This document shows, piece after piece, positions 1 to 64,000 of a stretch of 64,000 bases of DNA. This DNA comes from Nodularia spumigena CCY9414 (GTDB lineage Bacteria > Cyanobacteriota > Cyanobacteriia > Cyanobacteriales > Nostocaceae), in contig NZ_CP007203.1 in NCBI RefSeq assembly GCF_000340565.2, positions 4,403,989 through 4,467,988 on the forward strand. Direction: 5' to 3'. The notes beneath the pieces were generated by a model. That model did no database searches. It saw only the letters and a list, made by a program, of their open reading frames with translations, and was not told the DNA's origin. The stretch's first letter is position 1; every line of letters begins with the position of its first letter. A program made the translations under genes and the position numbers.

Positions 1-573
1 AGAAAGAGTAGCTAATTCTTTTACCCCAATATCCACACCTACAACTTCATACTTTTTAAGGGTTGGTTCATGCTCTTGTTCATAAGCAAAGGCGATAAAC
101 CAACTGTCAGCAGTACGAGATATAGTGATTGATTTACAAGTGGTATGCGGTAAACCTTCGTAAGCAAAACGACACATTCTATCCTTATGAGCTATGACAA
201 TAATTGCGATTTCGCCTTGAAGCATAGACATCATAATTGATAAGAACTTCTTTCTTTTAAAGTTCAAGCCTCCGCCAATTTCCGATACCCATTCGTCAAC
301 AGCTAAACCCCTATTTAAACAAAATGTTTCCATAGCGGTGATTTGATTCCTCAATTCCGGTTTCTGTCCATTAGAAGAAACGCGACAATAAACGATATTT
401 TTACGATGTTGCTCTGTGGGTTTTAATCCCTGAATAATCAATAAGTCGTTCTCTGTATAAAACCGATGCCCCGATGGTGTTCTTTTTGCTGGTAATTTTC
501 CAGAATTGTCCCATCTTTGTAGTGTTTTAACAGAAACTCCAATTTTCTCGGCAAATTCATGTGGTTTAAACAT
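1..573 (-). pseudogene. IS607-type serine recombinase (TnpA) fused in frame to a TnpB fragment, runs off window
   Basis: One open frame of 191 codons reaches the window edge. Residues 1-50 form a MerR-like helix-turn-helix. Residues 60-138 match the catalytic domain of IS607 TnpA resolvases, with YCRVSSNGQK carrying the nucleophilic serine and AHKDRMCRF near the end. From about residue 147 the frame reads as the middle of TnpB/OrfB, a SITISRTADSWF strand followed by GVDIGVKELATL, the RuvC-I motif with its catalytic aspartate. In intact IS607 elements these are two separate genes, so I infer an internal deletion joined them between about positions 136 and 160. Most likely this is an inactive remnant. 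The rest of TnpB lies outside the window. Confidence 0.8.
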
Positions 574-576
574 AAA

Positions 577-604
577 TACACTTAGATATTTGTCTATAAG
601 TGTA
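577..604. repeat. 8-bp inverted repeat upstream of the IS607 recombinase
   Basis: tacactta at 577-584 and taagtgta at 597-604 are exact inverted copies lying just upstream of the recombinase start codon. tgtctat also recurs directly at 591 and 611. The site could be recombinase-binding sequence at the element end or the recombinase promoter region. This is inference from position only. Confidence 0.4.
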
Positions 605-613
605 TAAGTATGT

Positions 614-808
614 CTATTTAATTGTCAACTTAGGATAGCTCAGACGACTGACTAATTCCCGATACTCCTGTCGTCCCAAAGCTTGAATTTCCTCTCACAG
701 ATTTTGCCAGTCTAGTTCTAGGACTAGCCTCTGCTCCAAAGCTTTAGCCTGCTGCTGTGTCCATCCGTAGAAGTCTTGGTCATACAAACTTTGTTTGTCT
801 ATGTCCAT
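614..808 (-). pseudogene. DUF29 family protein, truncated and with an internal stop
   Basis: The frame starts at 808 with MDIDKQSLYDQDFYGW, the characteristic start of cyanobacterial DUF29 proteins, and aligns by eye with the intact DUF29 gene at 57320-57808 (TLYDQDYYLW). A TGA stop at 695-697 interrupts it after WQNL. The same frame then continues with the expected EEIQALGRQEYRELVSRL before ending at 614. The remaining two thirds of the domain are missing, and the IS607-like sequence begins immediately beyond. I infer that the element inserted into this gene. The XRE gene ends 18 bp upstream, so the two were probably co-transcribed. Confidence 0.75.
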
Positions 809-826
809 GTCATTCCCAACAGATAT

Positions 827-1189
827 TCAACTAGCTTTTGCTTTATCTACCGAAGCTTCTGCCGCAGCAGCCAATCTCTCCATCGCAGCTCTACCAACTA
901 TGGCTACTTCATTCAATGGCATAGATTTGATCTGCTTTACCATCTGGTTGACATCCGTGGATTGTGACATTGGCTTGACACCAATGTAGTGAAGCAGTTC
1001 CTCCATCGTGTAGCCTGCTTTGGCGGCGATGTTGGCTAAATTCTCTGTGTCTGGGATAGAATCTCCCTTTTCCCACAATTGTACGGCAGTGGCAGAAACG
1101 CCGAGAAGCTTACCAAAACCCCTCTGACTCATGGAGCCACGAGCCATTTTCACTACTTCAACAAGTTTCTTTCTAGCTTCTAAATCCAC
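827..1189 (-). CDS. XRE-family helix-turn-helix regulator
   Basis: A 120-residue protein. Residues 12-66 form a Cro/C1-type HTH (SQRGFGKLLGVSATAVQLWE as the scanning and recognition helices, then SIPDTENLANIAAKAGY). The C-terminal half is helical and alanine-rich with no recognised domain. It probably binds DNA as a dimer; the target is unknown. A broken DUF29 gene follows within 20 bp on the same strand, so the two may have formed a small accessory operon. The start codon is the only ATG before the HTH. Confidence is high for the fold and low for the role. Confidence 0.8.
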   Translation of the reverse strand: MDLEARKKLVEVVKMARGSMSQRGFGKLLGVSATAVQLWEKGDSIPDTENLANIAAKAGYTMEELLHYIGVKPMSQSTDVNQMVKQIKSMPLNEVAIVGRAAMERLAAAAEASVDKAKAS

Positions 1190-1365
1190 TACTGTAATTT
1201 TTCTTCCACTACACTTACTAGTTTACTTTTTTTGCCTATGAAATATTTTATTAATTTAGGCATTTACAAGTTAGCTTGCTAATGATATTCTTAATTTAGA
1301 TTTGTTATTGAAAAGTTTAACTGCAAGCTAGACAATATATATAGAGTTTTACCAAAAACCCGGGT

Positions 1366-1512
1366 TTAAAGCCCTGTCTTTCTAGGACGGCTTTTCTTTA
1401 ACTTCCGAATCAATTCTCTGAGTACATCATTTTGAGTGCGATTTGTTTCTTGGCAATATTCTATAAGCATTTCATACTCCTGTTCTGAGCATCTCACAGT
1501 TAATTTTTTCAT
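1366..1512 (-). CDS. Small ribbon-helix-helix protein of an IS200/IS605-type element
   Basis: The sequence encodes 48 residues: a first strand KKLTVRCSEQEYEM, then two helices (LIEYCQETN and QNDVLRELIRKLKK) and a basic tail. This is the CopG/Arc ribbon-helix-helix pattern. It starts at ATG 1512 and diverges from the truncated tnpB start at 1550. Such proteins commonly accompany TnpB in cyanobacterial elements and are thought to regulate the element. Its stop codon lies in the left hairpin. Too short for automatic calling, but the motif and context support it. Confidence 0.6.
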   Translation of the reverse strand: MKKLTVRCSEQEYEMLIEYCQETNRTQNDVLRELIRKLKKSRPRKTGL

Positions 1513-1660
1513 GCCGTCATAAAGCCTTCCTTAGTGATATAATACTAGCATGAGAACACTGAAGTTTAAACTGTACGAACACAAGCAGAATAAACATCTC
1601 AACCTGCAATCGCTGTTTGAGCCTAGAATCCCCATGCCTTTAGGCATGGGAGTATGTCAA
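1366..1660. mobile_element. Deletion derivative of an IS200/IS605-type element (MITE-like)
   Basis: Two hairpins bound the segment: aagccctgtctttctaggac ending ggctt at 1369-1393, and the perfect CCCATGCC-TTTA-GGCATGGG at 1631-1650. Between them lie a minus-strand ribbon-helix-helix gene and a plus-strand tnpB reduced to its first residues. Subterminal hairpins and a divergent RHH gene beside tnpB are typical of cyanobacterial IS605/IS1341-like elements. I infer that deletion removed nearly all of tnpB while both ends stayed. The exact ends are not certain. Confidence 0.65.
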
Positions 1661-1666
1661 AGTTAA
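1550..1666 (+). pseudogene. tnpB: TnpB (OrfB) N-terminal remnant
   Basis: The frame opens with MRTLKFKLYEHKQNKHL, the usual N-terminus of TnpB/OrfB proteins, and after about 20 residues runs straight into the right-end hairpin sequence, stopping at 1666. A full TnpB has about 400 residues, so all catalytic RuvC motifs are gone. It cannot be a nuclease. It marks the internal deletion of the element. Confidence 0.7.
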
Positions 1667-1687
1667 ATTATCTAGAAAGGGTGCATA

Positions 1688-2137
1688 ATGTTCCGCAGTC
1701 CACGTAAACTTAAAAAATATCGCCGTCCAGGTCGAAACCTCATAGCCTCTAATAAGATTAAACCAGATCAATGGCACTTTTCAGATGCAGAAGTTAAAGA
1801 AGCTCTGAAAGTTAAAGGCTACGACGTTAAGCAAGTCAAAAAAATCCGTTGTCTCAAGCATCAGGTGTGTATCTCCTACTGGGATGCAAAAGGTAACGTG
1901 TGCAGCAGCTTTTTCAGCTATCGGATTTTTGCGCGTTGGCAAACAGAAGTGGAAAAATTAATTTACTGCTGCCCAACTCTCCAGGAATGGCAGAGGTTAA
2001 ATCACATCCTCCAGTACGAGTTTGTATATTACAATTATCTGAGTGAAATGTCAGACGTACTCAGCACCGCGTTAGAAAACCGCCTATGTGTATTGAAGGC
2101 TACAGAACTAGCTGCGGTTTTCTATGATGTTTATTAA
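1688..2137 (+). CDS. Hypothetical protein, basic N-terminus
   Basis: A 149-residue protein that I do not recognise. AGAAAGGG lies about 6 bp before the ATG and is a good ribosome-binding site. The N-terminal 40 residues are strongly basic (FRSPRKLKKYRRPGRN). The middle is rich in Cys and Tyr, with scattered cysteines (IRCLKHQVC, NVCSSFF, IYCCPTLQEW) but no clear CxxC pair. The C-terminus is helical. It lies between the IS605 derivative and prfA and converges with prfA with a gap of only 9 bp. No signal peptide or membrane segment is seen. Confidence 0.6.
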   Translation: MFRSPRKLKKYRRPGRNLIASNKIKPDQWHFSDAEVKEALKVKGYDVKQVKKIRCLKHQVCISYWDAKGNVCSSFFSYRIFARWQTEVEKLIYCCPTLQEWQRLNHILQYEFVYYNYLSEMSDVLSTALENRLCVLKATELAAVFYDVY

Positions 2138-2146
2138 TGGTGCAAA

Positions 2147-3244
2147 TTAGTTAGAAGTAGAAGTTGCTAACTCTGCTAGGCGTTCTTGCTGGTCTTGAGA
2201 AATACAAGATTGAATCACCGTTTCTAATTCGCCTTCTAAGACAGGATTAAGAGAATAATTTTGTCCTAGACGGTGGTCGGTAACGCGGTTATCTTTATAA
2301 TTGTAGGTACGGATTTTTTCTGATCGTGATCCTGTACCAACTTGCGATCGCCTCATGGAAGTTACAGCGTCTTGTTGTTCGGCTAACTTCATTTCGTACA
2401 GTTTCGCCCGCAGGATTTGCATCGCCCGTTCTTTGTTTTGCAACTGGCTACGTTCTTCTGTACAGAAAATCCGGATACCAGTGGGTTTGTGGAACAAATC
2501 AGCAGCCGTTTCTACTTTGTTGACGTTTTGTCCACCAGCACCACCAGAACGAGCTGTACTCATTTCAATATCCTTGGGATCAATGTGAATTTCCACATCA
2601 TCCACTTCTGGCATAATTGCTACTGTGGCGGTAGAAGTGTGAACTCGTCCCCCGGCTTCAGTTGCTGGTACACGCTGGACGCGATGTACTCCCGCTTCAA
2701 ACTTCAGCTGACTGTAAACGCTATCACCCTGAATTTCTAGGATTACTTCTTTAAAGCCGCCCATTTCACCCAGTGACTCGCTCACCAGTTTGACTTTCCA
2801 ATGCTGGAGTTCAGCATAACGGGAGTACATCCGCAGTAAATCTCCAGCCCAAATACTCGCTTCATCGCCGCCAGTCCCAGCGCGAATTTCCAACATGATG
2901 TTTTTCTCATCGTTGGGGTCACGGGGTAACAGCAACACCTTTAAGCGAGCTTCTAAATGTTCTAGTTTTTCTTCTAATTCATTAACTTCCAAAGCTGCCA
3001 TTTCGTGCAACTCTGGATCACCGTTCGCTTCTTTGAGTACCTGACGCGCCCCTGCTAATTCTTCAGTAGCAATCTTCCAAGTTTCGTAGGTATTTACTAC
3101 CTCTTCCAAAGATGAACGAGACTTGGCGATTTTTTGATACTCATCAGGATTGCTAGCAGTATCCGGATCAGCCAGACGACGGGTCAATTCATGAAAGGTT
3201 TGTTCAACAGATTTAAGTTTATCTAGTAAGTATGATTCAGCCAT
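2147..3244 (-). CDS. prfA: Peptide chain release factor 1
   Basis: RF1 reads UAA and UAG in the ribosomal A site and triggers hydrolysis of peptidyl-tRNA. The GGQ loop is present ([15 protein letters not shown]), as is the PxT-type codon-recognition region ([19 protein letters not shown]). Using ATG 3244 gives 365 residues, the usual length, with AAGGAG about 12 bp upstream. An in-frame start at 3271 would add nine hydrophobic residues unlike the family. It is the last gene of the ribosomal cluster, after rpmE, an arrangement common in cyanobacteria. Confidence 0.97.
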
Positions 3245-3340
3245 GAAAAATGCGCTCCTTAAAAATAACAAATTGGCTCGCCCAAAAATGACAATCGACC
3301 CGGCAGTTGCAGGGTCGTCGTTAACAGCAGAGCCAACCCG

Positions 3341-3580
3341 CTACTTTTCTTGAGTTTCTTCTGTGGCTTGAGTGCTGCTCATACCGTATTTACGCAAGAA
3401 GCGTTCAACTCGACCTTCAGTGTCAATTAGCTTCTGAGTACCAGTATAAAAGGGGTGATTTCCAGACCAAACGTCTACGTGCAATTCTGGCTTTGTGGAG
3501 CCAATAGTCATAACAACTTGACCATTACAGTACACTTTAGCTTCTGGATACCATTGGGGATGAATATCAGGTTTAGCCAT
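3341..3580 (-). CDS. rpmE: 50S ribosomal protein L31, zinc-free type
   Basis: A 79-residue protein starting MAKPDIHPQWYPEAKVYCNG, typical of L31. The zinc-ribbon form has four cysteines. Here only the single Cys in VYCNG remains, and the usual CxxC position reads WSGNHPFY, so this is the C-minus form that does not bind zinc. L31 sits on the central protuberance of the large subunit. It lies between rpsI and prfA on the same strand. Confidence 0.95.
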   Translation of the reverse strand: MAKPDIHPQWYPEAKVYCNGQVVMTIGSTKPELHVDVWSGNHPFYTGTQKLIDTEGRVERFLRKYGMSSTQATEETQEK

Positions 3581-3651
3581 GTTTTTTGTCGTTATCCTAT
3601 ATCAATTATATCTTTTAGATGAAAATGGGAAATGGGAAATGAGGACAAGGG

Positions 3652-3708
3652 AATTTTAGACTTTGGATCAGACTACAATCTAAAATCCAAAATCCAAAAT
3701 CCAAAATT
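3652..3708. repeat. AT-rich dispersed inverted repeat, copy A
   Basis: aattttaga at the left is inverted at the right (tctaaaat), followed by three tandem aaaatcc units, in the gap between rpmE and rpsI. Similar sequence occurs at 17150-17293 and 26560-26630, making a dispersed family. The transcript could fold into a hairpin. Confidence 0.6.
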
Positions 3709-3711
3709 GAC

Positions 3712-4128
3712 TTAACGTTTGGAGTACTGAGGAGCTTTCCGGGCTTTGTGCAAACCATACTTTTTCCGTTCTTTGGCACGGGGGTCACGAGTTAGGTAGC
3801 CCTCAGTTTTCAAAGGTGGACGGTTATCTGGGTCTAGTTGACACAGAGCGCGAGCTACACCTAAACGAATAGAATCAGCTTGTCCTGTCAAGCCGCCGCC
3901 TTCAGCTTTCACCAAAATGTCGTATTCGTTTTCTAGTCCCAGAGTTTCTAGAGGGTTTTTAATCACTCCCAGGTAGTTGGCGTTGAATTGAAAGTACAAT
4001 TCTCCATCCTTACCATTGACAGTTAATTTACCTTCGCCGGGAACCAATCTGACCCGTGCGACTGCGGACTTGCGACGACCAGTACCCCAGTACACGGCGC
4101 GACCGCTATTGCTTTGTGCTACTACCAT
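3712..4128 (-). CDS. rpsI: 30S ribosomal protein S9
   Basis: A 138-residue protein with the S9 core [16 protein letters not shown] and the conserved basic C-terminus ending KAPQYSKR, which contacts P-site tRNA. The start overlaps the rplM stop (TAATG), so the two are translationally coupled, as in most bacteria. Confidence 0.97.
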
Positions 4129-4586
4129 TAATTTTCTTCTCCAGGAATTGTATTAATTTTTAGTTCTTTGGGTTGTTGCGCTTCGTGGGGATGAGTTGGC
4201 CCAGCGTAGACTTTGAGTTTGGTGAACAACTGTTTACCCAAACTATTTTTAGGCAGCATACCTTTGACGGCGTGTTCTAATATCCGTTCTGGTAGGCGCT
4301 GTTGCAATTTAGCGAAGGTTTCCGTTTTCATTCCGCCGGGACGGCCTGAATGGCGACGGTAAAGTTTTTGGGTGCGCTTTTTGCCTGTAACTGCGATTTT
4401 TTCGGCATTGATGACAATTACAAAGTCACCTGTGTCCATATGGGGCGTAAATTCGGCTTTCTTTTTGCCTCTCAAAATCATGGCGATTTCGGTAGCGAGG
4501 CGGCCGAGGCGTTTATCAGTGGCATCTACTACGTACCACTCACGCTCAAGGGTTGCTTGAGGAGGAAGGTAGGTTTTTGTTGTCAT
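4128..4586 (-). CDS. rplM: 50S ribosomal protein L13
   Basis: A 152-residue protein with the L13 core [19 protein letters not shown] and the conserved [10 protein letters not shown] motif. It binds 23S rRNA early in large-subunit assembly. It lies 12 bp downstream of truA and overlaps rpsI by one base. Confidence 0.97.
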
Positions 4587-4598
4587 TAGAGTTTCTGT

Positions 4599-5489
4599 TT
4601 ACAAGAGTGGTGTGGAATTGAGGGAAACGGTTTCTGTTTGGGAATATTCTAGGGGAATACCTGTAGGAAAGACCAATTTAGGCAGGGTTTCGTACCAAAT
4701 CTCTGGGGGAAAAGGAAAATCTGGATAGCCTACTCGTAACAAACACAAACCCTGGGGAGGGGCAGCGTATTTGACTTCTTCGCGGCGTTCTTCTTGCCAG
4801 AGTTCGGTAAAGCCAGCAAGTGTCAGCTTACCTGTGCCTACCTGTGCCAGCATCCCTACTAACAGCCGTACCATGCCATACAAAAATCCATTTGCCTGAA
4901 TTTCAATATGAAGAAATGGCCCACTACGATGACATTCTGCTGCTTGCACCTCTACCCAAGAATGCGATCGCTTGGAACCCGCACGGTGAAATGCCGCCAA
5001 ATGATGCTTCCCCATCAAGGGTTCGAGGGCAGCTTGGATTAAGCATTCATCCAGGGGTGCATAATAATAATGCCAACTGAAGGGTCTGACGAACAAGTTC
5101 GGCCGTTCTTCAGTGTATATCGTGTAGCGATATCGGCGATAGGCAGCACTAAAACGCGCGTGCCAACGATTATCTACAGCAGCTGAAGCCTTTATCAGTA
5201 TATCTTGAGGCAGATAGCTATTCAGAATTGATGCCCACCTGTGAGGTGGGATTAATCCTGTGGCTTCAAAGTGGGCTACTTGAGCAGCTGCATGAACTCC
5301 AGAGTCGGTTCGACCCGCACCATGTAGAGTCAAATGATAGCCAAGAACCGTAGCGATCGCTGTTTCAATTTCTTCTTGAACTGAACGATGCTGCTTTTGT
5401 CTTTGCCAGCCGTGAAAATGAGTGCCGACGTATTGAATTACGAGGGCGACTCTATGGGTTTCGGTGGGAACCGGTTGGCTTTCTAACAT
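4599..5489 (-). CDS. truA: tRNA pseudouridine(38-40) synthase
   Basis: A 296-residue TruA, which isomerises U38-U40 in the anticodon arm of many tRNAs. The catalytic aspartate is in HGAGRTDSGVHAAAQVAHF, and the family N-terminus YVGTHFHGWQRQ is present. The C-terminal domain includes FLYGMVRLLVGML. It lies between rplQ and rplM, which is its usual place in cyanobacteria, and was probably transcribed with them. The last 25 residues are a poorly conserved tail. Confidence 0.96.
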   Translation of the reverse strand: MLESQPVPTETHRVALVIQYVGTHFHGWQRQKQHRSVQEEIETAIATVLGYHLTLHGAGRTDSGVHAAAQVAHFEATGLIPPHRWASILNSYLPQDILIKASAAVDNRWHARFSAAYRRYRYTIYTEERPNLFVRPFSWHYYYAPLDECLIQAALEPLMGKHHLAAFHRAGSKRSHSWVEVQAAECHRSGPFLHIEIQANGFLYGMVRLLVGMLAQVGTGKLTLAGFTELWQEERREEVKYAAPPQGLCLLRVGYPDFPFPPEIWYETLPKLVFPTGIPLEYSQTETVSLNSTPLL

Positions 5490-5563
5490 ATAGATTCTGT
5501 CGGTTGGTCTGTGTCCTTGTCATTAACTAATGACCAACGACCAATAACCAATGACTAAGTTAA

Positions 5564-5914
5564 CTAAACTAGCTCGATGATTGCCATTTTTGCCTGATCT
5601 CCCCGACGAGGAACGGTATGCAAGATGCGGGTATAACCGCCCTTGCGTTCGCCGTAACGAGTCGGAGCTTGTTCAAATAAAGCATGAACTAGCTGCTTGT
5701 CGTAGATATAACCCAGAGCTTCCCGACGTGCTGCTAAGGAGCCGTTTTTGGCTAGGGTAATCATTTTTTCTACTTCACTACGGACAACTTTAGCTCGAAT
5801 TAAAGTTGTGGTGATTCGACCATGACGGATGATCTCTGTGGTCAACGCTCGCAAGAGGGCGCGACGTTGGTCAGCTGGTTTACTGAGTTTTTTAACTCGA
5901 CAACGGTGACGCAT
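5564..5914 (-). CDS. rplQ: 50S ribosomal protein L17
   Basis: A 116-residue protein starting [20 protein letters not shown], the conserved L17 N-terminus, and ending with [20 protein letters not shown]. It lines the exit tunnel of the large subunit. It follows rpoA by 33 bp, the standard alpha-operon order. Confidence 0.97.
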
Positions 5915-5947
5915 AATAATGCACTATTAATGAGTAAAATTTTGGAC

Positions 5948-6895
5948 TTATGTGTGTTTAGTGCCTCTTTCTTGGGGCAGGGTAATACCTAAACGGCGCT
6001 GTAAGGCTTCAACTACCTCTTCTGCTGACTTCTGACCAAAGTTTTTAATTTCTAACAAGTCTTCTTGAGTGAAATCTAACAAATCGGCCACAGAGTTAAC
6101 TTGTGCGCGTTTGAGACAGTTATAAGCCCGTACAGATAGCTGTAACTCTTCAATGGGAATTTGGGCGGTGGGGTCGTCTGGGACTTCGGCACCTGTTTCT
6201 GTGGGTTCCAGTGAAATATCTTTCAATGGATTGAATAGCTCTACCAGAATACCAGCTGCTGATGATAGTGCTTCTTGGGGCGAAATACTGCCATTTGTCC
6301 AAACTTCTAACAGCAACCTGTCTTTAGGAATTGAGCTTTCACCACGGGCTTCTTCGACACTGTAGTTAACTTTCCGGACTGGCATAAATACCGAGTCGAT
6401 TTGCAGAAAGTCCAAGGAAGTGGCTTCTTCGCGTCCTCGCTCTACTGTGCGATATCCTTTACCTTTCTCAATCCGAAATTCCATTTCCAGTTTGCCGCCC
6501 TCAGCTAAGGTAGCGACATACTGGGTTTGGTCTATAACTTCTACTTCACTGGGCAAATCAAAATGAGCCACGGTGACTGTTGCTGGCCCATTAACGAGTA
6601 ATCTGCCAATCTGGGGTTGAGAAGAATAGCTTCTGAGGATTACTTCCTTCATTTTCATGAGGATTTCCAGCACGTCTTCCCGCACACCCGGAACTGTAGC
6701 AAACTCGTGGCTGACACCGGCAATTCTCACTGCTGTAACTGCTGTCCCCTCTAGATTCGACAGTAAAACCCGCCGCAGCGCGTTGCCAACTGTTGTTCCT
6801 TGACCACGCTCTAGAGGTTCCAGCACAAATTTACTGTAATGGCTCCGACTTTCCTCAGTATTAGACTCTACACATTCAATTTGAAACTGCGCCAC
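5948..6895 (-). CDS. rpoA: RNA polymerase subunit alpha
   Basis: A 315-residue protein. The N-terminal dimerisation domain contains FVLEPLERGQGTTVGNALRR, and the C-terminal domain contains AYNCLKRAQVNSVADLLD and EDLLEIKNFGQKSAEEVVEA, the helix-hairpin-helix that contacts UP elements and activators. It scaffolds assembly of the polymerase core. The linker (about residues 225-245) is acidic and proline-rich. A 266-bp gap separates it from rpsK and could hold a secondary promoter. Confidence 0.98.
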   Translation of the reverse strand: MAQFQIECVESNTEESRSHYSKFVLEPLERGQGTTVGNALRRVLLSNLEGTAVTAVRIAGVSHEFATVPGVREDVLEILMKMKEVILRSYSSQPQIGRLLVNGPATVTVAHFDLPSEVEVIDQTQYVATLAEGGKLEMEFRIEKGKGYRTVERGREEATSLDFLQIDSVFMPVRKVNYSVEEARGESSIPKDRLLLEVWTNGSISPQEALSSAAGILVELFNPLKDISLEPTETGAEVPDDPTAQIPIEELQLSVRAYNCLKRAQVNSVADLLDFTQEDLLEIKNFGQKSAEEVVEALQRRLGITLPQERGTKHT

Positions 6896-7161
6896 GGATT
6901 AGCCTCCCTTCTTTAAGGTGCTGCTAGCAGGCAAATCTATTGCCTCGAATTTACTTTTTTTTCCCTAGCTTTCGCTAGGTAGATTCAACTACCAGTTTTT
7001 AATGGCAGTCTAATTTGATCACCCTATTTAGGGGAAATCATTATTTATTTTGGTTAGTTTGAAGTTTAGCAGCCCTCCCGACAGGAAGAGCTGACTTGCT
7101 TCTCGTTGCTCAAGCCATTTGAAACAATTTGTAGACCCAATGCCTAACAAACAGGTTGCAT

Positions 7162-7557
7162 TTAAACTCGGCGGCGCTTGGGTGGACGGCAACCATTGTG
7201 AGGAATCGGGGTGATATCCCGAATCAAGGTAATTTCCAGTCCTGCTCCTTGAATTGCCCGAATCGCGGTTTCTCTACCTGCTCCGGGGCCACTTACCATG
7301 ACTTCAATTTGGCGCATTCCTTGATCCATCGCCCGACGGGCTGCACTTTCAGCTGCGGTTTGTGCTGCAAAGGGAGTTCCTTTTTTTGCTCCCTTAAAAC
7401 CGCTTGAACCAGCACTGGCCCAGGAAATAACATCGCCATTTTGATCGGTAATGGTGACAATGCTATTGTTGAAAGTAGACTGGATGTAGGCCATCCCGTT
7501 GGGTACGTTGCGCTTCTGCTTTTTGCTCCCGCCTTTTTTAGTTGGTTGTCTTGCCAT
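7162..7557 (-). CDS. rpsK: 30S ribosomal protein S11
   Basis: A 131-residue protein with the S11 core [20 protein letters not shown] and the conserved C-terminus [18 protein letters not shown]. It binds the platform of the small subunit near the E site. It follows rpsM by 54 bp in the alpha operon. Confidence 0.98.
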
Positions 7558-7611
7558 ATTTGTTTAGTTAATCTAAGGTAAAACTTGCCTGGACGAGCAA
7601 GTGTTGAAAGT

Positions 7612-7992
7612 TTATTTGCCTGGAGCCTTCTTCTTACCAGCCACTGTCTGCCTTCTGCCGCGACGGGTTCTAGCATTAGTGCGAGTTCTTTGACCTCTAA
7701 CTGGTAAGCCCATGCGGTGACGACGACCACGGTAGCAACCAATATCAACCAAGCGCTTGATGCTCATGGCTTCTAAACGCCGTAAGTCACCTTCAACTTG
7801 ATAGTTGCTTTCGATTTCGCCACGCAGGGCTGCTACTTCAGCATCACTTAAGTCTTTAACGCGGGTATCTGGGTTTACACCTGTAGCGGCTAAAATTTCC
7901 AGAGACCTTGTTAACCCAATTCCGTAGATATAAGTCAGACCAATTTCAACGCGCTTATCGCGTGGAAGGTCTACTCCGGAAATACGTGCCAC
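7612..7992 (-). CDS. rpsM: 30S ribosomal protein S13
   Basis: A 126-residue protein starting [20 protein letters not shown], with the conserved [18 protein letters not shown] in the tail that reaches the P-site tRNA. It forms intersubunit bridge B1. It follows rpmJ, the normal order. Confidence 0.98.
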
Positions 7993-8104
7993 AATTAATT
8001 TCTCCCTATTGTTATCGCAGTTAGTATGACAAAGGCGTGATAATTGCCTTTGTAGCTTTTAATGGTGATTAATCTGTGTTTTCACTCTTGAATTTATCAG
8101 AGTG

Positions 8105-8218
8105 TTAGCCTTGGCGTTGTTTGTGTTTGGGGTTCACGCAAATCACCATAACGCGACCGCGACGGCGGATCACGTTACATTTTTCACACATTTTCTTGAC
8201 TGAGGCTCGAACTTTCAT
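8105..8218 (-). CDS. rpmJ: 50S ribosomal protein L36
   Basis: A 37-residue protein starting [20 protein letters not shown] and ending NPKHKQRQG. The zinc-binding pattern is intact: CEKC, then a single Cys and a His in ICVNPKH. It starts at ATG 8218 and ends at TAA 8105. It is very short but unmistakable, and it lies in the usual place between infA and rpsM. Confidence 0.97.
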
Positions 8219-8334
8219 GCCTTTTGTAATTGACTCCAAATAGTAAATTATAGCATTTTTAGGGAAATTAATTCACTTAAGTAACTGGGTAGAACCCAAA
8301 AAGATGGTTTTATGGTAAGATTTTCGACATATAA

Positions 8335-8559
8335 CTATTTTTTCCGCAGTCTATAGGTGATTCTACCTTTTGAGAGGTCGTAGGGAGTTAACTCAACTTT
8401 GACGCGATCGCCAGGTAAAATCTTGATGTAATTACGGCGAATCTTACCGGAAATGTGTGCCAAGACATTAAATCCATTGTCCAAATCAACGCGAAACATC
8501 GCATTGGGCAAGGATTCAGTGACAGTGCCTTCCATTTCGATCAAATCTTGCTTAGACAA
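8335..8559 (-). CDS. infA: Translation initiation factor IF-1
   Basis: A 74-residue S1/OB-fold protein: [20 protein letters not shown], then [20 protein letters not shown] and RITYRLRKK. It occupies the 30S A site during initiation. It lies between adk and rpmJ, the conserved order. Confidence 0.97.
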
Positions 8560-8698
8560 TTTGTTTTTTCCTCAATGCAACAATCTCCTATTGATTCAGT
8601 TGCAGCACTTCATCTGCAAAAGAACATATTTTGAGAAATATATCAACAGTTTCTTAATATATCTTAGCTAAAATTGGCCTGTATCTATGCCCTTGTGG

Positions 8699-8728
8699 GG
8701 TAGAGACGCGATTGATCGCGTCTGTACT
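8699..8728. repeat. 30-bp dispersed palindrome, copy 1
   Basis: gtagagacgcgattgatcgc followed by gtctgtact forms an inverted repeat between infA and adk. Four further copies of the same 30-bp design occur at 31288, 32171, 42443 and 48691. This copy has diverged slightly at both ends. Confidence 0.7.
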
Positions 8729-8765
8729 GGGGAGTGAATGGTGATTTTGACAAACCCTACTCAGT

Positions 8766-9326
8766 CTATGAAGTGACGATTTTTTGCAATTCGTGAGTGA
8801 CTTCTTCTTGGGACTGATCGCCATTGACTGTCAACAGTTTTTGGCGATCGCCATAATAATCAATCAATGGCGCAGTTTCAGCACGATAAACGTCTAAACG
8901 ATGACGAATTACCGCTTCGGTATCATCTTTTCGTCCTCTATCGAGTAAACGTGCTACCACAACATCATCTGGTGCATCCAGATTAATTACCCTTTCGCCA
9001 CCCTGGTTCATTTCTGCTAGCAATTTCTCCAGAAAAACTGCTTGTGTGACTTTGCGAGGAAAACCATCAAGAATCCAGCCAGATTTCACATCTGGTTGAC
9101 TAAGGCGCTCCTGTACCAAGTCCTGCACTAACTGGTCGGGGACTAAATCGCCGCTATTTACATAACTTTGAGCTTTAATTCCCAAAGGAGTTTGCTCTTG
9201 CATAGCTTGCCTTAATATTTCCCCTGTAGAAATATGGGGAATATTCAAGTCTTCAGCCAAAATTTGAGCTTGAGTTCCTTTACCAGATCCGGGTGGTCCC
9301 AAGAAAATTAATCGAGTCACTGTCAC
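8766..9326 (-). CDS. adk: Adenylate kinase
   Basis: A 186-residue enzyme that converts ATP and AMP to two ADP. The P-loop GPPGSGKGTQAQ is at residues 10-21. The NMP-binding (HISTGEILRQAM) and DGFPRKVTQA motifs are present, and a short lid gives the usual cyanobacterial length. The start is GTG 9326, sharing one base with the secY stop; a second GTG at 9320 would give the more typical MTRLIFLG N-terminus. The secY-adk order is standard. Confidence 0.96.
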   Translation of the reverse strand: MTVTRLIFLGPPGSGKGTQAQILAEDLNIPHISTGEILRQAMQEQTPLGIKAQSYVNSGDLVPDQLVQDLVQERLSQPDVKSGWILDGFPRKVTQAVFLEKLLAEMNQGGERVINLDAPDDVVVARLLDRGRKDDTEAVIRHRLDVYRAETAPLIDYYGDRQKLLTVNGDQSQEEVTHELQKIVTS

Positions 9327-10639
9327 TATTGTTTCACCATTCCTTCATAACGCTGAGAGATAACGTAAGTTTGGACTTGTTTAGCCGTATCAATTGCCAC
9401 ACCCACTAGGATTAGTAAAGAAGTAGCACCCAAGCCTCTAAAGGTTGGGACTCCTAAAGCACTTTCCACAGCCGTGGGGATAATAGCCACAAAGCCCAAA
9501 AATATCGCACCTAAAAAAGTTAGTCGATTGATCACACGCTCAAGATACTCGCTGGTAGCTTTTCCGGGACGAATACCGGGAATGCTAGACCCCATTTTCT
9601 TCAAGTTCTGCGCTACATCAACTGGGTTAACAATCAACGAAGAATAGAAATAACTGAAGAAAACAATTGAGACTAAGTAGACCAGAGCATAAACCCAAGC
9701 CCCAGAACCTCCAGGACTGAGATAAGTATTGACAATGTTGGCTATTTCAGTATTTCTAGTGAAATTGGCGATTAACAGTGGCAAACTCAAAATTGCCGCC
9801 GCAAAAATAATCGGCATTACACCCCCGGAATTGAGCCGCAAGGGTAAATAACTGCGTTGTTCTGCCAATACTCTGCGACCTACTTGGCGACGAGCCGAAA
9901 TAATCGGGATACGACGGATGCCTTCTTGAACGAAAACAATCCCCACAATTGTCACTAGGAATACCAAAATCAGAACGATTACACGGCCAATGGTTTCTCT
10001 ACCGCCGACTTGCACCAAGTCAATGGTATCGCCTAAAGCTTTAGGTAGCGAAGCAACAATGTTGACAAAAATCAACAATGATGCGCCATTACCAAGTCCT
10101 CGTTCTGTAATTAGTTCTGATGCCCACATGACAAACATGGAACCAGCAGTCAGAGCGATCGCTGTCTCCAGGACAAATGGTATACCTGGATTTAGAGCAA
10201 ATTGCTTGAGGAAGATTGCCGAAAAAGCCACACTTTGAATAGTCGCCCACACTACAGTTACATAGCGTGTGATTTGCGAAATCTTCCGCCGGCCCTGCTC
10301 ACCTTCATTTTTCTGTAAATTTTCTAAAGATGGAATAGCCGCCGTGAGTAATTGGATAATAATGGACGCATTAATAAAGGGTAAAATCCCCAAAGCGAAG
10401 ATTCCCAAAGTGGAAAGTCCTCGTCCAGAAAATATATCCAATAAACCAAAGACGGCATTATTACCAGCTATTGCTTCGGCAAATCTCGCTCTATCAAGAC
10501 CTGGAACTGGCAAAAATATACCGAGGCGAACCAAAATTAAAATACCGACGGTAACAAGCAGCCTACCTCTGAGGCCAGCTGCTTGCGCCATCTGCATAAA
10601 AGTTTCTTGAGCCGTTGGGGCTTTTTCTCGACTGATCAT
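9326..10639 (-). CDS. secY: Preprotein translocase subunit SecY
   Basis: A 437-residue membrane protein with ten predicted hydrophobic segments, forming the SecYEG channel in the plasma and thylakoid membranes. The plug and pore region (FGLLDIFSGRGLSTLGIFAL) and the conserved GLGNGASLLIFVNI are seen. The C-terminal cytosolic loop includes GIRPGKATSEYL. It follows rplO and precedes adk, as in most bacteria. Confidence 0.98.
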   Translation of the reverse strand: MISREKAPTAQETFMQMAQAAGLRGRLLVTVGILILVRLGIFLPVPGLDRARFAEAIAGNNAVFGLLDIFSGRGLSTLGIFALGILPFINASIIIQLLTAAIPSLENLQKNEGEQGRRKISQITRYVTVVWATIQSVAFSAIFLKQFALNPGIPFVLETAIALTAGSMFVMWASELITERGLGNGASLLIFVNIVASLPKALGDTIDLVQVGGRETIGRVIVLILVFLVTIVGIVFVQEGIRRIPIISARRQVGRRVLAEQRSYLPLRLNSGGVMPIIFAAAILSLPLLIANFTRNTEIANIVNTYLSPGGSGAWVYALVYLVSIVFFSYFYSSLIVNPVDVAQNLKKMGSSIPGIRPGKATSEYLERVINRLTFLGAIFLGFVAIIPTAVESALGVPTFRGLGATSLLILVGVAIDTAKQVQTYVISQRYEGMVKQ

Positions 10640-10710
10640 AGAATGCTACCTCTATAGTGAACCAGGCGCTGGCAGCAATAAGAAATGCAAAGTGCGCTTT
10701 TCTGGCTCAC

Positions 10711-11154
10711 TTATAAGACTTCGCAACTACCACCAGCTGCCTCAATTTTGCTACGAGCTTGTCCTGTGAAAGCTGCTGCTTGTACCTTTAGGGATACATT
10801 CAATTCCCCGTTGCCCAAAACTTTCAATGGACCCTTAGCAGCAGTTAGGATTCCTGCCTCTCTGAGGGAGGCCAAAGTTACTTCTGTATCAGCAGGAAGG
10901 GAAGCTAGTTTCTCTACATTTATCGTAGTGTAAATTTTCCGATTCACCACCGGAAAACCCTTGAGCTTAGGTACTCGGCGGTACAGTGGTTGTTGACCAC
11001 CTTCAAAACCTGGTCTGGTACCGCTACCAGAACGAGATTTTTGACCTCTCATACCTAAACCAGCGCTAGCGCCTTGACCTGCGGAAATACCCCTGGCTAC
11101 ACGGCGGCGGCGTTTTTTTGAACCTTTTTGGGGCTTAACATCGTTGAGTCTCAT
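10711..11154 (-). CDS. rplO: 50S ribosomal protein L15
   Basis: A 147-residue protein with the basic glycine-rich N-terminus ([19 protein letters not shown]) and the conserved [20 protein letters not shown]. It follows rpsE directly, since L30 is absent, as usual in cyanobacteria. Confidence 0.97.
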
Positions 11155-11237
11155 GATGTAATAAGTAATTGTTTACACGTTCACTATTGACTGTTCACTG
11201 TTGAGTGATGACTGTTGACTGACAACCGTCAATCATT

Positions 11238-11762
11238 CTAAATGTAGAGTTTTTCAATAGGAATACCCCGGTCTTCAGCCACTTCGGAAAGAGTACGTAG
11301 TGTAGATAAGGCATTCACTGCGGCTCTTGCATTGTTGAGTGGATTGTTGGAACCAAGTTGCTTGGCCAAGATGTTACGAACTCCTGCCAATTCCAGGACA
11401 GTCCGAACCGCACCACCAGCAATTACCCCAGTACCAGGGGCAGCAGGACGCATCATCACCTTAGCACCGCCACCGACACCATCAATAGGATGAGGAATGG
11501 AGTTAGATTTGGTCATAGGGATGTCAATCAGATGTTTTTTGCCATCGGCTACACCTTTTTTAACAGCACCGATGACATCTGAGGCTTTGCCTACTCCGAC
11601 ACCAACTTGACCACGTTCATTACCGACGACAACAATTGCTCGGAAGCTAAGTTTCTTACCTCCCTTGACGACCTTGCTCACCCGGCGGATTTGGATGACT
11701 CGCTCTTGCCAGGTAGTTTCTTCTTTTTTTGTGCGGTTCGCTTTACGACGACCAGTTGCCAT
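11238..11762 (-). CDS. rpsE: 30S ribosomal protein S5
   Basis: A 174-residue protein from ATG 11762 ([16 protein letters not shown]), the expected S5 N-terminus. The double-stranded-RNA-binding part ([20 protein letters not shown]) and [17 protein letters not shown] are conserved. The frame stays open 22 codons further upstream, but that stretch is only the translation of a tandem repeat ([14 protein letters not shown]), so I reject the longer start. Confidence 0.96.
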
Positions 11763-11774
11763 AATCAAATGCTC

Positions 11775-11861
11775 TCTATTAGTCAGTTGTCTTTTGTCCT
11801 TTGTCAGTTGTCTTTTGTCCTTAGCCAATGACTAATGACCAATGACTAATGACTAATGACT
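11775..11861. repeat. Short tandem repeats between rplR and rpsE
   Basis: Tandem copies of a gtcagttgtcttttgtcctt unit are followed by atgacYaatgac-type heptamers. This is one of the short tandem repeat tracts typical of filamentous cyanobacteria. Related tracts lie at 15540, 16805, 33899, 39059 and elsewhere. Confidence 0.7.
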
Positions 11862-12224
11862 TTAGAAATCTAAACCAGCTTCGCGTGCTGCATCAGCGAG
11901 TGCTTTGACACGACCATGATATAAGTTGCCACCGCGATCAAAGACTACTTTGGTGATTCCTTTTTCTAACAATCGCACTGCTATCAACTTGCCGACTTGC
12001 GCTGATGCGTCACAAGTAGCACCTGTAGCTAAATTAGATTTCAACTCTGGTTCTACAGTTGAGGCTGCTACTAAGGTGTGATGCTGAGTATCATCAATTA
12101 CTTGAGCGTAAATATGTTCATTGGAACGAAACACAGCTAAACGCGGACGTTCTCGGGTTCCTTGAACTTTACCACGAACGCGCCGATGACGACGCTGTTT
12201 TGATTCTCTACGAGTAAGTTTCAT
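11862..12224 (-). CDS. rplR: 50S ribosomal protein L18
   Basis: A 120-residue protein with the conserved [20 protein letters not shown] and [20 protein letters not shown]. It carries 5S rRNA into the large subunit together with L5. The start lies 2 bp after the rplF stop. Confidence 0.97.
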
Positions 12225-12226
12225 TT

Positions 12227-12775
12227 TTACTTCTTACCACTCTTACCAGTCTTACCAGCTTTGCGTCTGACCACTTCACCGGCATAACGAATCCCTTTAC
12301 CTTTGTATGGTTCTGGGGGACGAACGGCGCGGATCTTTGCTGCTGTGTTACCTACAATTTCTTTGTCATAACCACTGACGACGATGTTAGTGTTAGTTTC
12401 TACAAGAAACTCAACTCCGTCTGGTGGAACAATATTCACTTGATGGCTGTAACCAATATTCAAAACTAGGTTACGTCCTTGAAGTTGGGCGCGGTAACCT
12501 ACACCTTGAATTTCCAAACGACGCTTAAAGCCTTGGGAAACTCCCTCGACCATGTTAGCGACCAAGGTACGGCTTAAACCGTGCATTTGCCGAGAGACAC
12601 GGGTCTCATCACGACGGGTGACATTTAATATTCCCCCTTCTTGGGAGACAATTACATTGGCAGACAAAGTGCGAGAAAGTTGGCCTTTGGGGCCTTTCAC
12701 CACAACTTTGGGGCCATCAATTGTCACTTCCACTTTGGCGGGAATAGTAATTGGTTGTTTACCAATACGAGACAT
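12227..12775 (-). CDS. rplF: 50S ribosomal protein L6
   Basis: A 182-residue protein starting [20 protein letters not shown], with the C-terminal signature [20 protein letters not shown]. Both alpha/beta repeats are intact. It lies near the GTPase-associated centre and the sarcin-ricin loop. Confidence 0.97.
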
Positions 12776-12826
12776 GATTTTTTGTCCTTTATCTTGAAGT
12801 CCTGAGCGCTAAGGACTAACTAATGA

Positions 12827-13228
12827 CTACCAAACATAGCAAAGTACTTCACCACCCAAGCTCTGACGACGTGCTTCACGGTCAGTCATGATGCCACTGG
12901 ATGTAGAAATAATGGCAATGCCGATACCACCTAGTACCCTTGGTAATTCTTTTCTAGTAGAGTAAACACGTAAACCTGGTTTACTCACTCGCTTCAAAGC
13001 AGTGATTAAAGGCTGACGATTTTTACCCTTGTATTTCAGGGAAATCACCAGATTCCGCTTGATCCCTTCTCCTGCTTCTGCAACTTCAGCAACAAAGCCT
13101 TCCTCTTGTAGTACTTTAGCAATACTACGAGTCATTTTTGTCGCTGGCACTTGTGTCGTTTGATGCCTTGCCAGGTTGGCATTGCGGATGCGCGTCAGCA
13201 TATCTGCAACTGTATCGTTAGCCGCCAT
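12827..13228 (-). CDS. rpsH: 30S ribosomal protein S8
   Basis: A 133-residue protein with [20 protein letters not shown] at the N-terminus and [19 protein letters not shown] at the C-terminus. It is a primary binder of 16S rRNA helix 21. It follows rplE directly, without rpsN between them. Confidence 0.97.
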
Positions 13229-13248
13229 CGTTCCCTCTTTAGATGAAC

Positions 13249-13797
13249 TTATTGATCGCGAAAGGGCATTCCCATTTCTTTAAGTAAGGCGCGACCCTCT
13301 TCGTCGTTTTTCGCTGTTGTGATGATGGAAATATCCATCCCACGGATTTGATCGATACTGTCGTACTCGACTTCTGGAAAAATTAGCTGTTCTCTAACAC
13401 CCAGAGTGTAGTTACCGCGTCCGTCAAAACTTTTCGGACTAATGCCCCGAAAGTCTCTAATTCTGGGTAATGACAAGCTAATTAATCTGTCAAGAAAAGC
13501 ATACATTCGTTCGCCTCGGAGAGTTACCATAATGCCCACGGGCATCCCCTCACGAATTTTAAAGCCAGCGATCGCCTTTTTCGCCCGCGTCACTACTGGT
13601 TTTTGACCAGTGATTACCGCAATTTCATTTAAAGACGCTTCTAGCGACTTAGCATTTTGAGCCGCTTCGCCTAAACCTCGGTTAATCGTAATCTTAATCA
13701 CCTTTGGTACTTGATGTACATTGGTGTATTGAAACTGATTAGTCAGTTTAGGGACGATTGTCTCTTGGTATAAGTTTTTGAGTCTGGTTGTCGGCAT
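13249..13797 (-). CDS. rplE: 50S ribosomal protein L5
   Basis: A 182-residue protein with the conserved [33 protein letters not shown] and [20 protein letters not shown]. It binds 5S rRNA and contacts P-site tRNA. Confidence 0.98.
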
Positions 13798-13854
13798 ACT
13801 TTCTTGTCCTTATCCCTGGGCTTGGTCAGGGAAACTTTTTTAAGGTCTAATTCT

Positions 13855-14208
13855 CTAGTTATTGAGAATTTCACCTGTTTTCTTCAGCATTCTCACTTTC
13901 TTACCTTCTGCGGTGAAGGTGTAACAAACACGACTGGTGACGTTTTGCTTGCTGGAGTATAGCATCACGTTGGAACTATGGATGGGAAATTCCTGGGTGA
14001 CGATTTTACCTGATTCCCCTTCTTGCTGGGGTTTCACGTGCTTAGTCTTCATGTTGACACCTTTGATAATGACTTTGCTCAGTTGGGGTAGTGCTTGGAC
14101 TATTTCCCCCACTTTGCCTTTGTCTTTACCTGCAATTACTTGCACGGTATCGCCAGTTTTGACGTGCATTTTATAGAATACTTTCGGCTTTTCCTTGCGG
14201 TTTGCCAT
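13855..14208 (-). CDS. rplX: 50S ribosomal protein L24
   Basis: A 117-residue protein with the KOW motif [20 protein letters not shown] and the conserved [19 protein letters not shown]. It initiates large-subunit assembly. Its start shares a base with the rplN stop, so translation is probably coupled. Confidence 0.97.
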
Positions 14209-14576
14209 TACAGTACCTCCGGAGCCAGAGAAACAATTTTGGTGAAGCTCTTTTCACGTAATTCGCGGGCAACTGGTCCAAAAACCCGTGTACCTCTGGG
14301 ATTACCATCTTTGTTGATAATCACAGCAGCGTTATCGTCAAAGCGAATGGTCATACCACTATCACGGCGGATGCTATGACGGGTGCGAACAATCACTGCT
14401 TCGATTACATCTGACTTTTTGACAGCCATGTTAGGAATGGCATCTTTAACAACGGCGATAATTCTGTCGCCGATAAAACCATAACGTCTGTTGCCACCAC
14501 CTAATACACGGATGCACATAATTTTTTTTGCACCGCTATTATCTGCGACATTCAGGTAAGTCTGGGTTTGAATCAC
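14208..14576 (-). CDS. rplN: 50S ribosomal protein L14
   Basis: A 122-residue protein starting [20 protein letters not shown], the classic L14 signature, with [18 protein letters not shown] near the C-terminus. It forms intersubunit bridges with h14 of the small subunit. Confidence 0.98.
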
Positions 14577-14618
14577 AATTAGTCTCCCTTTTATCCTGAT
14601 TGATTCGTGTAACCAGGG

Positions 14619-14870
14619 TTACATTGTGGCTTTAGTATTCAAGATGTCTTTGACTTGCCAGCGTTTGGTTTTACTCAAAGGTCTAGTTTCTTGAATCCGC
14701 ACGCGATCGCCTACTTTGCATTGATTCTCTTCGTCGTGGACTTTATAACGACGAGTTTTAACCATGATTTTGCCGTACTTGGGATGGGGAGAGCGATTTT
14801 CTATAGCAACTACTACAGTTTTTTGCATTTTGTCGCTCACTACCAAGCCGACTCGTTCTTTGATTGCCAT
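14619..14870 (-). CDS. rpsQ: 30S ribosomal protein S17
   Basis: An 83-residue OB-fold protein with [40 protein letters not shown] and [18 protein letters not shown]. It is a primary 16S rRNA binder and lies in the usual rpmC-rpsQ-rplN order. Confidence 0.97.
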
Positions 14871-14889
14871 AATCTCCTATTGTTGTTCT

Positions 14890-15105
14890 TTAGTCGGTTG
14901 ACTTGCTGCTGTGCTTACGTTCAGTCTCGACAGTCAGCAATTGGGATAGGCGATGTCGGGCGTGTCGGAACTGGTGAGGCTTTTCTAGTTGTCTTGTCGC
15001 TTTTTGCAAGCGCAACTGAAACAGTTGTTTTTTAACAGCGAGAATTTCCTCAACCAGCTGCTCGTCGCTGAATTCTCTAGCTTCTGAAATCTTGGGAAGA
15101 GGCAT
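14890..15105 (-). CDS. rpmC: 50S ribosomal protein L29
   Basis: A 71-residue two-helix protein with FSDEQLVEEILAVKKQLFQL and LEKPHQFRHARHRLSQLLTV. It lies near the tunnel exit, where it contacts trigger factor and SRP. It begins 3 bp after the rplP stop. Confidence 0.96.
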   Translation of the reverse strand: MPLPKISEAREFSDEQLVEEILAVKKQLFQLRLQKATRQLEKPHQFRHARHRLSQLLTVETERKHSSKSTD

Positions 15106-15108
15106 AAC

Positions 15109-15534
15109 CTACTCCTGCTCCTTTGGTTGAGAACGCACAATAAACTTAGTTTTAATCGGTAGCTTATTTGCCGCCAAACGCATCGCTTCACGAGCGATTT
15201 CTTCGGTAACACCAGCGATTTCAAACATAATGCGTCCTGGCTTGACTACGGCTACCCAATATTCTGGATTACCTTTACCAGAACCCATCCGGGTTTCAGC
15301 TGCGCGCATGGTGATTGGTTTGTCTGGGAAAATCCGAATCCAGATTTGTCCACCCCGGCGAATATAACGGGTCATTGCTCGACGGGAGGCCTCAATTTGC
15401 CGGGCGGTAATCCAAGATGGTTCTTGAGCTTGCAGGGCAAAATCACCAAAATCAATGTTGCAGCCACGGGTAGCTAGGCCTTGCATCCGTCCGCGCTGTT
15501 GTTTGCGGAATTTAGTTCTTCTAGGACTTAACAT
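15109..15534 (-). CDS. rplP: 50S ribosomal protein L16
   Basis: A 141-residue protein starting [19 protein letters not shown], with [20 protein letters not shown] and [20 protein letters not shown]. It organises the A-site finger region and contacts A-site tRNA. Confidence 0.98.
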
Positions 15535-15539
15535 GGTTC

Positions 15540-15616
15540 GTCATTTGTCATTGGTCATTTGTCATTGGTCATTGGTCATTGGTCATTGCTCAGGACTAAG
15601 GACTAATGATTAATGA
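15540..15616. repeat. Tandem gtcattg heptamers between rpsC and rplP
   Basis: gtcattt/gtcattg units are repeated at least seven times, followed by degenerate ggactaa/tgactaa units. The tract lies inside an otherwise tight ribosomal operon and resembles the short tandem repeats known in heterocystous cyanobacteria. Confidence 0.75.
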
Positions 15617-16393
15617 CTATCCTTCATTAGAACGGTCTTCAAATTGCTGACGACGACGTTGTTGTTGACGACGACGGGGTTCACGTTCACGATCGCGATC
15701 GCCGCGATCGCGTGTACTGGGTGGGGCTGGAATTTCTTCTTGTCCGGGGATAATTTCTCCCTTGAACACCCATACTTTGATGCCCAGAATCCCGTAAATT
15801 GTTTTGGCTGTGCAGTAAGCGTAGTCAATATCAGCCCGTAAGGTATGTAAAGGTACTCTACCTTCACGAGTCCACTCTGTCCGGGCAATTTCTGCACCGT
15901 TGAGGCGACCACTGACTTGAATTTTAATGCCTTGAACACCAGCACGTTGAGCGCGCTGAATGGCTTGGCGTACTACCCGCCGAAACGAAACACGTCGTTC
16001 CAACTGTTGAGCAATGTATTCGCCAATCAGGGAAGCATCAGCATCAACTTTTTGAACTTCGACTACGTTGATGCGAATTTGGCGATTACCACCCAGCACT
16101 TCTTGTAGTCCAAGCCGTAGTGATTCAATACCTTGTCCACCACGACCGACAACTACACCAGGTCTAGCTGTGCGTACTTCTAAGTCAATTTGGTCGGCTT
16201 TGCGCTCAATTCTGACTTCAGAAATCCCGGCGTTGTTTTGAGCCAGTTTACCCAGCTTTTTTTCTATGTACTGACGCAGTTTGTAGTCTTCTTGTAAAAG
16301 TTCTGGATAACGTTCAGGAACTGCAAACCAACGGGATTGATGCTCACGCGTAATACCCAGGCGAAAACCAACTGGATGAATCTTCTGTCCCAC
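15617..16393 (-). CDS. rpsC: 30S ribosomal protein S3 with an Arg-rich C-terminal tail
   Basis: A 258-residue protein starting [20 protein letters not shown]. The KH domain ([19 protein letters not shown]) and the C-terminal S3 domain ([20 protein letters not shown]) are intact. It helps form the mRNA entry tunnel. Beyond the conserved end ([12 protein letters not shown]) lies a tail of about 35 residues made of [10 protein letters not shown] and [11 protein letters not shown]. Two HIP1 octamers, at 15695-15702 and 15704-15711, encode part of that tail. Confidence 0.97.
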
Positions 16394-16444
16394 AAATGCT
16401 TCCTCTAAAATTTCTAACTTTACGCAATTTTTCGGGTCTGATAA

Positions 16445-16801
16445 TTATTCAGCAGTAGCATCAGCTACAGCCACAGTGATATGACACGTTGGCTTGCGAA
16501 TTTGGTAAGCTCGCCCTTGCGCTCTGGGTTGAAACCGTTTTAGCACTGGACCTTGATTGGCATAAGCTTGAGTAATTACCAGATTTGTCCGGTCTAAACC
16601 AGCATTATGCTCGGCATTAGCGGCGGCACTTCTGAGAAGCTTCAATACTGGTTCACAAGCTCGATAGGGCATGAATTCCAATATAATTAGTGCTTCTCGG
16701 TAAGAACGCCCTCTAATTTGGTCGAGTACGCGACGCACTTTGTAGGGAGAAATGCGTATATAACGAGCGATCGCCTTAACTTCAGTAGTATCAATAGCCA
16801 T
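16445..16801 (-). CDS. rplV: 50S ribosomal protein L22
   Basis: A 118-residue protein with [20 protein letters not shown] and the tunnel hairpin [20 protein letters not shown]. It lines the nascent-peptide exit tunnel. It lies between rpsS and rpsC, the conserved order. Confidence 0.97.
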
Positions 16802-16865
16802 ATTTTTCTCCTTTAGTCATTAGTCACTGATTATTAGCCTTTAGCTGATGACTAATAACTAATAA

Positions 16866-17144
16866 CTATCTCCCTGCTTTTTTATCACTCTTCCCATGAC
16901 CTCTGTAGGTACGTGTGGGGGCGAACTCTCCCAACTTGTGTCCTACCATTTGCTCGTTCACAAAAACCGGAACGTGTTGACGACCGTTGTGAACAGCGAT
17001 GGTATGACCTATCATTAAGGGCAAAATTGTCGAAGCTCTCGACCAAGTTTTAATCACTTGCTTTTCGTTTTTAGCGTTGAGCTTTTCAATCTTGGTCAGC
17101 AAGTGATCGGCCACAAAAGGCCCTTTTTTTAAAGAACGACCCAT
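16866..17144 (-). CDS. rpsS: 30S ribosomal protein S19
   Basis: A 92-residue protein starting [20 protein letters not shown], with [20 protein letters not shown] and [20 protein letters not shown]. It binds the head of the small subunit next to S13. Confidence 0.98.
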
Positions 17145-17149
17145 AATTC

Positions 17150-17293
17150 AATTTTGGATTTTGGATTTGAGATTTTGAATTAAAAATTTGAGAATTTCGG
17201 ATTTTAATGAATTAGGTCTCTGGTCAAGTTTCACAAATTCTGGATACTGACAAATCAACCCAATCTAAAATCCAAAATTTAAAATCTAAAATT
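17150..17293. repeat. AT-rich dispersed inverted repeat, copy B
   Basis: Left arms of the type attttggattttggatttga face right arms aatctaaaatccaaaattta across the 150-bp gap between rplB and rpsS. This is the same family as 3652-3708 and 26560-26630. Confidence 0.6.
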
Positions 17294-18157
17294 CTATGAT
17301 TGACGACCACCACGACCGCGTTTAGAAGATTTACGGCGGCGACGTACGATCAATTTGCTGCTGGCTTTCTTGGGTTTGCGTGTCTTCGCACCCAAAGTAG
17401 GTTTACCCCAAGGTGTTACAGGGCCTGGTCTACCAATAGGCGCTCTACCCTCACCACCACCATGTGGGTGATCCACGGGGTTCATGACACTACCTCTAAC
17501 CTTCGGACGGCGACCCTTCCAACGATTACGTCCGGCTTTACCCGCACTTAAGTTTCTCGCGTCGGTGTTACCTACTTGTCCGATGGTGGCGTAGCATTCC
17601 CGCCGAATCATCCGCACTTCTCCCGAAGGTAATTTCAGTGTGACATACTGACCTTCTTTGGCTACAACTTGAGCGTTAGCACCAGCAGCCCGGACAATTT
17701 GTCCGCCTTTACCAGGTGTTAGTTCTACGTTGTGTACGCTTGTACCCAAGGGAATATTCAAAAGTGGCAAAGCATTGCCATCTTCAAAGGGAGAATCGGG
17801 ACCCGCAATAATTGTTGCACCCACTGGCAACTTATTGGGGTGAAGAATGTAACGCTTTTCGCCATCTTGATATAACACCAGGGCAATGCGCGCATTCCGG
17901 TTGGGATCATATTCAATGGCTATGACTTGGGCGGGAATATTACGTTTATCCCGTTTAAAGTCAATGATCCGGTACATTTGTTTGTGTCCGCCACCCCGAC
18001 GACGGCTAGTGATGCGCCCTTGGTTGTTACGACCTTTGGGGCGATGCACGTATTCTGTTAAAGATTTTTCCGGCTTTGATTTGGTAATTTCGGCAAAGTC
18101 GGAAACTGTAACTTGGCGTGTACTAGGGGTATAAGGACGATAAGAACGAGTACCCAT
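17294..18157 (-). CDS. rplB: 50S ribosomal protein L2
   Basis: A 287-residue protein with the conserved [20 protein letters not shown] and [20 protein letters not shown], which includes the histidine implicated in peptidyl-transferase function. The extreme C-terminus is basic ([18 protein letters not shown]). It lies 7 bp after rplW. Confidence 0.98.
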
Positions 18158-18163
18158 TTTGCT

Positions 18164-18478
18164 TTATACCTCTGGGAATAGAACTTGTCTAATTTTCTCT
18201 TCATCCCCAGGGGCTACAGTGACGATAGCTCGCTTGTATTGGGGTTTGTAACCAACGAATTTACCAACACGACGCTGTTTGCGTGGTGGCATCATGGTAT
18301 TAATTTTGACAATTTTGACCTCAAATAGGCCTTCAATTGCCGCTTTTATTTGTGGCTTGGTGGCTTTTGGAGCCACTTCAAATGTATATTTATTTTGCTC
18401 CATCAGGATGGTCGCCTTTTCAGTCACTATGGGGCGACGCACTAAGTCGGCAAGGTTGCGGGGGTCAAACTTAGGCAC
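18164..18478 (-). CDS. rplW: 50S ribosomal protein L23
   Basis: A 104-residue protein with [20 protein letters not shown] and the extended loop region [20 protein letters not shown]. It is the docking site for trigger factor and SRP at the tunnel exit. It overlaps the end of rplD by 8 bp. Confidence 0.97.
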
Positions 18479-19109
18479 TATAGACCTCCTGAATTTTAGC
18501 TAAAGCTGATGCTGTGATCACAATTTTGTCAGCGTGCAGCAAATCGTAAACATTTAGCTGGTCGGCTGCAATTAACTTTAAATTTTGGATATTGCGGGCT
18601 GACAGATAAACGTTATCCTCAGATGAAATTATCGGCATAATTAACAATGCCTTATTTTCTGGTGCTGCTCCCCAACGAGCTAGTGCTGCCACTAATTCTT
18701 TGGTTTTGGGGCGGGATAATTCGTTACTAAAGTCTTGTACTACAATCAAATCGTCGGCACGACTAACAAATGCGGTTCGCAGTGCTAAACGTCGTTCTTT
18801 GCGGTTTAATTTTTGGTTATAGTCTCTGGGTTTAGGTCCAAAGATGACACCACCACCACGCCACAGTGGTGAACGAATAGACCCTGCACGAGCGCGACCT
18901 GTGCCTTTTTGCCGCCAAGGTTTACGACCACCACCTCTGACTTCGGAACGAGTTTTTGTACTTGCGGTTCCTTGGCGAGAGTTGGTCATTTGTCTGACCA
19001 AGGCTCTATGCACAATATGAGATGCTGTTGATTCTTTAGCAACTCTTAATTCAAAGGTCGTCTCGCCGACTTGCTCTCCTTGCCAATTTTTTACTACGCT
19101 TTCAACCAT
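18471..19109 (-). CDS. rplD: 50S ribosomal protein L4
   Basis: A 212-residue protein. The tunnel-lining loop [20 protein letters not shown] and the following [19 protein letters not shown] are conserved, as is the C-terminal RNLQ-like region. Cyanobacteria are not known to use the E. coli L4 autoregulation of the S10 leader, and I saw no such structure. Confidence 0.97.
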
Positions 19110-19144
19110 TTTTTTGTCCTTTTGTGTCTTTTGCCTTTCAATGA

Positions 19145-19780
19145 CTACTTACCAACTTTCTTCGCAGGCAGAATATTCACTAAGGACCCCGGTTTACCAG
19201 GAATGGCTCCTTTAATTAGCAATAAGTTGCGTTCGAGGTCTACTCGTACCACTGTTAATTTGCGAATTGTCACGCGGGTTCCACCCAAACGCCCTGCCAT
19301 CCGTTTACCCGGATAAACACGACCTGGGGTTGTACCTGCACCAATGGAACCTGGCGCTCTATGGTTTTTGGAACCATGTGACATGGGACCACGGCCAAAG
19401 TTGTTGCGCTTCTGGTTGCCCGCAAAACCACGACCAATACTGGTACCGACTACATCGACAATTTGACCTTCGCTAAAAATATCTGCTTTTAGTTCTTGAC
19501 CTAAAGCATAATCACTAGGGCTATCTGTGTGATATTCGTTTAAATGACGCAACGCTGGTGCAGATGATTTTGCCAAGTGACCCAGCAGAGGTCTATTCAG
19601 CGCCTTGGGTTTTACTTCACCATAACCGAGTTGGATGGCGCTGTAACCGTCGGTCTGTTTTGTTTTAACTTGTGTAACAGTGCATGGTCCGGCTTGAACT
19701 ACGGTGACAGGAATGGATACTCCTGCTTCGTCAAAGACTTGGGTCATGCCCAGTTTGGTGCCGAGAATACCTACAGACAC
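19145..19780 (-). CDS. rplC: 50S ribosomal protein L3
   Basis: A 211-residue protein starting [20 protein letters not shown], with [20 protein letters not shown], the loop with the conserved glutamine that is often N5-methylated. It is the first gene of this cluster; rpsJ (S10) is not adjacent here. AGGAG lies about 13 bp upstream of the start. Confidence 0.98.
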
Positions 19781-20638
19781 AGTAACTGGTTCTCCTTATA
19801 TACTTGCTGGTGTTGGAATCGGACTCTTGAGGACACTTTTACATTTGTATCGGTGCCGATTGAGGTTGGACGAACCTTTCTTGGGGACGCTGCTCGAACG
19901 GAAATTCGCAGCAGATGATACTACACCATATCTTTCATGACACAACAAGTTATGTCTTTTCTGTTTGGTGAATCCGTTTACTTTCACTCACTTGGTCACC
20001 AGAACAGCCACAAGCTTTTTCCCATTCAGAAAAAATAACTTTTGGAATCAGGGCAATGCTTTCTAGCTTTGCGCTTTGTGCAGTAATGCTTTCGTCCAAG
20101 CAATTACTTAGGCACTTTCTGGAGGCAGTGCTGTTGGTGGCTTTCCTGCCATAACTTGCTTCTGCCGTGCTGTAGTGGGACTTAAGCGGTTTTTTACCAC
20201 TCAGTATCCGTACTCAACACATTACTTTAACCTTAAACTATAGTTTAAGATTTTGCCTGGTTTCTCAAGCTTAAAGGAGTGAATGTAGTTTAGAGTCGTT
20301 TGTTGGCTTTGTTTATTCAGCCACAACTCTGATTTAACCTGAGAGCTTTTCTAGTTTACCAGTGTCTGACAACTTTGAACCAGGTTTCTACTTTTTGCAA
20401 GTTTATTTTTGGCTGGCGATGTTACACATCTGAAAACTCACAGAACAATGATAACTTAGTTTTTACTCTTACAGGTAACAATCTAATATCATAAATCATC
20501 TATGGAGATTTGTCTATAAATCTTTAAAATAGTTTTTGATTAAAGATAATGAGATGGGCTTTCTGGCCTCAATACTTTAACCTAATCTTGGTTGAGGGTG
20601 AATAATAGAGATATCTAAGTGGGATAGGACGAAAATTT
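19781..20638. promoter_or_regulatory. Long intergenic region upstream of rplC and ndhN
   Basis: 858 bp separate the divergent rplC and ndhN genes. I see no convincing protein-coding frame; the short open frames here have no family features. It must contain the promoters of the S10-type cluster (minus strand) and of ndhN (plus strand). A TATGGT-like box near 19925 on the minus strand would leave a leader of roughly 140 bases, but this is weak. No riboswitch motif was recognised. Confidence 0.4.
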
Positions 20639-21127
20639 ATGGCACTGATTACCACTGGCAACGCTTTCATCCGCGATTTGGAGAAATTTGGTTCCCTTGG
20701 TGTTTACGTACCTCTCGAAGGAGGTTTTGAAGGTCGATATCGCCGCCGACTGCGGGCGGCTGGCTATGGAAATCTTCATATTACTGCTAGGGGACTGGGC
20801 GACGTAGCTGCCTATCTCACAGGAGTTCATGGTGTGAGACCACCTCACCTGGGTAAAAAAAGCACTGGTAGTGGTGCGGCAGTGGGTTATGTGTATTACA
20901 TACCACCGATTGTTACTTATAATCTGGAACAGCTACCACCAAAGTCTAAGGGTTTGGTGTTGTGGATTATTGAAGGGCAGATTCTGGCGGATCAGGAGGT
21001 GGAGTTTTTAACGACTTTGCCTAGCTTGGAACCACGAGTCAAAGTAGTAGTTGAGAGAGGAGGCGATCGCGCTTTTCGTTGGAAATCTCTCAAAGATACA
21101 TATTCTGCCAGCTATCTAGCTGTGTAA
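20639..21127 (+). CDS. ndhN: NAD(P)H-quinone oxidoreductase subunit N
   Basis: A 162-residue NdhN, an oxygenic-photosynthesis-specific subunit of the thylakoid NDH-1 complex that serves cyclic electron flow and respiration. The N-terminus MALITTGNAFIRDLEKFGSL and the core GVHGVRPPHLGKKSTGSGAA are characteristic. It is a peripheral arm protein with no membrane segment. It diverges from the ribosomal cluster and is followed by a DUF3172 gene. Confidence 0.95.
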   Translation: MALITTGNAFIRDLEKFGSLGVYVPLEGGFEGRYRRRLRAAGYGNLHITARGLGDVAAYLTGVHGVRPPHLGKKSTGSGAAVGYVYYIPPIVTYNLEQLPPKSKGLVLWIIEGQILADQEVEFLTTLPSLEPRVKVVVERGGDRAFRWKSLKDTYSASYLAV

Positions 21128-21279
21128 TGATTTAGCTGGGCGATCGCTACTTCGCAAATTTCCCGGAGGTGCGATCGCCCCAATTACAGACAACTACAAT
21201 TAAAAATCGTCATACTGTAAAAGGCAGAACAGTTTAGACTACTCCCTACTTTCTCAGGCGTGAAGGTAAACAGAGCAAA

Positions 21280-21819
21280 ATGAGACGTAAATCTACTGGT
21301 AGATCGGCTACTACTTCTAAATCTTCGGCTTCACAACCATCTTTGTTCAACATTTCCACTATCGCCATTTTGGCAGGGGTGCTGGTGTTAGGCATTGGTA
21401 TTGGGATTGCCTTTAGCTCCACAACCACATTAACGCCATCAAATGTGGCTTCTCGTGAATTTATTGACAATAGAGCGCCAAACCCTGAGATTTGCGTGCA
21501 GAATGGAGCTAGTGCAATGGTAATGGACGCGAGACTGTTCGTGACTCTCAACCCGTTTAACGTCTATGTGGCTCAACCAAGTATGCGTCCTGGGTGCGTT
21601 CTGCGGCAAAATAACTGGGCAATTTTAGAGCAACGCAACCTTGTGACATCTAGCCAAGTTCGAGAATGTAAAAATCGCCTAAACACTTTTGGCTTTACAG
21701 GTGCTTTAGAAAGTGAAAACCCTGATATCAGATGTATCTACCAAAATCAGGCGGCTCAAAACTTTTTTACATCTCAACCAGGAGCAGTTACACAACCTCA
21801 ACAAACAGATAGATTTTAG
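21280..21819 (+). CDS. DUF3172 domain protein, single membrane anchor
   Basis: A 179-residue cyanobacterial protein of the DUF3172 type. Residues 1-20 are Ser/Thr-rich and basic. Residues 25-45 (NISTIAILAGVLVLGIGIGI) form one transmembrane helix. The conserved soluble domain starts at SNVASREFIDNRAPNPEICV and includes VYVAQPSMRPGCVLRQNNW and ECKNRLNTFGFTG. It has four cysteines. It is probably anchored with the domain outside the cytoplasm. Function is unknown. It converges tail to tail with the AMIN gene. Confidence 0.75.
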   Translation: MRRKSTGRSATTSKSSASQPSLFNISTIAILAGVLVLGIGIGIAFSSTTTLTPSNVASREFIDNRAPNPEICVQNGASAMVMDARLFVTLNPFNVYVAQPSMRPGCVLRQNNWAILEQRNLVTSSQVRECKNRLNTFGFTGALESENPDIRCIYQNQAAQNFFTSQPGAVTQPQQTDRF

Positions 21820-21834
21820 TAGAATTTTGCCAAT

Positions 21835-22602
21835 TTAGTAATTGGGTTTGGGAAGAGGTTGACCAAACTCAATCACCTGTATATTTGACACATTCGGTTG
21901 ATAATTGGGGATTGTCGGAACTGAGAAATTAGGGCTTCTTTGAGAGGGAAGACTATTAAAATTACTAGGTTGCTGGGGAAAACTAGCTGGAGGAAGAATA
22001 GAACCGGGTAATTGAGAAGAGTTCCTAGGATTCAGGGGAGGTACAGTCACAAAGGGTTGCTGTGAGTTAGGAGTTATGGGATATAAGGTGCTAGGTAACT
22101 GTTGATAATTACTGGGTGCTTGGTTGGGTAAAGATTGAAAATTTCCCGGTTGTGTAGGGCGAGTATAACTAGTAATCGTAGGACGTAACACCCAGCGCGT
22201 GGGGTTTTGTCGGGAAACTGGTTGTAGCTGTACTTGGTTGGGATCTCCATAATTTCCGGCGGCTAAATCCAGAACAATTCGAGTTACAGTCTCATTTAAC
22301 TGAGAAACACGAATTCTTTGAATTGCGCCAAAATAATTTTGGATGGTGGGAACGTTACCTAACTTAGTATTTGGCAAATCCACAACCAGACGAGGCGGTT
22401 CGGATAAGTAGAAATACTTGGGAGTTGTATTAGCTGAGAGGTTAATTTCTAACTGTATAGCTTCTGGGTAAAAGCGCCAATCATCTAATCTGGCTGCTGG
22501 TGCGGCGACACTACTACCAGCTTGCAGAGCAATTACTGCATACAACCCCAACAGATGATGGCGACTTTGCCAAAATTGCCTAATGCTTAGTCCCTGGTAC
22601 AT
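21835..22602 (-). CDS. AMIN-domain periplasmic protein
   Basis: A 255-residue protein. A likely signal segment, LLGLYAVIALQAGSSVAAPA, lies at residues 18-37. Residues 40-145 form an AMIN domain (LEINLSANTTPKYFYLSEPP, RLVVDLPNTKLGN, IQRIRVSQLNETVTRIVLDL), which in amidases and secretins targets septal peptidoglycan. The rest is a Pro/Ser/Gln/Asn-rich low-complexity tail of about 100 residues with no amidase domain. It may be a cell-wall targeting or scaffold protein. NrtS is divergent. Confidence 0.8.
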   Translation of the reverse strand: MYQGLSIRQFWQSRHHLLGLYAVIALQAGSSVAAPAARLDDWRFYPEAIQLEINLSANTTPKYFYLSEPPRLVVDLPNTKLGNVPTIQNYFGAIQRIRVSQLNETVTRIVLDLAAGNYGDPNQVQLQPVSRQNPTRWVLRPTITSYTRPTQPGNFQSLPNQAPSNYQQLPSTLYPITPNSQQPFVTVPPLNPRNSSQLPGSILPPASFPQQPSNFNSLPSQRSPNFSVPTIPNYQPNVSNIQVIEFGQPLPKPNY

Positions 22603-22667
22603 GAATTTATTTTCCTTTTATGTTGAGCCATGAGGCATCTTTTGGTAATTATTGTTCGGTATAATAT

Positions 22668-22682
22668 ACTTAAATCTTAAGT
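22668..22682. promoter_or_regulatory. Palindrome and TATAAT box between the AMIN gene and nrtS
   Basis: acttaa-atc-ttaagt is a 6-bp inverted repeat with a 3-base loop, just 3' of TATAAT at 22660-22665. The position, between divergent genes, suits an operator. No clear -35 box is seen on either strand, so the promoter call is tentative. Confidence 0.3.
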
Positions 22683-22784
22683 CCTGCATACACGCTATCC
22701 GAACCTGACAAATTTGCCAACAATTTGATGAATTGAACCTAACAATCTGTATGCTTATCTATATAAGCCCAAGGTTAGGTAAGA

Positions 22785-23036
22785 ATGTCTAAGTTTGTTA
22801 AAGGATATTTTGCCAGTTTAATTGAGCCGAAATTGGTGACAACAGCAGTAAAAGTTGCATTGATTGTTGGTTCTATCTTATTTATAATCAATCATGGAAG
22901 TGCTTTGTGGCAAGGCGAAATGAGTCGCGAACGCTGGATATCTGCGGCGATAAGTTACCTAGTTCCCTATTGCGTTAATATTCATGGTCAATACGTTAGT
23001 GTTTACAGTTCAACTCAAGCTAAAAAATTTAACTAA
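22785..23036 (+). CDS. nrtS: NrtS-type nitrate/nitrite transport protein
   Basis: An 83-residue membrane protein with two hydrophobic segments (KVALIVGSILFIINHGSALW and ISAAISYLVPYCVNIHGQYV). It matches the small NrtS family, whose members have been linked to nitrate/nitrite transport in cyanobacteria. The SYLVPYCVNIHG segment is the distinctive part. With only two helices it must oligomerise or act with a partner. No other nitrate gene is adjacent. Confidence 0.7.
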   Translation: MSKFVKGYFASLIEPKLVTTAVKVALIVGSILFIINHGSALWQGEMSRERWISAAISYLVPYCVNIHGQYVSVYSSTQAKKFN

Positions 23037-23111
23037 TGCAGACATTTGACATTTTATAAATCTGCGTTAATATCCAAGATTTTATTGACAGATATCTGCC
23101 TGGTTCAGTAC

Positions 23112-23222
23112 CTAGTACCGCAAGGCGGAAGTCAAAAGTCAAAAGTCAAAAGTCAAAAGTCTTACTTTATAGGCTTTTGATTGATTTTAAATGGTTGTCC
23201 TATTTACGCCGAACTGTACTAG
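23112..23222. mobile_element. MITE-like element with inverted ends, copy 1 (111 bp)
   Basis: The left end ctagtaccgcaaggcggaa and the right end, whose complement reads ctagtacagttcggcgtaaa, are inverted copies. Between them lie five tandem aagtcaa units and a taggcttttgatt tract. A second copy with the same order of parts is at 53849-53954. It has no coding capacity, so it would need a transposase from elsewhere. Confidence 0.65.
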
Positions 23223-23320
23223 TAAGTTCCTTGAGGAAGCAAAAATAATTAATTTATGTTAATTAAAATTTAATTATTTTGATTTTTTCTCATCAGTAAA
23301 AAACGAGGTTACGGGAAAAC

Positions 23321-23755
23321 TTATAACCATTGGCCTCCTCGGAAACGCCAACGGGGAAAGATAATTCGCATGAGGCTTTGCGAGGCGATAAAAACTGCTA
23401 GCCAGACTAGGCTATAGTGTAGCAAAAAAGCTCCTAACGTTAGTTCTGCTTTTGGTATAGGTATTGGTAAGAAGCCAAAAAGTTTTACCCCACAGAAGAT
23501 AAAGACTGATTCCCAAATCCCAGCAACCAGTTGATAAGCGGCTGGCCAGTCCCTATCCCAACGGGATTTTTGCAGATAATTATAAAGCACATCCCAAATT
23601 AAGCCAAAGATAGCGACATAGCCAAGTATCCAGAAATAAACCGAGTTTGCGCCAGGGCCAATTAAACCCATTGCAAAAGGTAATGATACTACTACGCCTA
23701 TAGTTGCGAGTAGTAGTAGTCGAGTTTGCCAACGCCCAAATAAAGTTGGTGTCAT
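23321..23755 (-). CDS. Hypothetical four-helix membrane protein
   Basis: A 144-residue protein with about four hydrophobic segments (LLLLATIGVVVSLPFAMGLI; VYFWILGYVAIFGLIWDVLY; LVAGIWESVFIFCGVKLFGF; FLLHYSLVWLAVFIASQSL) and a basic end (RIIFPRWRFRGGQWL). The family was not recognised. It overlaps the stop of the upstream SGNH hydrolase gene by 4 bp, so the two are probably translated together and may act on the same envelope substrate. Confidence 0.75.
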   Translation of the reverse strand: MTPTLFGRWQTRLLLLATIGVVVSLPFAMGLIGPGANSVYFWILGYVAIFGLIWDVLYNYLQKSRWDRDWPAAYQLVAGIWESVFIFCGVKLFGFLPIPIPKAELTLGAFLLHYSLVWLAVFIASQSLMRIIFPRWRFRGGQWL

Positions 23756-24456
23756 AATTGACTATGATAGGCTGCTAGTGGTTGCCAATTAATCACATCT
23801 TCTAACAAAGTTTGATAGCCGAGGGTATTGGGGTGAAGACCATCTGCACTTAAGCGTTGCAACCGCCAAAATTCATCCCGCGCCATCCATTTATCGAAAA
23901 TATCTAAATAAGGAATTTGCCGTTGACTGCAAGCAAGTTTAGTAGCTTCTTTATAACGGTACTGGTCGCTGTGATTATAATAAAAGCAATCTAGAAAGGG
24001 CATTTTGGCTTCATCTACGGGAATCATCCCGACAAATAACACTGGACAGAGTTGTTGTGCTTGTTCTAGTAAAGAACTAATTTCTGATTCAAATAGGTCA
24101 AAATCTGTATAATTTCTGCCTTGGGGACGTGTTAATCTTGCGGAATCATTGACACCTACGGAGAGGATAATCATGTCGGGAAGACGATTTCGCAGTTCAC
24201 CCCGATGACGAAATTCTACTTCTAGCCTTTGTGCTACTTGTTGTGTGCGATCGCCTCTAACTCCCAAATTATATAATACATGACCAGAACTATCGGGTAA
24301 CATCCACCACCGCCGGAGTTGTTCAACCCAACCGCCTTTTTCCGGGTCGCCAAAGCCATATACTAAGCTATCCCCCAGTGCGATAATCTTCAAAGGCTGA
24401 CATTGCTTGGGTGGTTCTACCAGCTGCATTGAGGAAGAAAGCTCGAATGTTTGCAT
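23752..24456 (-). CDS. SGNH/GDSL-family hydrolase
   Basis: A 234-residue esterase or lipase of the SGNH fold. Block I is ALGDSLVYGFGD with the nucleophilic serine (about residue 31), block II is LYNLGVRGDRT, block III is ILSVGVNDSAR, and block V is DGLHPNTLGY with the catalytic Asp and His. No signal peptide is seen, so it is probably cytoplasmic. The substrate is unknown; the coupled membrane protein suggests lipid or envelope turnover, which is inference. Confidence 0.88.
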   Translation of the reverse strand: MQTFELSSSMQLVEPPKQCQPLKIIALGDSLVYGFGDPEKGGWVEQLRRWWMLPDSSGHVLYNLGVRGDRTQQVAQRLEVEFRHRGELRNRLPDMIILSVGVNDSARLTRPQGRNYTDFDLFESEISSLLEQAQQLCPVLFVGMIPVDEAKMPFLDCFYYNHSDQYRYKEATKLACSQRQIPYLDIFDKWMARDEFWRLQRLSADGLHPNTLGYQTLLEDVINWQPLAAYHSQL

Positions 24457-24597
24457 TTTAAGGGCTGTATTTTATATCTTTACAAGATTCTACACATTTC
24501 TACACCATTAAAGGGTATCTTGCTTGTCTGATACAAAAATGAATTTATATCACGCACCAGGCGCAGAGGCGCAGAGGAGAGAATAGGAGTTAAGGAA

Positions 24598-26550
24598 TTA
24601 TGGGGATTGATTAAATATCCACTTTAGCCACTGTGCAGAGGAAGTTAGCATATTTAAGCGGTGAAGTCCGGGCGCACGGGAGGCGGCGAGTCCATCAACG
24701 GCGACTAATGCTGAATATTGCAAACCTAGGAAACTATCGACGGCTGCATAGGGGCCACCCAATGTAATTGCTCCGGCTGCATATATCTGTCCTTTGCCAT
24801 TCCGCATTTCTGGTATTTCAAAATTATTTGTGACAACTAAACGCTCCATATGATTCAGGGGTAAGTTGTAATGTTTGACAATATCCTCTAGCAAAGGGCT
24901 GGCTTTGACTTTGGCATCGAGTCCGGTAGCATCAACAATAAAGTCGGCTGCTAGTTTCATTTCTCCCAAGCCTTTTTCCTGGATATGGGTAATAGTCCGG
25001 TTTTGAGCATCTTGTTCCACAGCTTTTACTTCACCAAAGGTTATTTGATACCAACCTTCACTTAACCCTTGTTCAGTTATTTGCTGCCAGTCTTGGCGGT
25101 CGGCGGTGGTAGTACCACCCCAGTCTTTTAGTAGGCGCTGGCGTTCGTCAGGGGTGGCTTTTTCGAGCATGACGCGGAGTTCTCCGCCCCAACAAGCTTT
25201 AGGCCAGTTAAAGGGCTGAAATTCGTAATGATTTTTGACTTGTCGCTGTGCTTTTTGAAATTTGTTGCCTTGGGGTTTAGGCGATCGCATTAAATGCAAA
25301 ACTGTAATTTGACGATTGTGCTTTCTGGCCTCATTAATTCTTTGGATAATTCGCGAAGCCACAATTCCCCGTCCGCGAATCAACACAGTACCACCTTGTT
25401 GTTCTAGTTGCTGATAAACATGGTCGTGCGCTTCATAAGCATTGACAACAGACTTAAAATCTTGATATTTTTCTCTATAAGCTTGCAAATCTGGGAGAAA
25501 TTGAATTGCGGGATACCCAGTAGCTAAATGTAAATAACGACTAACTATAAAAGCATAATTTCCGGGACTGCGAGAATAGGCTACACAATATCTGCCATCA
25601 TCTGTTTTGCGAATAGCCCTAACGCGCCCATAACGATAAATTTGATTCCAGCCAATGCGCTTAACTTCCCTGTCTATGGAATCGAAGACATTACCCGCAC
25701 GAGGTGTATAAGTTTCGGCAAAGGTGGGTTCAGCGAAAACTTGCCATAAATATTTGAATGCTGAATTGAGATGACCTTTGGTAACGTCACGCCCAGCTTC
25801 GCGCAAAGCATAACTAGGCCATCCCCAAATATTATCAGGACAAGAATCAGAATTAGATCGCAATCTTTCATGTAAGGGAATTTGCGAATTCAGACAAAGG
25901 CTTTTATAACGCGCATAAGGTTCTTTGTCTAATCCCAAAGCAATGATTTTTTCAGCCCGGACACCACTAATTCGCAACAAATCAACCCAAATAAAACTAC
26001 CTAATCCTGCCCCAACTGCCAGATAATCGCATTCATCCACGGGTAAACCTGTGGCGTGAAGTGCTTGCACCGCGACCAATTCAGCCTTAAATGCTGGTGG
26101 GGGAAAATTGCTAGATAAAGGTGTTGGCGGGACTGGTGGTAAGCCAGGGTCTGGGATATTGGTATTGGGGTTAAACTGAATTATTGACGGCGGGGTGGTA
26201 GCTTGGGTGGTGGCGTTGACACCAAACATCACCGTGATCATGTAGGGGCCAATTTGTAAAGTATCACCGTTAGTTAGAACACCACGGTTTTGTCGTTGAC
26301 CGTTAATAAATACACCATTAATGCTGTTTTGGTCAATTACTACTAGCTGGTTTTGTTCCCAGTCAACCAGAGCATGATAACGGGAAATTTCATTACTGTT
26401 AAGTAGCATTCTAGCTACACGCCGTCCCTGAAGTTCAGCCGGTAAACGGACGAATTCACGACCAAAAGCAATTGGCGCACTCAAAGTTGGTTCTCGCCGT
26501 TCCCCCGTCGCTGGATCTTCCCAAGTTAATTGAATTTGTAAATTAGTCAT
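24598..26550 (-). CDS. FHA domain fused to an FAD/NAD(P)-binding oxidoreductase
   Basis: A 650-residue protein. Residues 26-108 form a forkhead-associated domain with its phosphothreonine-binding pattern intact (GRE at 30-32, SRYH at 56-59, N75 in DQNSINGV). A proline-rich linker (119-152) leads to a flavoprotein. Its first Rossmann motif is YLAVGAGLGSF near residue 176, and a second nucleotide-binding strand is TVLIRGRGIVASRIIQRI. DFIVDATGLDAKV and QIYAAGAITLGGPYAAVDSF complete the fold. The body resembles lysine/ornithine N-monooxygenase-like proteins. Phosphorylation by a Ser/Thr kinase may recruit or control the enzyme. A second FHA gene lies just upstream. Confidence 0.8.
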   Translation of the reverse strand: MTNLQIQLTWEDPATGERREPTLSAPIAFGREFVRLPAELQGRRVARMLLNSNEISRYHALVDWEQNQLVVIDQNSINGVFINGQRQNRGVLTNGDTLQIGPYMITVMFGVNATTQATTPPSIIQFNPNTNIPDPGLPPVPPTPLSSNFPPPAFKAELVAVQALHATGLPVDECDYLAVGAGLGSFIWVDLLRISGVRAEKIIALGLDKEPYARYKSLCLNSQIPLHERLRSNSDSCPDNIWGWPSYALREAGRDVTKGHLNSAFKYLWQVFAEPTFAETYTPRAGNVFDSIDREVKRIGWNQIYRYGRVRAIRKTDDGRYCVAYSRSPGNYAFIVSRYLHLATGYPAIQFLPDLQAYREKYQDFKSVVNAYEAHDHVYQQLEQQGGTVLIRGRGIVASRIIQRINEARKHNRQITVLHLMRSPKPQGNKFQKAQRQVKNHYEFQPFNWPKACWGGELRVMLEKATPDERQRLLKDWGGTTTADRQDWQQITEQGLSEGWYQITFGEVKAVEQDAQNRTITHIQEKGLGEMKLAADFIVDATGLDAKVKASPLLEDIVKHYNLPLNHMERLVVTNNFEIPEMRNGKGQIYAAGAITLGGPYAAVDSFLGLQYSALVAVDGLAASRAPGLHRLNMLTSSAQWLKWIFNQSP

Positions 26551-26559
26551 TAGTCAATC

Positions 26560-26630
26560 AATTTTAGATTTTAGATTTTAGATTTTGGATTAGACTGCAA
26601 TCTAAAATCGCAAATCAAAAATCCAAAATT
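26560..26630. repeat. AT-rich dispersed inverted repeat, copy C
   Basis: Three attttag units followed by attttggattagactgca face aatctaaaatcg and atccaaaatt. This is the same family as 3652-3708 and 17150-17293. It lies between the two FHA genes and can fold into a long hairpin. Confidence 0.65.
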
Positions 26631-26654
26631 CTTTACGGACCACTCCCCACACCC

Positions 26655-27206
26655 CTAATGATTGGGTGCTACTAAGACACTTACTGATGCTGCTAAAGAT
26701 GTACCACACCAAGGACAACCAATTTGCAGATTTTCCACAGGTGAAACTTTATAACATTTGGGACACTCTAAACCATAAATTCCTTGTGGTGGTGCTGCGG
26801 GTGTGGGTGAATGGTGATGATGACTCAGTGGGATTGGTGGTTGTGGTGGTGCTAAAATTGTTGGTGGAATGTTGTTAATAGCAACGTTAGTAACTTGAAG
26901 TTTTGCTTGACCCAAATAGATGATACTGCCTTGATTTAAAGGCATTTCACCTTGGATTAATTGCTGTCCATCGATGATTGGGGGGTTAGGCGATCGCAAA
27001 TTTCTGATATAAAAGCATTGCTGCTGGGTGTGAAAAAATATTTCTACGTGTAAACCGGATACAGTCGGGTTACTCAAAACAATGTCACACCGCAGTGGAT
27101 CGCGACCGATGCGGACGGTGTTAGGATTTTTACTTGGCTGTTGCTCGTAAATGTTCTGAACTCTATCTTGGCCTGTATCATGCCACTGTAAAGTTAGTGC
27201 GTTCAT
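26655..27206 (-). CDS. FHA domain protein with C-terminal zinc ribbon
   Basis: A 183-residue protein. Residues 28-108 form an FHA domain (RIGRDPLRCDIVLSNPTVSG with LHVEIFF, then IIYLGQAKLQV). A Pro/His-rich linker (LAPPQPPIPLSHHHHSP) leads to a four-cysteine ribbon, CPKCYKVSPVENLQIGCPWC, at about 148-167. It probably binds phosphothreonine partners. It lies about 100 bp upstream of the FHA-oxidoreductase on the same strand, so the two may work in one Ser/Thr kinase pathway. Confidence 0.82.
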   Translation of the reverse strand: MNALTLQWHDTGQDRVQNIYEQQPSKNPNTVRIGRDPLRCDIVLSNPTVSGLHVEIFFHTQQQCFYIRNLRSPNPPIIDGQQLIQGEMPLNQGSIIYLGQAKLQVTNVAINNIPPTILAPPQPPIPLSHHHHSPTPAAPPQGIYGLECPKCYKVSPVENLQIGCPWCGTSLAASVSVLVAPNH

Positions 27207-27316
27207 TTTTCTAGCTTAGGTAATTCTTATTTAGTTACTTCAACTTTTCCCTGTGGGATTCCTAACACGATTGAGCCAGAGCAAGCAAGTGTTTAGCACA
27301 AAGGTCAACAATCACG

Positions 27317-27457
27317 TTATCTCGCTGATGCTAATTTATCAGCAATGCGTGTAGTTTCGGGTAAGCGATATTTGGGTGTACAGCTTAATACATAGTCAAT
27401 CGCCGTAGTTAAACTGACTTGATGACCGATGGATACATATACAGGCTTTACTCCTTA
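27317..27457 (-). pseudogene. Endonuclease V C-terminal remnant
   Basis: The fragment reads [20 protein letters not shown], then [20 protein letters not shown], ending LASAR and a stop. This is the C-terminal part of endonuclease V (Nfi), which cleaves DNA beside deaminated bases. A stop codon directly precedes it and no upstream part of the gene is present, so the first 75-80% has been lost. It is not functional. Confidence 0.75.
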
Positions 27458-27576
27458 GTGTGCTTTTCCGAAATATTGATTAGTAACGGTGTAGTTACCA
27501 ATAACCTAATTTTAAAATTTTTGTAGCTTGTGAGAAAATTCTCGCCGTTAGTGTATCAATAATTAAGGAGAAAAAT

Positions 27577-28419
27577 ATGCGTAATGTGAGCAGAAATCTT
27601 GATACTAACTTTCAGTATGGATTTTATATTGCTGGAGGAATATTTATCTTATTTTTGGCAATTACGATCCGTCCTTTTGCCATTGTAAATGCTGGTGAAC
27701 GGGGTGTACTCATGCGGTTTGGCAAAGTGCAGGAGCAAGTTTTAGGCGAAGGTCTACATCCAATTATGCCAATTGTCACATCAGTTAAAAGGCTAAATGT
27801 TCGCGTTCAAAAAAATACTTTTAAATCTGATGCAGCTTCCAAAGACCTGCAAACAATCACGACAGAATTGGCGGTAAACTGGCACATTGATCCGCTAAGA
27901 GTAAATAAAATTTTTCAACAAGTTGGAGATGAAAATCTAATTATTGATGGAATTATTACCCCAGCAGTTTCCGAAGTTTTGAAAGCAGCTACTGCTAAAA
28001 AAACTGCCGAAGAAGTGATTACGAAAAGAACGGAATTAAAGGAAGAAATTGATAATCATCTCAAAAACCGTTTAGAAAGTTACGGTATTATTATAGATGA
28101 TGTTTCTTTAGTGAATTTTTCCTTTTCTCCAGAGTTTAGTAGAGCAATTGAATCGAAACAAATAGCTGAACAAGAGGCTAAACAAGCAGAGTTTATTGCT
28201 CAGAAAGCGACTCAAGAAGCCCAAGCAGATATCAACCGCGCCAAAGGACAAGCGGAAGCACAAAGATTACAAAGGCTAACTTTAACGCCAGATTTATTAC
28301 AAAAGCAAGCGATAGAAAAATGGGATGGCCGTTTTCCCACAGTGATGAGTGGTAACGGTGCGTTGCCTTTAATTAACATTAATCCTAGTAGTTTAGCAAG
28401 TGGAAATCAGCAACAATAA
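27577..28419 (+). CDS. SPFH/prohibitin-family membrane protein
   Basis: A 280-residue protein. One transmembrane segment (YGFYIAGGIFILFLAITIRP, about residues 15-34) is followed by an SPFH/band-7 domain (NAGERGVLMRFGKVQEQVLG, EGLHPIMPIV, TTELAVNWHIDP) and a coiled-coil region rich in Gln, Ala and Glu (EQEAKQAEFIAQKATQEAQA). Prohibitin-like proteins form ring scaffolds that modulate membrane proteases such as FtsH. AAGGAG lies 6 bp before the ATG. It is monocistronic here. Confidence 0.9.
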   Translation: MRNVSRNLDTNFQYGFYIAGGIFILFLAITIRPFAIVNAGERGVLMRFGKVQEQVLGEGLHPIMPIVTSVKRLNVRVQKNTFKSDAASKDLQTITTELAVNWHIDPLRVNKIFQQVGDENLIIDGIITPAVSEVLKAATAKKTAEEVITKRTELKEEIDNHLKNRLESYGIIIDDVSLVNFSFSPEFSRAIESKQIAEQEAKQAEFIAQKATQEAQADINRAKGQAEAQRLQRLTLTPDLLQKQAIEKWDGRFPTVMSGNGALPLININPSSLASGNQQQ

Positions 28420-28554
28420 TTTTTAGCGATCGCCTCCAGGAACTAAAGTACGATCAGATTACATCAGATACCGAAATTTTAGTTAGTGGAGATGCGATGG
28501 CGCTCCGCGCCCACCGGAGGCGATCGCCATAATATTTGAGAAAAAATGTGATAT

Positions 28555-28666
28555 AACAATATATCATGACCGTTTATTTCCAGAATTAATATCTAACTTC
28601 TTTCTAGAATTTGAAGATTTACGCAATTGGTTGGATAATATAGCGATTCGCACCTCAATGAGGTAA
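28555..28666 (+). pseudogene. Possible remnant of a DUF4351-type protein
   Basis: The frame reads YHDRLFPELISNFFLEF before diverging into EDLRNWLDNIAIRTSMR and a stop. The first part resembles the N-terminal DHDRLFKELISTFF-like motif of cyanobacterial DUF4351/PD-(D/E)XK proteins as I remember it. It has no start codon or ribosome-binding site. The match is short, so this is tentative. Confidence 0.3.
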
Positions 28667-28708
28667 ACCAAGAATTATTCGACCACAGATAATTCTTGTA
28701 GTAGCAAT

Positions 28709-30007
28709 TCAGGTGAAAATCGGTATATTTGATTTTCTGACTCTAGGCTCTATAGTATGAGGATTCACTTCAAAGTATTTAGCCGCTTGCGTCATACTAA
28801 GACTTAGTAAACTATCATCCCCTAAATGTTTTATCGTTGTGGGTTTATCTAACTTTATATCTAAAGATTTAATGATTTCTAAAGCGACAGCTTTAGCTAA
28901 TAAAGGAGGAACAGAATTTCCTATTTGTCGAAATCCATGCCATTTTGTGACATGAAACCTAAACCAATCTGGATAAGAATGTAAACGTGCTGCTTCCCGC
29001 ACCGTTATACATCTGGGGATAAACGGATGAATTGGTCTAGGGGAAGTAAAAGCACCTTGATTACTAGGAGTTCCGGCTCTGAGGGTATTACAAATTCCTT
29101 GAGGATCAAGCTTATGGAAACGGCTAATTTTTTCGGTTTTACCATAAGGTGTAGCTGCAAATCTGGTGACTGTTTCTAAATTATGCTGTGTTCTTAAACT
29201 GGATGTCAGGATTCTAGAGTCATACTGACGCTGATATGAATAGTCATTATTTGTAGAACCTAGCCCACGCAGTAGGCGACCATAATTACTGGGCTTACCA
29301 AAATCTGTAACTACCCAATCACGTTGATATAATTCGCTATATTTTTCTATTTCGGGTAAGTCTTGAAGTGCTTCCCACACTGTCGGACTTAAGTTTAATT
29401 CATGAGGTAATCCTGATTTCTTTGGTTTCGCTCGTTGAGTAATTGCTTCTGGATAATTTGGTAATTCTAAGTCATTACGACAACCCAGAATAAATAATCT
29501 TTCCCGATTTTGTGGTACTCCAAAATGAGCAGCATTTAAAACTTGATATTTTTGGCGGACTTTGTAACCATTGCTGGCAAATTTATTAATGATTTCTGCA
29601 ATAAATGCTTGATGATTTCCAGCCGTCATTCCTTTGACGTTTTCAATTACAAAAAACTTGGGGCTGAGTTCTAATACTAATCTAATATAATGAAATACTA
29701 AAGAATTTCTAGGGTCTTCAAAAGAACGTTTCCCTATTAATGAAAACCCCTGACAGGGGGGACCACCAAACACTACATCAATTTCGCGATCGCCAATTGA
29801 TGAACTTTGTCTAATCTCTTGACTGGTAGTTTCTTCAACAGGCTTACACAAAACACGCCAAAAAGGAAAATTAAACTCGTGTGTTGCACAGTGTATGGGG
29901 TCTATTTCTACAGATGCAAGTACATCAAAACCAGCTTGTTCAAATCCGAGGGTCATCCCACCAGCACCAGCAAATAAATCAACTGCAATCGGCCGTTTTT
30001 TTCTCAT
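28709..30007 (-). CDS. DNA (cytosine-5) methyltransferase, no adjacent restriction gene
   Basis: A 432-residue m5C methyltransferase with the motifs in order: I (DLFAGAGGMTLGFEQAGF, residues 10-27), IV (GGPPCQGFS, catalytic C85), VI (IENVKG, 121-126), VIII (VPQNRERLFILG, from 164) and X (QIGNSVPPLLAKAVALEI). A C-terminal extension after motif X contains SMTQAAKYFEVNPHTIEPRV, which looks like a small helix-turn-helix. No restriction endonuclease gene is adjacent, so it appears solitary. Anabaena carries solitary methyltransferases of this kind, one of which recognises CGATCG inside HIP1. Whether this is that enzyme cannot be read from the sequence. Confidence 0.9.
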   Translation of the reverse strand: MRKKRPIAVDLFAGAGGMTLGFEQAGFDVLASVEIDPIHCATHEFNFPFWRVLCKPVEETTSQEIRQSSSIGDREIDVVFGGPPCQGFSLIGKRSFEDPRNSLVFHYIRLVLELSPKFFVIENVKGMTAGNHQAFIAEIINKFASNGYKVRQKYQVLNAAHFGVPQNRERLFILGCRNDLELPNYPEAITQRAKPKKSGLPHELNLSPTVWEALQDLPEIEKYSELYQRDWVVTDFGKPSNYGRLLRGLGSTNNDYSYQRQYDSRILTSSLRTQHNLETVTRFAATPYGKTEKISRFHKLDPQGICNTLRAGTPSNQGAFTSPRPIHPFIPRCITVREAARLHSYPDWFRFHVTKWHGFRQIGNSVPPLLAKAVALEIIKSLDIKLDKPTTIKHLGDDSLLSLSMTQAAKYFEVNPHTIEPRVRKSNIPIFT

Positions 30008-30025
30008 CTACCTGACCATCTTTCT

Positions 30026-30082
<57 letters not shown>

Positions 30083-30092
<10 letters not shown>

Positions 30093-31252
30093 ACTTCTGG
30101 TAGCATTTGCAAAATTTCTTGAGCAACGCGATCGCATACTCCCACTTCGCCCAAAAGCTGCCGCATTTCGGCATAATCTGCCAAAGTTTGCGCTCTAAGT
30201 TCAGAATTTAGCAGTAATTCCATCGATGCTTGAATAATATTCTCTGCTGTAGCTTGCTCTTGTAATAACTCTGGTATAATTTCCCTCATTACCACTAAAT
30301 TAGGTGGCGAAGCAAAAACTATCGACCCTTTGAGAATTTTACGCGCAATCCAAACCGTAATGGGATTGAGGCGGTAAACCACAACTTGCGGCACATTTAA
30401 TAAAGCCAGTTCCAGATTGACTGTACCAGATTTACTGATAGCAAAATCAGCTGCGGCAAAAACTTCTTTTTGTTGACCAGATAAAACTGTCGCCCGCAAA
30501 CCATAACTTTGAATTGCGGCTTCGATTGGTTCTCTGTAAGCTTCTAACGACAGGGGAATCCAAAAATGAACTTCTGGTAATTTAGCTTGAATCGTTTGAG
30601 CAGCTGCAAAAATCACCGGTAAAAGATATTTTAGTTCTTGACGACGAGAAGCGGGAAGTAGTGCGATCGCCTTTTGTTCTGGTGGAATTTGCAATTTTGC
30701 GCGGGCTACTGAGCGACTGGGTGCGTCTTGCATCCGGTCAACAAGGGGATGACCGACCCAGCTAACTTCTGCGCCGTTCTCGCGAAAATAACGGGCTTCT
30801 TCGGGAAAAATAGCCAAGAGTTTATCTGTAAAACCGACAATTCGGGATGTATTACGCAAACCCATTGACCAAGCCCACTCTTGGGGAGCGATGTAATAAA
30901 CCACTGGTACTTGTGGTAAATGCTTTTGCATATAAGTACCAATACCGAGATTTGGCCCCATATAATCAATTAGTACCACTAAATCAGGGGGATTTTCTTT
31001 AAGAAAGGCGATCGCTCGCCGTTGTACCTGAAGAGTCGGGAAAACATAAGGCAAAGACTCTATCAAACCCATCGAGCCAATACCACTGGTTTTACCCAAA
31101 ATAGTAGCTCCGGCTGCTGCCATTTTTTCCCCACCCAGCGCCACAATTTCTAATTGCAAATTAGCCGCAGCAGCTCGACGCTGGATAGCTGTAATCAGCA
31201 ATGAACCTTGCAAATCGCCAGATACCTCGCCAGTGCTGATAAATATCCGCAT
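30083..31252 (-). CDS. lpxB: Lipid-A-disaccharide synthase
   Basis: A 389-residue GT19-family glycosyltransferase that joins UDP-2,3-diacylglucosamine and lipid X to make the lipid A disaccharide. It starts RIFISTGEVSGDLQGSLLI. ALGGEKMAAAGA, YYIAPQEWAWS, WVGHPLVDRM, LLPASRRQELKYLLP and ISKSGTVNLELALLNVPQVV are the family signatures. It is the last gene of bamA-lpxC-fabZ-lpxA-lpxB. The final residues (EVGE and stop) are encoded by the flanking tandem repeat. Confidence 0.96.
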
Positions 31253-31287
31253 TTGATATTACTAAAAACTAAGATTTAACAACTTCT

Positions 31288-31317
31288 TGTAGAGACGCGA
31301 TTCATCGCGTCTTTACA
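31288..31317. repeat. 30-bp dispersed palindrome, copy 2
   Basis: tgtagagacgcgattcatcg plus cgtctttaca is a near-perfect inverted repeat between lpxB and lpxA, of the same family as 8699, 32171, 42443 and 48691. Confidence 0.8.
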
Positions 31318-31325
31318 CAGATAAT

Positions 31326-32144
31326 TTAAGACTCATCACTTGCGTCTGATTTTTTCCTTCCTGGAATTAAACCACGTCTTCCAGACATTTGAGAAAGGCG
31401 CAAAAAACGACGCAGGTATTGCAATTGTTCAGTTTCGCCCAGCTGTTCCAGCTGTTCCAAAGCCTCCTTAAAACTTAAGCCAGAGCGATAAAGAATCCGA
31501 AACGCTTTTTTAAGAACTTGCAAGTCGCTTGAACTCATCCCAGAACGTTTCAGTCCGACTAAATTCAGAGTTCTGACTCGTGCTGGATTTCCCTCCACCA
31601 ACATATAAGGAGGAACATCCCGGTCAATACGTGCCATACCCCCGACCATTGCGTGTTGACCAATGCGTACAAATTGATGCACACCTAAAACTCCACCCAG
31701 CCTAGCGCGTGACTCTATGTGGACATGACCAGCCAATGCTACGGAGTTAGGAATGATGACATTATCTTCAATTATGCAATTATGAGCTACGTGTACATAA
31801 GCCATTAAAAGGTTATTATTGCCAATCACCGTAGCTTCACCAGCACCAGTCGCACGGTTAATAGTGACATACTCACGAATCAAATTATTGTCACCAATTT
31901 TGACCCAAGTTGGTTCTCCCACAAACTTGAGATCCTGGGGTTCCATACCGATAGCAGCGCCTGGAAAAATTTGATTTCGCGTCCCAATCTCACAAGGCCC
32001 TTCTAGCACGACATGAGCGCCAATAATTGTTTCCATGCCAACTTTGACATGAGGTCCAATCACAGCATAGGCACCGACTTGCACTGTTGGGTGGAGTTCC
32101 GATTTAGGATGAACTACAGCAGTTGGATGAATAAGCGTCTTCAA
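31326..32144 (-). CDS. lpxA: UDP-N-acetylglucosamine O-acyltransferase
   Basis: A 272-residue enzyme catalysing the first step of lipid A synthesis, 3-O-acylation of UDP-GlcNAc. It is a left-handed beta-helix of hexapeptide repeats (IHPTAVVHPKSELHPTVQVG onward). The catalytic histidine lies in LLMAYVHVAHNC. The C-terminal helical domain includes GLKRSGMSSSDLQVLKKAFR. It lies between fabZ and lpxB, with a 30-bp palindrome on each side. Confidence 0.96.
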   Translation of the reverse strand: MKTLIHPTAVVHPKSELHPTVQVGAYAVIGPHVKVGMETIIGAHVVLEGPCEIGTRNQIFPGAAIGMEPQDLKFVGEPTWVKIGDNNLIREYVTINRATGAGEATVIGNNNLLMAYVHVAHNCIIEDNVIIPNSVALAGHVHIESRARLGGVLGVHQFVRIGQHAMVGGMARIDRDVPPYMLVEGNPARVRTLNLVGLKRSGMSSSDLQVLKKAFRILYRSGLSFKEALEQLEQLGETEQLQYLRRFLRLSQMSGRRGLIPGRKKSDASDES

Positions 32145-32170
32145 GGGTGAATCTCCATAACTTTTTTAAG

Positions 32171-32200
32171 TGTAGAGACGCGATTAAACGTGTCTCTACA
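32171..32200. repeat. 30-bp dispersed palindrome, copy 3
   Basis: tgtagagacgcgattaaacg plus tgtctctaca is an inverted repeat in the 220-bp gap between lpxA and fabZ, of the same family as the other four copies. Confidence 0.8.
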
Positions 32201-32363
32201 ATCAGTAGCCGAAAGTGTCGAGTCAAGCAAGTTATGTGTGAGGGCGACGAAAATCTAGAAATTATCAAATGCTATTGTGGATTCTTTTTTACTGCTATTC
32301 TTATTTATTGAGGTCTAAGTTAAGAGTAAATTACGGCTTTACCCACTAGCACAAAGCAAATTT

Positions 32364-32873
32364 TTACTTAATGAGAGAAAACATTAATTCGCCTTCAGCA
32401 GCCAGTTGTCCGTCAACCTCAGCACGGGCTTGCATTTTACTGAAACGACGTTGCTTTATCCACAACAGTTCCACTGTCATCACTAGCTGATCTCCGGGAA
32501 CGACTTGGCGGCGGAAGCGCACTTTATCGATACCAGCAAAAACGAATAGTCCATCCTCCAACCCAGGTAATTGCTTCAAAATAATGCCTCCTACCTGTGC
32601 CATCGCCTCAACAATTAGCACTCCAGGCATCAGTGGTTGTTCTGGGAAATGTCCGGTAAACTGGGGTTCGTTGACCGTGATGTTTTTCACACCTACAGCC
32701 AATTTTCCTGGCACATAGTCAATGATTTTATCTACAAGTAAAAATGGGTAACGGTGCGGGAGCAACTTCTGAATTTCTACAGATGAAAATGTGGTTTTAA
32801 TTTCAGTAGTCTGTTCTTCAGTAGATGTAGGTTCAGTTGTATCGGGACTATTCACTTCAGTGACGATTGCCAT
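32364..32873 (-). CDS. fabZ: 3-hydroxyacyl-ACP dehydratase
   Basis: A 169-residue hot-dog-fold enzyme of fatty acid elongation, starting at ATG 32873 ([15 protein letters not shown]). The frame can be extended 11 codons to a TTG, which I reject. The core is [20 protein letters not shown]; the catalytic His is in [20 protein letters not shown] and the Glu is in that same segment. It supplies hydroxyacyl chains used by its lpx neighbours. The N-terminal 25 residues are Thr/Glu-rich and variable. Confidence 0.95.
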
Positions 32874-32942
32874 TAGCTGTATGTTGCTTTTTAATTGATA
32901 AATCAAGTAGGCAGGTGTTAAAACCTGTAAACAATGGAAATT

Positions 32943-33785
32943 TTAGACTTTAGCCAATTGCAATTCCCAAATTTTCCGCGCCAGTTGAATGTGTAAATTG
33001 TGGCTGGCTTTATATGCTAAAAAATGAGCTTGCGGAAAAGTTCCCAATAAACTCAAATCTCCTACTAAATCTAATATTTTATGACGAACTGGTTCATTTT
33101 CAAATCTTAATGGTGGATTTACCAAACCTTCAGATCCAAAAACCAGGGCATTATCCAAGCTACCACCTTTAATTAACCCGGTTTTTTGTAAATGTTCAAT
33201 TTGATGCAGTAAACCAAAAGTACGAGCCGGAGCAATTTCCTGGGCAAAACTGCCACTCAGTGACCAACTGTGCCATTGATTACCAATAGCCGATAGTGCA
33301 AAATCAATTTCGTAACTAAAACGAGTTGTTGATGCGGGGAGGGCGCAAGCAAAAGCATCATTTTCATAGATCCAGATTGGTTCTTTCACCACCCAAGGAA
33401 CTGGGTTGCTAATGGGTTGTGATACCAAGCCAACTTGAGCAATACTTTCTGTCCAAACCCTTGCAGAACCGTCTAATAGTGGTACTTCTGAACCATCAAT
33501 TTCAATGCGGGCGTTATCCACCGACATTCCCGCAAGGGCGGCTAATAAATGCTCTACTGTGCGAATACAGGCTTCACCCTTACCCAATTGAGTGGAGAGA
33601 AGAGTTTGATTGACGGCTGCAACTTGGGCGGGAATGATTGGTAAATCTGGTAAATCGACCCGCACAAAATAGCGTCCAGTATCTGGTTCAGAGGGTAATA
33701 TCCGTACATTGGTAATGACACCACTATGCAGTCCCACTCCAGCTTGGGTGATTTCCCCGGCTATGGTGTGCTGTTGCATGAGCAA
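32943..33785 (-). CDS. lpxC: UDP-3-O-acyl-N-acetylglucosamine deacetylase
   Basis: A 280-residue zinc enzyme and the committed step of lipid A synthesis. Zinc ligands lie in [17 protein letters not shown] (His) and in [18 protein letters not shown] (HKxxD). The catalytic His is in the C-terminal AYKASH. The substrate-tunnel segment [20 protein letters not shown] is present. It is 70 bp upstream of fabZ. The length is shorter than E. coli LpxC (305), mainly at the C-terminus. Confidence 0.95.
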
Positions 33786-33898
33786 AAAATTAATATATTT
33801 TGATTTGTATAATTCATCTGAGGTTTCGCCAAAGACCCTTTATGGAAACAGTATTCAGGCAAATGTGACAATTAGCAAGTGGCTAGCACCCCTTTGGG

Positions 33899-33982
33899 GA
33901 AGTCAAAAATCAAAAGTCAGAAGTCAAAAGTTCAATCACTAATGACTAATGACCAATGACCAATGACTAATGACCAATGACT
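33899..33982. repeat. Short tandem repeats between lpxC and bamA
   Basis: agtcaaa-type units are followed by five or more atgacYaatgacc heptamers. The tract fills the gap up to the bamA stop codon and is of the same style as those in the ribosomal cluster. Confidence 0.7.
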
Positions 33983-33984
33983 AC

Positions 33985-36255
33985 TTAAAATCTTTCCCCA
34001 ATGCCAAAATTGATGCGACTATCGCCGTCATCGTTAATACCGTAGTCAATACGAATGGGGCCTAGTGGGGATTGTACACGCACACCGAGTCCATAGCCGT
34101 AACCACTACCGTTTTTGTTGAGGACTTCAGCCGGTCTAGTTGTAGTTCCTAAATCACTACCAACATCAAAAAACAGTGCGCCACTGACTACGGAGAAAAC
34201 AGGGAAGCGATACTCAACAGATGCTTGGACATAACTGCGTCCACTAGTTAAAGCTCCTTCTTCATAACCTCTAACAGAGTTGCTACCGCCAAGGGTAAAA
34301 GCTTCATAGGGAGGTAAGTCACCCAGAATTGTACCCCCTTGCAGGTTAAAAGCGAGGGTTTGTGGCCCTGGGGCGAAGCTAGTCAAACTCACGGGTAAGT
34401 ATTGGCTATAGTTACCTCGTAATCTAGTGAGCAAAATGCTACCTAGTCCTACTGGTACAGACTGATCGACCCCAAAGCGCAGGAAGGAACCATTGGTTGG
34501 TTGTAAGGGGTTATTACGGAGGTCGCGTTGTGCGCCTAGTTGTAATAGCACCAAATCATCTTCACCTTCTCCTGAGAAGCTCAGGGGAACTGTTTCTCCG
34601 GCGATTCCATCCTGGAACACAGCTCCTTCTGGTCGGACATTACCATCGGCATCACGGGTAGAAACTCGTTGATACTGCAATCCGGCTGAAGCAGTCCATT
34701 CTGATCTCTCGTAGGGGTTGGGAGATAATGGTCGGTTAAAGGTAACACCACCACCTAGTCGGAGAACACGAGGGCTATCGCCTTCGTTATCTGTTGCGTC
34801 TGGTTCAAATGTCCTAATATCACCGTCTTGTCCATCAAAAATCAATGAAATGGAACTGCGGCGAAACAGGTTGGCTGTATAAGAAGTTCTGTAGGGGTCA
34901 CCTGCAATCCAGGGGTCTGTAAACCGGAGGTCAAACAGCAGTTCCCGTTGTCCCACCTGTACTTCGGCTCCCAGGTTTTGGTTTCTGCCTGCGAGGTTTT
35001 GCTGCTGATAACTTACAGTACCAAATAATCCACTGGCAGAACTAAACCCGGCTCCTGCTGCAATGGAACCAGTGCTACGTTCGGCTACATTCACCACGAC
35101 ATCGACTTTAGTCGGGTCAGTACCAGGGTCAAGGGAGACATTGACATCTTCAAATAGCCCTAGTCCAAATACTCTCTGTAGGTCTTTTTGTACTGTGTCG
35201 CGGTTAAATACATCTCCTGGACTTAACTCTAATTCTCGCGTAATGATATATTCCTGTGTCCGACCCGCAATGGGTTCTCCTTTCTCGTCTGTTTCCCGAC
35301 CTTCGCGATCGCGGAACCGGACTTTAATATTTTCTACTACCCCTTCGGCTACTTGCAGAGTAACAACACCGTTTTCGGATATCTGTGGCGAGCCAATGAC
35401 GTTGGCGAGTACGTAACCTTTTTCTTGATACTTCTGGGTTAACTGCTTAATATTTTCTTGCAATTCCCGCAGGTTCAGGACTTGACCATATTGCTCACTA
35501 AAGACTTCATCCACAGTGCTAGGAGGCAGTACAGAGGGAACATCAGTTCCCGGATTGGCTTGCACTTCTACCTTACTCAAGACAGGGTTGGCTTGGACGA
35601 CAAAGCTCACTCGCACACCCAACGGCGTATCTTCTGGCACTGCCTGAACGTTGGCGAAGAAGCCAGTACCAAAGATGGCGTTAATATCTTCTTGCAGCTG
35701 AGAGCGGGTTGTTGTCCGACCGGGTTGAGTTCCAATTACTCGGAAAACTTGGTTTTCCAGTTCCGGTGTTAGTTCTCCTGTCTCAGGTCTAACAACTACT
35801 TCTGATACCAGGACGCGAGGTTCTTCAGCATTTGGGGTGGCGTTGGGAGTATTGGAATTTTCCAGGTTTGGAGTAGTTTCAGGGGTTGGTGAGGGTACCG
35901 CCTGGCCAATTACTGGGGGTGCAATTTTTGCCACAGAATTAGGCTGTTGGATGAGCAAATTTGCCGTTGTCTCAGAGGTTTGAGCAACTTCGGGTGTTGT
36001 CAAGGTCGGAATTATGACCTCTGATTTAGTCTTCTGAACTGATTTAGCTGAGAAAACTGGGACAACAGACTGATTTTCTGTGGAGTTGGAGTGAAAGTTT
36101 AGAATTTCACTTGCTGGAACTGCTTGATTAATCTCAGGTGTGAAAACCTCTGCTGTTTGTTTTGAACTATTAATGGTTTGGGCATTTGCGCTGGGGGAGC
36201 CGCCTAATGGCGTTGCAATTGCTACCATTGCCACCCATACGGGAGATAAACGCAT
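33985..36255 (-). CDS. bamA: Outer membrane assembly protein BamA/Omp85
   Basis: A 756-residue protein from ATG 36255, which has AGAGGA upstream. A TTG start 45 bp further out seems unlikely. The signal peptide (RLSPVWVAMVAIATPLG to SANA) is followed by a Pro/Thr/Asn-rich linker of about 110 residues. Three POTRA domains follow, including VIGTQPGRTTTRSQLQEDIN and YIITRELELSPGDVFNRDTV. The Omp85 beta-barrel ends FGIGERF and contains the VRGY motif (LGGSNSVRGYEEG). It inserts beta-barrel proteins into the outer membrane. It heads the lpx gene set, an arrangement known in Nostoc. Confidence 0.95.
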   Translation of the reverse strand: MRLSPVWVAMVAIATPLGGSPSANAQTINSSKQTAEVFTPEINQAVPASEILNFHSNSTENQSVVPVFSAKSVQKTKSEVIIPTLTTPEVAQTSETTANLLIQQPNSVAKIAPPVIGQAVPSPTPETTPNLENSNTPNATPNAEEPRVLVSEVVVRPETGELTPELENQVFRVIGTQPGRTTTRSQLQEDINAIFGTGFFANVQAVPEDTPLGVRVSFVVQANPVLSKVEVQANPGTDVPSVLPPSTVDEVFSEQYGQVLNLRELQENIKQLTQKYQEKGYVLANVIGSPQISENGVVTLQVAEGVVENIKVRFRDREGRETDEKGEPIAGRTQEYIITRELELSPGDVFNRDTVQKDLQRVFGLGLFEDVNVSLDPGTDPTKVDVVVNVAERSTGSIAAGAGFSSASGLFGTVSYQQQNLAGRNQNLGAEVQVGQRELLFDLRFTDPWIAGDPYRTSYTANLFRRSSISLIFDGQDGDIRTFEPDATDNEGDSPRVLRLGGGVTFNRPLSPNPYERSEWTASAGLQYQRVSTRDADGNVRPEGAVFQDGIAGETVPLSFSGEGEDDLVLLQLGAQRDLRNNPLQPTNGSFLRFGVDQSVPVGLGSILLTRLRGNYSQYLPVSLTSFAPGPQTLAFNLQGGTILGDLPPYEAFTLGGSNSVRGYEEGALTSGRSYVQASVEYRFPVFSVVSGALFFDVGSDLGTTTRPAEVLNKNGSGYGYGLGVRVQSPLGPIRIDYGINDDGDSRINFGIGERF

Positions 36256-36416
36256 TTTATTTAAATTCCTCTTCACATCCACACACCATTCCCTTGACAA
36301 TCAGGCTCTTATGCAAAGGATATCAGGTCACAAGAAAGTTCTTTGCTATTGCCTATTTACTGTATAAGTCACAAGTATCAGTAAAAAACCATTTGTTCTG
36401 AGTGGTTTTGACAAAT

Positions 36417-37154
36417 TTAAGTTTTACTTTCTACTGCTTGTAGGACTCGTTGTAAGACCTCCTGGTAAGCATTCTCTACATTCCCCAAGTCACGGCGGAA
36501 GCGGTCTTTATCCATTACTCTCAGGTTAGGGTCTGCTTCGGCTGTGTCCCACAAACGGCAAGTATCAGGGCTAATTTCATCTGCTAAGAGTATCTGCTGT
36601 TGTGAGTCCAAGCCAAATTCTAGTTTGAAGTCTACTAGGGTAATGCCACACTGCTGCCAAAAGCCACGGAGAAACTCGTTGACCTGCAATGCTAGATTGT
36701 GAATTGTATCTACTTGTTCCGGTGTTGCTAGTTCTAGCAGAAATAGGCGATCGCGTGTTAACAGTGGATCTCCTAATTGGTCGTTTTTATAATAAAACTC
36801 TACCAAAGGTTGTTTCAGCACTGTACCTACTGGTAATCCTGTTTGCACAGACAGACTACCAGCCGCAATATTTCTGATAACTACTTCTATTGGCACAATC
36901 TTTACAGCCTTAACTCGCATTTGATGCGGATTAGGGCTATCAATATAGTGGGTTTTTATACCATATATTTCCAATTGCTGAAATAGCTGGCTAGAAATAG
37001 TACAATTAATTTTTCCCTTGTCAATAATACTGCCACGTTTTTGGGCATTAAAAGCAGTGGCATCGTCTTTAAAATCAGCCAACAAGACTTCTGGATTGTC
37101 TGTTGCATAAAGAATTTTAGCTTTGCCTTCGTATAACTGAGAGTAAACAGACAT
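36417..37154 (-). CDS. purC: SAICAR synthetase
   Basis: A 245-residue enzyme of purine synthesis that ligates aspartate to CAIR using ATP. Conserved parts are LYEGKAKILYATDNPEVLLA, DKGKINCTISSQLF, VVIRNIAAGSLS and LADEISPDTCRLWD. It lies about 160 bp upstream of bamA on the same strand, so it may be transcribed separately. Confidence 0.96.
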   Translation of the reverse strand: MSVYSQLYEGKAKILYATDNPEVLLADFKDDATAFNAQKRGSIIDKGKINCTISSQLFQQLEIYGIKTHYIDSPNPHQMRVKAVKIVPIEVVIRNIAAGSLSVQTGLPVGTVLKQPLVEFYYKNDQLGDPLLTRDRLFLLELATPEQVDTIHNLALQVNEFLRGFWQQCGITLVDFKLEFGLDSQQQILLADEISPDTCRLWDTAEADPNLRVMDKDRFRRDLGNVENAYQEVLQRVLQAVESKT

Positions 37155-37284
37155 AATATAAGGTAAAGTTTTAGGCAGTGGGCAGCTTTCGCCCTTTCAG
37201 GCTTAACTATTTTATCTTTAGTTATTCCAGATCCGCTATTGGTGGTGAGTTTGCTATGGTTTGTTGGCTGATATCAAACACCTA

Positions 37285-37348
37285 TGCCCTCAAAGGATGA
37301 GGGCAGGGGGTAGGGAGCAATTATCTAACAAAATCGCGTTGCTCCCTA
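37285..37348. terminator. Two hairpins downstream of the carotenoid oxygenase gene
   Basis: tgccctc-aaaggat-gagggca (37285-37305) and tagggagcaa...ttgctcccta (37311-37348, 10-bp stem) lie between purC and the oxygenase stop. Neither has a strong T-tract, so they could be terminators or just processing and stability structures. Confidence 0.4.
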
Positions 37349-37358
37349 GTGAAGTTAG

Positions 37359-38591
37359 CTAAATTTTCTGAGTTGCCATTTGTTCAGAGGAAACCCAGCC
37401 ACAGTGGAAACCAAACGGTACACGTTGAGGAAGCATAACCCGCGCTACAGGTTCGGATGTGATGTTTTGGGCATTTAAAACCAGTAATTCTGACTTATTG
37501 GCAATGGTATCGTGAATGTACGTGATTACCCAACCATCATCTTCAACAGTTGCCCCAGGACGAGGAACAAATACCGCTTCACCGCCAAAACGTCCCCGTC
37601 CATAAAAATAACTTTCAGCTGTGCCTGTTTCTAAATCATATTTCTTCACGCCATCAAGCAGGGGTTTGGGACTGGCGTAAATTGCCCCTTGTCCAGCGTA
37701 GATGTAACGCATTTTGCGCCCCACCAACTGCTCATTAATTCGGGGAAATTCTGTAACTTGATCGTCAAGCAACTCTTGAGTAATAGCTCCAGTTTTGAGA
37801 TGAATGCGCCAGCGACACATTTTGGCAATTTCGTTTTCAGAACTGTTACCGTTGTCACTATCGTCGGGAATTAAGAGATTAGTTGAAGGCATCCGCAAGC
37901 CTAAGAGAACTATCTCTTCTCCTTCTTCGTAAGCATTGACGGTATGATAAACCATGCAAGTTGGCACTTCAAACCAGCGTAGAGTGTTGTTATCCCCGTG
38001 GCGTAGCATAATGCCAATACGACTTTTACGTGTGCGGTCAAAAGCTAGGGGAATTCCACCTTTGATCATTTGTCCTGGCTGGAAGGTTAGGGGCATATCT
38101 AAGAAAATTGAGTAATTTTCCGTAATGGCAAAATCATGCATCATTACAGGGGCAGGTAACTCAATTGGCACAATGCGGGTAATTTCTCCTGTTGCTGTGA
38201 CTACGCCATAGGATAGGTACGGTGGAGCAATGGGAGAAAAGCCGAAAAACATCATTTCCCCTGTGACAGCATCTATTTTGGGATGAGCTGTAAAAGCACA
38301 GGTGAGTTGATTGTTAAAAGTGTGAGCGCCAAGGGTTTCTAAGTCTGGGACGCGAATATGATGGGGTACTCCGGCTTCACACAAGACTAAAAGTTTCCCA
38401 GCGTGCCAAATTACAGATGTATTGGCAGGATTTTTAATCATGATGTCGTAAGGAGAGTCAAATCGAGGTAGGTTGAGTAAACCTGGCCAAATTGCTTTGC
38501 CTTGTTGTTTTTCAACTTTTAGGGTTTCGGTCTCCACGTAGCGGTTAAGGTAGCTCGCTTTACCATTTTTGATGTTGACTCCATGTAACAT
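37359..38591 (-). CDS. Carotenoid oxygenase family protein, N-terminus missing
   Basis: A 410-residue protein from the first ATG, of the RPE65/carotenoid cleavage dioxygenase family. Iron-ligand histidines lie in FTAHPKID, VMMHDFAI, CMVYHTVNAYE and FGFHCGW. Homologues begin well upstream with an RNGPN motif followed by the FPPIGLYHWFDGDGM seen here just upstream of the ATG. That frame is open back to about 38730 but has no start codon. The sequence there is repeat-derived (LFPVPLFPP from gggaacaggg units), and RNGP is absent. I infer loss of the N-terminal blade, so the gene may be inactive. Confidence 0.8.
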   Translation of the reverse strand: MLHGVNIKNGKASYLNRYVETETLKVEKQQGKAIWPGLLNLPRFDSPYDIMIKNPANTSVIWHAGKLLVLCEAGVPHHIRVPDLETLGAHTFNNQLTCAFTAHPKIDAVTGEMMFFGFSPIAPPYLSYGVVTATGEITRIVPIELPAPVMMHDFAITENYSIFLDMPLTFQPGQMIKGGIPLAFDRTRKSRIGIMLRHGDNNTLRWFEVPTCMVYHTVNAYEEGEEIVLLGLRMPSTNLLIPDDSDNGNSSENEIAKMCRWRIHLKTGAITQELLDDQVTEFPRINEQLVGRKMRYIYAGQGAIYASPKPLLDGVKKYDLETGTAESYFYGRGRFGGEAVFVPRPGATVEDDGWVITYIHDTIANKSELLVLNAQNITSEPVARVMLPQRVPFGFHCGWVSSEQMATQKI

Positions 38592-38794
38592 ACCATCACC
38601 ATCAAACCAGTGATATAGTCCAATGGGTGGGAAAAGGGGAACAGGGAACAGGGATAAAAAAGAAATTTTCCCAAAACATTGAGGATAATCAGTTTGAATT
38701 TCTTGTCTAGTCAGGATTCCGGCTTTTTTAAAGCAGATTCAGCATCATAGGTACTGATGAACCAAAAATATTTAATAAATAAATGGGAAAAATA

Positions 38795-39058
38795 ATGGAC
38801 AAAGATGACTTTCTCTATCCTCGTGGACGCTACTATGGTCATGTAAAGCCGGAAAACTTGGTTTTTAATGCCAATTTGCAGGAATTTGCTCAACGTATTA
38901 GTTACATCTGTAATTTAGAAACAGGTGGAAAGTTGACCCCAGATGAAGCTTACGAACAAATCAAGGCTTTGTGGAAACAGTTGAAAAAAACGAAAAAACA
39001 ACTGCAAATTGGCGAAACGCCCTTTCAAGGTGATGATGGGGAAAGTACCAGCAGTTAA
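38795..39058 (+). CDS. DUF7219-family small protein
   Basis: An 87-residue protein from ATG 38795 (MDKDDFLYPRGRYYGHVKPE); an ATG 12 bp earlier is also possible. It matches a small conserved cyanobacterial family that I recall as DUF7219. The middle (NANLQEFAQRISYICNLETG, then TPDEAYEQIKALWKQLKKTK) is helical and basic. No signal peptide or membrane segment is seen. The function is unknown. It is divergent from the carotenoid oxygenase. Confidence 0.7.
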   Translation: MDKDDFLYPRGRYYGHVKPENLVFNANLQEFAQRISYICNLETGGKLTPDEAYEQIKALWKQLKKTKKQLQIGETPFQGDDGESTSS

Positions 39059-39125
39059 CAGTTATCAGTTATCAGTTATCAGTCAAAAAACCTTGATGAC
39101 TGATAACTGTTGACTGTTGACTGAT
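39059..39125. repeat. Tandem cagttat repeats between DUF7219 gene and sqdX
   Basis: cagttatcagttatcagtta and its inverted counterpart tgataactgttgactgttga flank a short spacer. It joins the ends of two converging genes and could form a bidirectional hairpin terminator, although it belongs to the short-tandem-repeat type. Confidence 0.6.
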
Positions 39126-40262
39126 TCAAGCTACAGTTGTCAGTTTTGCGGAAAATACCACTTTTTGATAGTAATCTTGCAACTGACAAGTAGCAGCTGA
39201 CCATCCCCAATTTTCTGCTTCGCTGCGGGCATTTTGACGGATTACCTCTCGTTCTTGTTTGTGTTGCAAGAGGCGGACAGTAGCATGAATCGCATCTTGA
39301 ATATCTGCTGTGGGGTCAAAAAGATAGCCATTTACACCGTCCGTGACAATATCAGGAATTCCCCCAGAACGGGCGGCTACTACTGGACATCCCGCCGCCA
39401 TTGCTTCTAGTAGAACTAAGCCTAGTGTTTCTGTCCGAGAAGGAAAAATAAAGGCATCAGCGCTAGCAAAGGCAGAGCCTAACTCTTGTCCGGTGAGATA
39501 CCCGACAAAATGAGTGGGAGTGTCTGCAAAGTGTTTTTCCAATTCTTGACGGTGGGGACCATCACCCACTAATGCCAATCTAGCATGGGGAATTGCCTCT
39601 AAAATGGGCTTGATGCGCTCAATTTCCTTTTCGGCGGAAAGACGACCGACATACAGCAGTAGGGGACTTTCTGGGTGATTTTGGGACAGACGCGATCGCA
39701 TTTCCCCACTAGCTAAATCAGGATGAAAAAATTCTGTATCCACACCCCTTTGCCACACCTTCACCCGTTCAATCCCGTGTTCTGTGAGTTCTTCCATCAT
39801 GACTGTAGAGGTGCAAAGATTCAAAGCGGCTTGATTATGAGCGCCTTTGAGCAATTCCCACAGAAACCCTTCGAGCATTCCCAAACCGTAATGCTGGAGA
39901 TATTGAGGTAAATGGGTATGGTAAGATGCAACTAGCGGTATTTTAAGCATCTTGCTATAAAAAATCCCAGCTAATCCTAAGACAGCAGGATTCACCACAT
40001 GAATAATATCTGGCTGAAATTCTTCTAAAGCATAACCAATAGCCGGACGGGGTAAGGCCATTTTTAGCTCTGGATACAATGGCAAAGGAAAGCCAGTAAC
40101 ACCGTAAACTTTGGCTCCTTTGTGTTCAGTAATTCCGCCATCAGGAGCAAATACTAATACTTGGTCGCCATTGCGCTGTAGATGGTCAACTGTATGGCGG
40201 AGGCGCGTTACTATGCCGTCAATTTTGGGCAGAAAGGTTTCAGTAAATAGAGCGATTCTCAT
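39126..40262 (-). CDS. sqdX: Sulfoquinovosyltransferase (SQDG synthase)
   Basis: A 378-residue GT4-family glycosyltransferase. The N-terminal domain starts RIALFTETFLPKIDGIVTRL, and the C-terminal donor-binding domain includes LLYVGRLSAEKEIERIKPIL, VGDGPHRQELEKHF and the EX7E-type segment SRTETLGLVLLEAMAAGCPV. It transfers sulfoquinovose from UDP-sulfoquinovose to diacylglycerol to make the thylakoid sulfolipid SQDG. The assignment as SqdX rather than another GT4 rests on sqdB lying directly upstream on the same strand. Confidence 0.93.
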   Translation of the reverse strand: MRIALFTETFLPKIDGIVTRLRHTVDHLQRNGDQVLVFAPDGGITEHKGAKVYGVTGFPLPLYPELKMALPRPAIGYALEEFQPDIIHVVNPAVLGLAGIFYSKMLKIPLVASYHTHLPQYLQHYGLGMLEGFLWELLKGAHNQAALNLCTSTVMMEELTEHGIERVKVWQRGVDTEFFHPDLASGEMRSRLSQNHPESPLLLYVGRLSAEKEIERIKPILEAIPHARLALVGDGPHRQELEKHFADTPTHFVGYLTGQELGSAFASADAFIFPSRTETLGLVLLEAMAAGCPVVAARSGGIPDIVTDGVNGYLFDPTADIQDAIHATVRLLQHKQEREVIRQNARSEAENWGWSAATCQLQDYYQKVVFSAKLTTVA

Positions 40263-40502
40263 AAAAAACTATACAAGCAGATAATCCCAGATTCTTTTAC
40301 ATTGCAGTCAATTACCCGCAGATTATCAGTCTGAGGCTATACATACAAATCATGCCTACGCAGGTTCTGTGGTAAGTCCGCCTTGCTAGGTAGAAGTGGG
40401 CATTTTGCCCACCTCACAAAATATATAGTTGATGCTCAACAAAAATTAACTGTCCATCATGTTTTGCTAAGACATGACGAACAGTTTCCAGCAGGCTTGA
40501 AT

Positions 40503-41669
<1,167 letters not shown>

Positions 41670-41772
41670 TTACTCGCTGATAGCTAAATCTATCAGGTTT
41701 CTGTACCCTCTCAACCATCATTCTTGTAAAAAGAGGTAATTTTGGCTGGGGAAATTAGGCAGATGAGGATGA

Positions 41773-42279
41773 TCACGAATCAGAATTTTTGACTATACTT
41801 CCCCATTCCCTCACTTCTCCTACTCCTGAATCCGGTACTGGTAGGCGATGTAGTAAAACAAATGATAGTAATCGGAAAATTCTTGCTTCTGGCTGCGCGC
41901 CTGCCAGTAATATTGGACTTGATCTTGAGTTGGGGTTAATCGTGGTTTTGGTATTTTCTTTTGAATCAGGTAGCCGATTAGCAGCCCATGCCCGAATTTC
42001 CACATAATTATTTTTTGGTGATACCAAAACAATCCCATCATTATTTACTTTGGCTGGTAAGGGATTCCAATTACTGGGATATGGAAATTCAAAGCCATAA
42101 CGTGAATTATTATAAGTATTCCATGTCACATCAGGTGCTGGTAAACTGGTTGCAGTACAACTCCACAGACTAAATAACAGGACAGTCTTACCGCCCAGGC
42201 TTTTAGTTTTAGTATAAATTTTTTGTTTGAAACTACAGGTTTTTACTGTATTGGTAGACATTATTATATTTTTTATCAA
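41773..42279 (-). pseudogene. Lipoprotein-like hypothetical gene with a C-terminal frameshift
   Basis: The N-terminal part reads through a lipobox-like LLFSLWSCTA and then a recognisable domain start, SRYGFEFPYPSNWNPLPAKV and YVEIRAWAANRLPDSKEN. From about 41950 the expected continuation (QVQYYWQARSQKQEFSDYYH, then LFYYIAYQYRI) lies in a different minus-strand frame that stops at 41820. The frame annotated here instead drifts into non-conserved sequence. I infer one or more frame-disrupting changes in a secreted protein gene. The function is unknown. Confidence 0.6.
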
Positions 42280-42442
42280 GTTACTTATATTTCAAATTTA
42301 CCAGATAACCCTAATTTTTATCGATAAAATGCCATATTTTTAACCGTGGTTAGTTGCATGAGTAGAAATAGGTAAATGTTTTATAAATAACTCAGTTCAA
42401 TAGACATCTGGTGAGAATTAAATGTGCGTTTCCCATAACCCT

Positions 42443-42472
42443 TGTAGAGACCTTGTATACAACGTCTCTACA
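42443..42472. repeat. 30-bp dispersed palindrome, copy 4
   Basis: tgtagagaccttgtatacaa plus cgtctctaca is an inverted repeat in the 340-bp gap upstream of the RHH gene. The arms agree with the other copies while the centre differs (gtatac). Confidence 0.8.
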
Positions 42473-42621
42473 TTATTTTCTGGAGATGTCTAATAACTAT
42501 GTCATTGCTAAATGTAAACAAATGTAACAATATTGCCATCAAAACGCTTTAATGTCTTGACAACTCACAAAGCAATCGATAACGTAATATACATACCCGG
42601 GTAAGGCCGTTAAAGAGTTAT

Positions 42622-42966
42622 ATGCAAACTAAGCAAAAGGTTACTTTATATCTGTCGCCAGAACTTCACAAAAAACTGAAGATTCGTTCAGCTATTGATT
42701 CAGAACCGATGTCAGAGCTTGCCGAACGCGCCCTAGTCTTCTACCTTGCTAATTCAGAACTAGTTGAGGAAGTCGAAGCTTCTGCCTATGGACGAACGCA
42801 CCGAATTTACTCCTGTCCAGAATGTGAGAGTTCATTAGTCTTGCGTGATGGAGAATTGATTGCCATGAGCAGTCAGCCAGGAATAATCCCAGAGCATCTA
42901 TCCATTGATGAGATGGAAAAAGATGAAACTCATCCCAAGGGTGAGGAAGAATTGGTTCCTTGCTAG
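42622..42966 (+). CDS. Ribbon-helix-helix protein with a C-terminal CxxC motif
   Basis: A 114-residue protein. Residues 1-50 follow the CopG/Arc pattern (QKVTLYLSPELHKKLKIRSA, then SELAERALVFYL). A CPECES motif at about 71-76 may bind zinc with partners not seen here, or a dimer mate. The C-terminus is acidic. It probably binds DNA. It is on the same strand as the Ycf46-type ATPase gene 90 bp downstream and could regulate it. Upstream TTGACA (42557) and TAATAT (42585) are spaced 22 bp apart, too far for a standard promoter. Confidence 0.75.
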   Translation: MQTKQKVTLYLSPELHKKLKIRSAIDSEPMSELAERALVFYLANSELVEEVEASAYGRTHRIYSCPECESSLVLRDGELIAMSSQPGIIPEHLSIDEMEKDETHPKGEEELVPC

Positions 42967-43056
42967 GTAAGAATGATGAATGAACAGTTCATGATTCGGT
43001 TGCCACAACCAACAAACGATGTCTTTACTGTATAAGGTCTCAAGCAGGTCGATTGT

Positions 43057-44568
43057 ATGAAAGAAGAGCTCAATATCTTAATTCAAGCTCAATATCCTCT
43101 AATCTACCTTGTGACCTCCGAGGAAGAACGGGCGGAACAGGCAATTTCCACAATCGCCCAATTATTAAAGCCCCAACGCCGCGTCTACGTCTGGACAGTA
43201 ACTCACGGCATCGTGGAATATGGGCAACCCCGGAACGTCACCCAACACAATACTGTTTCGCCGGAGGCTGCGATTGAGTGGATCATCCGGCAGAAAGAAC
43301 CTGGTATATTTATTCTTAAAGATTTACATCCGTTTATTGATGCGCCTGCTACAACGAGATCCTTACGTGATGCGATCGCTAGTTTTAAGGGAATGCAGAA
43401 AAACATCATTTTGATGTCACCCATGCAACAAGTTCCCATTGAACTAGAAAAAGAAGTTGTCGTTCTTGACTTCAAATTGCCAGATATGGCGGAGTTAAAC
43501 AAAGTTTTAACCTACCATTTAGAGCAAAATCGAGGCAGACGGTTGACAACCGAGGCGCGAGAAAAGCTTCTCAGAGCAGCTTTAGGTTTAACTAAAGATG
43601 AATCTGAAAAAGTATACCGTAAAGCACAGGTAACAACTGGACGCTTAACGGAAGAAGAAGTAGATATAGTTCTATCTGAGAAAAAGCAACTGATTCGGCG
43701 CAATGGTATTTTAGAATACATCGAAGAAGATGCAACCATTGATGCTGTAGGTGGCTTAGAAGAACTCAAAAGGTGGCTCAAACAGCGCTCTAATGCCTTT
43801 ACAGAAAGGGCAAGAGAGTATGGTTTGCCTCAACCCAAAGGAATGTTAATTCTTGGTGTTCCCGGTTGTGGTAAGTCACTAATTGCCAAGACTACCTCCC
43901 GACTGTGGGGTTTGCCATTACTACGCCTAGACATGGGGCGAGTATATGACGGCTCAATGGTGGGACGAAGTGAAGCCAATCTACGTAACGCCCTAAAAAC
44001 AGCAGAATCCATCTCTCCAGCGATTCTGTTCATAGACGAATTAGATAAATCCTTTGCAGGTAGCTCAGGTTCATCTGATTCCGATGGTGGTACATCAAGT
44101 AGAATCTTTGGTTCTTTCCTAACTTGGATGCAAGACAAGAAATCTCCTGTATTTGTGATGGCAACCGCGAACCGAGTGGAACGCTTGCCTGGAGAGTTTC
44201 TGAGGAAAGGACGCTTTGACGAAATTTTCTTTGTGGATCTGCCCACAGCCGAAGAAAGGCAGGATATATATAATATCCACCTCACCAAACGTCGTGAAGA
44301 CATTTCTCGATTCGACCTTGAGCAATTAGCCAAGATGTCTGACGGCTTCTCTGGGGCAGAAATTGAACAAGCACTTGTGGCGGCAATGTATGAAGCCTTC
44401 GCCCAAGACCGCGAGTTCACCCAATTAGATATTATTGCTGCACTAAAAGCAACTCTGCCGTTGTCACGTACCATGCAAGAACAGGTAACAGCCCTAAGAG
44501 ATTGGGCCAGACAGCGCGCACGACCCGCCGCAGCCTCCGTCGCCGAATATCAGCGCATGGAGTTTTAA
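43057..44568 (+). CDS. ycf46: AAA ATPase, Ycf46 family
   Basis: A 503-residue protein. An N-terminal inactive-looking AAA-type domain (residues 1-170) is followed by a C-terminal AAA+ module with Walker A (LGVPGCGKSLIAKTTSRLWG), Walker B (AILFIDELDK), sensor and arginine-finger regions (VFVMATANRVERLPGEFLRK) and GFSGAEIEQALVAAM. Chloroplast-encoded Ycf46 and cyanobacterial homologues are linked to photosynthesis regulation, including CO2 uptake in Synechocystis. The C-terminal ARQRARPAAASVAEYQRM is typical. Ycf35 follows. Confidence 0.92.
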   Translation: MKEELNILIQAQYPLIYLVTSEEERAEQAISTIAQLLKPQRRVYVWTVTHGIVEYGQPRNVTQHNTVSPEAAIEWIIRQKEPGIFILKDLHPFIDAPATTRSLRDAIASFKGMQKNIILMSPMQQVPIELEKEVVVLDFKLPDMAELNKVLTYHLEQNRGRRLTTEAREKLLRAALGLTKDESEKVYRKAQVTTGRLTEEEVDIVLSEKKQLIRRNGILEYIEEDATIDAVGGLEELKRWLKQRSNAFTERAREYGLPQPKGMLILGVPGCGKSLIAKTTSRLWGLPLLRLDMGRVYDGSMVGRSEANLRNALKTAESISPAILFIDELDKSFAGSSGSSDSDGGTSSRIFGSFLTWMQDKKSPVFVMATANRVERLPGEFLRKGRFDEIFFVDLPTAEERQDIYNIHLTKRREDISRFDLEQLAKMSDGFSGAEIEQALVAAMYEAFAQDREFTQLDIIAALKATLPLSRTMQEQVTALRDWARQRARPAAASVAEYQRMEF

Positions 44569-44709
44569 AAGCTTTCCCCTGCTAATACCAGGGGCAAAGG
44601 CTAGCCCCAAAAGCTAGCAGCTAAGAGAAAAAGCCGCATTTCCATCAGCGCGGCTTACCGAAAAAAACCGTTGTCTTTTTTCTTACTCTTCTCACTGGAG
44701 GAAACCCAA

Positions 44710-45060
44710 ATGTCTCATTTTAGCACTCTGCGTACCAAAATCACCGATGCTGAGATCCTCAAGTCTTCTTTACGCGACCTTGGTATTAGCGTGAAGACTG
44801 AAGCGGATGTTCGTGGTTACAATGGTCAGCGCGTTCGTTCCGACATCGTAGCTGTTTTGGAAGGCGAATATGATCTAGGTTGGTCTCACAATAGCGATGG
44901 TTCCTTTGACCTTATCGCTGACCTGTGGGGCGTTGCTAAGAAGCACAATCAGACCGAGTTGATCAACTCCATCAACCAAAAGTATGCTGTTAACAAAACC
45001 TTGTCTGAAGTAAAACAGCGCGGTCTGCAAAACGCCAATGTCAAGTTGGTATTGCAATAG
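44710..45060 (+). CDS. ycf35: DUF1257 protein, Ycf35 family
   Basis: A 116-residue protein from ATG 44710, with GGAGG 9 bp upstream. A TTG start 39 bp earlier is rejected. It reads MSHFSTLRTKITDAEILKSS, then LRDLGISVKTEADVRGYNGQ and YDLGWSHNSDGSFDLIADLW, the typical Ycf35/DUF1257 sequence. It follows ycf46, its usual neighbour in cyanobacteria. Often a ferredoxin and a DUF2997 gene follow; here they do not. Hairpins at 44585-44655 lie in the gap between the two genes. Confidence 0.93.
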   Translation: MSHFSTLRTKITDAEILKSSLRDLGISVKTEADVRGYNGQRVRSDIVAVLEGEYDLGWSHNSDGSFDLIADLWGVAKKHNQTELINSINQKYAVNKTLSEVKQRGLQNANVKLVLQ

Positions 45061-45089
45061 AATTTTCTCAGCGCGTTCCCAAAGCTGAA

Positions 45090-45128
45090 CGGGTTAACCA
45101 CTTCATTAGCGGTTAGCCCGCTTTTTTT
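45090..45128 (+). terminator. Rho-independent terminator after ycf35
   Basis: cgggttaacc and ggttagcccg form a 10-bp stem with one G-T pair across an 11-base loop, followed by seven T residues. It lies 30 bp after the ycf35 stop and is the clearest intrinsic terminator in the window. Confidence 0.85.
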
Positions 45129-45197
45129 ATTGGGACTGGGATTTATTTCTTGGTTGCCCATTTTTTTGTTGCCATGATTTTCAATCAAAAACTATAT

Positions 45198-45617
45198 ATG
45201 GGTACAATAAATTTGTTAACTTTATTACATCCATATATGAGCTTTGACGAAATTGCACGTAAGATAGCGTCTCTAGGACTACCAGCAGTTATGTTTGCCG
45301 TGGCTTGTTCTATCGCTGCTGGTACCGGGTTGGCTGGTGGAGCAGTTATTACAGCCGCCTTAGCTATGTTGGGTGGACCTTTTGGAATGGTTGCAGGTTT
45401 AGGTTTATTAGGTATTGCGACTGTTATTGGTGATGCCGTATCTCAATTTGGTATTGAAGAATTATTGGTTGCAGTTTACACAATACAACGACAGCAGCAG
45501 GGAAGACCTTGTAGCGATATTGTTGGAGAGATAAATAGCTTATGGCTTTCAAATGACTTGAGAAGAAGAATCATTAATAGAATGGGGTGTGAAAAGAATC
45601 ACCACAAAGAGTTTTAG
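45198..45617 (+). CDS. Hydrophobic glycine-rich hypothetical protein
   Basis: A 139-residue protein from ATG 45198; ATG 45237 (MSFDEIARK) is equally possible, as neither has a clear Shine-Dalgarno. The centre is a long hydrophobic stretch with glycine-zipper spacing (AAGTGLAGGAVITAALAMLG, then GPFGMVAGLGLLGIATVIGD). The C-terminus is hydrophilic (VAVYTIQRQQQG to LRRRIINRMGCEKNHHKEF). I do not recognise it. Glycine-zipper helices occur in membrane-active peptides and holin-like proteins, but nothing here proves such a role. It follows a strong terminator, so it has its own promoter. Confidence 0.6.
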   Translation: MGTINLLTLLHPYMSFDEIARKIASLGLPAVMFAVACSIAAGTGLAGGAVITAALAMLGGPFGMVAGLGLLGIATVIGDAVSQFGIEELLVAVYTIQRQQQGRPCSDIVGEINSLWLSNDLRRRIINRMGCEKNHHKEF

Positions 45618-45713
45618 TGTCCATCCAGTAGGGTGGGTATAGCCCAAGGGGCATGGCTACGCTAAAGCGTCAGCGTAACCCACCATTACCCCTGAAATCT
45701 GATATATTTGGCA

Positions 45714-45938
45714 ATGGAAGTTTTAAAACTTACGACGACGATTGATGAATCAGGATATTTACATCTGAACATTCCCACGCAGTTAGCGGCTGGTGAAGTA
45801 AATATTGTAGTTGTATTGAATCCAGTTTCGTCAAACGAGGAGCAGAAACCCAGATATGATTTCTCTGATTTGGTAGGAAAGTTAACTTGGGAAGGAGATG
45901 CAGTAGCTATACAAAGAAGTTTACGCGATGAGTGGTAA
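45714..45938 (+). CDS. VapB-like antitoxin
   Basis: A 74-residue protein from ATG 45714 (MEVLKLTTTIDESGYLHLNI). The N-terminal half resembles small antitoxins with a beta-rich DNA-binding part (PTQLAAGEVNIVVVLNP). The C-terminal half (RYDFSDLVGKLTWEGDAVAI) looks like a toxin-binding peptide. Its stop overlaps the start of a PIN-type toxin remnant by 11 bp, the usual layout of vapBC. The toxin is truncated, so the antitoxin no longer has a partner here. Confidence 0.65.
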   Translation: MEVLKLTTTIDESGYLHLNIPTQLAAGEVNIVVVLNPVSSNEEQKPRYDFSDLVGKLTWEGDAVAIQRSLRDEW

Positions 45939-46005
45939 TCGCTACTTGCTCGACACGAATGCAATTGTGGCTCTACTACAACGAAATTATACTCACAAAT
46001 TATGA
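45928..46005 (+). pseudogene. PIN-domain toxin (VapC-like), truncated after 25 residues
   Basis: The frame reads MSGNRYLLDTNAIVALLQRN and stops after YTHKL. RYLLDTNAIVALL is the N-terminal strand of PIN ribonucleases with the first catalytic aspartate. A complete VapC has about 130 residues, so three of the four acidic active-site residues are gone. The next gene begins 7 bp later, so the break coincides with the start of the DUF488 unit. Confidence 0.75.
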
Positions 46006-46011
46006 TGAATT

Positions 46012-46692
46012 ATGAAAATATTCACTATTGGACACTCCAATCATTCAATTGAAACTTTTATTGAAAATTTAAAACAAAATGGAATTACGGCTGTAGCAGA
46101 TGTACGCTCTAGCCCTTACAGTCGGAGATTTCCACATTTCAATCAACCTGCTTTTAAAAAAGCACTCCAAACCGTAGATATTGCATATGTCAGCCTTGGC
46201 GATAATTTAGGCGCTCGTCCTCATGATCGAAGCTGTTACGTAGAGGGTATGGCTCGTTATGATTTAATTAGTGCCACGAAAGCTTTCGCAACAGGGTTAA
46301 ATCGTCTGATTAAGGGTGCTGAACAACATCAAATTAGTTTAATGTGTGCTGAACAAGACCCTATTGTTTGCCATAGAGCTATTTTGGTTTGTCCACATTT
46401 GAAAAAGACAGGTTTAGAAATTAACCATATTCATAAAAATGGTGACTTAGAATCACATGAATGTTTAGAAGATAGACTATTAAAGCAGCATAATTTATAT
46501 AAATTGTTGCCTGATAACCAAAATTCTGTTAAACAACTTTCTCTCTTTGATATGCGACCTATAGATACTATAGAAAAACCCCTTTCTCGTGAGGAATTAA
46601 TTCAAAAAGCATATCAGTTACAAGGTGACAGAATAGCGTATGTAGAACGGACATATACAGAAACAGAAGATTCTCATGAGCGAGCAAGTTAA
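46012..46692 (+). CDS. DUF488 family protein, long form
   Basis: A 226-residue protein. The DUF488 domain covers residues 1-150 with the conserved FTIGHSNHSIETFIENL, VADVRSSPYSRRFPHFNQ, YVSLGDNLGARP and the cysteine-containing LMCAEQDPIVCHRAILV. The two cysteines and the His/Arg pair probably form the active or nucleotide-binding site. A helical C-terminus of about 75 residues ends in RIAYVERTYTETED. The biochemical function of DUF488 is not established. It overlaps the next DUF488 gene by 17 bp. Confidence 0.88.
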   Translation: MKIFTIGHSNHSIETFIENLKQNGITAVADVRSSPYSRRFPHFNQPAFKKALQTVDIAYVSLGDNLGARPHDRSCYVEGMARYDLISATKAFATGLNRLIKGAEQHQISLMCAEQDPIVCHRAILVCPHLKKTGLEINHIHKNGDLESHECLEDRLLKQHNLYKLLPDNQNSVKQLSLFDMRPIDTIEKPLSREELIQKAYQLQGDRIAYVERTYTETEDSHERAS

Positions 46693-47125
46693 TCTATTTA
46701 CTATTGGCTTTACTCAGAAAAAAGCCGAGCAATTCTTTGAAACACTTATCAAAGCGGGGGTTAAGCGAGTCATTGACACTCGACTAAATAATGTTTCCCA
46801 ATTGGCGGGATTTGCCAAAAAGAATGATTTAGAGTATTTTCTCCGTAAAATTGGAGAAATTGAATATATCCATATTCTTGATTTAGCTCCAACTAAAGAT
46901 ATTCTCGAAGAATATAAAAAAAAGCAAATAAACTGGGCATTATATGAAAAGAGGTTCAATCAACTCATCACAGAGAGACAGATTGAGAAGAAGGTTAATT
47001 CAGACCTTTTAGATGAAGCTTGTTTGTTGTGTAGTGAAGCAAAGCCTCATAATTGCCATCGTCGGTTAGTTGCTGAGTATTTGCAAAATAAGCTAAACAC
47101 ACCTATCAAAATTCATCACCTCTAA
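46676..47125 (+). CDS. DUF488 family protein, short form
   Basis: A 149-residue protein made almost only of the DUF488 domain: FTIGFTQKKAEQFFETLIKA, RVIDTRLNNVSQLAGFAKKN and ACLLCSEAKPHNCHRRLVAE. It is clearly paralogous to the previous gene but distant, with GFT for GHS and DTRLN for DVRSS, so the pair may form a heterodimer. The 17-bp overlap implies coupled translation. The same cysteine motif (CSE-x4-CHRR-like) is kept. Confidence 0.88.
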   Translation: MSEQVNLFTIGFTQKKAEQFFETLIKAGVKRVIDTRLNNVSQLAGFAKKNDLEYFLRKIGEIEYIHILDLAPTKDILEEYKKKQINWALYEKRFNQLITERQIEKKVNSDLLDEACLLCSEAKPHNCHRRLVAEYLQNKLNTPIKIHHL

Positions 47126-47162
47126 ACGTAATCTTGAAAAGGCTGCGAATCAGAGGTTTAGA

Positions 47163-47903
47163 ATGCCTATTTTTGAAATTATCTGCCTTGCCAAATCTAC
47201 TAAGCATGGCGGAATTTGTATTGCTGGTTTGAAAACAGATGGTTCGGGTTGGCTGCGTCCAGTCTCTAATAAAAGAGATGGTACTCTATACCCAGAGCAT
47301 TATACTCTAACCAATGACAGTGAACCTCAACTTTTTGACATTATCAGAATTCCATGTACTAAACCTGAGCCAAAATGCCACCAACCTGAAAATTGGTTAA
47401 TAGATTCTAGGAAATCATGGGAAGTATTAGGAAGTTTAACTTTAAGTCAAGCTAGAAGGTTGCTAAGTCCAGAAATTCAAAGACATTCTTCTCCAGAACT
47501 GTTAGGTACTTCAGATAAACAAATTTGTTATGAAAATCTGGAAAAATCACCTGTTCAGTCTTCATTAGCACTGATAAAACCGGAAAAAGTTCAGTGGCAA
47601 GTTAAAACAATCGATAAGAAAAAATTCAGGTGTCTTTTCTCTTTATCTGGAAATTCTTATGATTTACCGATTACAGATTCTATATGGACAGATAAACTTG
47701 ATTATTTTGAAGAAGGAATATATTCTTGTGAAGAAGTGATAGAAGAGTTAAAATTGCATCAGTTTGAGCCGGATAAATTCAGACTGACTATTAGCTTAAG
47801 CGAACCTTTCATACCTTCTGGGCAAGAAAAAAAGTTTTGCTATAAATTAGTGGCAGCAGTCATAAATGTTGCAGATGTGAAGCAACGCTTAGGATGGCTT
47901 TAA
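47163..47903 (+). CDS. Dual OB-fold domain protein
   Basis: A 246-residue protein resembling the family named dual-OB-domain proteins. The first half reads FEIICLAKSTKHGGICIAGL and GSGWLRPVSNKRDGTLYPEH; the second repeats an OB-like pattern (FRCLFSLSGNSYDLPITDSI, then WTDKLDYF). OB folds usually bind nucleic acid or oligonucleotides. It lies 37 bp after the second DUF488 gene on the same strand, so the three form one apparent operon. The gap carries only a weak ribosome-binding site. I cannot assign a precise function. Confidence 0.75.
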   Translation: MPIFEIICLAKSTKHGGICIAGLKTDGSGWLRPVSNKRDGTLYPEHYTLTNDSEPQLFDIIRIPCTKPEPKCHQPENWLIDSRKSWEVLGSLTLSQARRLLSPEIQRHSSPELLGTSDKQICYENLEKSPVQSSLALIKPEKVQWQVKTIDKKKFRCLFSLSGNSYDLPITDSIWTDKLDYFEEGIYSCEEVIEELKLHQFEPDKFRLTISLSEPFIPSGQEKKFCYKLVAAVINVADVKQRLGWL

Positions 47904-47951
47904 ACTTGAATTATGTTTTGGAACTATAACTTGAAGCAGTTAAAATTGGCC

Positions 47952-48557
47952 TTACCAAACTTGACTTAAATCTAAAATAAACTCAGGTAGTAACGGCTCA
48001 CCGCAAAGGGTTTTAGGGTGATCTAATTCCTCAACCGCAGTATTGGGACGATAGATAAAAACTTGGCGTTGCTTTCTATCAATTAACCAACCAAGTTGCG
48101 TGCCATTATCTATATACTCTTGCATCTTGTCTTGCAAAATTCGCAAGTTATCACTCTCAGAACGCAATTCAATGACAAACTCAGGACATATTGGGGCAAA
48201 TTTCTTTCGCAGTTCCGGTGATATAGCTTCCCAACGTGTGCATTTTATCCATGCTGCATCGGGAGAACGAACCGCGCCATTAGGTAAGGTAAATCCACCA
48301 CTGGAACCAAACCCAATACCTGTACCATCTTGCTTTGTCCACGCCCACAACTGGCCAATTAAGTTAAAATTGCGCTCATCGGTTTCTGAACCAGTGGGGG
48401 ACATAATCATTAATTCTCCAGCAGCATTGCGTTCAATACGAAAATCACGGTTGATCTGACAAAATTCATAAAATTGATCATCGGTCATGGCGATCGCAGG
48501 TGGCATCTGCAAGACCATTGGTACAATTTCTGTGATTACAGGTAAGTTAGTAGTCAT
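47952..48557 (-). CDS. Uma2 family (DUF820) PD-(D/E)XK nuclease-like protein
   Basis: A 201-residue protein of the Uma2 family, which is abundant in cyanobacteria. The nuclease-like core is present: MTDDQFYEFCQINRDFRIER, VRSPDAAWIKCTRW (aspartate), FVIELRSESDNLRILQDKMQ (Glu-x-Arg) and NGTQLGWLIDRKQRQVFIYR. The real substrate is unknown. It converges with the dual-OB gene. Confidence 0.9.
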   Translation of the reverse strand: MTTNLPVITEIVPMVLQMPPAIAMTDDQFYEFCQINRDFRIERNAAGELMIMSPTGSETDERNFNLIGQLWAWTKQDGTGIGFGSSGGFTLPNGAVRSPDAAWIKCTRWEAISPELRKKFAPICPEFVIELRSESDNLRILQDKMQEYIDNGTQLGWLIDRKQRQVFIYRPNTAVEELDHPKTLCGEPLLPEFILDLSQVW

Positions 48558-48690
48558 ATCACATCAAGATTTGTCCAGTATTAATAGCATATAAAAAATT
48601 TTAAGGGTGGTTGTAAAACCACCCCTCTAATCCCCTCATATTTAGAATTTACTGGCAACACCCTGATTGCAATACTTTTCGGTTAAGGAA

Positions 48691-48720
48691 TGTAGAGACG
48701 TTCCATGGAACGTCTCTACA
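48691..48720. repeat. 30-bp dispersed palindrome, copy 5 (perfect)
   Basis: tgtagagacgttcca followed by its exact reverse complement tggaacgtctctaca makes a perfect 30-bp palindrome between the Uma2 gene and ndhD. It is the most symmetrical member of the family of five. Confidence 0.85.
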
Positions 48721-48782
48721 AGGGTTTTCGGCTCACGAATTTGCTCCCACCGAACAGTATTGACCCGGATTGGGTATTATAT

Positions 48783-50396
48783 TTACTCTGAGAGATTAAC
48801 TAAAGTATCAATTTCAGATGAAGCTAAGGTTGGTGCAGTGAAGATAGTCGAGTACAGACTTGCGGGTTGCTGACGAGCGAATACTGGTAGAACTTGACGC
48901 GCATGAGCTGCTAGTTCCACTGCTTTCACATCGTAAGTCTGCGTAACTAACTTGGGATAGAAACCGATACCGATGATGGGAATGATCAAACAAGCGGTGA
49001 TAAACAATTCACGGGGTTTGATGTCAGCAACTACAGTATCTAGATGTAATTCTGCGTTTTGTTCACCGTAGAATACTTGGCGCAGCATCGAGAGTAGGTA
49101 AATTGGAGTTAAAATGACACCAACCGCCGACAACAGGATGACTACAATTTTGAAGCTGGAACTGTAAACATCGCTGGAAGCGATACCGAGGAACACCATC
49201 AACTCACCCACAAAGCCACTCATTCCGGGTAAAGCTAGAGAAGCCATTGCACCAATTGTAAATACTGCGAAGGTTCTGGGCATTACTTTGGCCATACCGC
49301 CCATTTTGTCCATCATCAAGGTGTGGGTACGTTCGTAAGTTACACCAGATAAGAAGAACAAGCTAGCAGCAATTAAACCGTGGGAAACCATCTGTAATAC
49401 AGCACCGCTAATCCCAATCTCTGTATAAGATGCTATGCCGATTAAGACAAATCCCATGTGGGCAATTGAGGAGTAAGCCAAGCGGCGTTTGAGATTTGTT
49501 TGGGCAAAGGCGCAGCAAGCACCGTAGACAATGTTAACTACACCTAATACTGCTAAGACTGGGGCAAAGTAAACATGGGCATTAGGCAACATTTCAACGT
49601 TGAAGCGGATGAGTGCATAACCACCCATTTTTAACAACACACCAGCCAAAATCATGGAACCAGGTGCAGATGCTTCGCCGTGGGCATCAGGTAGCCAAGT
49701 GTGTAAGGGGAAGATGGGCATCTTCACACCAAAGGCGATTAAGAATCCTGCATAAGTTAATAATTCTAAGGCTTTGGGGTATTGCTTCATTCCCAGAGTC
49801 GCCATGTCGAAGGTGACGGTATCTCCTGAGAATGCCATTGCAAAACCAGCTACTAAGATAAATATTGATGCTGCGGCTGTATAGAGAATAAATTTAGTAG
49901 CTGCGTAACGGCGCTTTGGACCTCCCCAGATGGAAATTAGCAGGTACACAGGTACTAACTCGATTTCCCACATTAGGAAGAATAATAGCAAGTCTTGGGC
50001 GACAAATACGCCAATCTGGGCGCTGTACATCACCAACATCAAGGCATAAAACAATCGCGGCTTAGTGGTGACTTTCCAGGCCGCGAAGATTGCCAGTGTG
50101 TTAATTAAGCCGGTTAATAAAAGTAAGGGCATTGATAAACCATCAACACCAACAGACCAATTTAAACCTAACTGTGGAACCCAAGCATAGTTTTCTACGA
50201 GTTGCAGTGTGGGGTTTTGGAAGTCGTAGCTATACCAAAAGGCAGAAATTATCAGGGCAAAATCGGCGATCGCCACTCCCAAACCATACCAGCGAACGGT
50301 TTTGCCTTCTTTATCTGGGATTAAAGGGATGGCTAAGGCAGCCACCAGGGGCAATAAAATTATGGCTGACAGCCAGGGAAATTCAATAGCATTCAT
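48783..50396 (-). CDS. ndhD: NAD(P)H-quinone oxidoreductase chain 4
   Basis: A 537-residue antiporter-like membrane subunit of NDH-1 with about 14 hydrophobic segments. Key parts are [38 protein letters not shown] and [20 protein letters not shown] with the conserved charged residues for proton pumping. It starts at ATG 50396 ([11 protein letters not shown]); a TTG 12 bp upstream is less likely. The sequence fits the NdhD1/D2 respiratory and cyclic type more than the NdhD3/D4 CO2-uptake type. It is monocistronic here, with no ndhF beside it. Confidence 0.95.
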
Positions 50397-50648
50397 TACT
50401 TCTGACAATCGATTTACCTTTTTGGTTATGATTTCATTATATTAAGGAATGTGTATTTTTGTAAATATTATTTATCCCTAATCTTGACTTTTTGAGTAAA
50501 TTTTAGGAATAAATACTTACCAATTCCTGTCAAAACCATTCTAGATGTAAACTTTTGCAACGTCAATACAAAAATATATATAAAAAAAGTGACTAAAGTC
50601 ACCAATTTAAGTTATGATATATTGCGTTTTGGACAAATACGAAGAATT

Positions 50649-51161
50649 TCAAACAATCCGATTTACAATTGTCCAGACTTCCCCATCTGAGCGCACATAG
50701 GGAACTGAGATGGTCTTGAACCCTGTAATGAAGGGCTTGTAGTAGACTTGCCAATACATGGGACTCAAATAATCAGCGCAAGATTTTAGTAGACGGATTT
50801 CTGTGGACAGTTCTGCGGCTAGTTGATTAATGCGTTGGGCATGAACCTGAGCTACTTCTCTGGCTTGTTCTAATTCTTGCTCTTGGGTAAGTTGCTGGGA
50901 TTGTTTTTGCCAATGTTCTAATTGTGCTTGTTTGTATTGTCGCTGTATTTCCAGCGCTGCGATCGCATCGTCTATACCCTTGAGTTCTATAGATAATTGG
51001 GCATTTTCTCTGGCTTGGCGGCGACAAGCTTCCACCATTGCTGAGGGTGAATCATTCTTCCCAGATAAGACATTATTAATACTCAGGGTAGCCCGTTCTT
51101 GCTGAAGCGCCTGAATTTCTGAGTTGAGGGTGGTGATTTCTGTATGAATTTGGTTAATCAT
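50649..51161 (-). CDS. Hypothetical coiled-coil protein
   Basis: A 170-residue protein, not recognised. Residues 1-45 (IHTEITTLNSEIQALQQERA) and 60-125 (IALEIQRQYKQAQLEHWQKQ, QLTQEQELEQAREVAQVHAQ) are long heptad-like helices. A C-terminal globular part ends YVRSDGEVWTIVNRIV. No signal peptide or membrane helix is seen. The gene starts 6 bp after the thrB stop, so the two are probably co-transcribed. The gap downstream, between it and the ndhD start, is AT-rich and without features. Confidence 0.7.
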   Translation of the reverse strand: MINQIHTEITTLNSEIQALQQERATLSINNVLSGKNDSPSAMVEACRRQARENAQLSIELKGIDDAIAALEIQRQYKQAQLEHWQKQSQQLTQEQELEQAREVAQVHAQRINQLAAELSTEIRLLKSCADYLSPMYWQVYYKPFITGFKTISVPYVRSDGEVWTIVNRIV

Positions 51162-51167
51162 GACGGT

Positions 51168-52085
51168 TTATCCTTGGTAGCTTGCACCTTGGGTATCCAG
51201 AGAAAGCGATCGCACTGTGGCTGTAATTCCGGTTGATTGCCAAGCTGATAACATCGCCGCTTCTACAGCCTGGGAATGTAACTGATCTACTAAGGCTAAC
51301 AGTGTCGGTCCTGCGCCACTAATTACCATCCCATAAGCACCAGCTTTCATTGCAGCTGCATTCACAGCATCGTAACCAGGAATCAAAGCTTGGCGATATG
51401 GTTGATGCAATCTATCTTGTAAAGCTGTGCTTAACCATTCTCCCTTACCTGTTTGCAAACCGCGCAACAATAACCCCAGATGTGCTGTGTTGAAAATTGC
51501 ATCTGCACGACTGACTTGAGTGGGTAAAACTTGCCGTGCTTCACTGGTGGAAAGCTCAAAATCAGGAATAGCTAGCACTGGGACAATATCTTCATTCCAG
51601 GGAATATCGCAAATTGCCCAATTATCGGCACTGGTAGCAGCCAGACGACATCCCCCCAATAGGGCTGGAACTACATTATCAGGATGTCCTTCCATTGCGA
51701 TCGCTAATTCCATCACCTGTAATTGAGTCAAAGGCGCACCCGCCAGTTGATTAGCGCCGACTAAACCGCCGACAATGGCTGTCGCTGAACTACCCAAACC
51801 TCTGGCTAAGGGTACACCAAGCTGAATTTCCATTTTTACCGATGGCGGTGTTTGTCCTATATATTGATATAACTTGACAAAAGCCTGATAGAGCAGATTA
51901 CTTTCATCAGTTTGCACCCGTTCAGCTTCTGCACCTGTGACATCAATAATTAATCCACCCTCATCGAGGCGAGTGAATTTGAATTTGTTGTACAGCGTTA
52001 AAGCTGCACCGATACAGTCAAAACCAGGCCCTAAGTTAGCTGTAGTGGCGGGAACGGTAACAGTGATACTAGAAATAACAGACAT
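51168..52085 (-). CDS. thrB: Homoserine kinase
   Basis: A 305-residue GHMP-family kinase that phosphorylates homoserine in threonine synthesis. It starts at ATG 52085 ([19 protein letters not shown]) with GGAGAG upstream; an ATG 57 bp earlier is rejected. Motif 1 is [20 protein letters not shown], the ATP loop is [20 protein letters not shown], and motif 3 is [16 protein letters not shown]. Other threonine genes are not adjacent. Confidence 0.96.
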
Positions 52086-52252
52086 CTGCAAATACTCTCC
52101 AATCATCAACCAGCATCTCATGTTAAGGGGTGATTTGCTCAAGAGTCTTGCTAATTGCGGCTAGGTATGGTTTGTAAAACAGAATATAGGAGTAAGCGAT
52201 CGCTTATAAATTTTTTAACGAACTTTCTCAATTATGTGTAAAACTGCTTTGA

Positions 52253-52585
52253 ATGAGTTTAATTGACCGTGAACTAACTCTTGACACTAAACACGTTGCC
52301 AAGCATCTCCCAGATACTCCTCAAATGCAACAGCTACTCCAAAAAGAAGGAAGCGCTCATATATTTATTGATGAAGCGACAATATATATACTTGCTCAAG
52401 CAATCATAGAGCAAGGAGAATTTACAGGGATGATTCGCGGACATGAACGCTATGGATTATACTTTACCGAACCAATTGGATATCGTCTCAGTATTGATGG
52501 CGGTAAAATCCCACTTTATTACGCTGAAATGAAAGTAAAAGGAAACAAATACCATGTTATCCCACGCACAAAACCTAGTAGATAA
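52253..52585 (+). CDS. Small hypothetical protein, possible toxin-like domain
   Basis: A 110-residue protein. The first part is helical (RELTLDTKHVAKHLPDTPQM). The conserved-looking part is ILAQAIIEQGEFTGMIRGHE followed by RYGLYFTEPIGYRLSIDGGK, IPLYYAEMKV and YHVIPRTKPSR. The sequence resembles the small DUF6972-type cyanobacterial proteins and the C-terminal part of some secreted toxins, from memory only. The 3' end overlaps the next gene by 32 bp, so the two are a tightly linked pair. Confidence 0.65.
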   Translation: MSLIDRELTLDTKHVAKHLPDTPQMQQLLQKEGSAHIFIDEATIYILAQAIIEQGEFTGMIRGHERYGLYFTEPIGYRLSIDGGKIPLYYAEMKVKGNKYHVIPRTKPSR

Positions 52586-52802
52586 TTGGGAATTCTCGGA
52601 GCTATGGATAGATCCCACGGCTTCACCTCCATACGTTCTGATTTTATTAAGCGACAGTTCCGGTAAAAGCTGTGTTTACGATCCAAATCAGAATTATCAG
52701 TTGGCATTTTCTAGTGACAGCTATGAAGAAGCAAAACTTTGGCTACTTGAAGATGAATATGAACGAGTCGAAGGAAGATTAACAGCTTCAGTTGCAGCAT
52801 GA
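52554..52802 (+). CDS. Small acidic protein partnered with the preceding gene
   Basis: An 82-residue acidic protein, not recognised by family. It reads VDNWEFSELWIDPTASPPYV and LILLSDSSGKSCVYDP, and ends EEAKLWLLEDEYERVEGRLT. The predicted fold is beta strands plus a C-terminal helix. The 32-bp overlap in a different frame with the basic upstream protein is typical of toxin/antidote or other obligate two-gene modules. That role is inference. Confidence 0.6.
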   Translation: MLSHAQNLVDNWEFSELWIDPTASPPYVLILLSDSSGKSCVYDPNQNYQLAFSSDSYEEAKLWLLEDEYERVEGRLTASVAA

Positions 52803-53012
52803 GAAGCTTGTGGCTAGACTTTTCCAACTTAAGGTGGATGATTTTTTACAGGGTGAGCAATACTCGCCCTAGTTTCTGCTAGAAGTTCTCGAAGTGAGCG
52901 ATCGCTTTAAGAATATCTGGATGATTTGCAGTCCTTGAAGGTTAAGATGATGAAGACAAATGAGCGCGTTTGACACATCTTTAACTATTGCGCTCATCTA
53001 GGAACATCTTTC

Positions 53013-53852
53013 ATGCGCCGAGATTCCATATTTTATCAACTATTTCAACAATCCCCGACTTTATTATTTGAACTATTGACAAATCCGCCAGGAAATGCTG
53101 GGGCATATCGCTTTGATTCGGTAGCTGTCAAAGAACCCAAGTTTGAAATTGACGGGGTATTTTTACCACCAGAAAATGAAAGTCCGGGTGTGGTGTATTT
53201 CTGTGAGGTGCAGTTTCAAAAAGACGAAAAACTCTATGAGAGAGTAGTTGCTGAATCTTCATTATATTTCTACCGCAACAGTGACAGATTTAGTGATTGG
53301 CAAGCAGTGATAATTTACCCATCACGCAGTATTGAACAAAGTAATATTTATCCCCATCGTGGTTTCCTGAACGGTAATCAGGTGCATCGAGTGTATTTGG
53401 ATGAATTGGGAGATATTCGTCAATTACCTCTATGGGTAGCATTGATGGTATTAACCACTCTAGACTCAGAACAAGCACCCTCTGAGGCTAAGTATTTACT
53501 TGAACGTTCCGCTTGTGAGGAAGCAGAAACCGCAAGTAGCGCCATAATTGAATTAGTAACCACAATCATGGTTTACAAGTTTGAAAAATTAAGCCGCAGG
53601 GAGGTTGAAGCGATGCTAGGAATAACACTCAAAGAAACGCGAGTTTACCGGGAAATCAAGGAAGAAGGTCGGGAAGAAGGAGTACAAAGAGAAAGATCCT
53701 TCATACTGCGACTCCTAACTCGACGAGTGGGAGAATTACCTCCAGATGTGCGCCAGCGTGTTGAAACTCTCTCTTTGGAACAATTAGAAAATCTGGGTGA
53801 AGCCTTGCTTGATTTTAGCAGTATGGCTGATTTGCAGTCCTGGTTAGGCTAG
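53013..53852 (+). CDS. Rpn/DUF2887 family nuclease with DUF4351 C-terminus
   Basis: A 279-residue protein. Residues 1-190 form a PD-(D/E)XK-type DUF2887 domain: RRDSIFYQLFQQSPTLLFEL, KFEIDGVFLPPEN (Asp) and VVYFCEVQFQKDEKLYERVV (Glu-x-Gln). The C-terminus (RSFILRLLTRRVGELPPDVR, LENLGEALLDFSSMADLQSW) is the DUF4351 repeat. Rpn proteins are DNA nucleases that promote recombination and behave like mobile genes. The stop codon lies inside the left end of a MITE-like repeat. Confidence 0.88.
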   Translation: MRRDSIFYQLFQQSPTLLFELLTNPPGNAGAYRFDSVAVKEPKFEIDGVFLPPENESPGVVYFCEVQFQKDEKLYERVVAESSLYFYRNSDRFSDWQAVIIYPSRSIEQSNIYPHRGFLNGNQVHRVYLDELGDIRQLPLWVALMVLTTLDSEQAPSEAKYLLERSACEEAETASSAIIELVTTIMVYKFEKLSRREVEAMLGITLKETRVYREIKEEGREEGVQRERSFILRLLTRRVGELPPDVRQRVETLSLEQLENLGEALLDFSSMADLQSWLG

Positions 53853-53954
53853 GCCGCAAGGCGGAAGTCAAAATTCAAAAGTCAAAAGTCAAAAAGCTTG
53901 TTCTATAGGCTTTTGATTTATTTCAAATGGTTTATTTCCGCCGTGCTGTACTAG
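53849..53954. mobile_element. MITE-like element with inverted ends, copy 2 (106 bp)
   Basis: The left end ctaggccgcaaggcggaa and the right end, whose complement is ctagtacagcacggcggaa, match the ends of the copy at 23112-23222. Tandem aagtcaa units and taggcttttgatt are in the same order inside. It overlaps the last bases of the rpn gene and ends 12 bp before the thrS stop. Confidence 0.65.
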
Positions 53955-53965
53955 CCTAATGATGG

Positions 53966-55810
53966 TTAGAAGTTCTCGAAGTTAGCGATCGCCTGTTTCA
54001 TTTTATCCACCACTTCATCCACAGGGATAGCTCCCAACTCCCCAGAAGCACGGGTACGGATACTCAAGCTGTTAGATTCCACTTCTTTAGCTCCGATCAC
54101 CGCCATGACTGGGATTTTTTGTTTCTCTGCATTGCGGATAATTTTACCCAAGCGATCGCCACTGGTATCGACTTCTGCACGGATACCCTCAGCCACCATT
54201 TTTGCGGCGACATCCTTAGCAAAATCTAGCTGTGCTTCACCGACTGGTAACAATCTCGCTTGCACAGGTGCTAACCATAAAGGAAAATCCCCAGCGTACT
54301 CTTCAATTAAAATCCCAATTAGCCGTTCTAGAGAACCAAACGGCGCACGGTGAATCATCACAGGACGTTGGCGGGAACCATCTTCAGCTACATATTCTAA
54401 ATCAAAGCGTTCTGGTAAATTGTAATCTACCTGAACAGTTCCTAATTGCCACTCCCGTTCTAAAGCATCACTAAAGATAAAATCTAGTTTGGGACCATAA
54501 AACGCCGCTTCCCCGATTCCCTCAAAGTAATTCATTCCCAACTTTTCCACAGCGCGGCGAATTGCACCTTCGGCTTTATCCCACACTTCATTAGAACCGA
54601 TATACTTATCACTGGCTGGGTCGCGGAAACTGAGTCTAGCTTTAAAATTCTTCAATTGCAGACTCTTAAACACCGACAAAATCAAATCCACCACGTTGAG
54701 AAATTCACTGTCTAGCTGTTCAGGAGTCACAAACAGGTGGGAATCATCCACAGTAAAACCGCGCACTCTGGTTAAACCACCCAATTCTCCTGATTGTTCG
54801 TAGCGGTAAACAGTACCAAATTCTGCCAATCTAATTGGTAATTCCCGATAAGAACGTAACTCACTCTTGTATATTTGGATATGGAAGGGACAATTCATCG
54901 GCTTAAGGACAAAACCTTGCTCTAAAGCTGCGGCTTCCTCATCATCCGACATTAAAGGAAACATATCTTCCTTATACTTTTGCCAGTGTCCAGAAGTTTT
55001 AAATAAATCCACTCTCGCAATATGCGGCGTGACTACAGGTAAATAACCCCGTTTAAGCTGTTCCTTTTTGAGGAAATCTTCTAAAACACTCCGCAACAAA
55101 GTACCTTTAGGAGTCCACAAAGGTAAACCCGGCCCCACTTGTTCGGAAAATATAAATAAACCCAGTTCCTTACCAAGTTTACGGTGATCTCTTCGTAGCG
55201 CTTCTTCTTTGCGCCGCTTATATTCAGCCAGTTGTTCTGGACTTTCCCACGCAGTCGCATAGATGCGTTGTAACTGCGCCTTCGTTTCATCCCCACGCCA
55301 ATAAGCACCGGCTACACTTTCTAATTCAATAGCTTTGGGGTTTAATTGACTGGTGTTTTCTACATGAGGTCCGGCGCACAAATCCCACCATTCATTACCC
55401 AGATGGTAAATTGTGATGGGTTCTTGTTTAATATCTCCCAGGATTTCGAGTTTGTAAGGTTCGTGAATTTCTGAGATTCTTTTTTCGGCTTCTTCCCGGC
55501 TGACTTCTTCCCGAATTACAGGTAATTTGCGATTAATAATCTTTACCATCTCTTTCTTGATGGCTTTCAAATCATTTTCGCTAAATGGTTCTGGACTATC
55601 GAAGTCGTAGTAAAAACCGTTTTCAATCCAGGGACCGATTGTAACTTGCGCTTTAGGAAACAGCTTTTGTACCGCCATTGCCATTACGTGAGAAGCTGTG
55701 TGGCGAATCTGCTTTAATGTTTCCGATTCGCTGGTCCGAGGTAAATAAATTTTTTCAGGCTGTTCTGATTTCACGAGAGATGAATTTGGCGACATCGGTT
55801 GCTGAACCAT
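53966..55810 (-). CDS. thrS: Threonyl-tRNA synthetase without TGS domain
   Basis: A 614-residue class II synthetase. The N-terminal TGS domain is absent, as in many cyanobacteria. The N2 editing domain is present: IRHTASHVMAMAVQ and DLCAGPHVENTSQL. Motif 2 lies around FGTVYRYEQSGELGGLTRVR, zinc ligands lie in MNCPFH, DSHLFV and IHRAPFGS, and the anticodon-binding domain is at the end (LWLAPVQARLLPVGEAQLDF). It charges tRNA-Thr and clears Ser-tRNA-Thr. The start could also be ATG 55795. Confidence 0.96.
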   Translation of the reverse strand: MVQQPMSPNSSLVKSEQPEKIYLPRTSESETLKQIRHTASHVMAMAVQKLFPKAQVTIGPWIENGFYYDFDSPEPFSENDLKAIKKEMVKIINRKLPVIREEVSREEAEKRISEIHEPYKLEILGDIKQEPITIYHLGNEWWDLCAGPHVENTSQLNPKAIELESVAGAYWRGDETKAQLQRIYATAWESPEQLAEYKRRKEEALRRDHRKLGKELGLFIFSEQVGPGLPLWTPKGTLLRSVLEDFLKKEQLKRGYLPVVTPHIARVDLFKTSGHWQKYKEDMFPLMSDDEEAAALEQGFVLKPMNCPFHIQIYKSELRSYRELPIRLAEFGTVYRYEQSGELGGLTRVRGFTVDDSHLFVTPEQLDSEFLNVVDLILSVFKSLQLKNFKARLSFRDPASDKYIGSNEVWDKAEGAIRRAVEKLGMNYFEGIGEAAFYGPKLDFIFSDALEREWQLGTVQVDYNLPERFDLEYVAEDGSRQRPVMIHRAPFGSLERLIGILIEEYAGDFPLWLAPVQARLLPVGEAQLDFAKDVAAKMVAEGIRAEVDTSGDRLGKIIRNAEKQKIPVMAVIGAKEVESNSLSIRTRASGELGAIPVDEVVDKMKQAIANFENF

Positions 55811-56338
55811 TAGCGAAGTGATTACAAAAAGTTAATTTTAGTTGTTGAAGCTGTAAAAAATCTACCCAGGGAGAAGAGGCAGGGGGGCAGGGTGCTGGGT
55901 GCTGGGGGGAAGAAACTTACTCTTAACTCAGCACTCAGCACTTTCCAGTCTGCTTCAAATATAACGAGTTTACTGGCTTTGATTACTGCCAAGTTGACTT
56001 TAAGATTTCAGTTTTATTAAAGCTTTTCTCATAAACCGCAGCAGATGAGTGTTAAGGAGTCAGCACCAAAGTAGGAAATTATGGCGTATTGGCTGGAGAT
56101 ACCTACGGTGAGCTACGTTAGCACCCTGCCGAAAATACTGTGACTGCTATATATCTGTATAGCTTTTGTCTATTTTGTCAAGTTTACACAAACCTTACGC
56201 CAATCTTAATATTACTCTATTTCGTAGCGATTAGAACAGATTTTTCCAGAATCTGTCTGAGGAAAGAGCATCAAAGAATGTTAAAAATTGTAAAAAATGT
56301 TAATATTATGAGGGGAGTTAGAAATATACTTTTTATTT
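55811..56338. other. Intergenic region between thrS and the DUF2605 gene
   Basis: 528 bp without a convincing gene; the short open frames have no family features. It contains a G-rich tract (gcaggggggcagggtgctgg) and a ctcagcact repeat near 55880-55945, the promoter region of thrS, and at 56300-56310 a TAATATTATG stretch with ATGAGGGG downstream that probably serves the DUF2605 gene. Nothing else was recognised. Confidence 0.5.
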
Positions 56339-56656
56339 ATGCGAGACTCGAATTTACCAGGGGCTGAGATGCTGAAAACGGTGTTAGAACCTCTACTGGA
56401 GGATTTTAATGATTGGTTTGCGCGATCGCGTGAATTGTTAGAAACCGGGCAACTCTCATTTATGAGTCACGAGGAGCAATCAGATTTACTTTTGCGAGTC
56501 AAGCAAGCGCAAAATGAACTAAACGCAGCCAAGATGCTATTTACAGCCACGGATGGACAAGTCGGCGTTGAGATGACCATCTTAATGCCTTGGCATCGAT
56601 TGGTAACAGAATGTTGGAATGTATCAATGCGCTTTCGTCAGACACAGGAAGTCTAA
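56339..56656 (+). CDS. DUF2605 domain protein
   Basis: A 105-residue cyanobacteria-specific helical protein: LPGAEMLKTVLEPLLEDFND, WFARSRELLETGQLSFM and VGVEMTILMPWHRLVTECWN are typical of DUF2605. The function is unknown. It starts at ATG 56339; ATG 56369 is a less likely alternative. An ACGCACCC-T-GGGTGCGT hairpin at 56823-56839 lies downstream, before the DUF2973 gene. Confidence 0.8.
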   Translation: MRDSNLPGAEMLKTVLEPLLEDFNDWFARSRELLETGQLSFMSHEEQSDLLLRVKQAQNELNAAKMLFTATDGQVGVEMTILMPWHRLVTECWNVSMRFRQTQEV

Positions 56657-56932
56657 AACTGCGCTACTGGTTGATTTTTTGCAGACTGATTGGCATAACA
56701 ACACGACACTATACAAGTCGCATTAAAGATTCAAAATCCTTAACATTATTTTTATTAAAAAATAATGTATCCCATGCTACTTTAGTTTGAATAGATTAAC
56801 AAATTTTTCCATAAAACTATAGACGCACCCTGGGTGCGTGAGATGTTCATCTTCGCCGACTCTCACAATATAGGCGAAGCAAAAGGCTACCGAATAACGT
56901 TTTAAAACTTGCTGCTCTTAGAGGAAAATCCG

Positions 56933-57250
56933 ATGTTACACCTACTTTACATTCTGGCTTTTACAATTCTGGCTGTTTTAGCCGTAGCTAACTTAATCCG
57001 CAACTTGATTATGTTCAGTTTTGATCGAGAACGAGTTTATCCCGGTAAATACTCATCAATGGATAATCAAGGCTATATGTCTTCGAGAAAACAATTTATT
57101 CCCCACCCAGAATTATTAGATAACGCTGGTAATTTAATTAAAGAACCTCTGTTAGTCATGCGTTCAGTTAACGTTGAAGATGCTCGTCAACAGTTAGATG
57201 CTCTTTATGAATCTTCTCCAGGACAAAAAAGCGACCGAGAAGAAGGTTAA
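56933..57250 (+). CDS. DUF2973 membrane-anchored protein
   Basis: A 105-residue protein from ATG 56933 with AGAGGA upstream; an earlier start is rejected. One N-terminal transmembrane helix (LLYILAFTILAVLAVANLIR) is followed by a conserved tail (FIPHPELLDNAGNLIKEPLL, VMRSVNVEDARQQLDALYES). DUF2973 and DUF2605 genes are commonly adjacent in cyanobacteria, which suggests a shared, still unknown role at a membrane. Confidence 0.85.
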   Translation: MLHLLYILAFTILAVLAVANLIRNLIMFSFDRERVYPGKYSSMDNQGYMSSRKQFIPHPELLDNAGNLIKEPLLVMRSVNVEDARQQLDALYESSPGQKSDREEG

Positions 57251-57319
57251 TTTTTCACAGTCGTAATTTAGTATTTGTAGCATTGGGGGTTTATTAATGA
57301 ACCCCTATAATTACTGAAA

Positions 57320-57808
57320 TTACTCCTGAACACAAGCTTGATATACAGGAAACCAGTTTTCATCTAAGATTTGTTCTAAGGAACCAATGGGGATGAGGGG
57401 AAATAGGTCAATTATTAGTTGAGAGCGATCGCTTGCTTCTTTTCTGGCTTCTTGATAACATAGATCGAATATTTCTAAAATATAAGGTTTTAAACTCGGA
57501 CTATCTTGAAGTTCATCTTTTATCTGTCTGCGGAATGTCCTAATTTCCCCTTTCCAATGTCCTTGATTCCGTTCTCTCTCCCCATCCCAACACTTGAGTT
57601 TTAGTAGATGTTCCAGAAGCTTAATCAATAAACTTTTAATTGCGCGCTTCTGACTTCTCCCCATATTTTCTAACTCTTCTAACAAATTATCCAAATCAAC
57701 CGCAGAAAGCTGTCCCGTGCGAAGTTGATTAATAGTTGTCCTCAGCCACAGATAATAATCTTGGTCATATAAGGTTTGAGTGGCTGGTTGTATTATTGGT
57801 GACACCAT
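57320..57808 (-). CDS. DUF29 family protein
   Basis: A 162-residue intact DUF29 protein: TLYDQDYYLWLRTTINQLRT, VDLDNLLEELENMGRSQKRA and LLIKLLEHLLKLKCWDGERE. The domain is helical and widespread in cyanobacteria, and its function is not known. It provides the full-length comparison for the broken DUF29 gene at 614-808. It converges with the DUF2973 gene. Confidence 0.9.
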   Translation of the reverse strand: MVSPIIQPATQTLYDQDYYLWLRTTINQLRTGQLSAVDLDNLLEELENMGRSQKRAIKSLLIKLLEHLLKLKCWDGERERNQGHWKGEIRTFRRQIKDELQDSPSLKPYILEIFDLCYQEARKEASDRSQLIIDLFPLIPIGSLEQILDENWFPVYQACVQE

Positions 57809-57920
57809 AAACTACCTCTACTCCTACTCTTCTTGAGAAATTCTCAATCCTTACTCTCTGCGCCTCTGCGCCTGGAGCGTGAGATAGGGGTCTATAAATA
57901 AACCCCTATAAACCTTCTGG

Positions 57921-60146
57921 TTACGCTTCAATCACCACCCGCAGATTACCGCGTTTTTTCACAACCCGACAAGCTGTCGTACTTCCAGAACGCTCAAACT
58001 CCAAATCTAGGATAGTAGCGCCTACCTTCAAATTATGAAACGATAGAGAATTAATTGATTCTGGTAAAGTCGGATGAATAATTCGCAAACAATTATTTTG
58101 AGCATCAGGGACTAAATTAACTACCATTTGCAGCAATTGAAATATAGTACCAGTCGCCCAAGCTTGTGGTGAACAAGCAACAGGATACTGTACCGGCGCA
58201 TCATCTCCATTACGTTCATAACCGCAGAAAAGTTCTGGAGGACGTTGATATGGTTGCTGACTAGTCATATCAAACAAACCTTGGAAAACTTCTAAAGCTT
58301 GATCAATTAAACCGAGCGATCGCAATCCCATTGCAATGAGAGAATTATCATGAGGCCAAACTGAACCAATATGATAACCCATTGGATTGTACGCTGGCGA
58401 CAAACTGCTCAAAGTCCGAATCCCCCAGCCATTAAACATATCTGGCGCGCGCAACCGTTCCGCCACACTGTAGGCTTTTTCCGGTGTGAAAATTCCTAAA
58501 CTTAAACAGTGTCCAGGATTAGATGTAATACTTTCCACTGGTTTACCATCGCCATCTAAAGCCAAGGCGCAGAAATCTTGGTCTTTTATCCAAAAATCTT
58601 GATTAAAACGCACCTTTAGGTGTCTAGCCTCATCTAGCCAGCGTTCTGCTAAGTCTAGCCGCTTCTTCATCTTAGCAACTTCTGCTAGCTGAATTTTGGC
58701 TGCATAAACATAAGCTTGTACCTCACTCAAAGCAATGGGACCAGTGGCTAACTCACCCTTATGGTTCACGATACAGTCACCAGAATCTTTCCATCCTTGG
58801 TTAGCCAAACCGCGTTGAGATTTACAGTAATAAGTCAAATAGCTACTTTGTTTGAGATGAAGGTCAATCCATTCCATCGCTGCTAAAGCATTCGGCCAAA
58901 GCTTCTCTAGAGTTTCTTGATCGTGAGTCCAAGCGTAGTATTCAGCATACAACATCAACCATAGGGGAGTCGCATCAACAGTCCCGTAGTAGGGTGTATG
59001 GGGAATTTCTTCACAGCGCGCCATTTCCCCAAACCGTAACTCGTGTAAAATTTTCCCTGGTTCTTCTTCGCGCCAATTATCCTCAGTTTTCCCTTGATAT
59101 GACGCTAATATCATCAAGGTTTCTTTAGCAATTTCAGGATTTAGCATCAGGGTTTGGGAAGCTGTAATTAATGAATCTCTGCCAAATAAGGCGGAAAACC
59201 AAGGGACACCCGCAGAAACAGTCTTATTCTTCCCAAAAGACTGACGCAACAAATACAAATCTTGTTCAGCGCGTTCAATTACACGATTAAAGAGACTTTT
59301 ATCTGATCTAATTTGTGTAATTTGCTGTATCCATTCTTGTTCTTCCATCAACTCAGCCGCTTTGGCTTGTACTAAGGTGAAAGCAGCACTGACTTTAGAA
59401 CTTGGCTGATGGTTGGTTAACATATTGATTCTGTAACCCAGCTTTTGGGTTTCGTGGGAAGCTAAATCCAATCGCCAAATAGCTGTGTAACCCTGGAAAT
59501 CGTCTGGTTGACGATACTGGAATTGGATACGAGATTCCATTAAGAAGCCATCCAAACCTTGATAAGCTAAGGTCAAAGATTCTTGAGGTGTGGATTCTAC
59601 TAAGCGTAAACGTTGACCCCTTTTTTCTCTCTTAGCACCGCGAACTTCAAATAAATCGACAAAATCGGCATCGAAGCTGATACTTAATTCAAAGCTAACG
59701 TTTGTGGTGCTGTAATTAGATATTTCAATTTCTTCAAATAGCGCCCCATTGAGGACAATTTCTCGACGAATACCTATGGTTTCAGCCTTCAGGTGTTCGT
59801 CAATATTCGGGTTAGTACACAGAACTGAAATTGCAAACCCTTTTTGGGCAGTACTGCTTAGAAGGATAGGCGATCGCCTGTCAATTTGCAACTCTAGACG
59901 ATTGAGAAATCTGGTGTCAGCACAAAATAGTCCCACGTTGGGGTTCCCATCCTGGAGAGAACAGCCAGAAATGTTCCCCATTGTATCCGTCACCAAAAAT
60001 AAATCATCATCTTTAACTGTCAGAGTTGGTTGTGGTCTTTCACTCACAACAGAAGGCCATTCTGGTATAGATAATTGTGCTGCGGGAGTAAAAGTTTTGC
60101 CATCTAAAGAAATTTTTTCCAGGGTCGTCAGTGTATCCGGTGTCAT
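57921..60146 (-). CDS. Amylo-alpha-1,6-glucosidase / glycogen debranching-type enzyme
   Basis: A 741-residue protein from ATG 60146 (MTPDTLTTLEKISLDGK), with AAGGAAC upstream. Residues 45-250 form the bacterial N-terminal debranching domain (DDLFLVTDTMGNISGCSLQD, GLFCADTRFLNRLELQI). The rest is an (alpha/alpha)6 GH-type catalytic domain: AGVPWFSALFGRDSLITASQ, YYGTVDATPLWLMLYAEYYA, GLANQGWKDSGDCIVNHKGE and VWPHDNSLIAMGL. It probably cleaves alpha-1,6 branches or a related glucan linkage in glycogen or sugar metabolism. A related sucrose/trehalose-type specificity cannot be excluded. Confidence 0.9.
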   Translation of the reverse strand: MTPDTLTTLEKISLDGKTFTPAAQLSIPEWPSVVSERPQPTLTVKDDDLFLVTDTMGNISGCSLQDGNPNVGLFCADTRFLNRLELQIDRRSPILLSSTAQKGFAISVLCTNPNIDEHLKAETIGIRREIVLNGALFEEIEISNYSTTNVSFELSISFDADFVDLFEVRGAKREKRGQRLRLVESTPQESLTLAYQGLDGFLMESRIQFQYRQPDDFQGYTAIWRLDLASHETQKLGYRINMLTNHQPSSKVSAAFTLVQAKAAELMEEQEWIQQITQIRSDKSLFNRVIERAEQDLYLLRQSFGKNKTVSAGVPWFSALFGRDSLITASQTLMLNPEIAKETLMILASYQGKTEDNWREEEPGKILHELRFGEMARCEEIPHTPYYGTVDATPLWLMLYAEYYAWTHDQETLEKLWPNALAAMEWIDLHLKQSSYLTYYCKSQRGLANQGWKDSGDCIVNHKGELATGPIALSEVQAYVYAAKIQLAEVAKMKKRLDLAERWLDEARHLKVRFNQDFWIKDQDFCALALDGDGKPVESITSNPGHCLSLGIFTPEKAYSVAERLRAPDMFNGWGIRTLSSLSPAYNPMGYHIGSVWPHDNSLIAMGLRSLGLIDQALEVFQGLFDMTSQQPYQRPPELFCGYERNGDDAPVQYPVACSPQAWATGTIFQLLQMVVNLVPDAQNNCLRIIHPTLPESINSLSFHNLKVGATILDLEFERSGSTTACRVVKKRGNLRVVIEA

Positions 60147-61166
60147 GAGCGAGAGTTCCTTTTTCCAGGTATATATCAATGGGGTCAACAGGGGAAAGTG
60201 CTTTTATAAAAAGGTTTCAGACTTTTGGTGTCAAATTAAGATGCACAAATTTTTAACAAAGGCAAAGAGAAAAAATTGATCACAAATCTTTACTAGATTA
60301 TATTTTTTATATCTAAAGTCAAGGCTGAAAAACGGTGATTTTCAGCTAATTAATCTAACTGTAAACCTTCTCACTCCTCATGGAAACAGAATACTTAGCC
60401 AAGATACTAAACTTGCTCATGGTGATAATTTGATTGGGCGATAAACTCCAAAAATTAGATAAAATCGTCGGAATAATTCGGGAAGAATATTAAAGATTTT
60501 TGGGTAAAAAAGGCTGAATTTAAATAGAATGAATAGTTATGCAATCAGAATAAGAGAAATAATGACAGTAGTTATTTATTGCTAGGGGTTTAATTAATTG
60601 CGCGGGTCAAAAGGCGATAGCGGGGGTGGGGTAGCCATGAAATGAATCGACCAGAGATGAACTCAGATAAATTGGTAGTTAGCAGATGAGGAAATCTGAT
60701 AAATTTTGCTCAGTATAGCTACTCAAATATTATTTCTCAAAAAGTTGGTAAAATAAGCGAGCGAGAGAATTTTCCACTGGCTAATTTTGCATTAAGGGGC
60801 AATTTTAGGTAAATACACGGCTGCTAAGTTTGATAATAAAGCTGTCTGTTGAATGTATATTGGGCTTAGTAGCCTATGATTTTAAACCTGATGATACCAG
60901 CAAAGGTAACACAAAAACTGCAAAATAAATATCAAGACAATGTAGCAAAACACTTATATATCCGAGGTTACGACCCATGAATGTACTATTTTTGTTGGTC
61001 TAGTCTTGGAGATTTTACCAACGCTGTCACTACCTTTGTGAAATGTGTTGTTAACGATTCTTTACATATTTCAACTGTCTGCTGCACTTGAGAGTCCGTT
61101 GTAATTTGTACAATGCAGCTATGACTTGAATCTTTATTGTGATTGGGCTTTTCTTTAACGATATTC
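60147..61166. other. Long AT-rich intergenic region before the DICT kinase
   Basis: About 1 kb with no persuasive coding frame on either strand. A 62-codon minus-strand frame (60986-61174) overlaps the kinase start and has no recognised features. It must include divergent promoters for the debranching enzyme and the kinase. No repeats of the families listed here, no hairpin with a T-tract and no tRNA were seen. Confidence 0.5.
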
Positions 61167-63179
61167 ATGAGCATTTCGTCTTCTGTGCTGAGTGATCTGC
61201 TAGAGTCTATACCCTACCTGCGACCCCAGCTATATTTCAAGGCTTCACTAACAGCCCTTTCCCATGCGATGGAAGATCAGGTTTTGGCTGCAACTTTGGA
61301 GCAGCCTTTGATAATTGCTAGCTTCCAACGAGAGCGATACTATCGCCAAGAAGCTCATCGCTATCAGCGTTTAGCTATGCGTAGTAATCAAATATACGTC
61401 TTATCCGCACCAGAGACAGACTTTATCAACAGTTCGGAATATTATGAAAAGGTAGCCTTTGAGCCAGAAGATGCCTTAAGTCAAGAATGGCATTTGGTGG
61501 TAATTGCTAATAACTATGCTACTTGTTTGGTGTGCCGAGAAAGCCTGGGTTCCATTGCCAAAAACCAGCAGTTACCAGAATTTACTCCTAGTCTCGATAT
61601 GGATACGGCTAGGAGGTTTGAAGGAATCTGGACATCAGAACGGGGAGTGAGCCTCAAAGCAGCTGATTTGCTGTTAAACAGAATTTCGGTTTACAAACCA
61701 GACCTGGGAGACAAAATTAAACAGGCTCGCCAGAGGTTTGGGATTGGGGAAACTAGAAAATATTCCCCAGCAGCACAAATGACTGAATTTGCTTGTGATA
61801 TCGATACCGACCCGTTTGTGCAGCGCTTGGTGACTTATCTGCAAGCTAGCCAGTATAAATTGCATAAAGCCTATCGTTCGATCACTGCCCAAGCACGAAA
61901 AGAGCGTTTAGTCAACTCTATCAGTACGGCAATTAGGCGATCGCTTGACCCCCACGAAGTCCTACAAGTAGCTGCACAAGAGCTAGGACAACACTTAGGG
62001 GCTAGTCGCTGTTTAATTTACCGCGCTCAGGCTACAGATGCACAGGCACAGATTAAACATGAGTTTTTGATTCCTGGGATTTCACCTGTGGGTGGGCAAA
62101 GTTGGCAATTAGAGGAAAATCATTTATTTCAAGAAGCAATCCAAAACGGTGAGGGCGTTTGTGTAGCGGATACCCTGAGTGACCCTCGTGTTACCAAATC
62201 CAAAAAACTATCCGCAATTGCCCAAAAATTCGCTATTCGTTCTTGGTTAATCGAACCAGTCTTATTTCAAGGACGGTTGTTAGGCATTGTGGAATTGCAC
62301 TATTGCAGTGTACCACCACACGAGTGGCAACCAGGAGAATTAGACTTGGTAAAGGCGATCGCTACCCAAATGGGCGCAGCATTAATCCAAGCTGAGGCTT
62401 ACGCCAACCTAGAAGACCTGAACCAGCAGCTAGAAGCCCTAGACCGCACCCGCAGCAACTTAATCGCCATTACCGGACACGAACTCCGCACGCCCCTATC
62501 CACAATTCAGGTGTGCTTAGAAAGTCTGGCGACTGAACCGGATATGCCTTTAGAATTGCAACAGGTAATGCTGAGTACGGCACTTTCCGACTCAGAACGA
62601 ATGCGGAAACTGGTGCAAGATTTCCTCACCCTTTCCAACTTAGAAAGCGGACGGGTAGAATGGCATCCAGAATCCTTGACTTTACAAGAATGTGTGGATT
62701 TAGCCCTCAGCCGACTTCGCACCCGTTCCTCAGCCGAGAAACCCCCCCAAGTCAAAACTCAAATTGCCGAAAATCTGCCTTTAGTCAGGGCTGATGGTGA
62801 TTGGTTGGTGGAGGTAATCGCCAAACTGATGGATAATGCTTGTAAATTCACACTGCCTGAAGGCCAGATTACAATTACCGCCACCCAAAACAGCAATCAG
62901 ATGGTGGAGGTGACTGTGGCTGATACTGGACGTGGTATTGAACCCAATCGCCTAGAAATAGTCTTTGACCGCTTTTATCAAGAAGAAGGAGCGTTGCGGC
63001 GAACCACTGGCGGGACGGGCTTGGGGCTAGCAATTAGCCGTCAAATTGTCAATGGCTGGGGTGGGGAAATTTGGGCCCAATCCAATGGTAAAGACCAAGG
63101 TAGCCAGTTTCATTTCACTGTTCCTATCGCTCAAGTGAGCTATGAGGAAAAGCGCCCAAAAGTCAAGAGTAAGTTGTAA
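61167..63179 (+). CDS. DICT-GAF sensor histidine kinase
   Basis: A 670-residue protein from ATG 61167. Residues 1-240 contain a DICT sensory domain (YLRPQLYFKASLTALSHAME, FGIGETRKYSPAAQM). A GAF domain follows (SLDPHEVLQVAAQELGQHLG, SWLIEPVLFQGRLLGIVELH). Then come HisKA with the phosphorylated H438 (ITGHELRTPLSTIQ) and HATPase_c with the N box (KLMDNACKF), G1 (VADTGRGIEP), F (FDRFYQ) and G2 (GGTGLGLAISRQIV). No membrane helix, so it is a cytoplasmic sensor, perhaps of light or redox. No response regulator is adjacent. Confidence 0.93.
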   Translation: MSISSSVLSDLLESIPYLRPQLYFKASLTALSHAMEDQVLAATLEQPLIIASFQRERYYRQEAHRYQRLAMRSNQIYVLSAPETDFINSSEYYEKVAFEPEDALSQEWHLVVIANNYATCLVCRESLGSIAKNQQLPEFTPSLDMDTARRFEGIWTSERGVSLKAADLLLNRISVYKPDLGDKIKQARQRFGIGETRKYSPAAQMTEFACDIDTDPFVQRLVTYLQASQYKLHKAYRSITAQARKERLVNSISTAIRRSLDPHEVLQVAAQELGQHLGASRCLIYRAQATDAQAQIKHEFLIPGISPVGGQSWQLEENHLFQEAIQNGEGVCVADTLSDPRVTKSKKLSAIAQKFAIRSWLIEPVLFQGRLLGIVELHYCSVPPHEWQPGELDLVKAIATQMGAALIQAEAYANLEDLNQQLEALDRTRSNLIAITGHELRTPLSTIQVCLESLATEPDMPLELQQVMLSTALSDSERMRKLVQDFLTLSNLESGRVEWHPESLTLQECVDLALSRLRTRSSAEKPPQVKTQIAENLPLVRADGDWLVEVIAKLMDNACKFTLPEGQITITATQNSNQMVEVTVADTGRGIEPNRLEIVFDRFYQEEGALRRTTGGTGLGLAISRQIVNGWGGEIWAQSNGKDQGSQFHFTVPIAQVSYEEKRPKVKSKL

Positions 63180-63203
63180 TTCTCAGAAGAACCTCACCCC
63201 CAG

Positions 63204-63228
63204 CCCCTCTCCTTATCAAGGAGAGGGG
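63204..63228. terminator. Hairpin after the histidine kinase gene
   Basis: cccctctcctt and aaggagagggg form an 11-bp stem with a 3-base loop 25 bp after the stop codon. There is no T-tract. It may act as a terminator, and it may also be a dispersed repeat, since this kind of sequence is common in cyanobacteria. Confidence 0.45.
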
Positions 63229-63352
63229 AGAGTTTGCTCACCAATGACTAATGACGAATGACTAAAAACTGTTACAGTCTATGACGCGATCGCCATATGA
63301 TCATGTTGGCAATGTTAGGATGCCCTAAAAACGTTGAGAGAGAGACACCTTT

Positions 63353-63772
63353 ATGGCAGAAACACTTTCTGGACAAACTCCGCTATTTGGTGGTAGCACT
63401 GGCGGTTTGCTGACCAAAGCAAGAGAAGAAGAAAAGTACGCTATCACTTGGACAAGCCCTAAAGAGCAAGTTTTTGAAATGCCTACAGGTGGTTCTGCCA
63501 CTATGCTCAAAGGCGAAAACCTGCTATACATAGCTCGTAAAGAATATGGTATCGCATTGGGCGGTCAACTCCGGAAATTCAAAATCACAGATTACAAAAT
63601 TTACCGGATTTTACCCTCTGGAGAAACCACTTTCATTCACCCGGCTGATGGTGTGTTCCCAGAAAAAGTTAACGCAGGACGCGAAAAAGTACGTCATGTA
63701 CCTCGCAGCATTGGGGAAAACCCCAGTCCCGCAAAACTTAAGTTCAGTGGTAAAGCTACCCACGATGTTTAG
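63353..63772 (+). CDS. psaD: Photosystem I subunit II
   Basis: A 139-residue PsaD, the stromal-side subunit that docks ferredoxin on photosystem I and holds PsaC in place. The sequence [39 protein letters not shown] and [20 protein letters not shown] is diagnostic; the C-terminus is basic ([19 protein letters not shown]). GAGAGAGA lies about 10 bp upstream of the ATG. It is followed by trpE, as in other Nostoc-type genomes. Confidence 0.98.
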
Positions 63773-63781
63773 AGGCTAGAA

Positions 63782-63905
63782 AGTGGGGAGTAGGGAGTAG
63801 GGAGTAGGGAGTAGTGAAAAGAAGGGGACAAATTTGATACCCAATTTTCCATTCTCCATTCTCTAATTTCCCCATTCCCCATTCCCCACTCCCAATTCCC
63901 AAAAT
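63782..63905. repeat. Tandem gtaggga repeats between psaD and trpE
   Basis: Four tandem gggagta units and later ccccattccccattcccc-type units fill the gap between psaD and trpE. They are partly inverted relative to each other, so a hairpin could form after psaD. Confidence 0.6.
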
Positions 63906-63908
63906 TCT

Positions 63909-64000
63909 ATGATGTTCCCCGATTTTTCTGATTTTTCGCAGCTAGCTTTACAAGGTAATTTTGTGCCAGTGTATCAGGAATGGATAGCAGACCTAGATAC
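63909..64000 (+). CDS. trpE: Anthranilate synthase component I, N-terminal part
   Basis: The frame starts at ATG 63909 (a second ATG follows at 63912) and reads FPDFSDFSQLALQGNFVPVY then QEWIADLDT to the window edge. This is the N-terminus of cyanobacterial anthranilate synthase component I, which makes anthranilate from chorismate. Only about 30 residues are visible, so the call rests on this similarity and on the psaD neighbour. Confidence 0.75.
   Translation, partial: MMFPDFSDFSQLALQGNFVPVYQEWIADLD

Follow-up and report, generated by a model that had tools for sequence, protein, structure and literature searches.

A cyanobacterial copy of the phage-defence candidate PDC-M45 with a predicted sliding-clamp-binding motif in one of its two DUF488 proteins

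Introduction

The rhodanese-phosphatase superfamily includes DUF488. DNA phosphorothioation of the Dnd/Ssp type is defined by a cysteine desulfurase together with a PAPS-reductase-like gene. Burroughs and Aravind 2023 (lqad029) reportedly predicted that members of a RapZ-C-DUF488-DUF4326 clade process DNA ends in conflict systems. Several published observations bear on the domains concerned. An archaeal DUF488-HTH fusion to a ParB-CTPase fold binds CTP (PMC12704722, in excerpt). DUF4326 is placed in the rhodanese-phosphatase superfamily and is predicted to process terminal phosphates on the ribose of ADP-ribose derivatives, and SLOG domains are predicted to sense ADP-ribose-type ligands (PMC9503650, in excerpt); DUF4326 has also been linked to DNA modification and replication (PMC7824862, in excerpt). 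The pentapeptide QL[S/D]LF is a common sliding-clamp-binding consensus, and binding of a QLSLF peptide to Bacillus subtilis DnaN was measured (PMC12309361, in excerpt; see also PMC4549789, in excerpt).

Here we describe a three-gene unit in a 64,000-nucleotide stretch of the Nodularia spumigena CCY9414 genome (the window, to which all position numbers without a locus label refer). The initial annotation had held that no function for such a set was established. That statement needs correction, as the set is already catalogued in PADLOC as the phage-defence candidate PDC-M45 and Pfam names its domains (DuOB, DUF488-N3a). Our literature search found no mechanism for PDC-M45, no mention of the name and no anti-phage test of the three-gene set; it also found nothing on the DuOB domain, judged by titles, and no title or abstract opening about DUF488 function. 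The predicted clamp-binding pentapeptide in the variable tail of one of the DUF488 proteins is new in this analysis.

Results

Composition of the unit and its conserved residues

The unit comprises genes B, C and A (Table 1). The compact one-strand layout described in the initial annotation was reproduced from the ORF coordinates: B and C overlap by 17 bp (46676-46692), and 37 bp (47126-47162) separate C from A. The domain calls, two DUF488 proteins and a dual-OB protein, agree with Pfam. B matches DUF488 with 91 bits and C with 84.4 bits (1.3e-23), both above the cut-off of 22.2 bits, and C additionally matches DUF488-N3a (1.7e-9). A matches DuOB with 165.1 bits (cut-off 27), spanning positions 2-210 of the 210 positions of the model. 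These two families account for all above-cut-off Pfam matches of the three proteins, and the cysteine desulfurase and PAPS-reductase-like gene of Dnd/Ssp phosphorothioation are absent from the unit. Profiles of A, B and C compared with solved structures gave no convincing E-value, the best being 2egv for A (0.035) and 6to3 for C (0.14), with none for B.

Table 1. Features of the unit and of the DNA preceding it (window coordinates).
Feature	Position	Strand	Description
Additional block separating DUF1257 from the unit	45128..45988	.	No counterpart in the compared relatives that bear the unit
Truncated PIN-toxin-like reading frame	45928..46005	+	DNA match to a longer copy stops at 45988
Gene B	46012..46692	+	226-aa DUF488 protein with C-terminal tail; PF04343 1.2e-25; PDC-M45B 1.2e-71
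B residues 112-122, C-x-E-x-D-P-x-x-C-H-R	46345..46377	+	Predicted active-site loop
QLSLF, B residues 175-179	46534..46548	+	Predicted sliding-clamp-binding motif in variable linker
Gene C	46676..47125	+	149-aa DUF488 (N3a-like) protein; most conserved member; PDC-M45C 6.8e-67
C residues 116-130, C-x-L-C-S-E-x-x-P-x-x-C-H-R-R	47021..47065	+	Predicted active-site loop
Gene A	47163..47903	+	246-aa dual OB-fold protein; DuOB PF22557 3e-48; PDC-M45A 3e-41

All three parts of PDC-M45 in PADLOC-DB 2.0 are thus matched by proteins encoded adjacently on one strand (Table 1), and no difference in composition is visible. A second PADLOC model, PDC-M19A, has a DUF488-like part resembling B and C and scores much lower (7.9e-18 for B, 5.5e-23 for C).

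The two DUF488 proteins are strongly divergent, as first read from the window, and yet homologous (22% identity; profile-profile E-value 2.4e-14). Both match PF04343 and retain the cysteine loop, which we take to be catalytic in DUF488; in these respects they resemble the DUF488 part of the RapZ-C-DUF488-DUF4326 clade. The motif C-x-E-x-x-P-x-x-C-H-R is common to B (112-122) and C (119-129), and its retention in both proteins is borne out across the phylum. Among 39 aligned B sequences, C112, E114, P117, C120, H121 and R122 are present in 100% and D116 in 97%, and among 43 aligned C sequences C116, L118, C119, S120, E121, P124, C127, H128, R129 and R130 are all at 100% (six duplicate or partial loci, L036, L048, L053, L075, L077 and L078, were excluded from these alignments). 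Both proteins are therefore predicted to be active enzymes and look catalytically competent. Window C is 52-59% identical to six distant copies aligned with it. In A, residues S12, K14, C19, W30, R32, P33, E76, N77, T171 and D172 are each present in 74-80 of 80 sequences, a conservation that probably exceeds the need of plain OB packing.

Co-occurrence of the three genes in the phylum

We searched 386 genomes of the phylum with DuOB at an E-value of 1e-3 and with B and C at 1e-20. DuOB was found in 43 genomes, B in 48 and C in 41; 52 genomes carry any part and 37 carry all three. In each of these 37 the genes lie next to one another on the same strand and fall within 5 kb, in the order B-C-A in 33 and A-B-C in 4 (the tally disregards second A pieces in G235 and G377). 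Each pair of genes co-occurs with a Fisher p < 1e-39, a descriptive value because the 386 genomes are related. The initial annotation had supposed that the three genes form one unit. Their joint presence in 37/52 genomes upholds this for most carriers, but 15/52 hold partial sets (B only in 6, A only in 3, B and C in 3, B and A in 2, A and C in 1). Several of these look decayed, with a B-A deletion fusion at L164 and split or truncated genes at L077, L161, L165, L166 and L168. At five loci with solitary B (L156-L160), the gene is full-length and intact-looking with its CHR loop, and A or C was not recognised nearby. The linkage is strong yet not absolute. Spread is patchy, since the two other genomes of the same genus that we searched are without the unit, and carriage extends to prophage-like regions and plasmids. 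The A-B-C unit is a genuine, linked and mobile one.

A conserved pentapeptide in the variable tail of B

B has a C-terminal tail beyond its DUF488 domain, and this tail contains a conserved short peptide. We aligned 44 non-redundant B proteins of the phylum, after removing identical sequences, the decayed fusion L164 and copies <190 or >300 aa in length. Their identity has a median of 53% and a minimum of 29%. Residues Q175-L-S-L-F179 are kept at 98, 98, 93, 98 and 100%, whereas the five residues on either side are conserved at no more than 36%, in a flanking linker that is variable and gapped. QLSLF occurs strictly in 40 of the 44 and QLx[LI]F in 43; the four exceptions have QLALF, QLNLF or QLSIF or, at L044, no motif. 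The 40 QLSLF copies are encoded by 28 different synonymous 15-mers. The motif is kept even in the B protein of L073, which is 30% identical to window B and comes from a genome related by phylum only.

The strict pattern QL[SD]LF was found in 0/254 neighbour proteins and 0/121 control proteins, and likewise in 0/80 A, 0/86 C and 0/30 DUF4326 proteins. None of the 17 B proteins that we have from other phyla contains it either. Since these and the DUF4326 partners lack it, clamp docking is not general to the system. Eleven of the 17 outside-phylum B proteins carry [DE][LMF]F in the tail, whose likeness to the weak clamp motifs QADMF or xxxLF (PMC12309361, in excerpt) is only a suggestion. The looser pattern QxxLF occurs in 9/86 C proteins (QVNLF or QINLF near the N terminus, window C included) and in 1/80 A proteins, so a loose match means little.

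Known sliding-clamp clients such as PolC, other DNA replication and repair proteins and IS transposases carry the same consensus pentapeptide, which in B sits in the variable tail, and binding of B to DnaN is predicted from the motif. A restricted-codon scan of the Nodularia genome gave 25 DNA matches against 20 for a reversed control pattern. Three of the 25 are in frame within ORFs of at least 120 aa, namely B, an SNF2-like protein and one other large protein. By sequence search of the PDB, one of the two large ORFs besides B, at L182 and L183 (around 2,576,412 and 2,763,442), is SNF2-helicase-like, and the other gave no match. Neither the MutS ORF nor the DnaE fragment of this genome contains a QL[S/D]LF-type motif, and an IMS polymerase was not found there; the motif is therefore uncalibrated on the organism's own known clamp clients, and docking of B to the sliding clamp in cyanobacteria through its QLSLF tail is a prediction.

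Exchange of B for DUF4326

In gammaproteobacterial plasmids the place of B is taken by mSLOG-DUF4326 or DUF4326. A search with the C profile identified 37 viral contigs, some of them near-copies of each other, that show the same exchange: beside C, B is present in 11, DUF4326 in 26 and both in 0. A is recognised in 35 of these contigs, which were selected for C, and a divergent A in a 36th. The DuOB, DUF488 and (mSLOG-)DUF4326 sets of proteobacterial plasmids and viral contigs share with the window unit the A and C families and the tight order, and differ in having DUF4326, with QLSLF in 0/30, in place of B. A tblastn search of a phage collection at E 1e-5 returned no DuOB or C, and a pattern scan of viral contigs for A alone confirmed none.

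In a tree of 82 C proteins, the B-type and DUF4326-type copies cluster, and at least two changes between them are forced. The C proteins of L044 and L166 are placed among the viral-contig copies, which suggests transfer. For the two DUF4326 proteins that we scanned, there was no PADLOC match at 1e-5. Profile comparison did not support homology between DUF4326 and DUF488 (37% and 0.9% probability), a relationship that rests on the literature.

Genomic contexts in other genomes

Two copies of the unit are embedded in BREX operons, in the orders BrxC-PglX-[A-B-C]-PglZ-BrxL (L122) and PglX-[A-B-C]-PglZ-BrxL (L124). Others are linked to the regulator pair capH/capP, as capH-[A-B-C]-capP at L121 and capH-capP-[A-B-C] at L129 and L039; CapP of this pair is activated by ssDNA (PMC13373217, in excerpt). 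A CBASS cyclase (2.9e-148) is encoded at L039 and a viperin (1.3e-89) at L043, and at L038 the unit lies among csm6, csx16, cas1 and cmr genes of a type III-B CRISPR locus, by annotation. Neighbours of the unit on viral contigs include terminase large subunits, with 10/121 proteins matching one such model.

At a PADLOC threshold of 1e-10, 106 non-redundant nearest neighbours of 35 phylum loci (without L071 and L077) match 93 models, including LeoA, LeoBC, AriA, AbiLi and a methyltransferase among the matches listed. The 121 control proteins match 43 models, with PD-T4-6 accounting for 20/25 among the matches listed. These neighbour counts are of models and not of proteins, as several models can match one protein; enrichment near the phylum copies is modest. 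The suggestion that the unit might lie in defence islands thus holds for the BREX, CapH/CapP, CBASS, viperin and CRISPR contexts elsewhere but fails in the window, where the neighbours of the unit do not form such an island.

Gene C also occurs in 120 plasmid records, with 53.8% identity in 44/60 among the matches listed. In 4/4 of the IncHI2-type plasmids that we opened (L113, L199-L201), a solitary C, 54% identical, lies directly downstream of uvrA in a formaldehyde-detoxification cluster without A and B. In the Kosakonia radicincitans plasmid L113, where this arrangement occupies 6158-9432, uvrB is encoded on the opposite strand about 9 kb away, where the cluster ends. All four plasmids share identical DUF488 and UvrA protein records and therefore count as one lineage. 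The Bosea plasmids L117 and L118 share another arrangement, in which a B-like DUF488 gene, with no recognised DuOB, stands beside opposite-strand genes and dcm. This arrangement may represent a further set with a DUF488 member.

History of the locus in the window

Pfam identifies DUF1257 and Uma2 genes as neighbours of the unit in the window; a further neighbour we take to be an ndhD-like gene. The initial annotation had placed the unit at a broken toxin locus. The truncated toxin-like frame is real, as its similarity is restricted to the beginning of a 143-aa ORF in a genome of the same genus, an ORF that by our reading of its sequence, made without a family search, is probably a PIN toxin. 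The block that ends in this frame (Table 1) comprises a 155-aa ORF, a gene resembling an antitoxin and the first part of the PIN-toxin-like gene, the toxin label being a reading of the sequence; the antitoxin-like protein matches RelN weakly (9.5e-4, below the cut-off). The 155-aa ORF (45150-45617) is partly glycine/alanine-rich and has no Pfam match.

We reject the possibility that the unit inserted into the toxin gene, because relatives carry the unit beside DUF1257 without the toxin block. The distance from this DUF1257 region to the unit is at most about 110 bp in L031, L033, L034 and L045 and about 1 kb in L048, and homology between the window and unit-bearing relatives resumes at 45990-46010. 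With the unit beside DUF1257 in five relatives and the block extra here, the unit is the older resident of a variable site and the toxin pair the newcomer; the unit thus did not move into a broken locus but predates the pair. In G193 (L091), of the same genus, there is no unit but a toxin-antitoxin-like pair with the 143-aa toxin-like ORF and a 408-aa ORF, which is presumably a response regulator. In G245 (L092), a 93-bp stretch shortly before a Uma2 gene is 83% identical to 46064-46158 inside B, indicating that the unit was once present there and then lost.

Within the genus, the stretch from DUF1257 to the ndhD-like gene varies in content, which may be the unit, a pair resembling toxin and antitoxin, a response-regulator-like gene, Uma2 or other genes. 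Dispersed repeats flank the unit (45628-45700 and 48670-48763), parts of which match many sites in this and same-genus genomes, and the second contains a palindromic stretch (48692-48719).

Discussion

The composition and linkage of the unit, its conserved active-site residues, the QLSLF motif and the defence and DNA-repair contexts of its relatives are observations, from which we infer a possible way of working. B and C, as rhodanese/phosphatase-type enzymes each with a cysteine loop, would work together as a heteromer, and the dual-OB protein A would work with them and present or sense nucleic acid. In cyanobacteria, the QLSLF tail would dock B to the DNA sliding clamp, so that the complex would act on DNA under copying or repair. 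DNA ends, phosphates or sugars would be processed or modified, and invading DNA would thereby be hindered. The heteromer, the clamp binding, the DNA substrate, the reaction and the anti-phage outcome are all putative steps of this scheme. We tentatively favour the reading that this known anti-phage candidate consists of clamp-docked B and C cysteine enzymes which, with A, process or modify DNA in defence, although we give it somewhat less than an even chance. The defence or nucleic-acid role that had been guessed from the window remains the best guess, given the PDC-M45 matches, the co-occurrence and the defence contexts in other genomes. A more specific form of the proposal, which we regard as rather doubtful, is that the defence rides on the host clamp: QLSLF would tie a complex of two cysteine enzymes, processing new invader DNA or its ends, to the replication fork, and elsewhere mSLOG-DUF4326 with another cue would replace the docking partner.

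Two other explanations are in our judgement unlikely, and to an equal degree. The unit could process nucleotide signals or NAD/ADP-ribose, with B and C (or DUF4326) acting on small nucleotide derivatives that arise during infection, from which they would strip phosphates or other groups, and A or mSLOG binding the ligand, in which case DNA would not be the substrate. The exchangeable partner is indeed DUF4326, often with mSLOG, for which action on ADP-ribose derivatives with SLOG as the sensor is predicted (PMC9503650, in excerpt), and the near-invariant polar residues of the dual-OB protein A resemble those of a ligand pocket. However, the clamp motif in B, the uvrA-linked C and the BREX-embedded copies point to DNA, to whose modification and replication DUF4326 is also tied in a paper that draws on the same unpublished work as PMC9503650 (PMC7824862, in excerpt). 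The clamp motif, of a kind common among proteins of replication and repair (PMC12309361, in excerpt), would also suit a role in DNA repair or self-protection, whereby the unit would repair or tolerate lesions from phage, other defences or chemicals, travelling with defence genes and blocking no phage. C directly after uvrA in the formaldehyde-detoxification cluster, with uvrB at its far end, and control by CapH/CapP, which responds to ssDNA (PMC13373217, in excerpt), are consistent with such a role. The uvrA-linked C nevertheless stands without A and B in one lineage, and the patchy spread with losses and transfer resembles that of defence genes more than that of core repair.

Sulfur transfer, in which rhodanese-like cysteines would pass persulfide sulfur to DNA or RNA (phosphorothioation or thio-nucleosides), appears very improbable. 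The several invariant cysteines, three of them in C, would suit it, as would the membership of DUF488 in the rhodanese-phosphatase superfamily, in which DUF4326 is also placed (PMC9503650, in excerpt). The unit proteins, however, match only DUF488 and DuOB above cut-off, and the annotated plasmid stretches that we examined contain no desulfurase, PAPS-reductase or sulfur-carrier names, although many of their genes are labelled 'hypothetical' and L116 is unannotated. We see just as little likelihood that the unit is a metabolic or stress operon carried passively in variable islands. The window copy is not among defence genes, PADLOC matches near the phylum copies give only a modest signal and some genomes retain only B, all of which speaks for such an operon; the two BREX embeddings, the CapH/CapP linkage and the carriage on prophage-like regions and plasmids argue against it.

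For the preferred reading of a clamp-docked defence enzyme, the clamp peptide, the exchange of B for DUF4326, the embedding in BREX operons and the linkage to CapH/CapP turn a bare list of domains, that of a catalogued defence candidate, into a specific and testable proposal. A clamp-guided defence enzyme, if true, would show how such a system finds replicating invader DNA.
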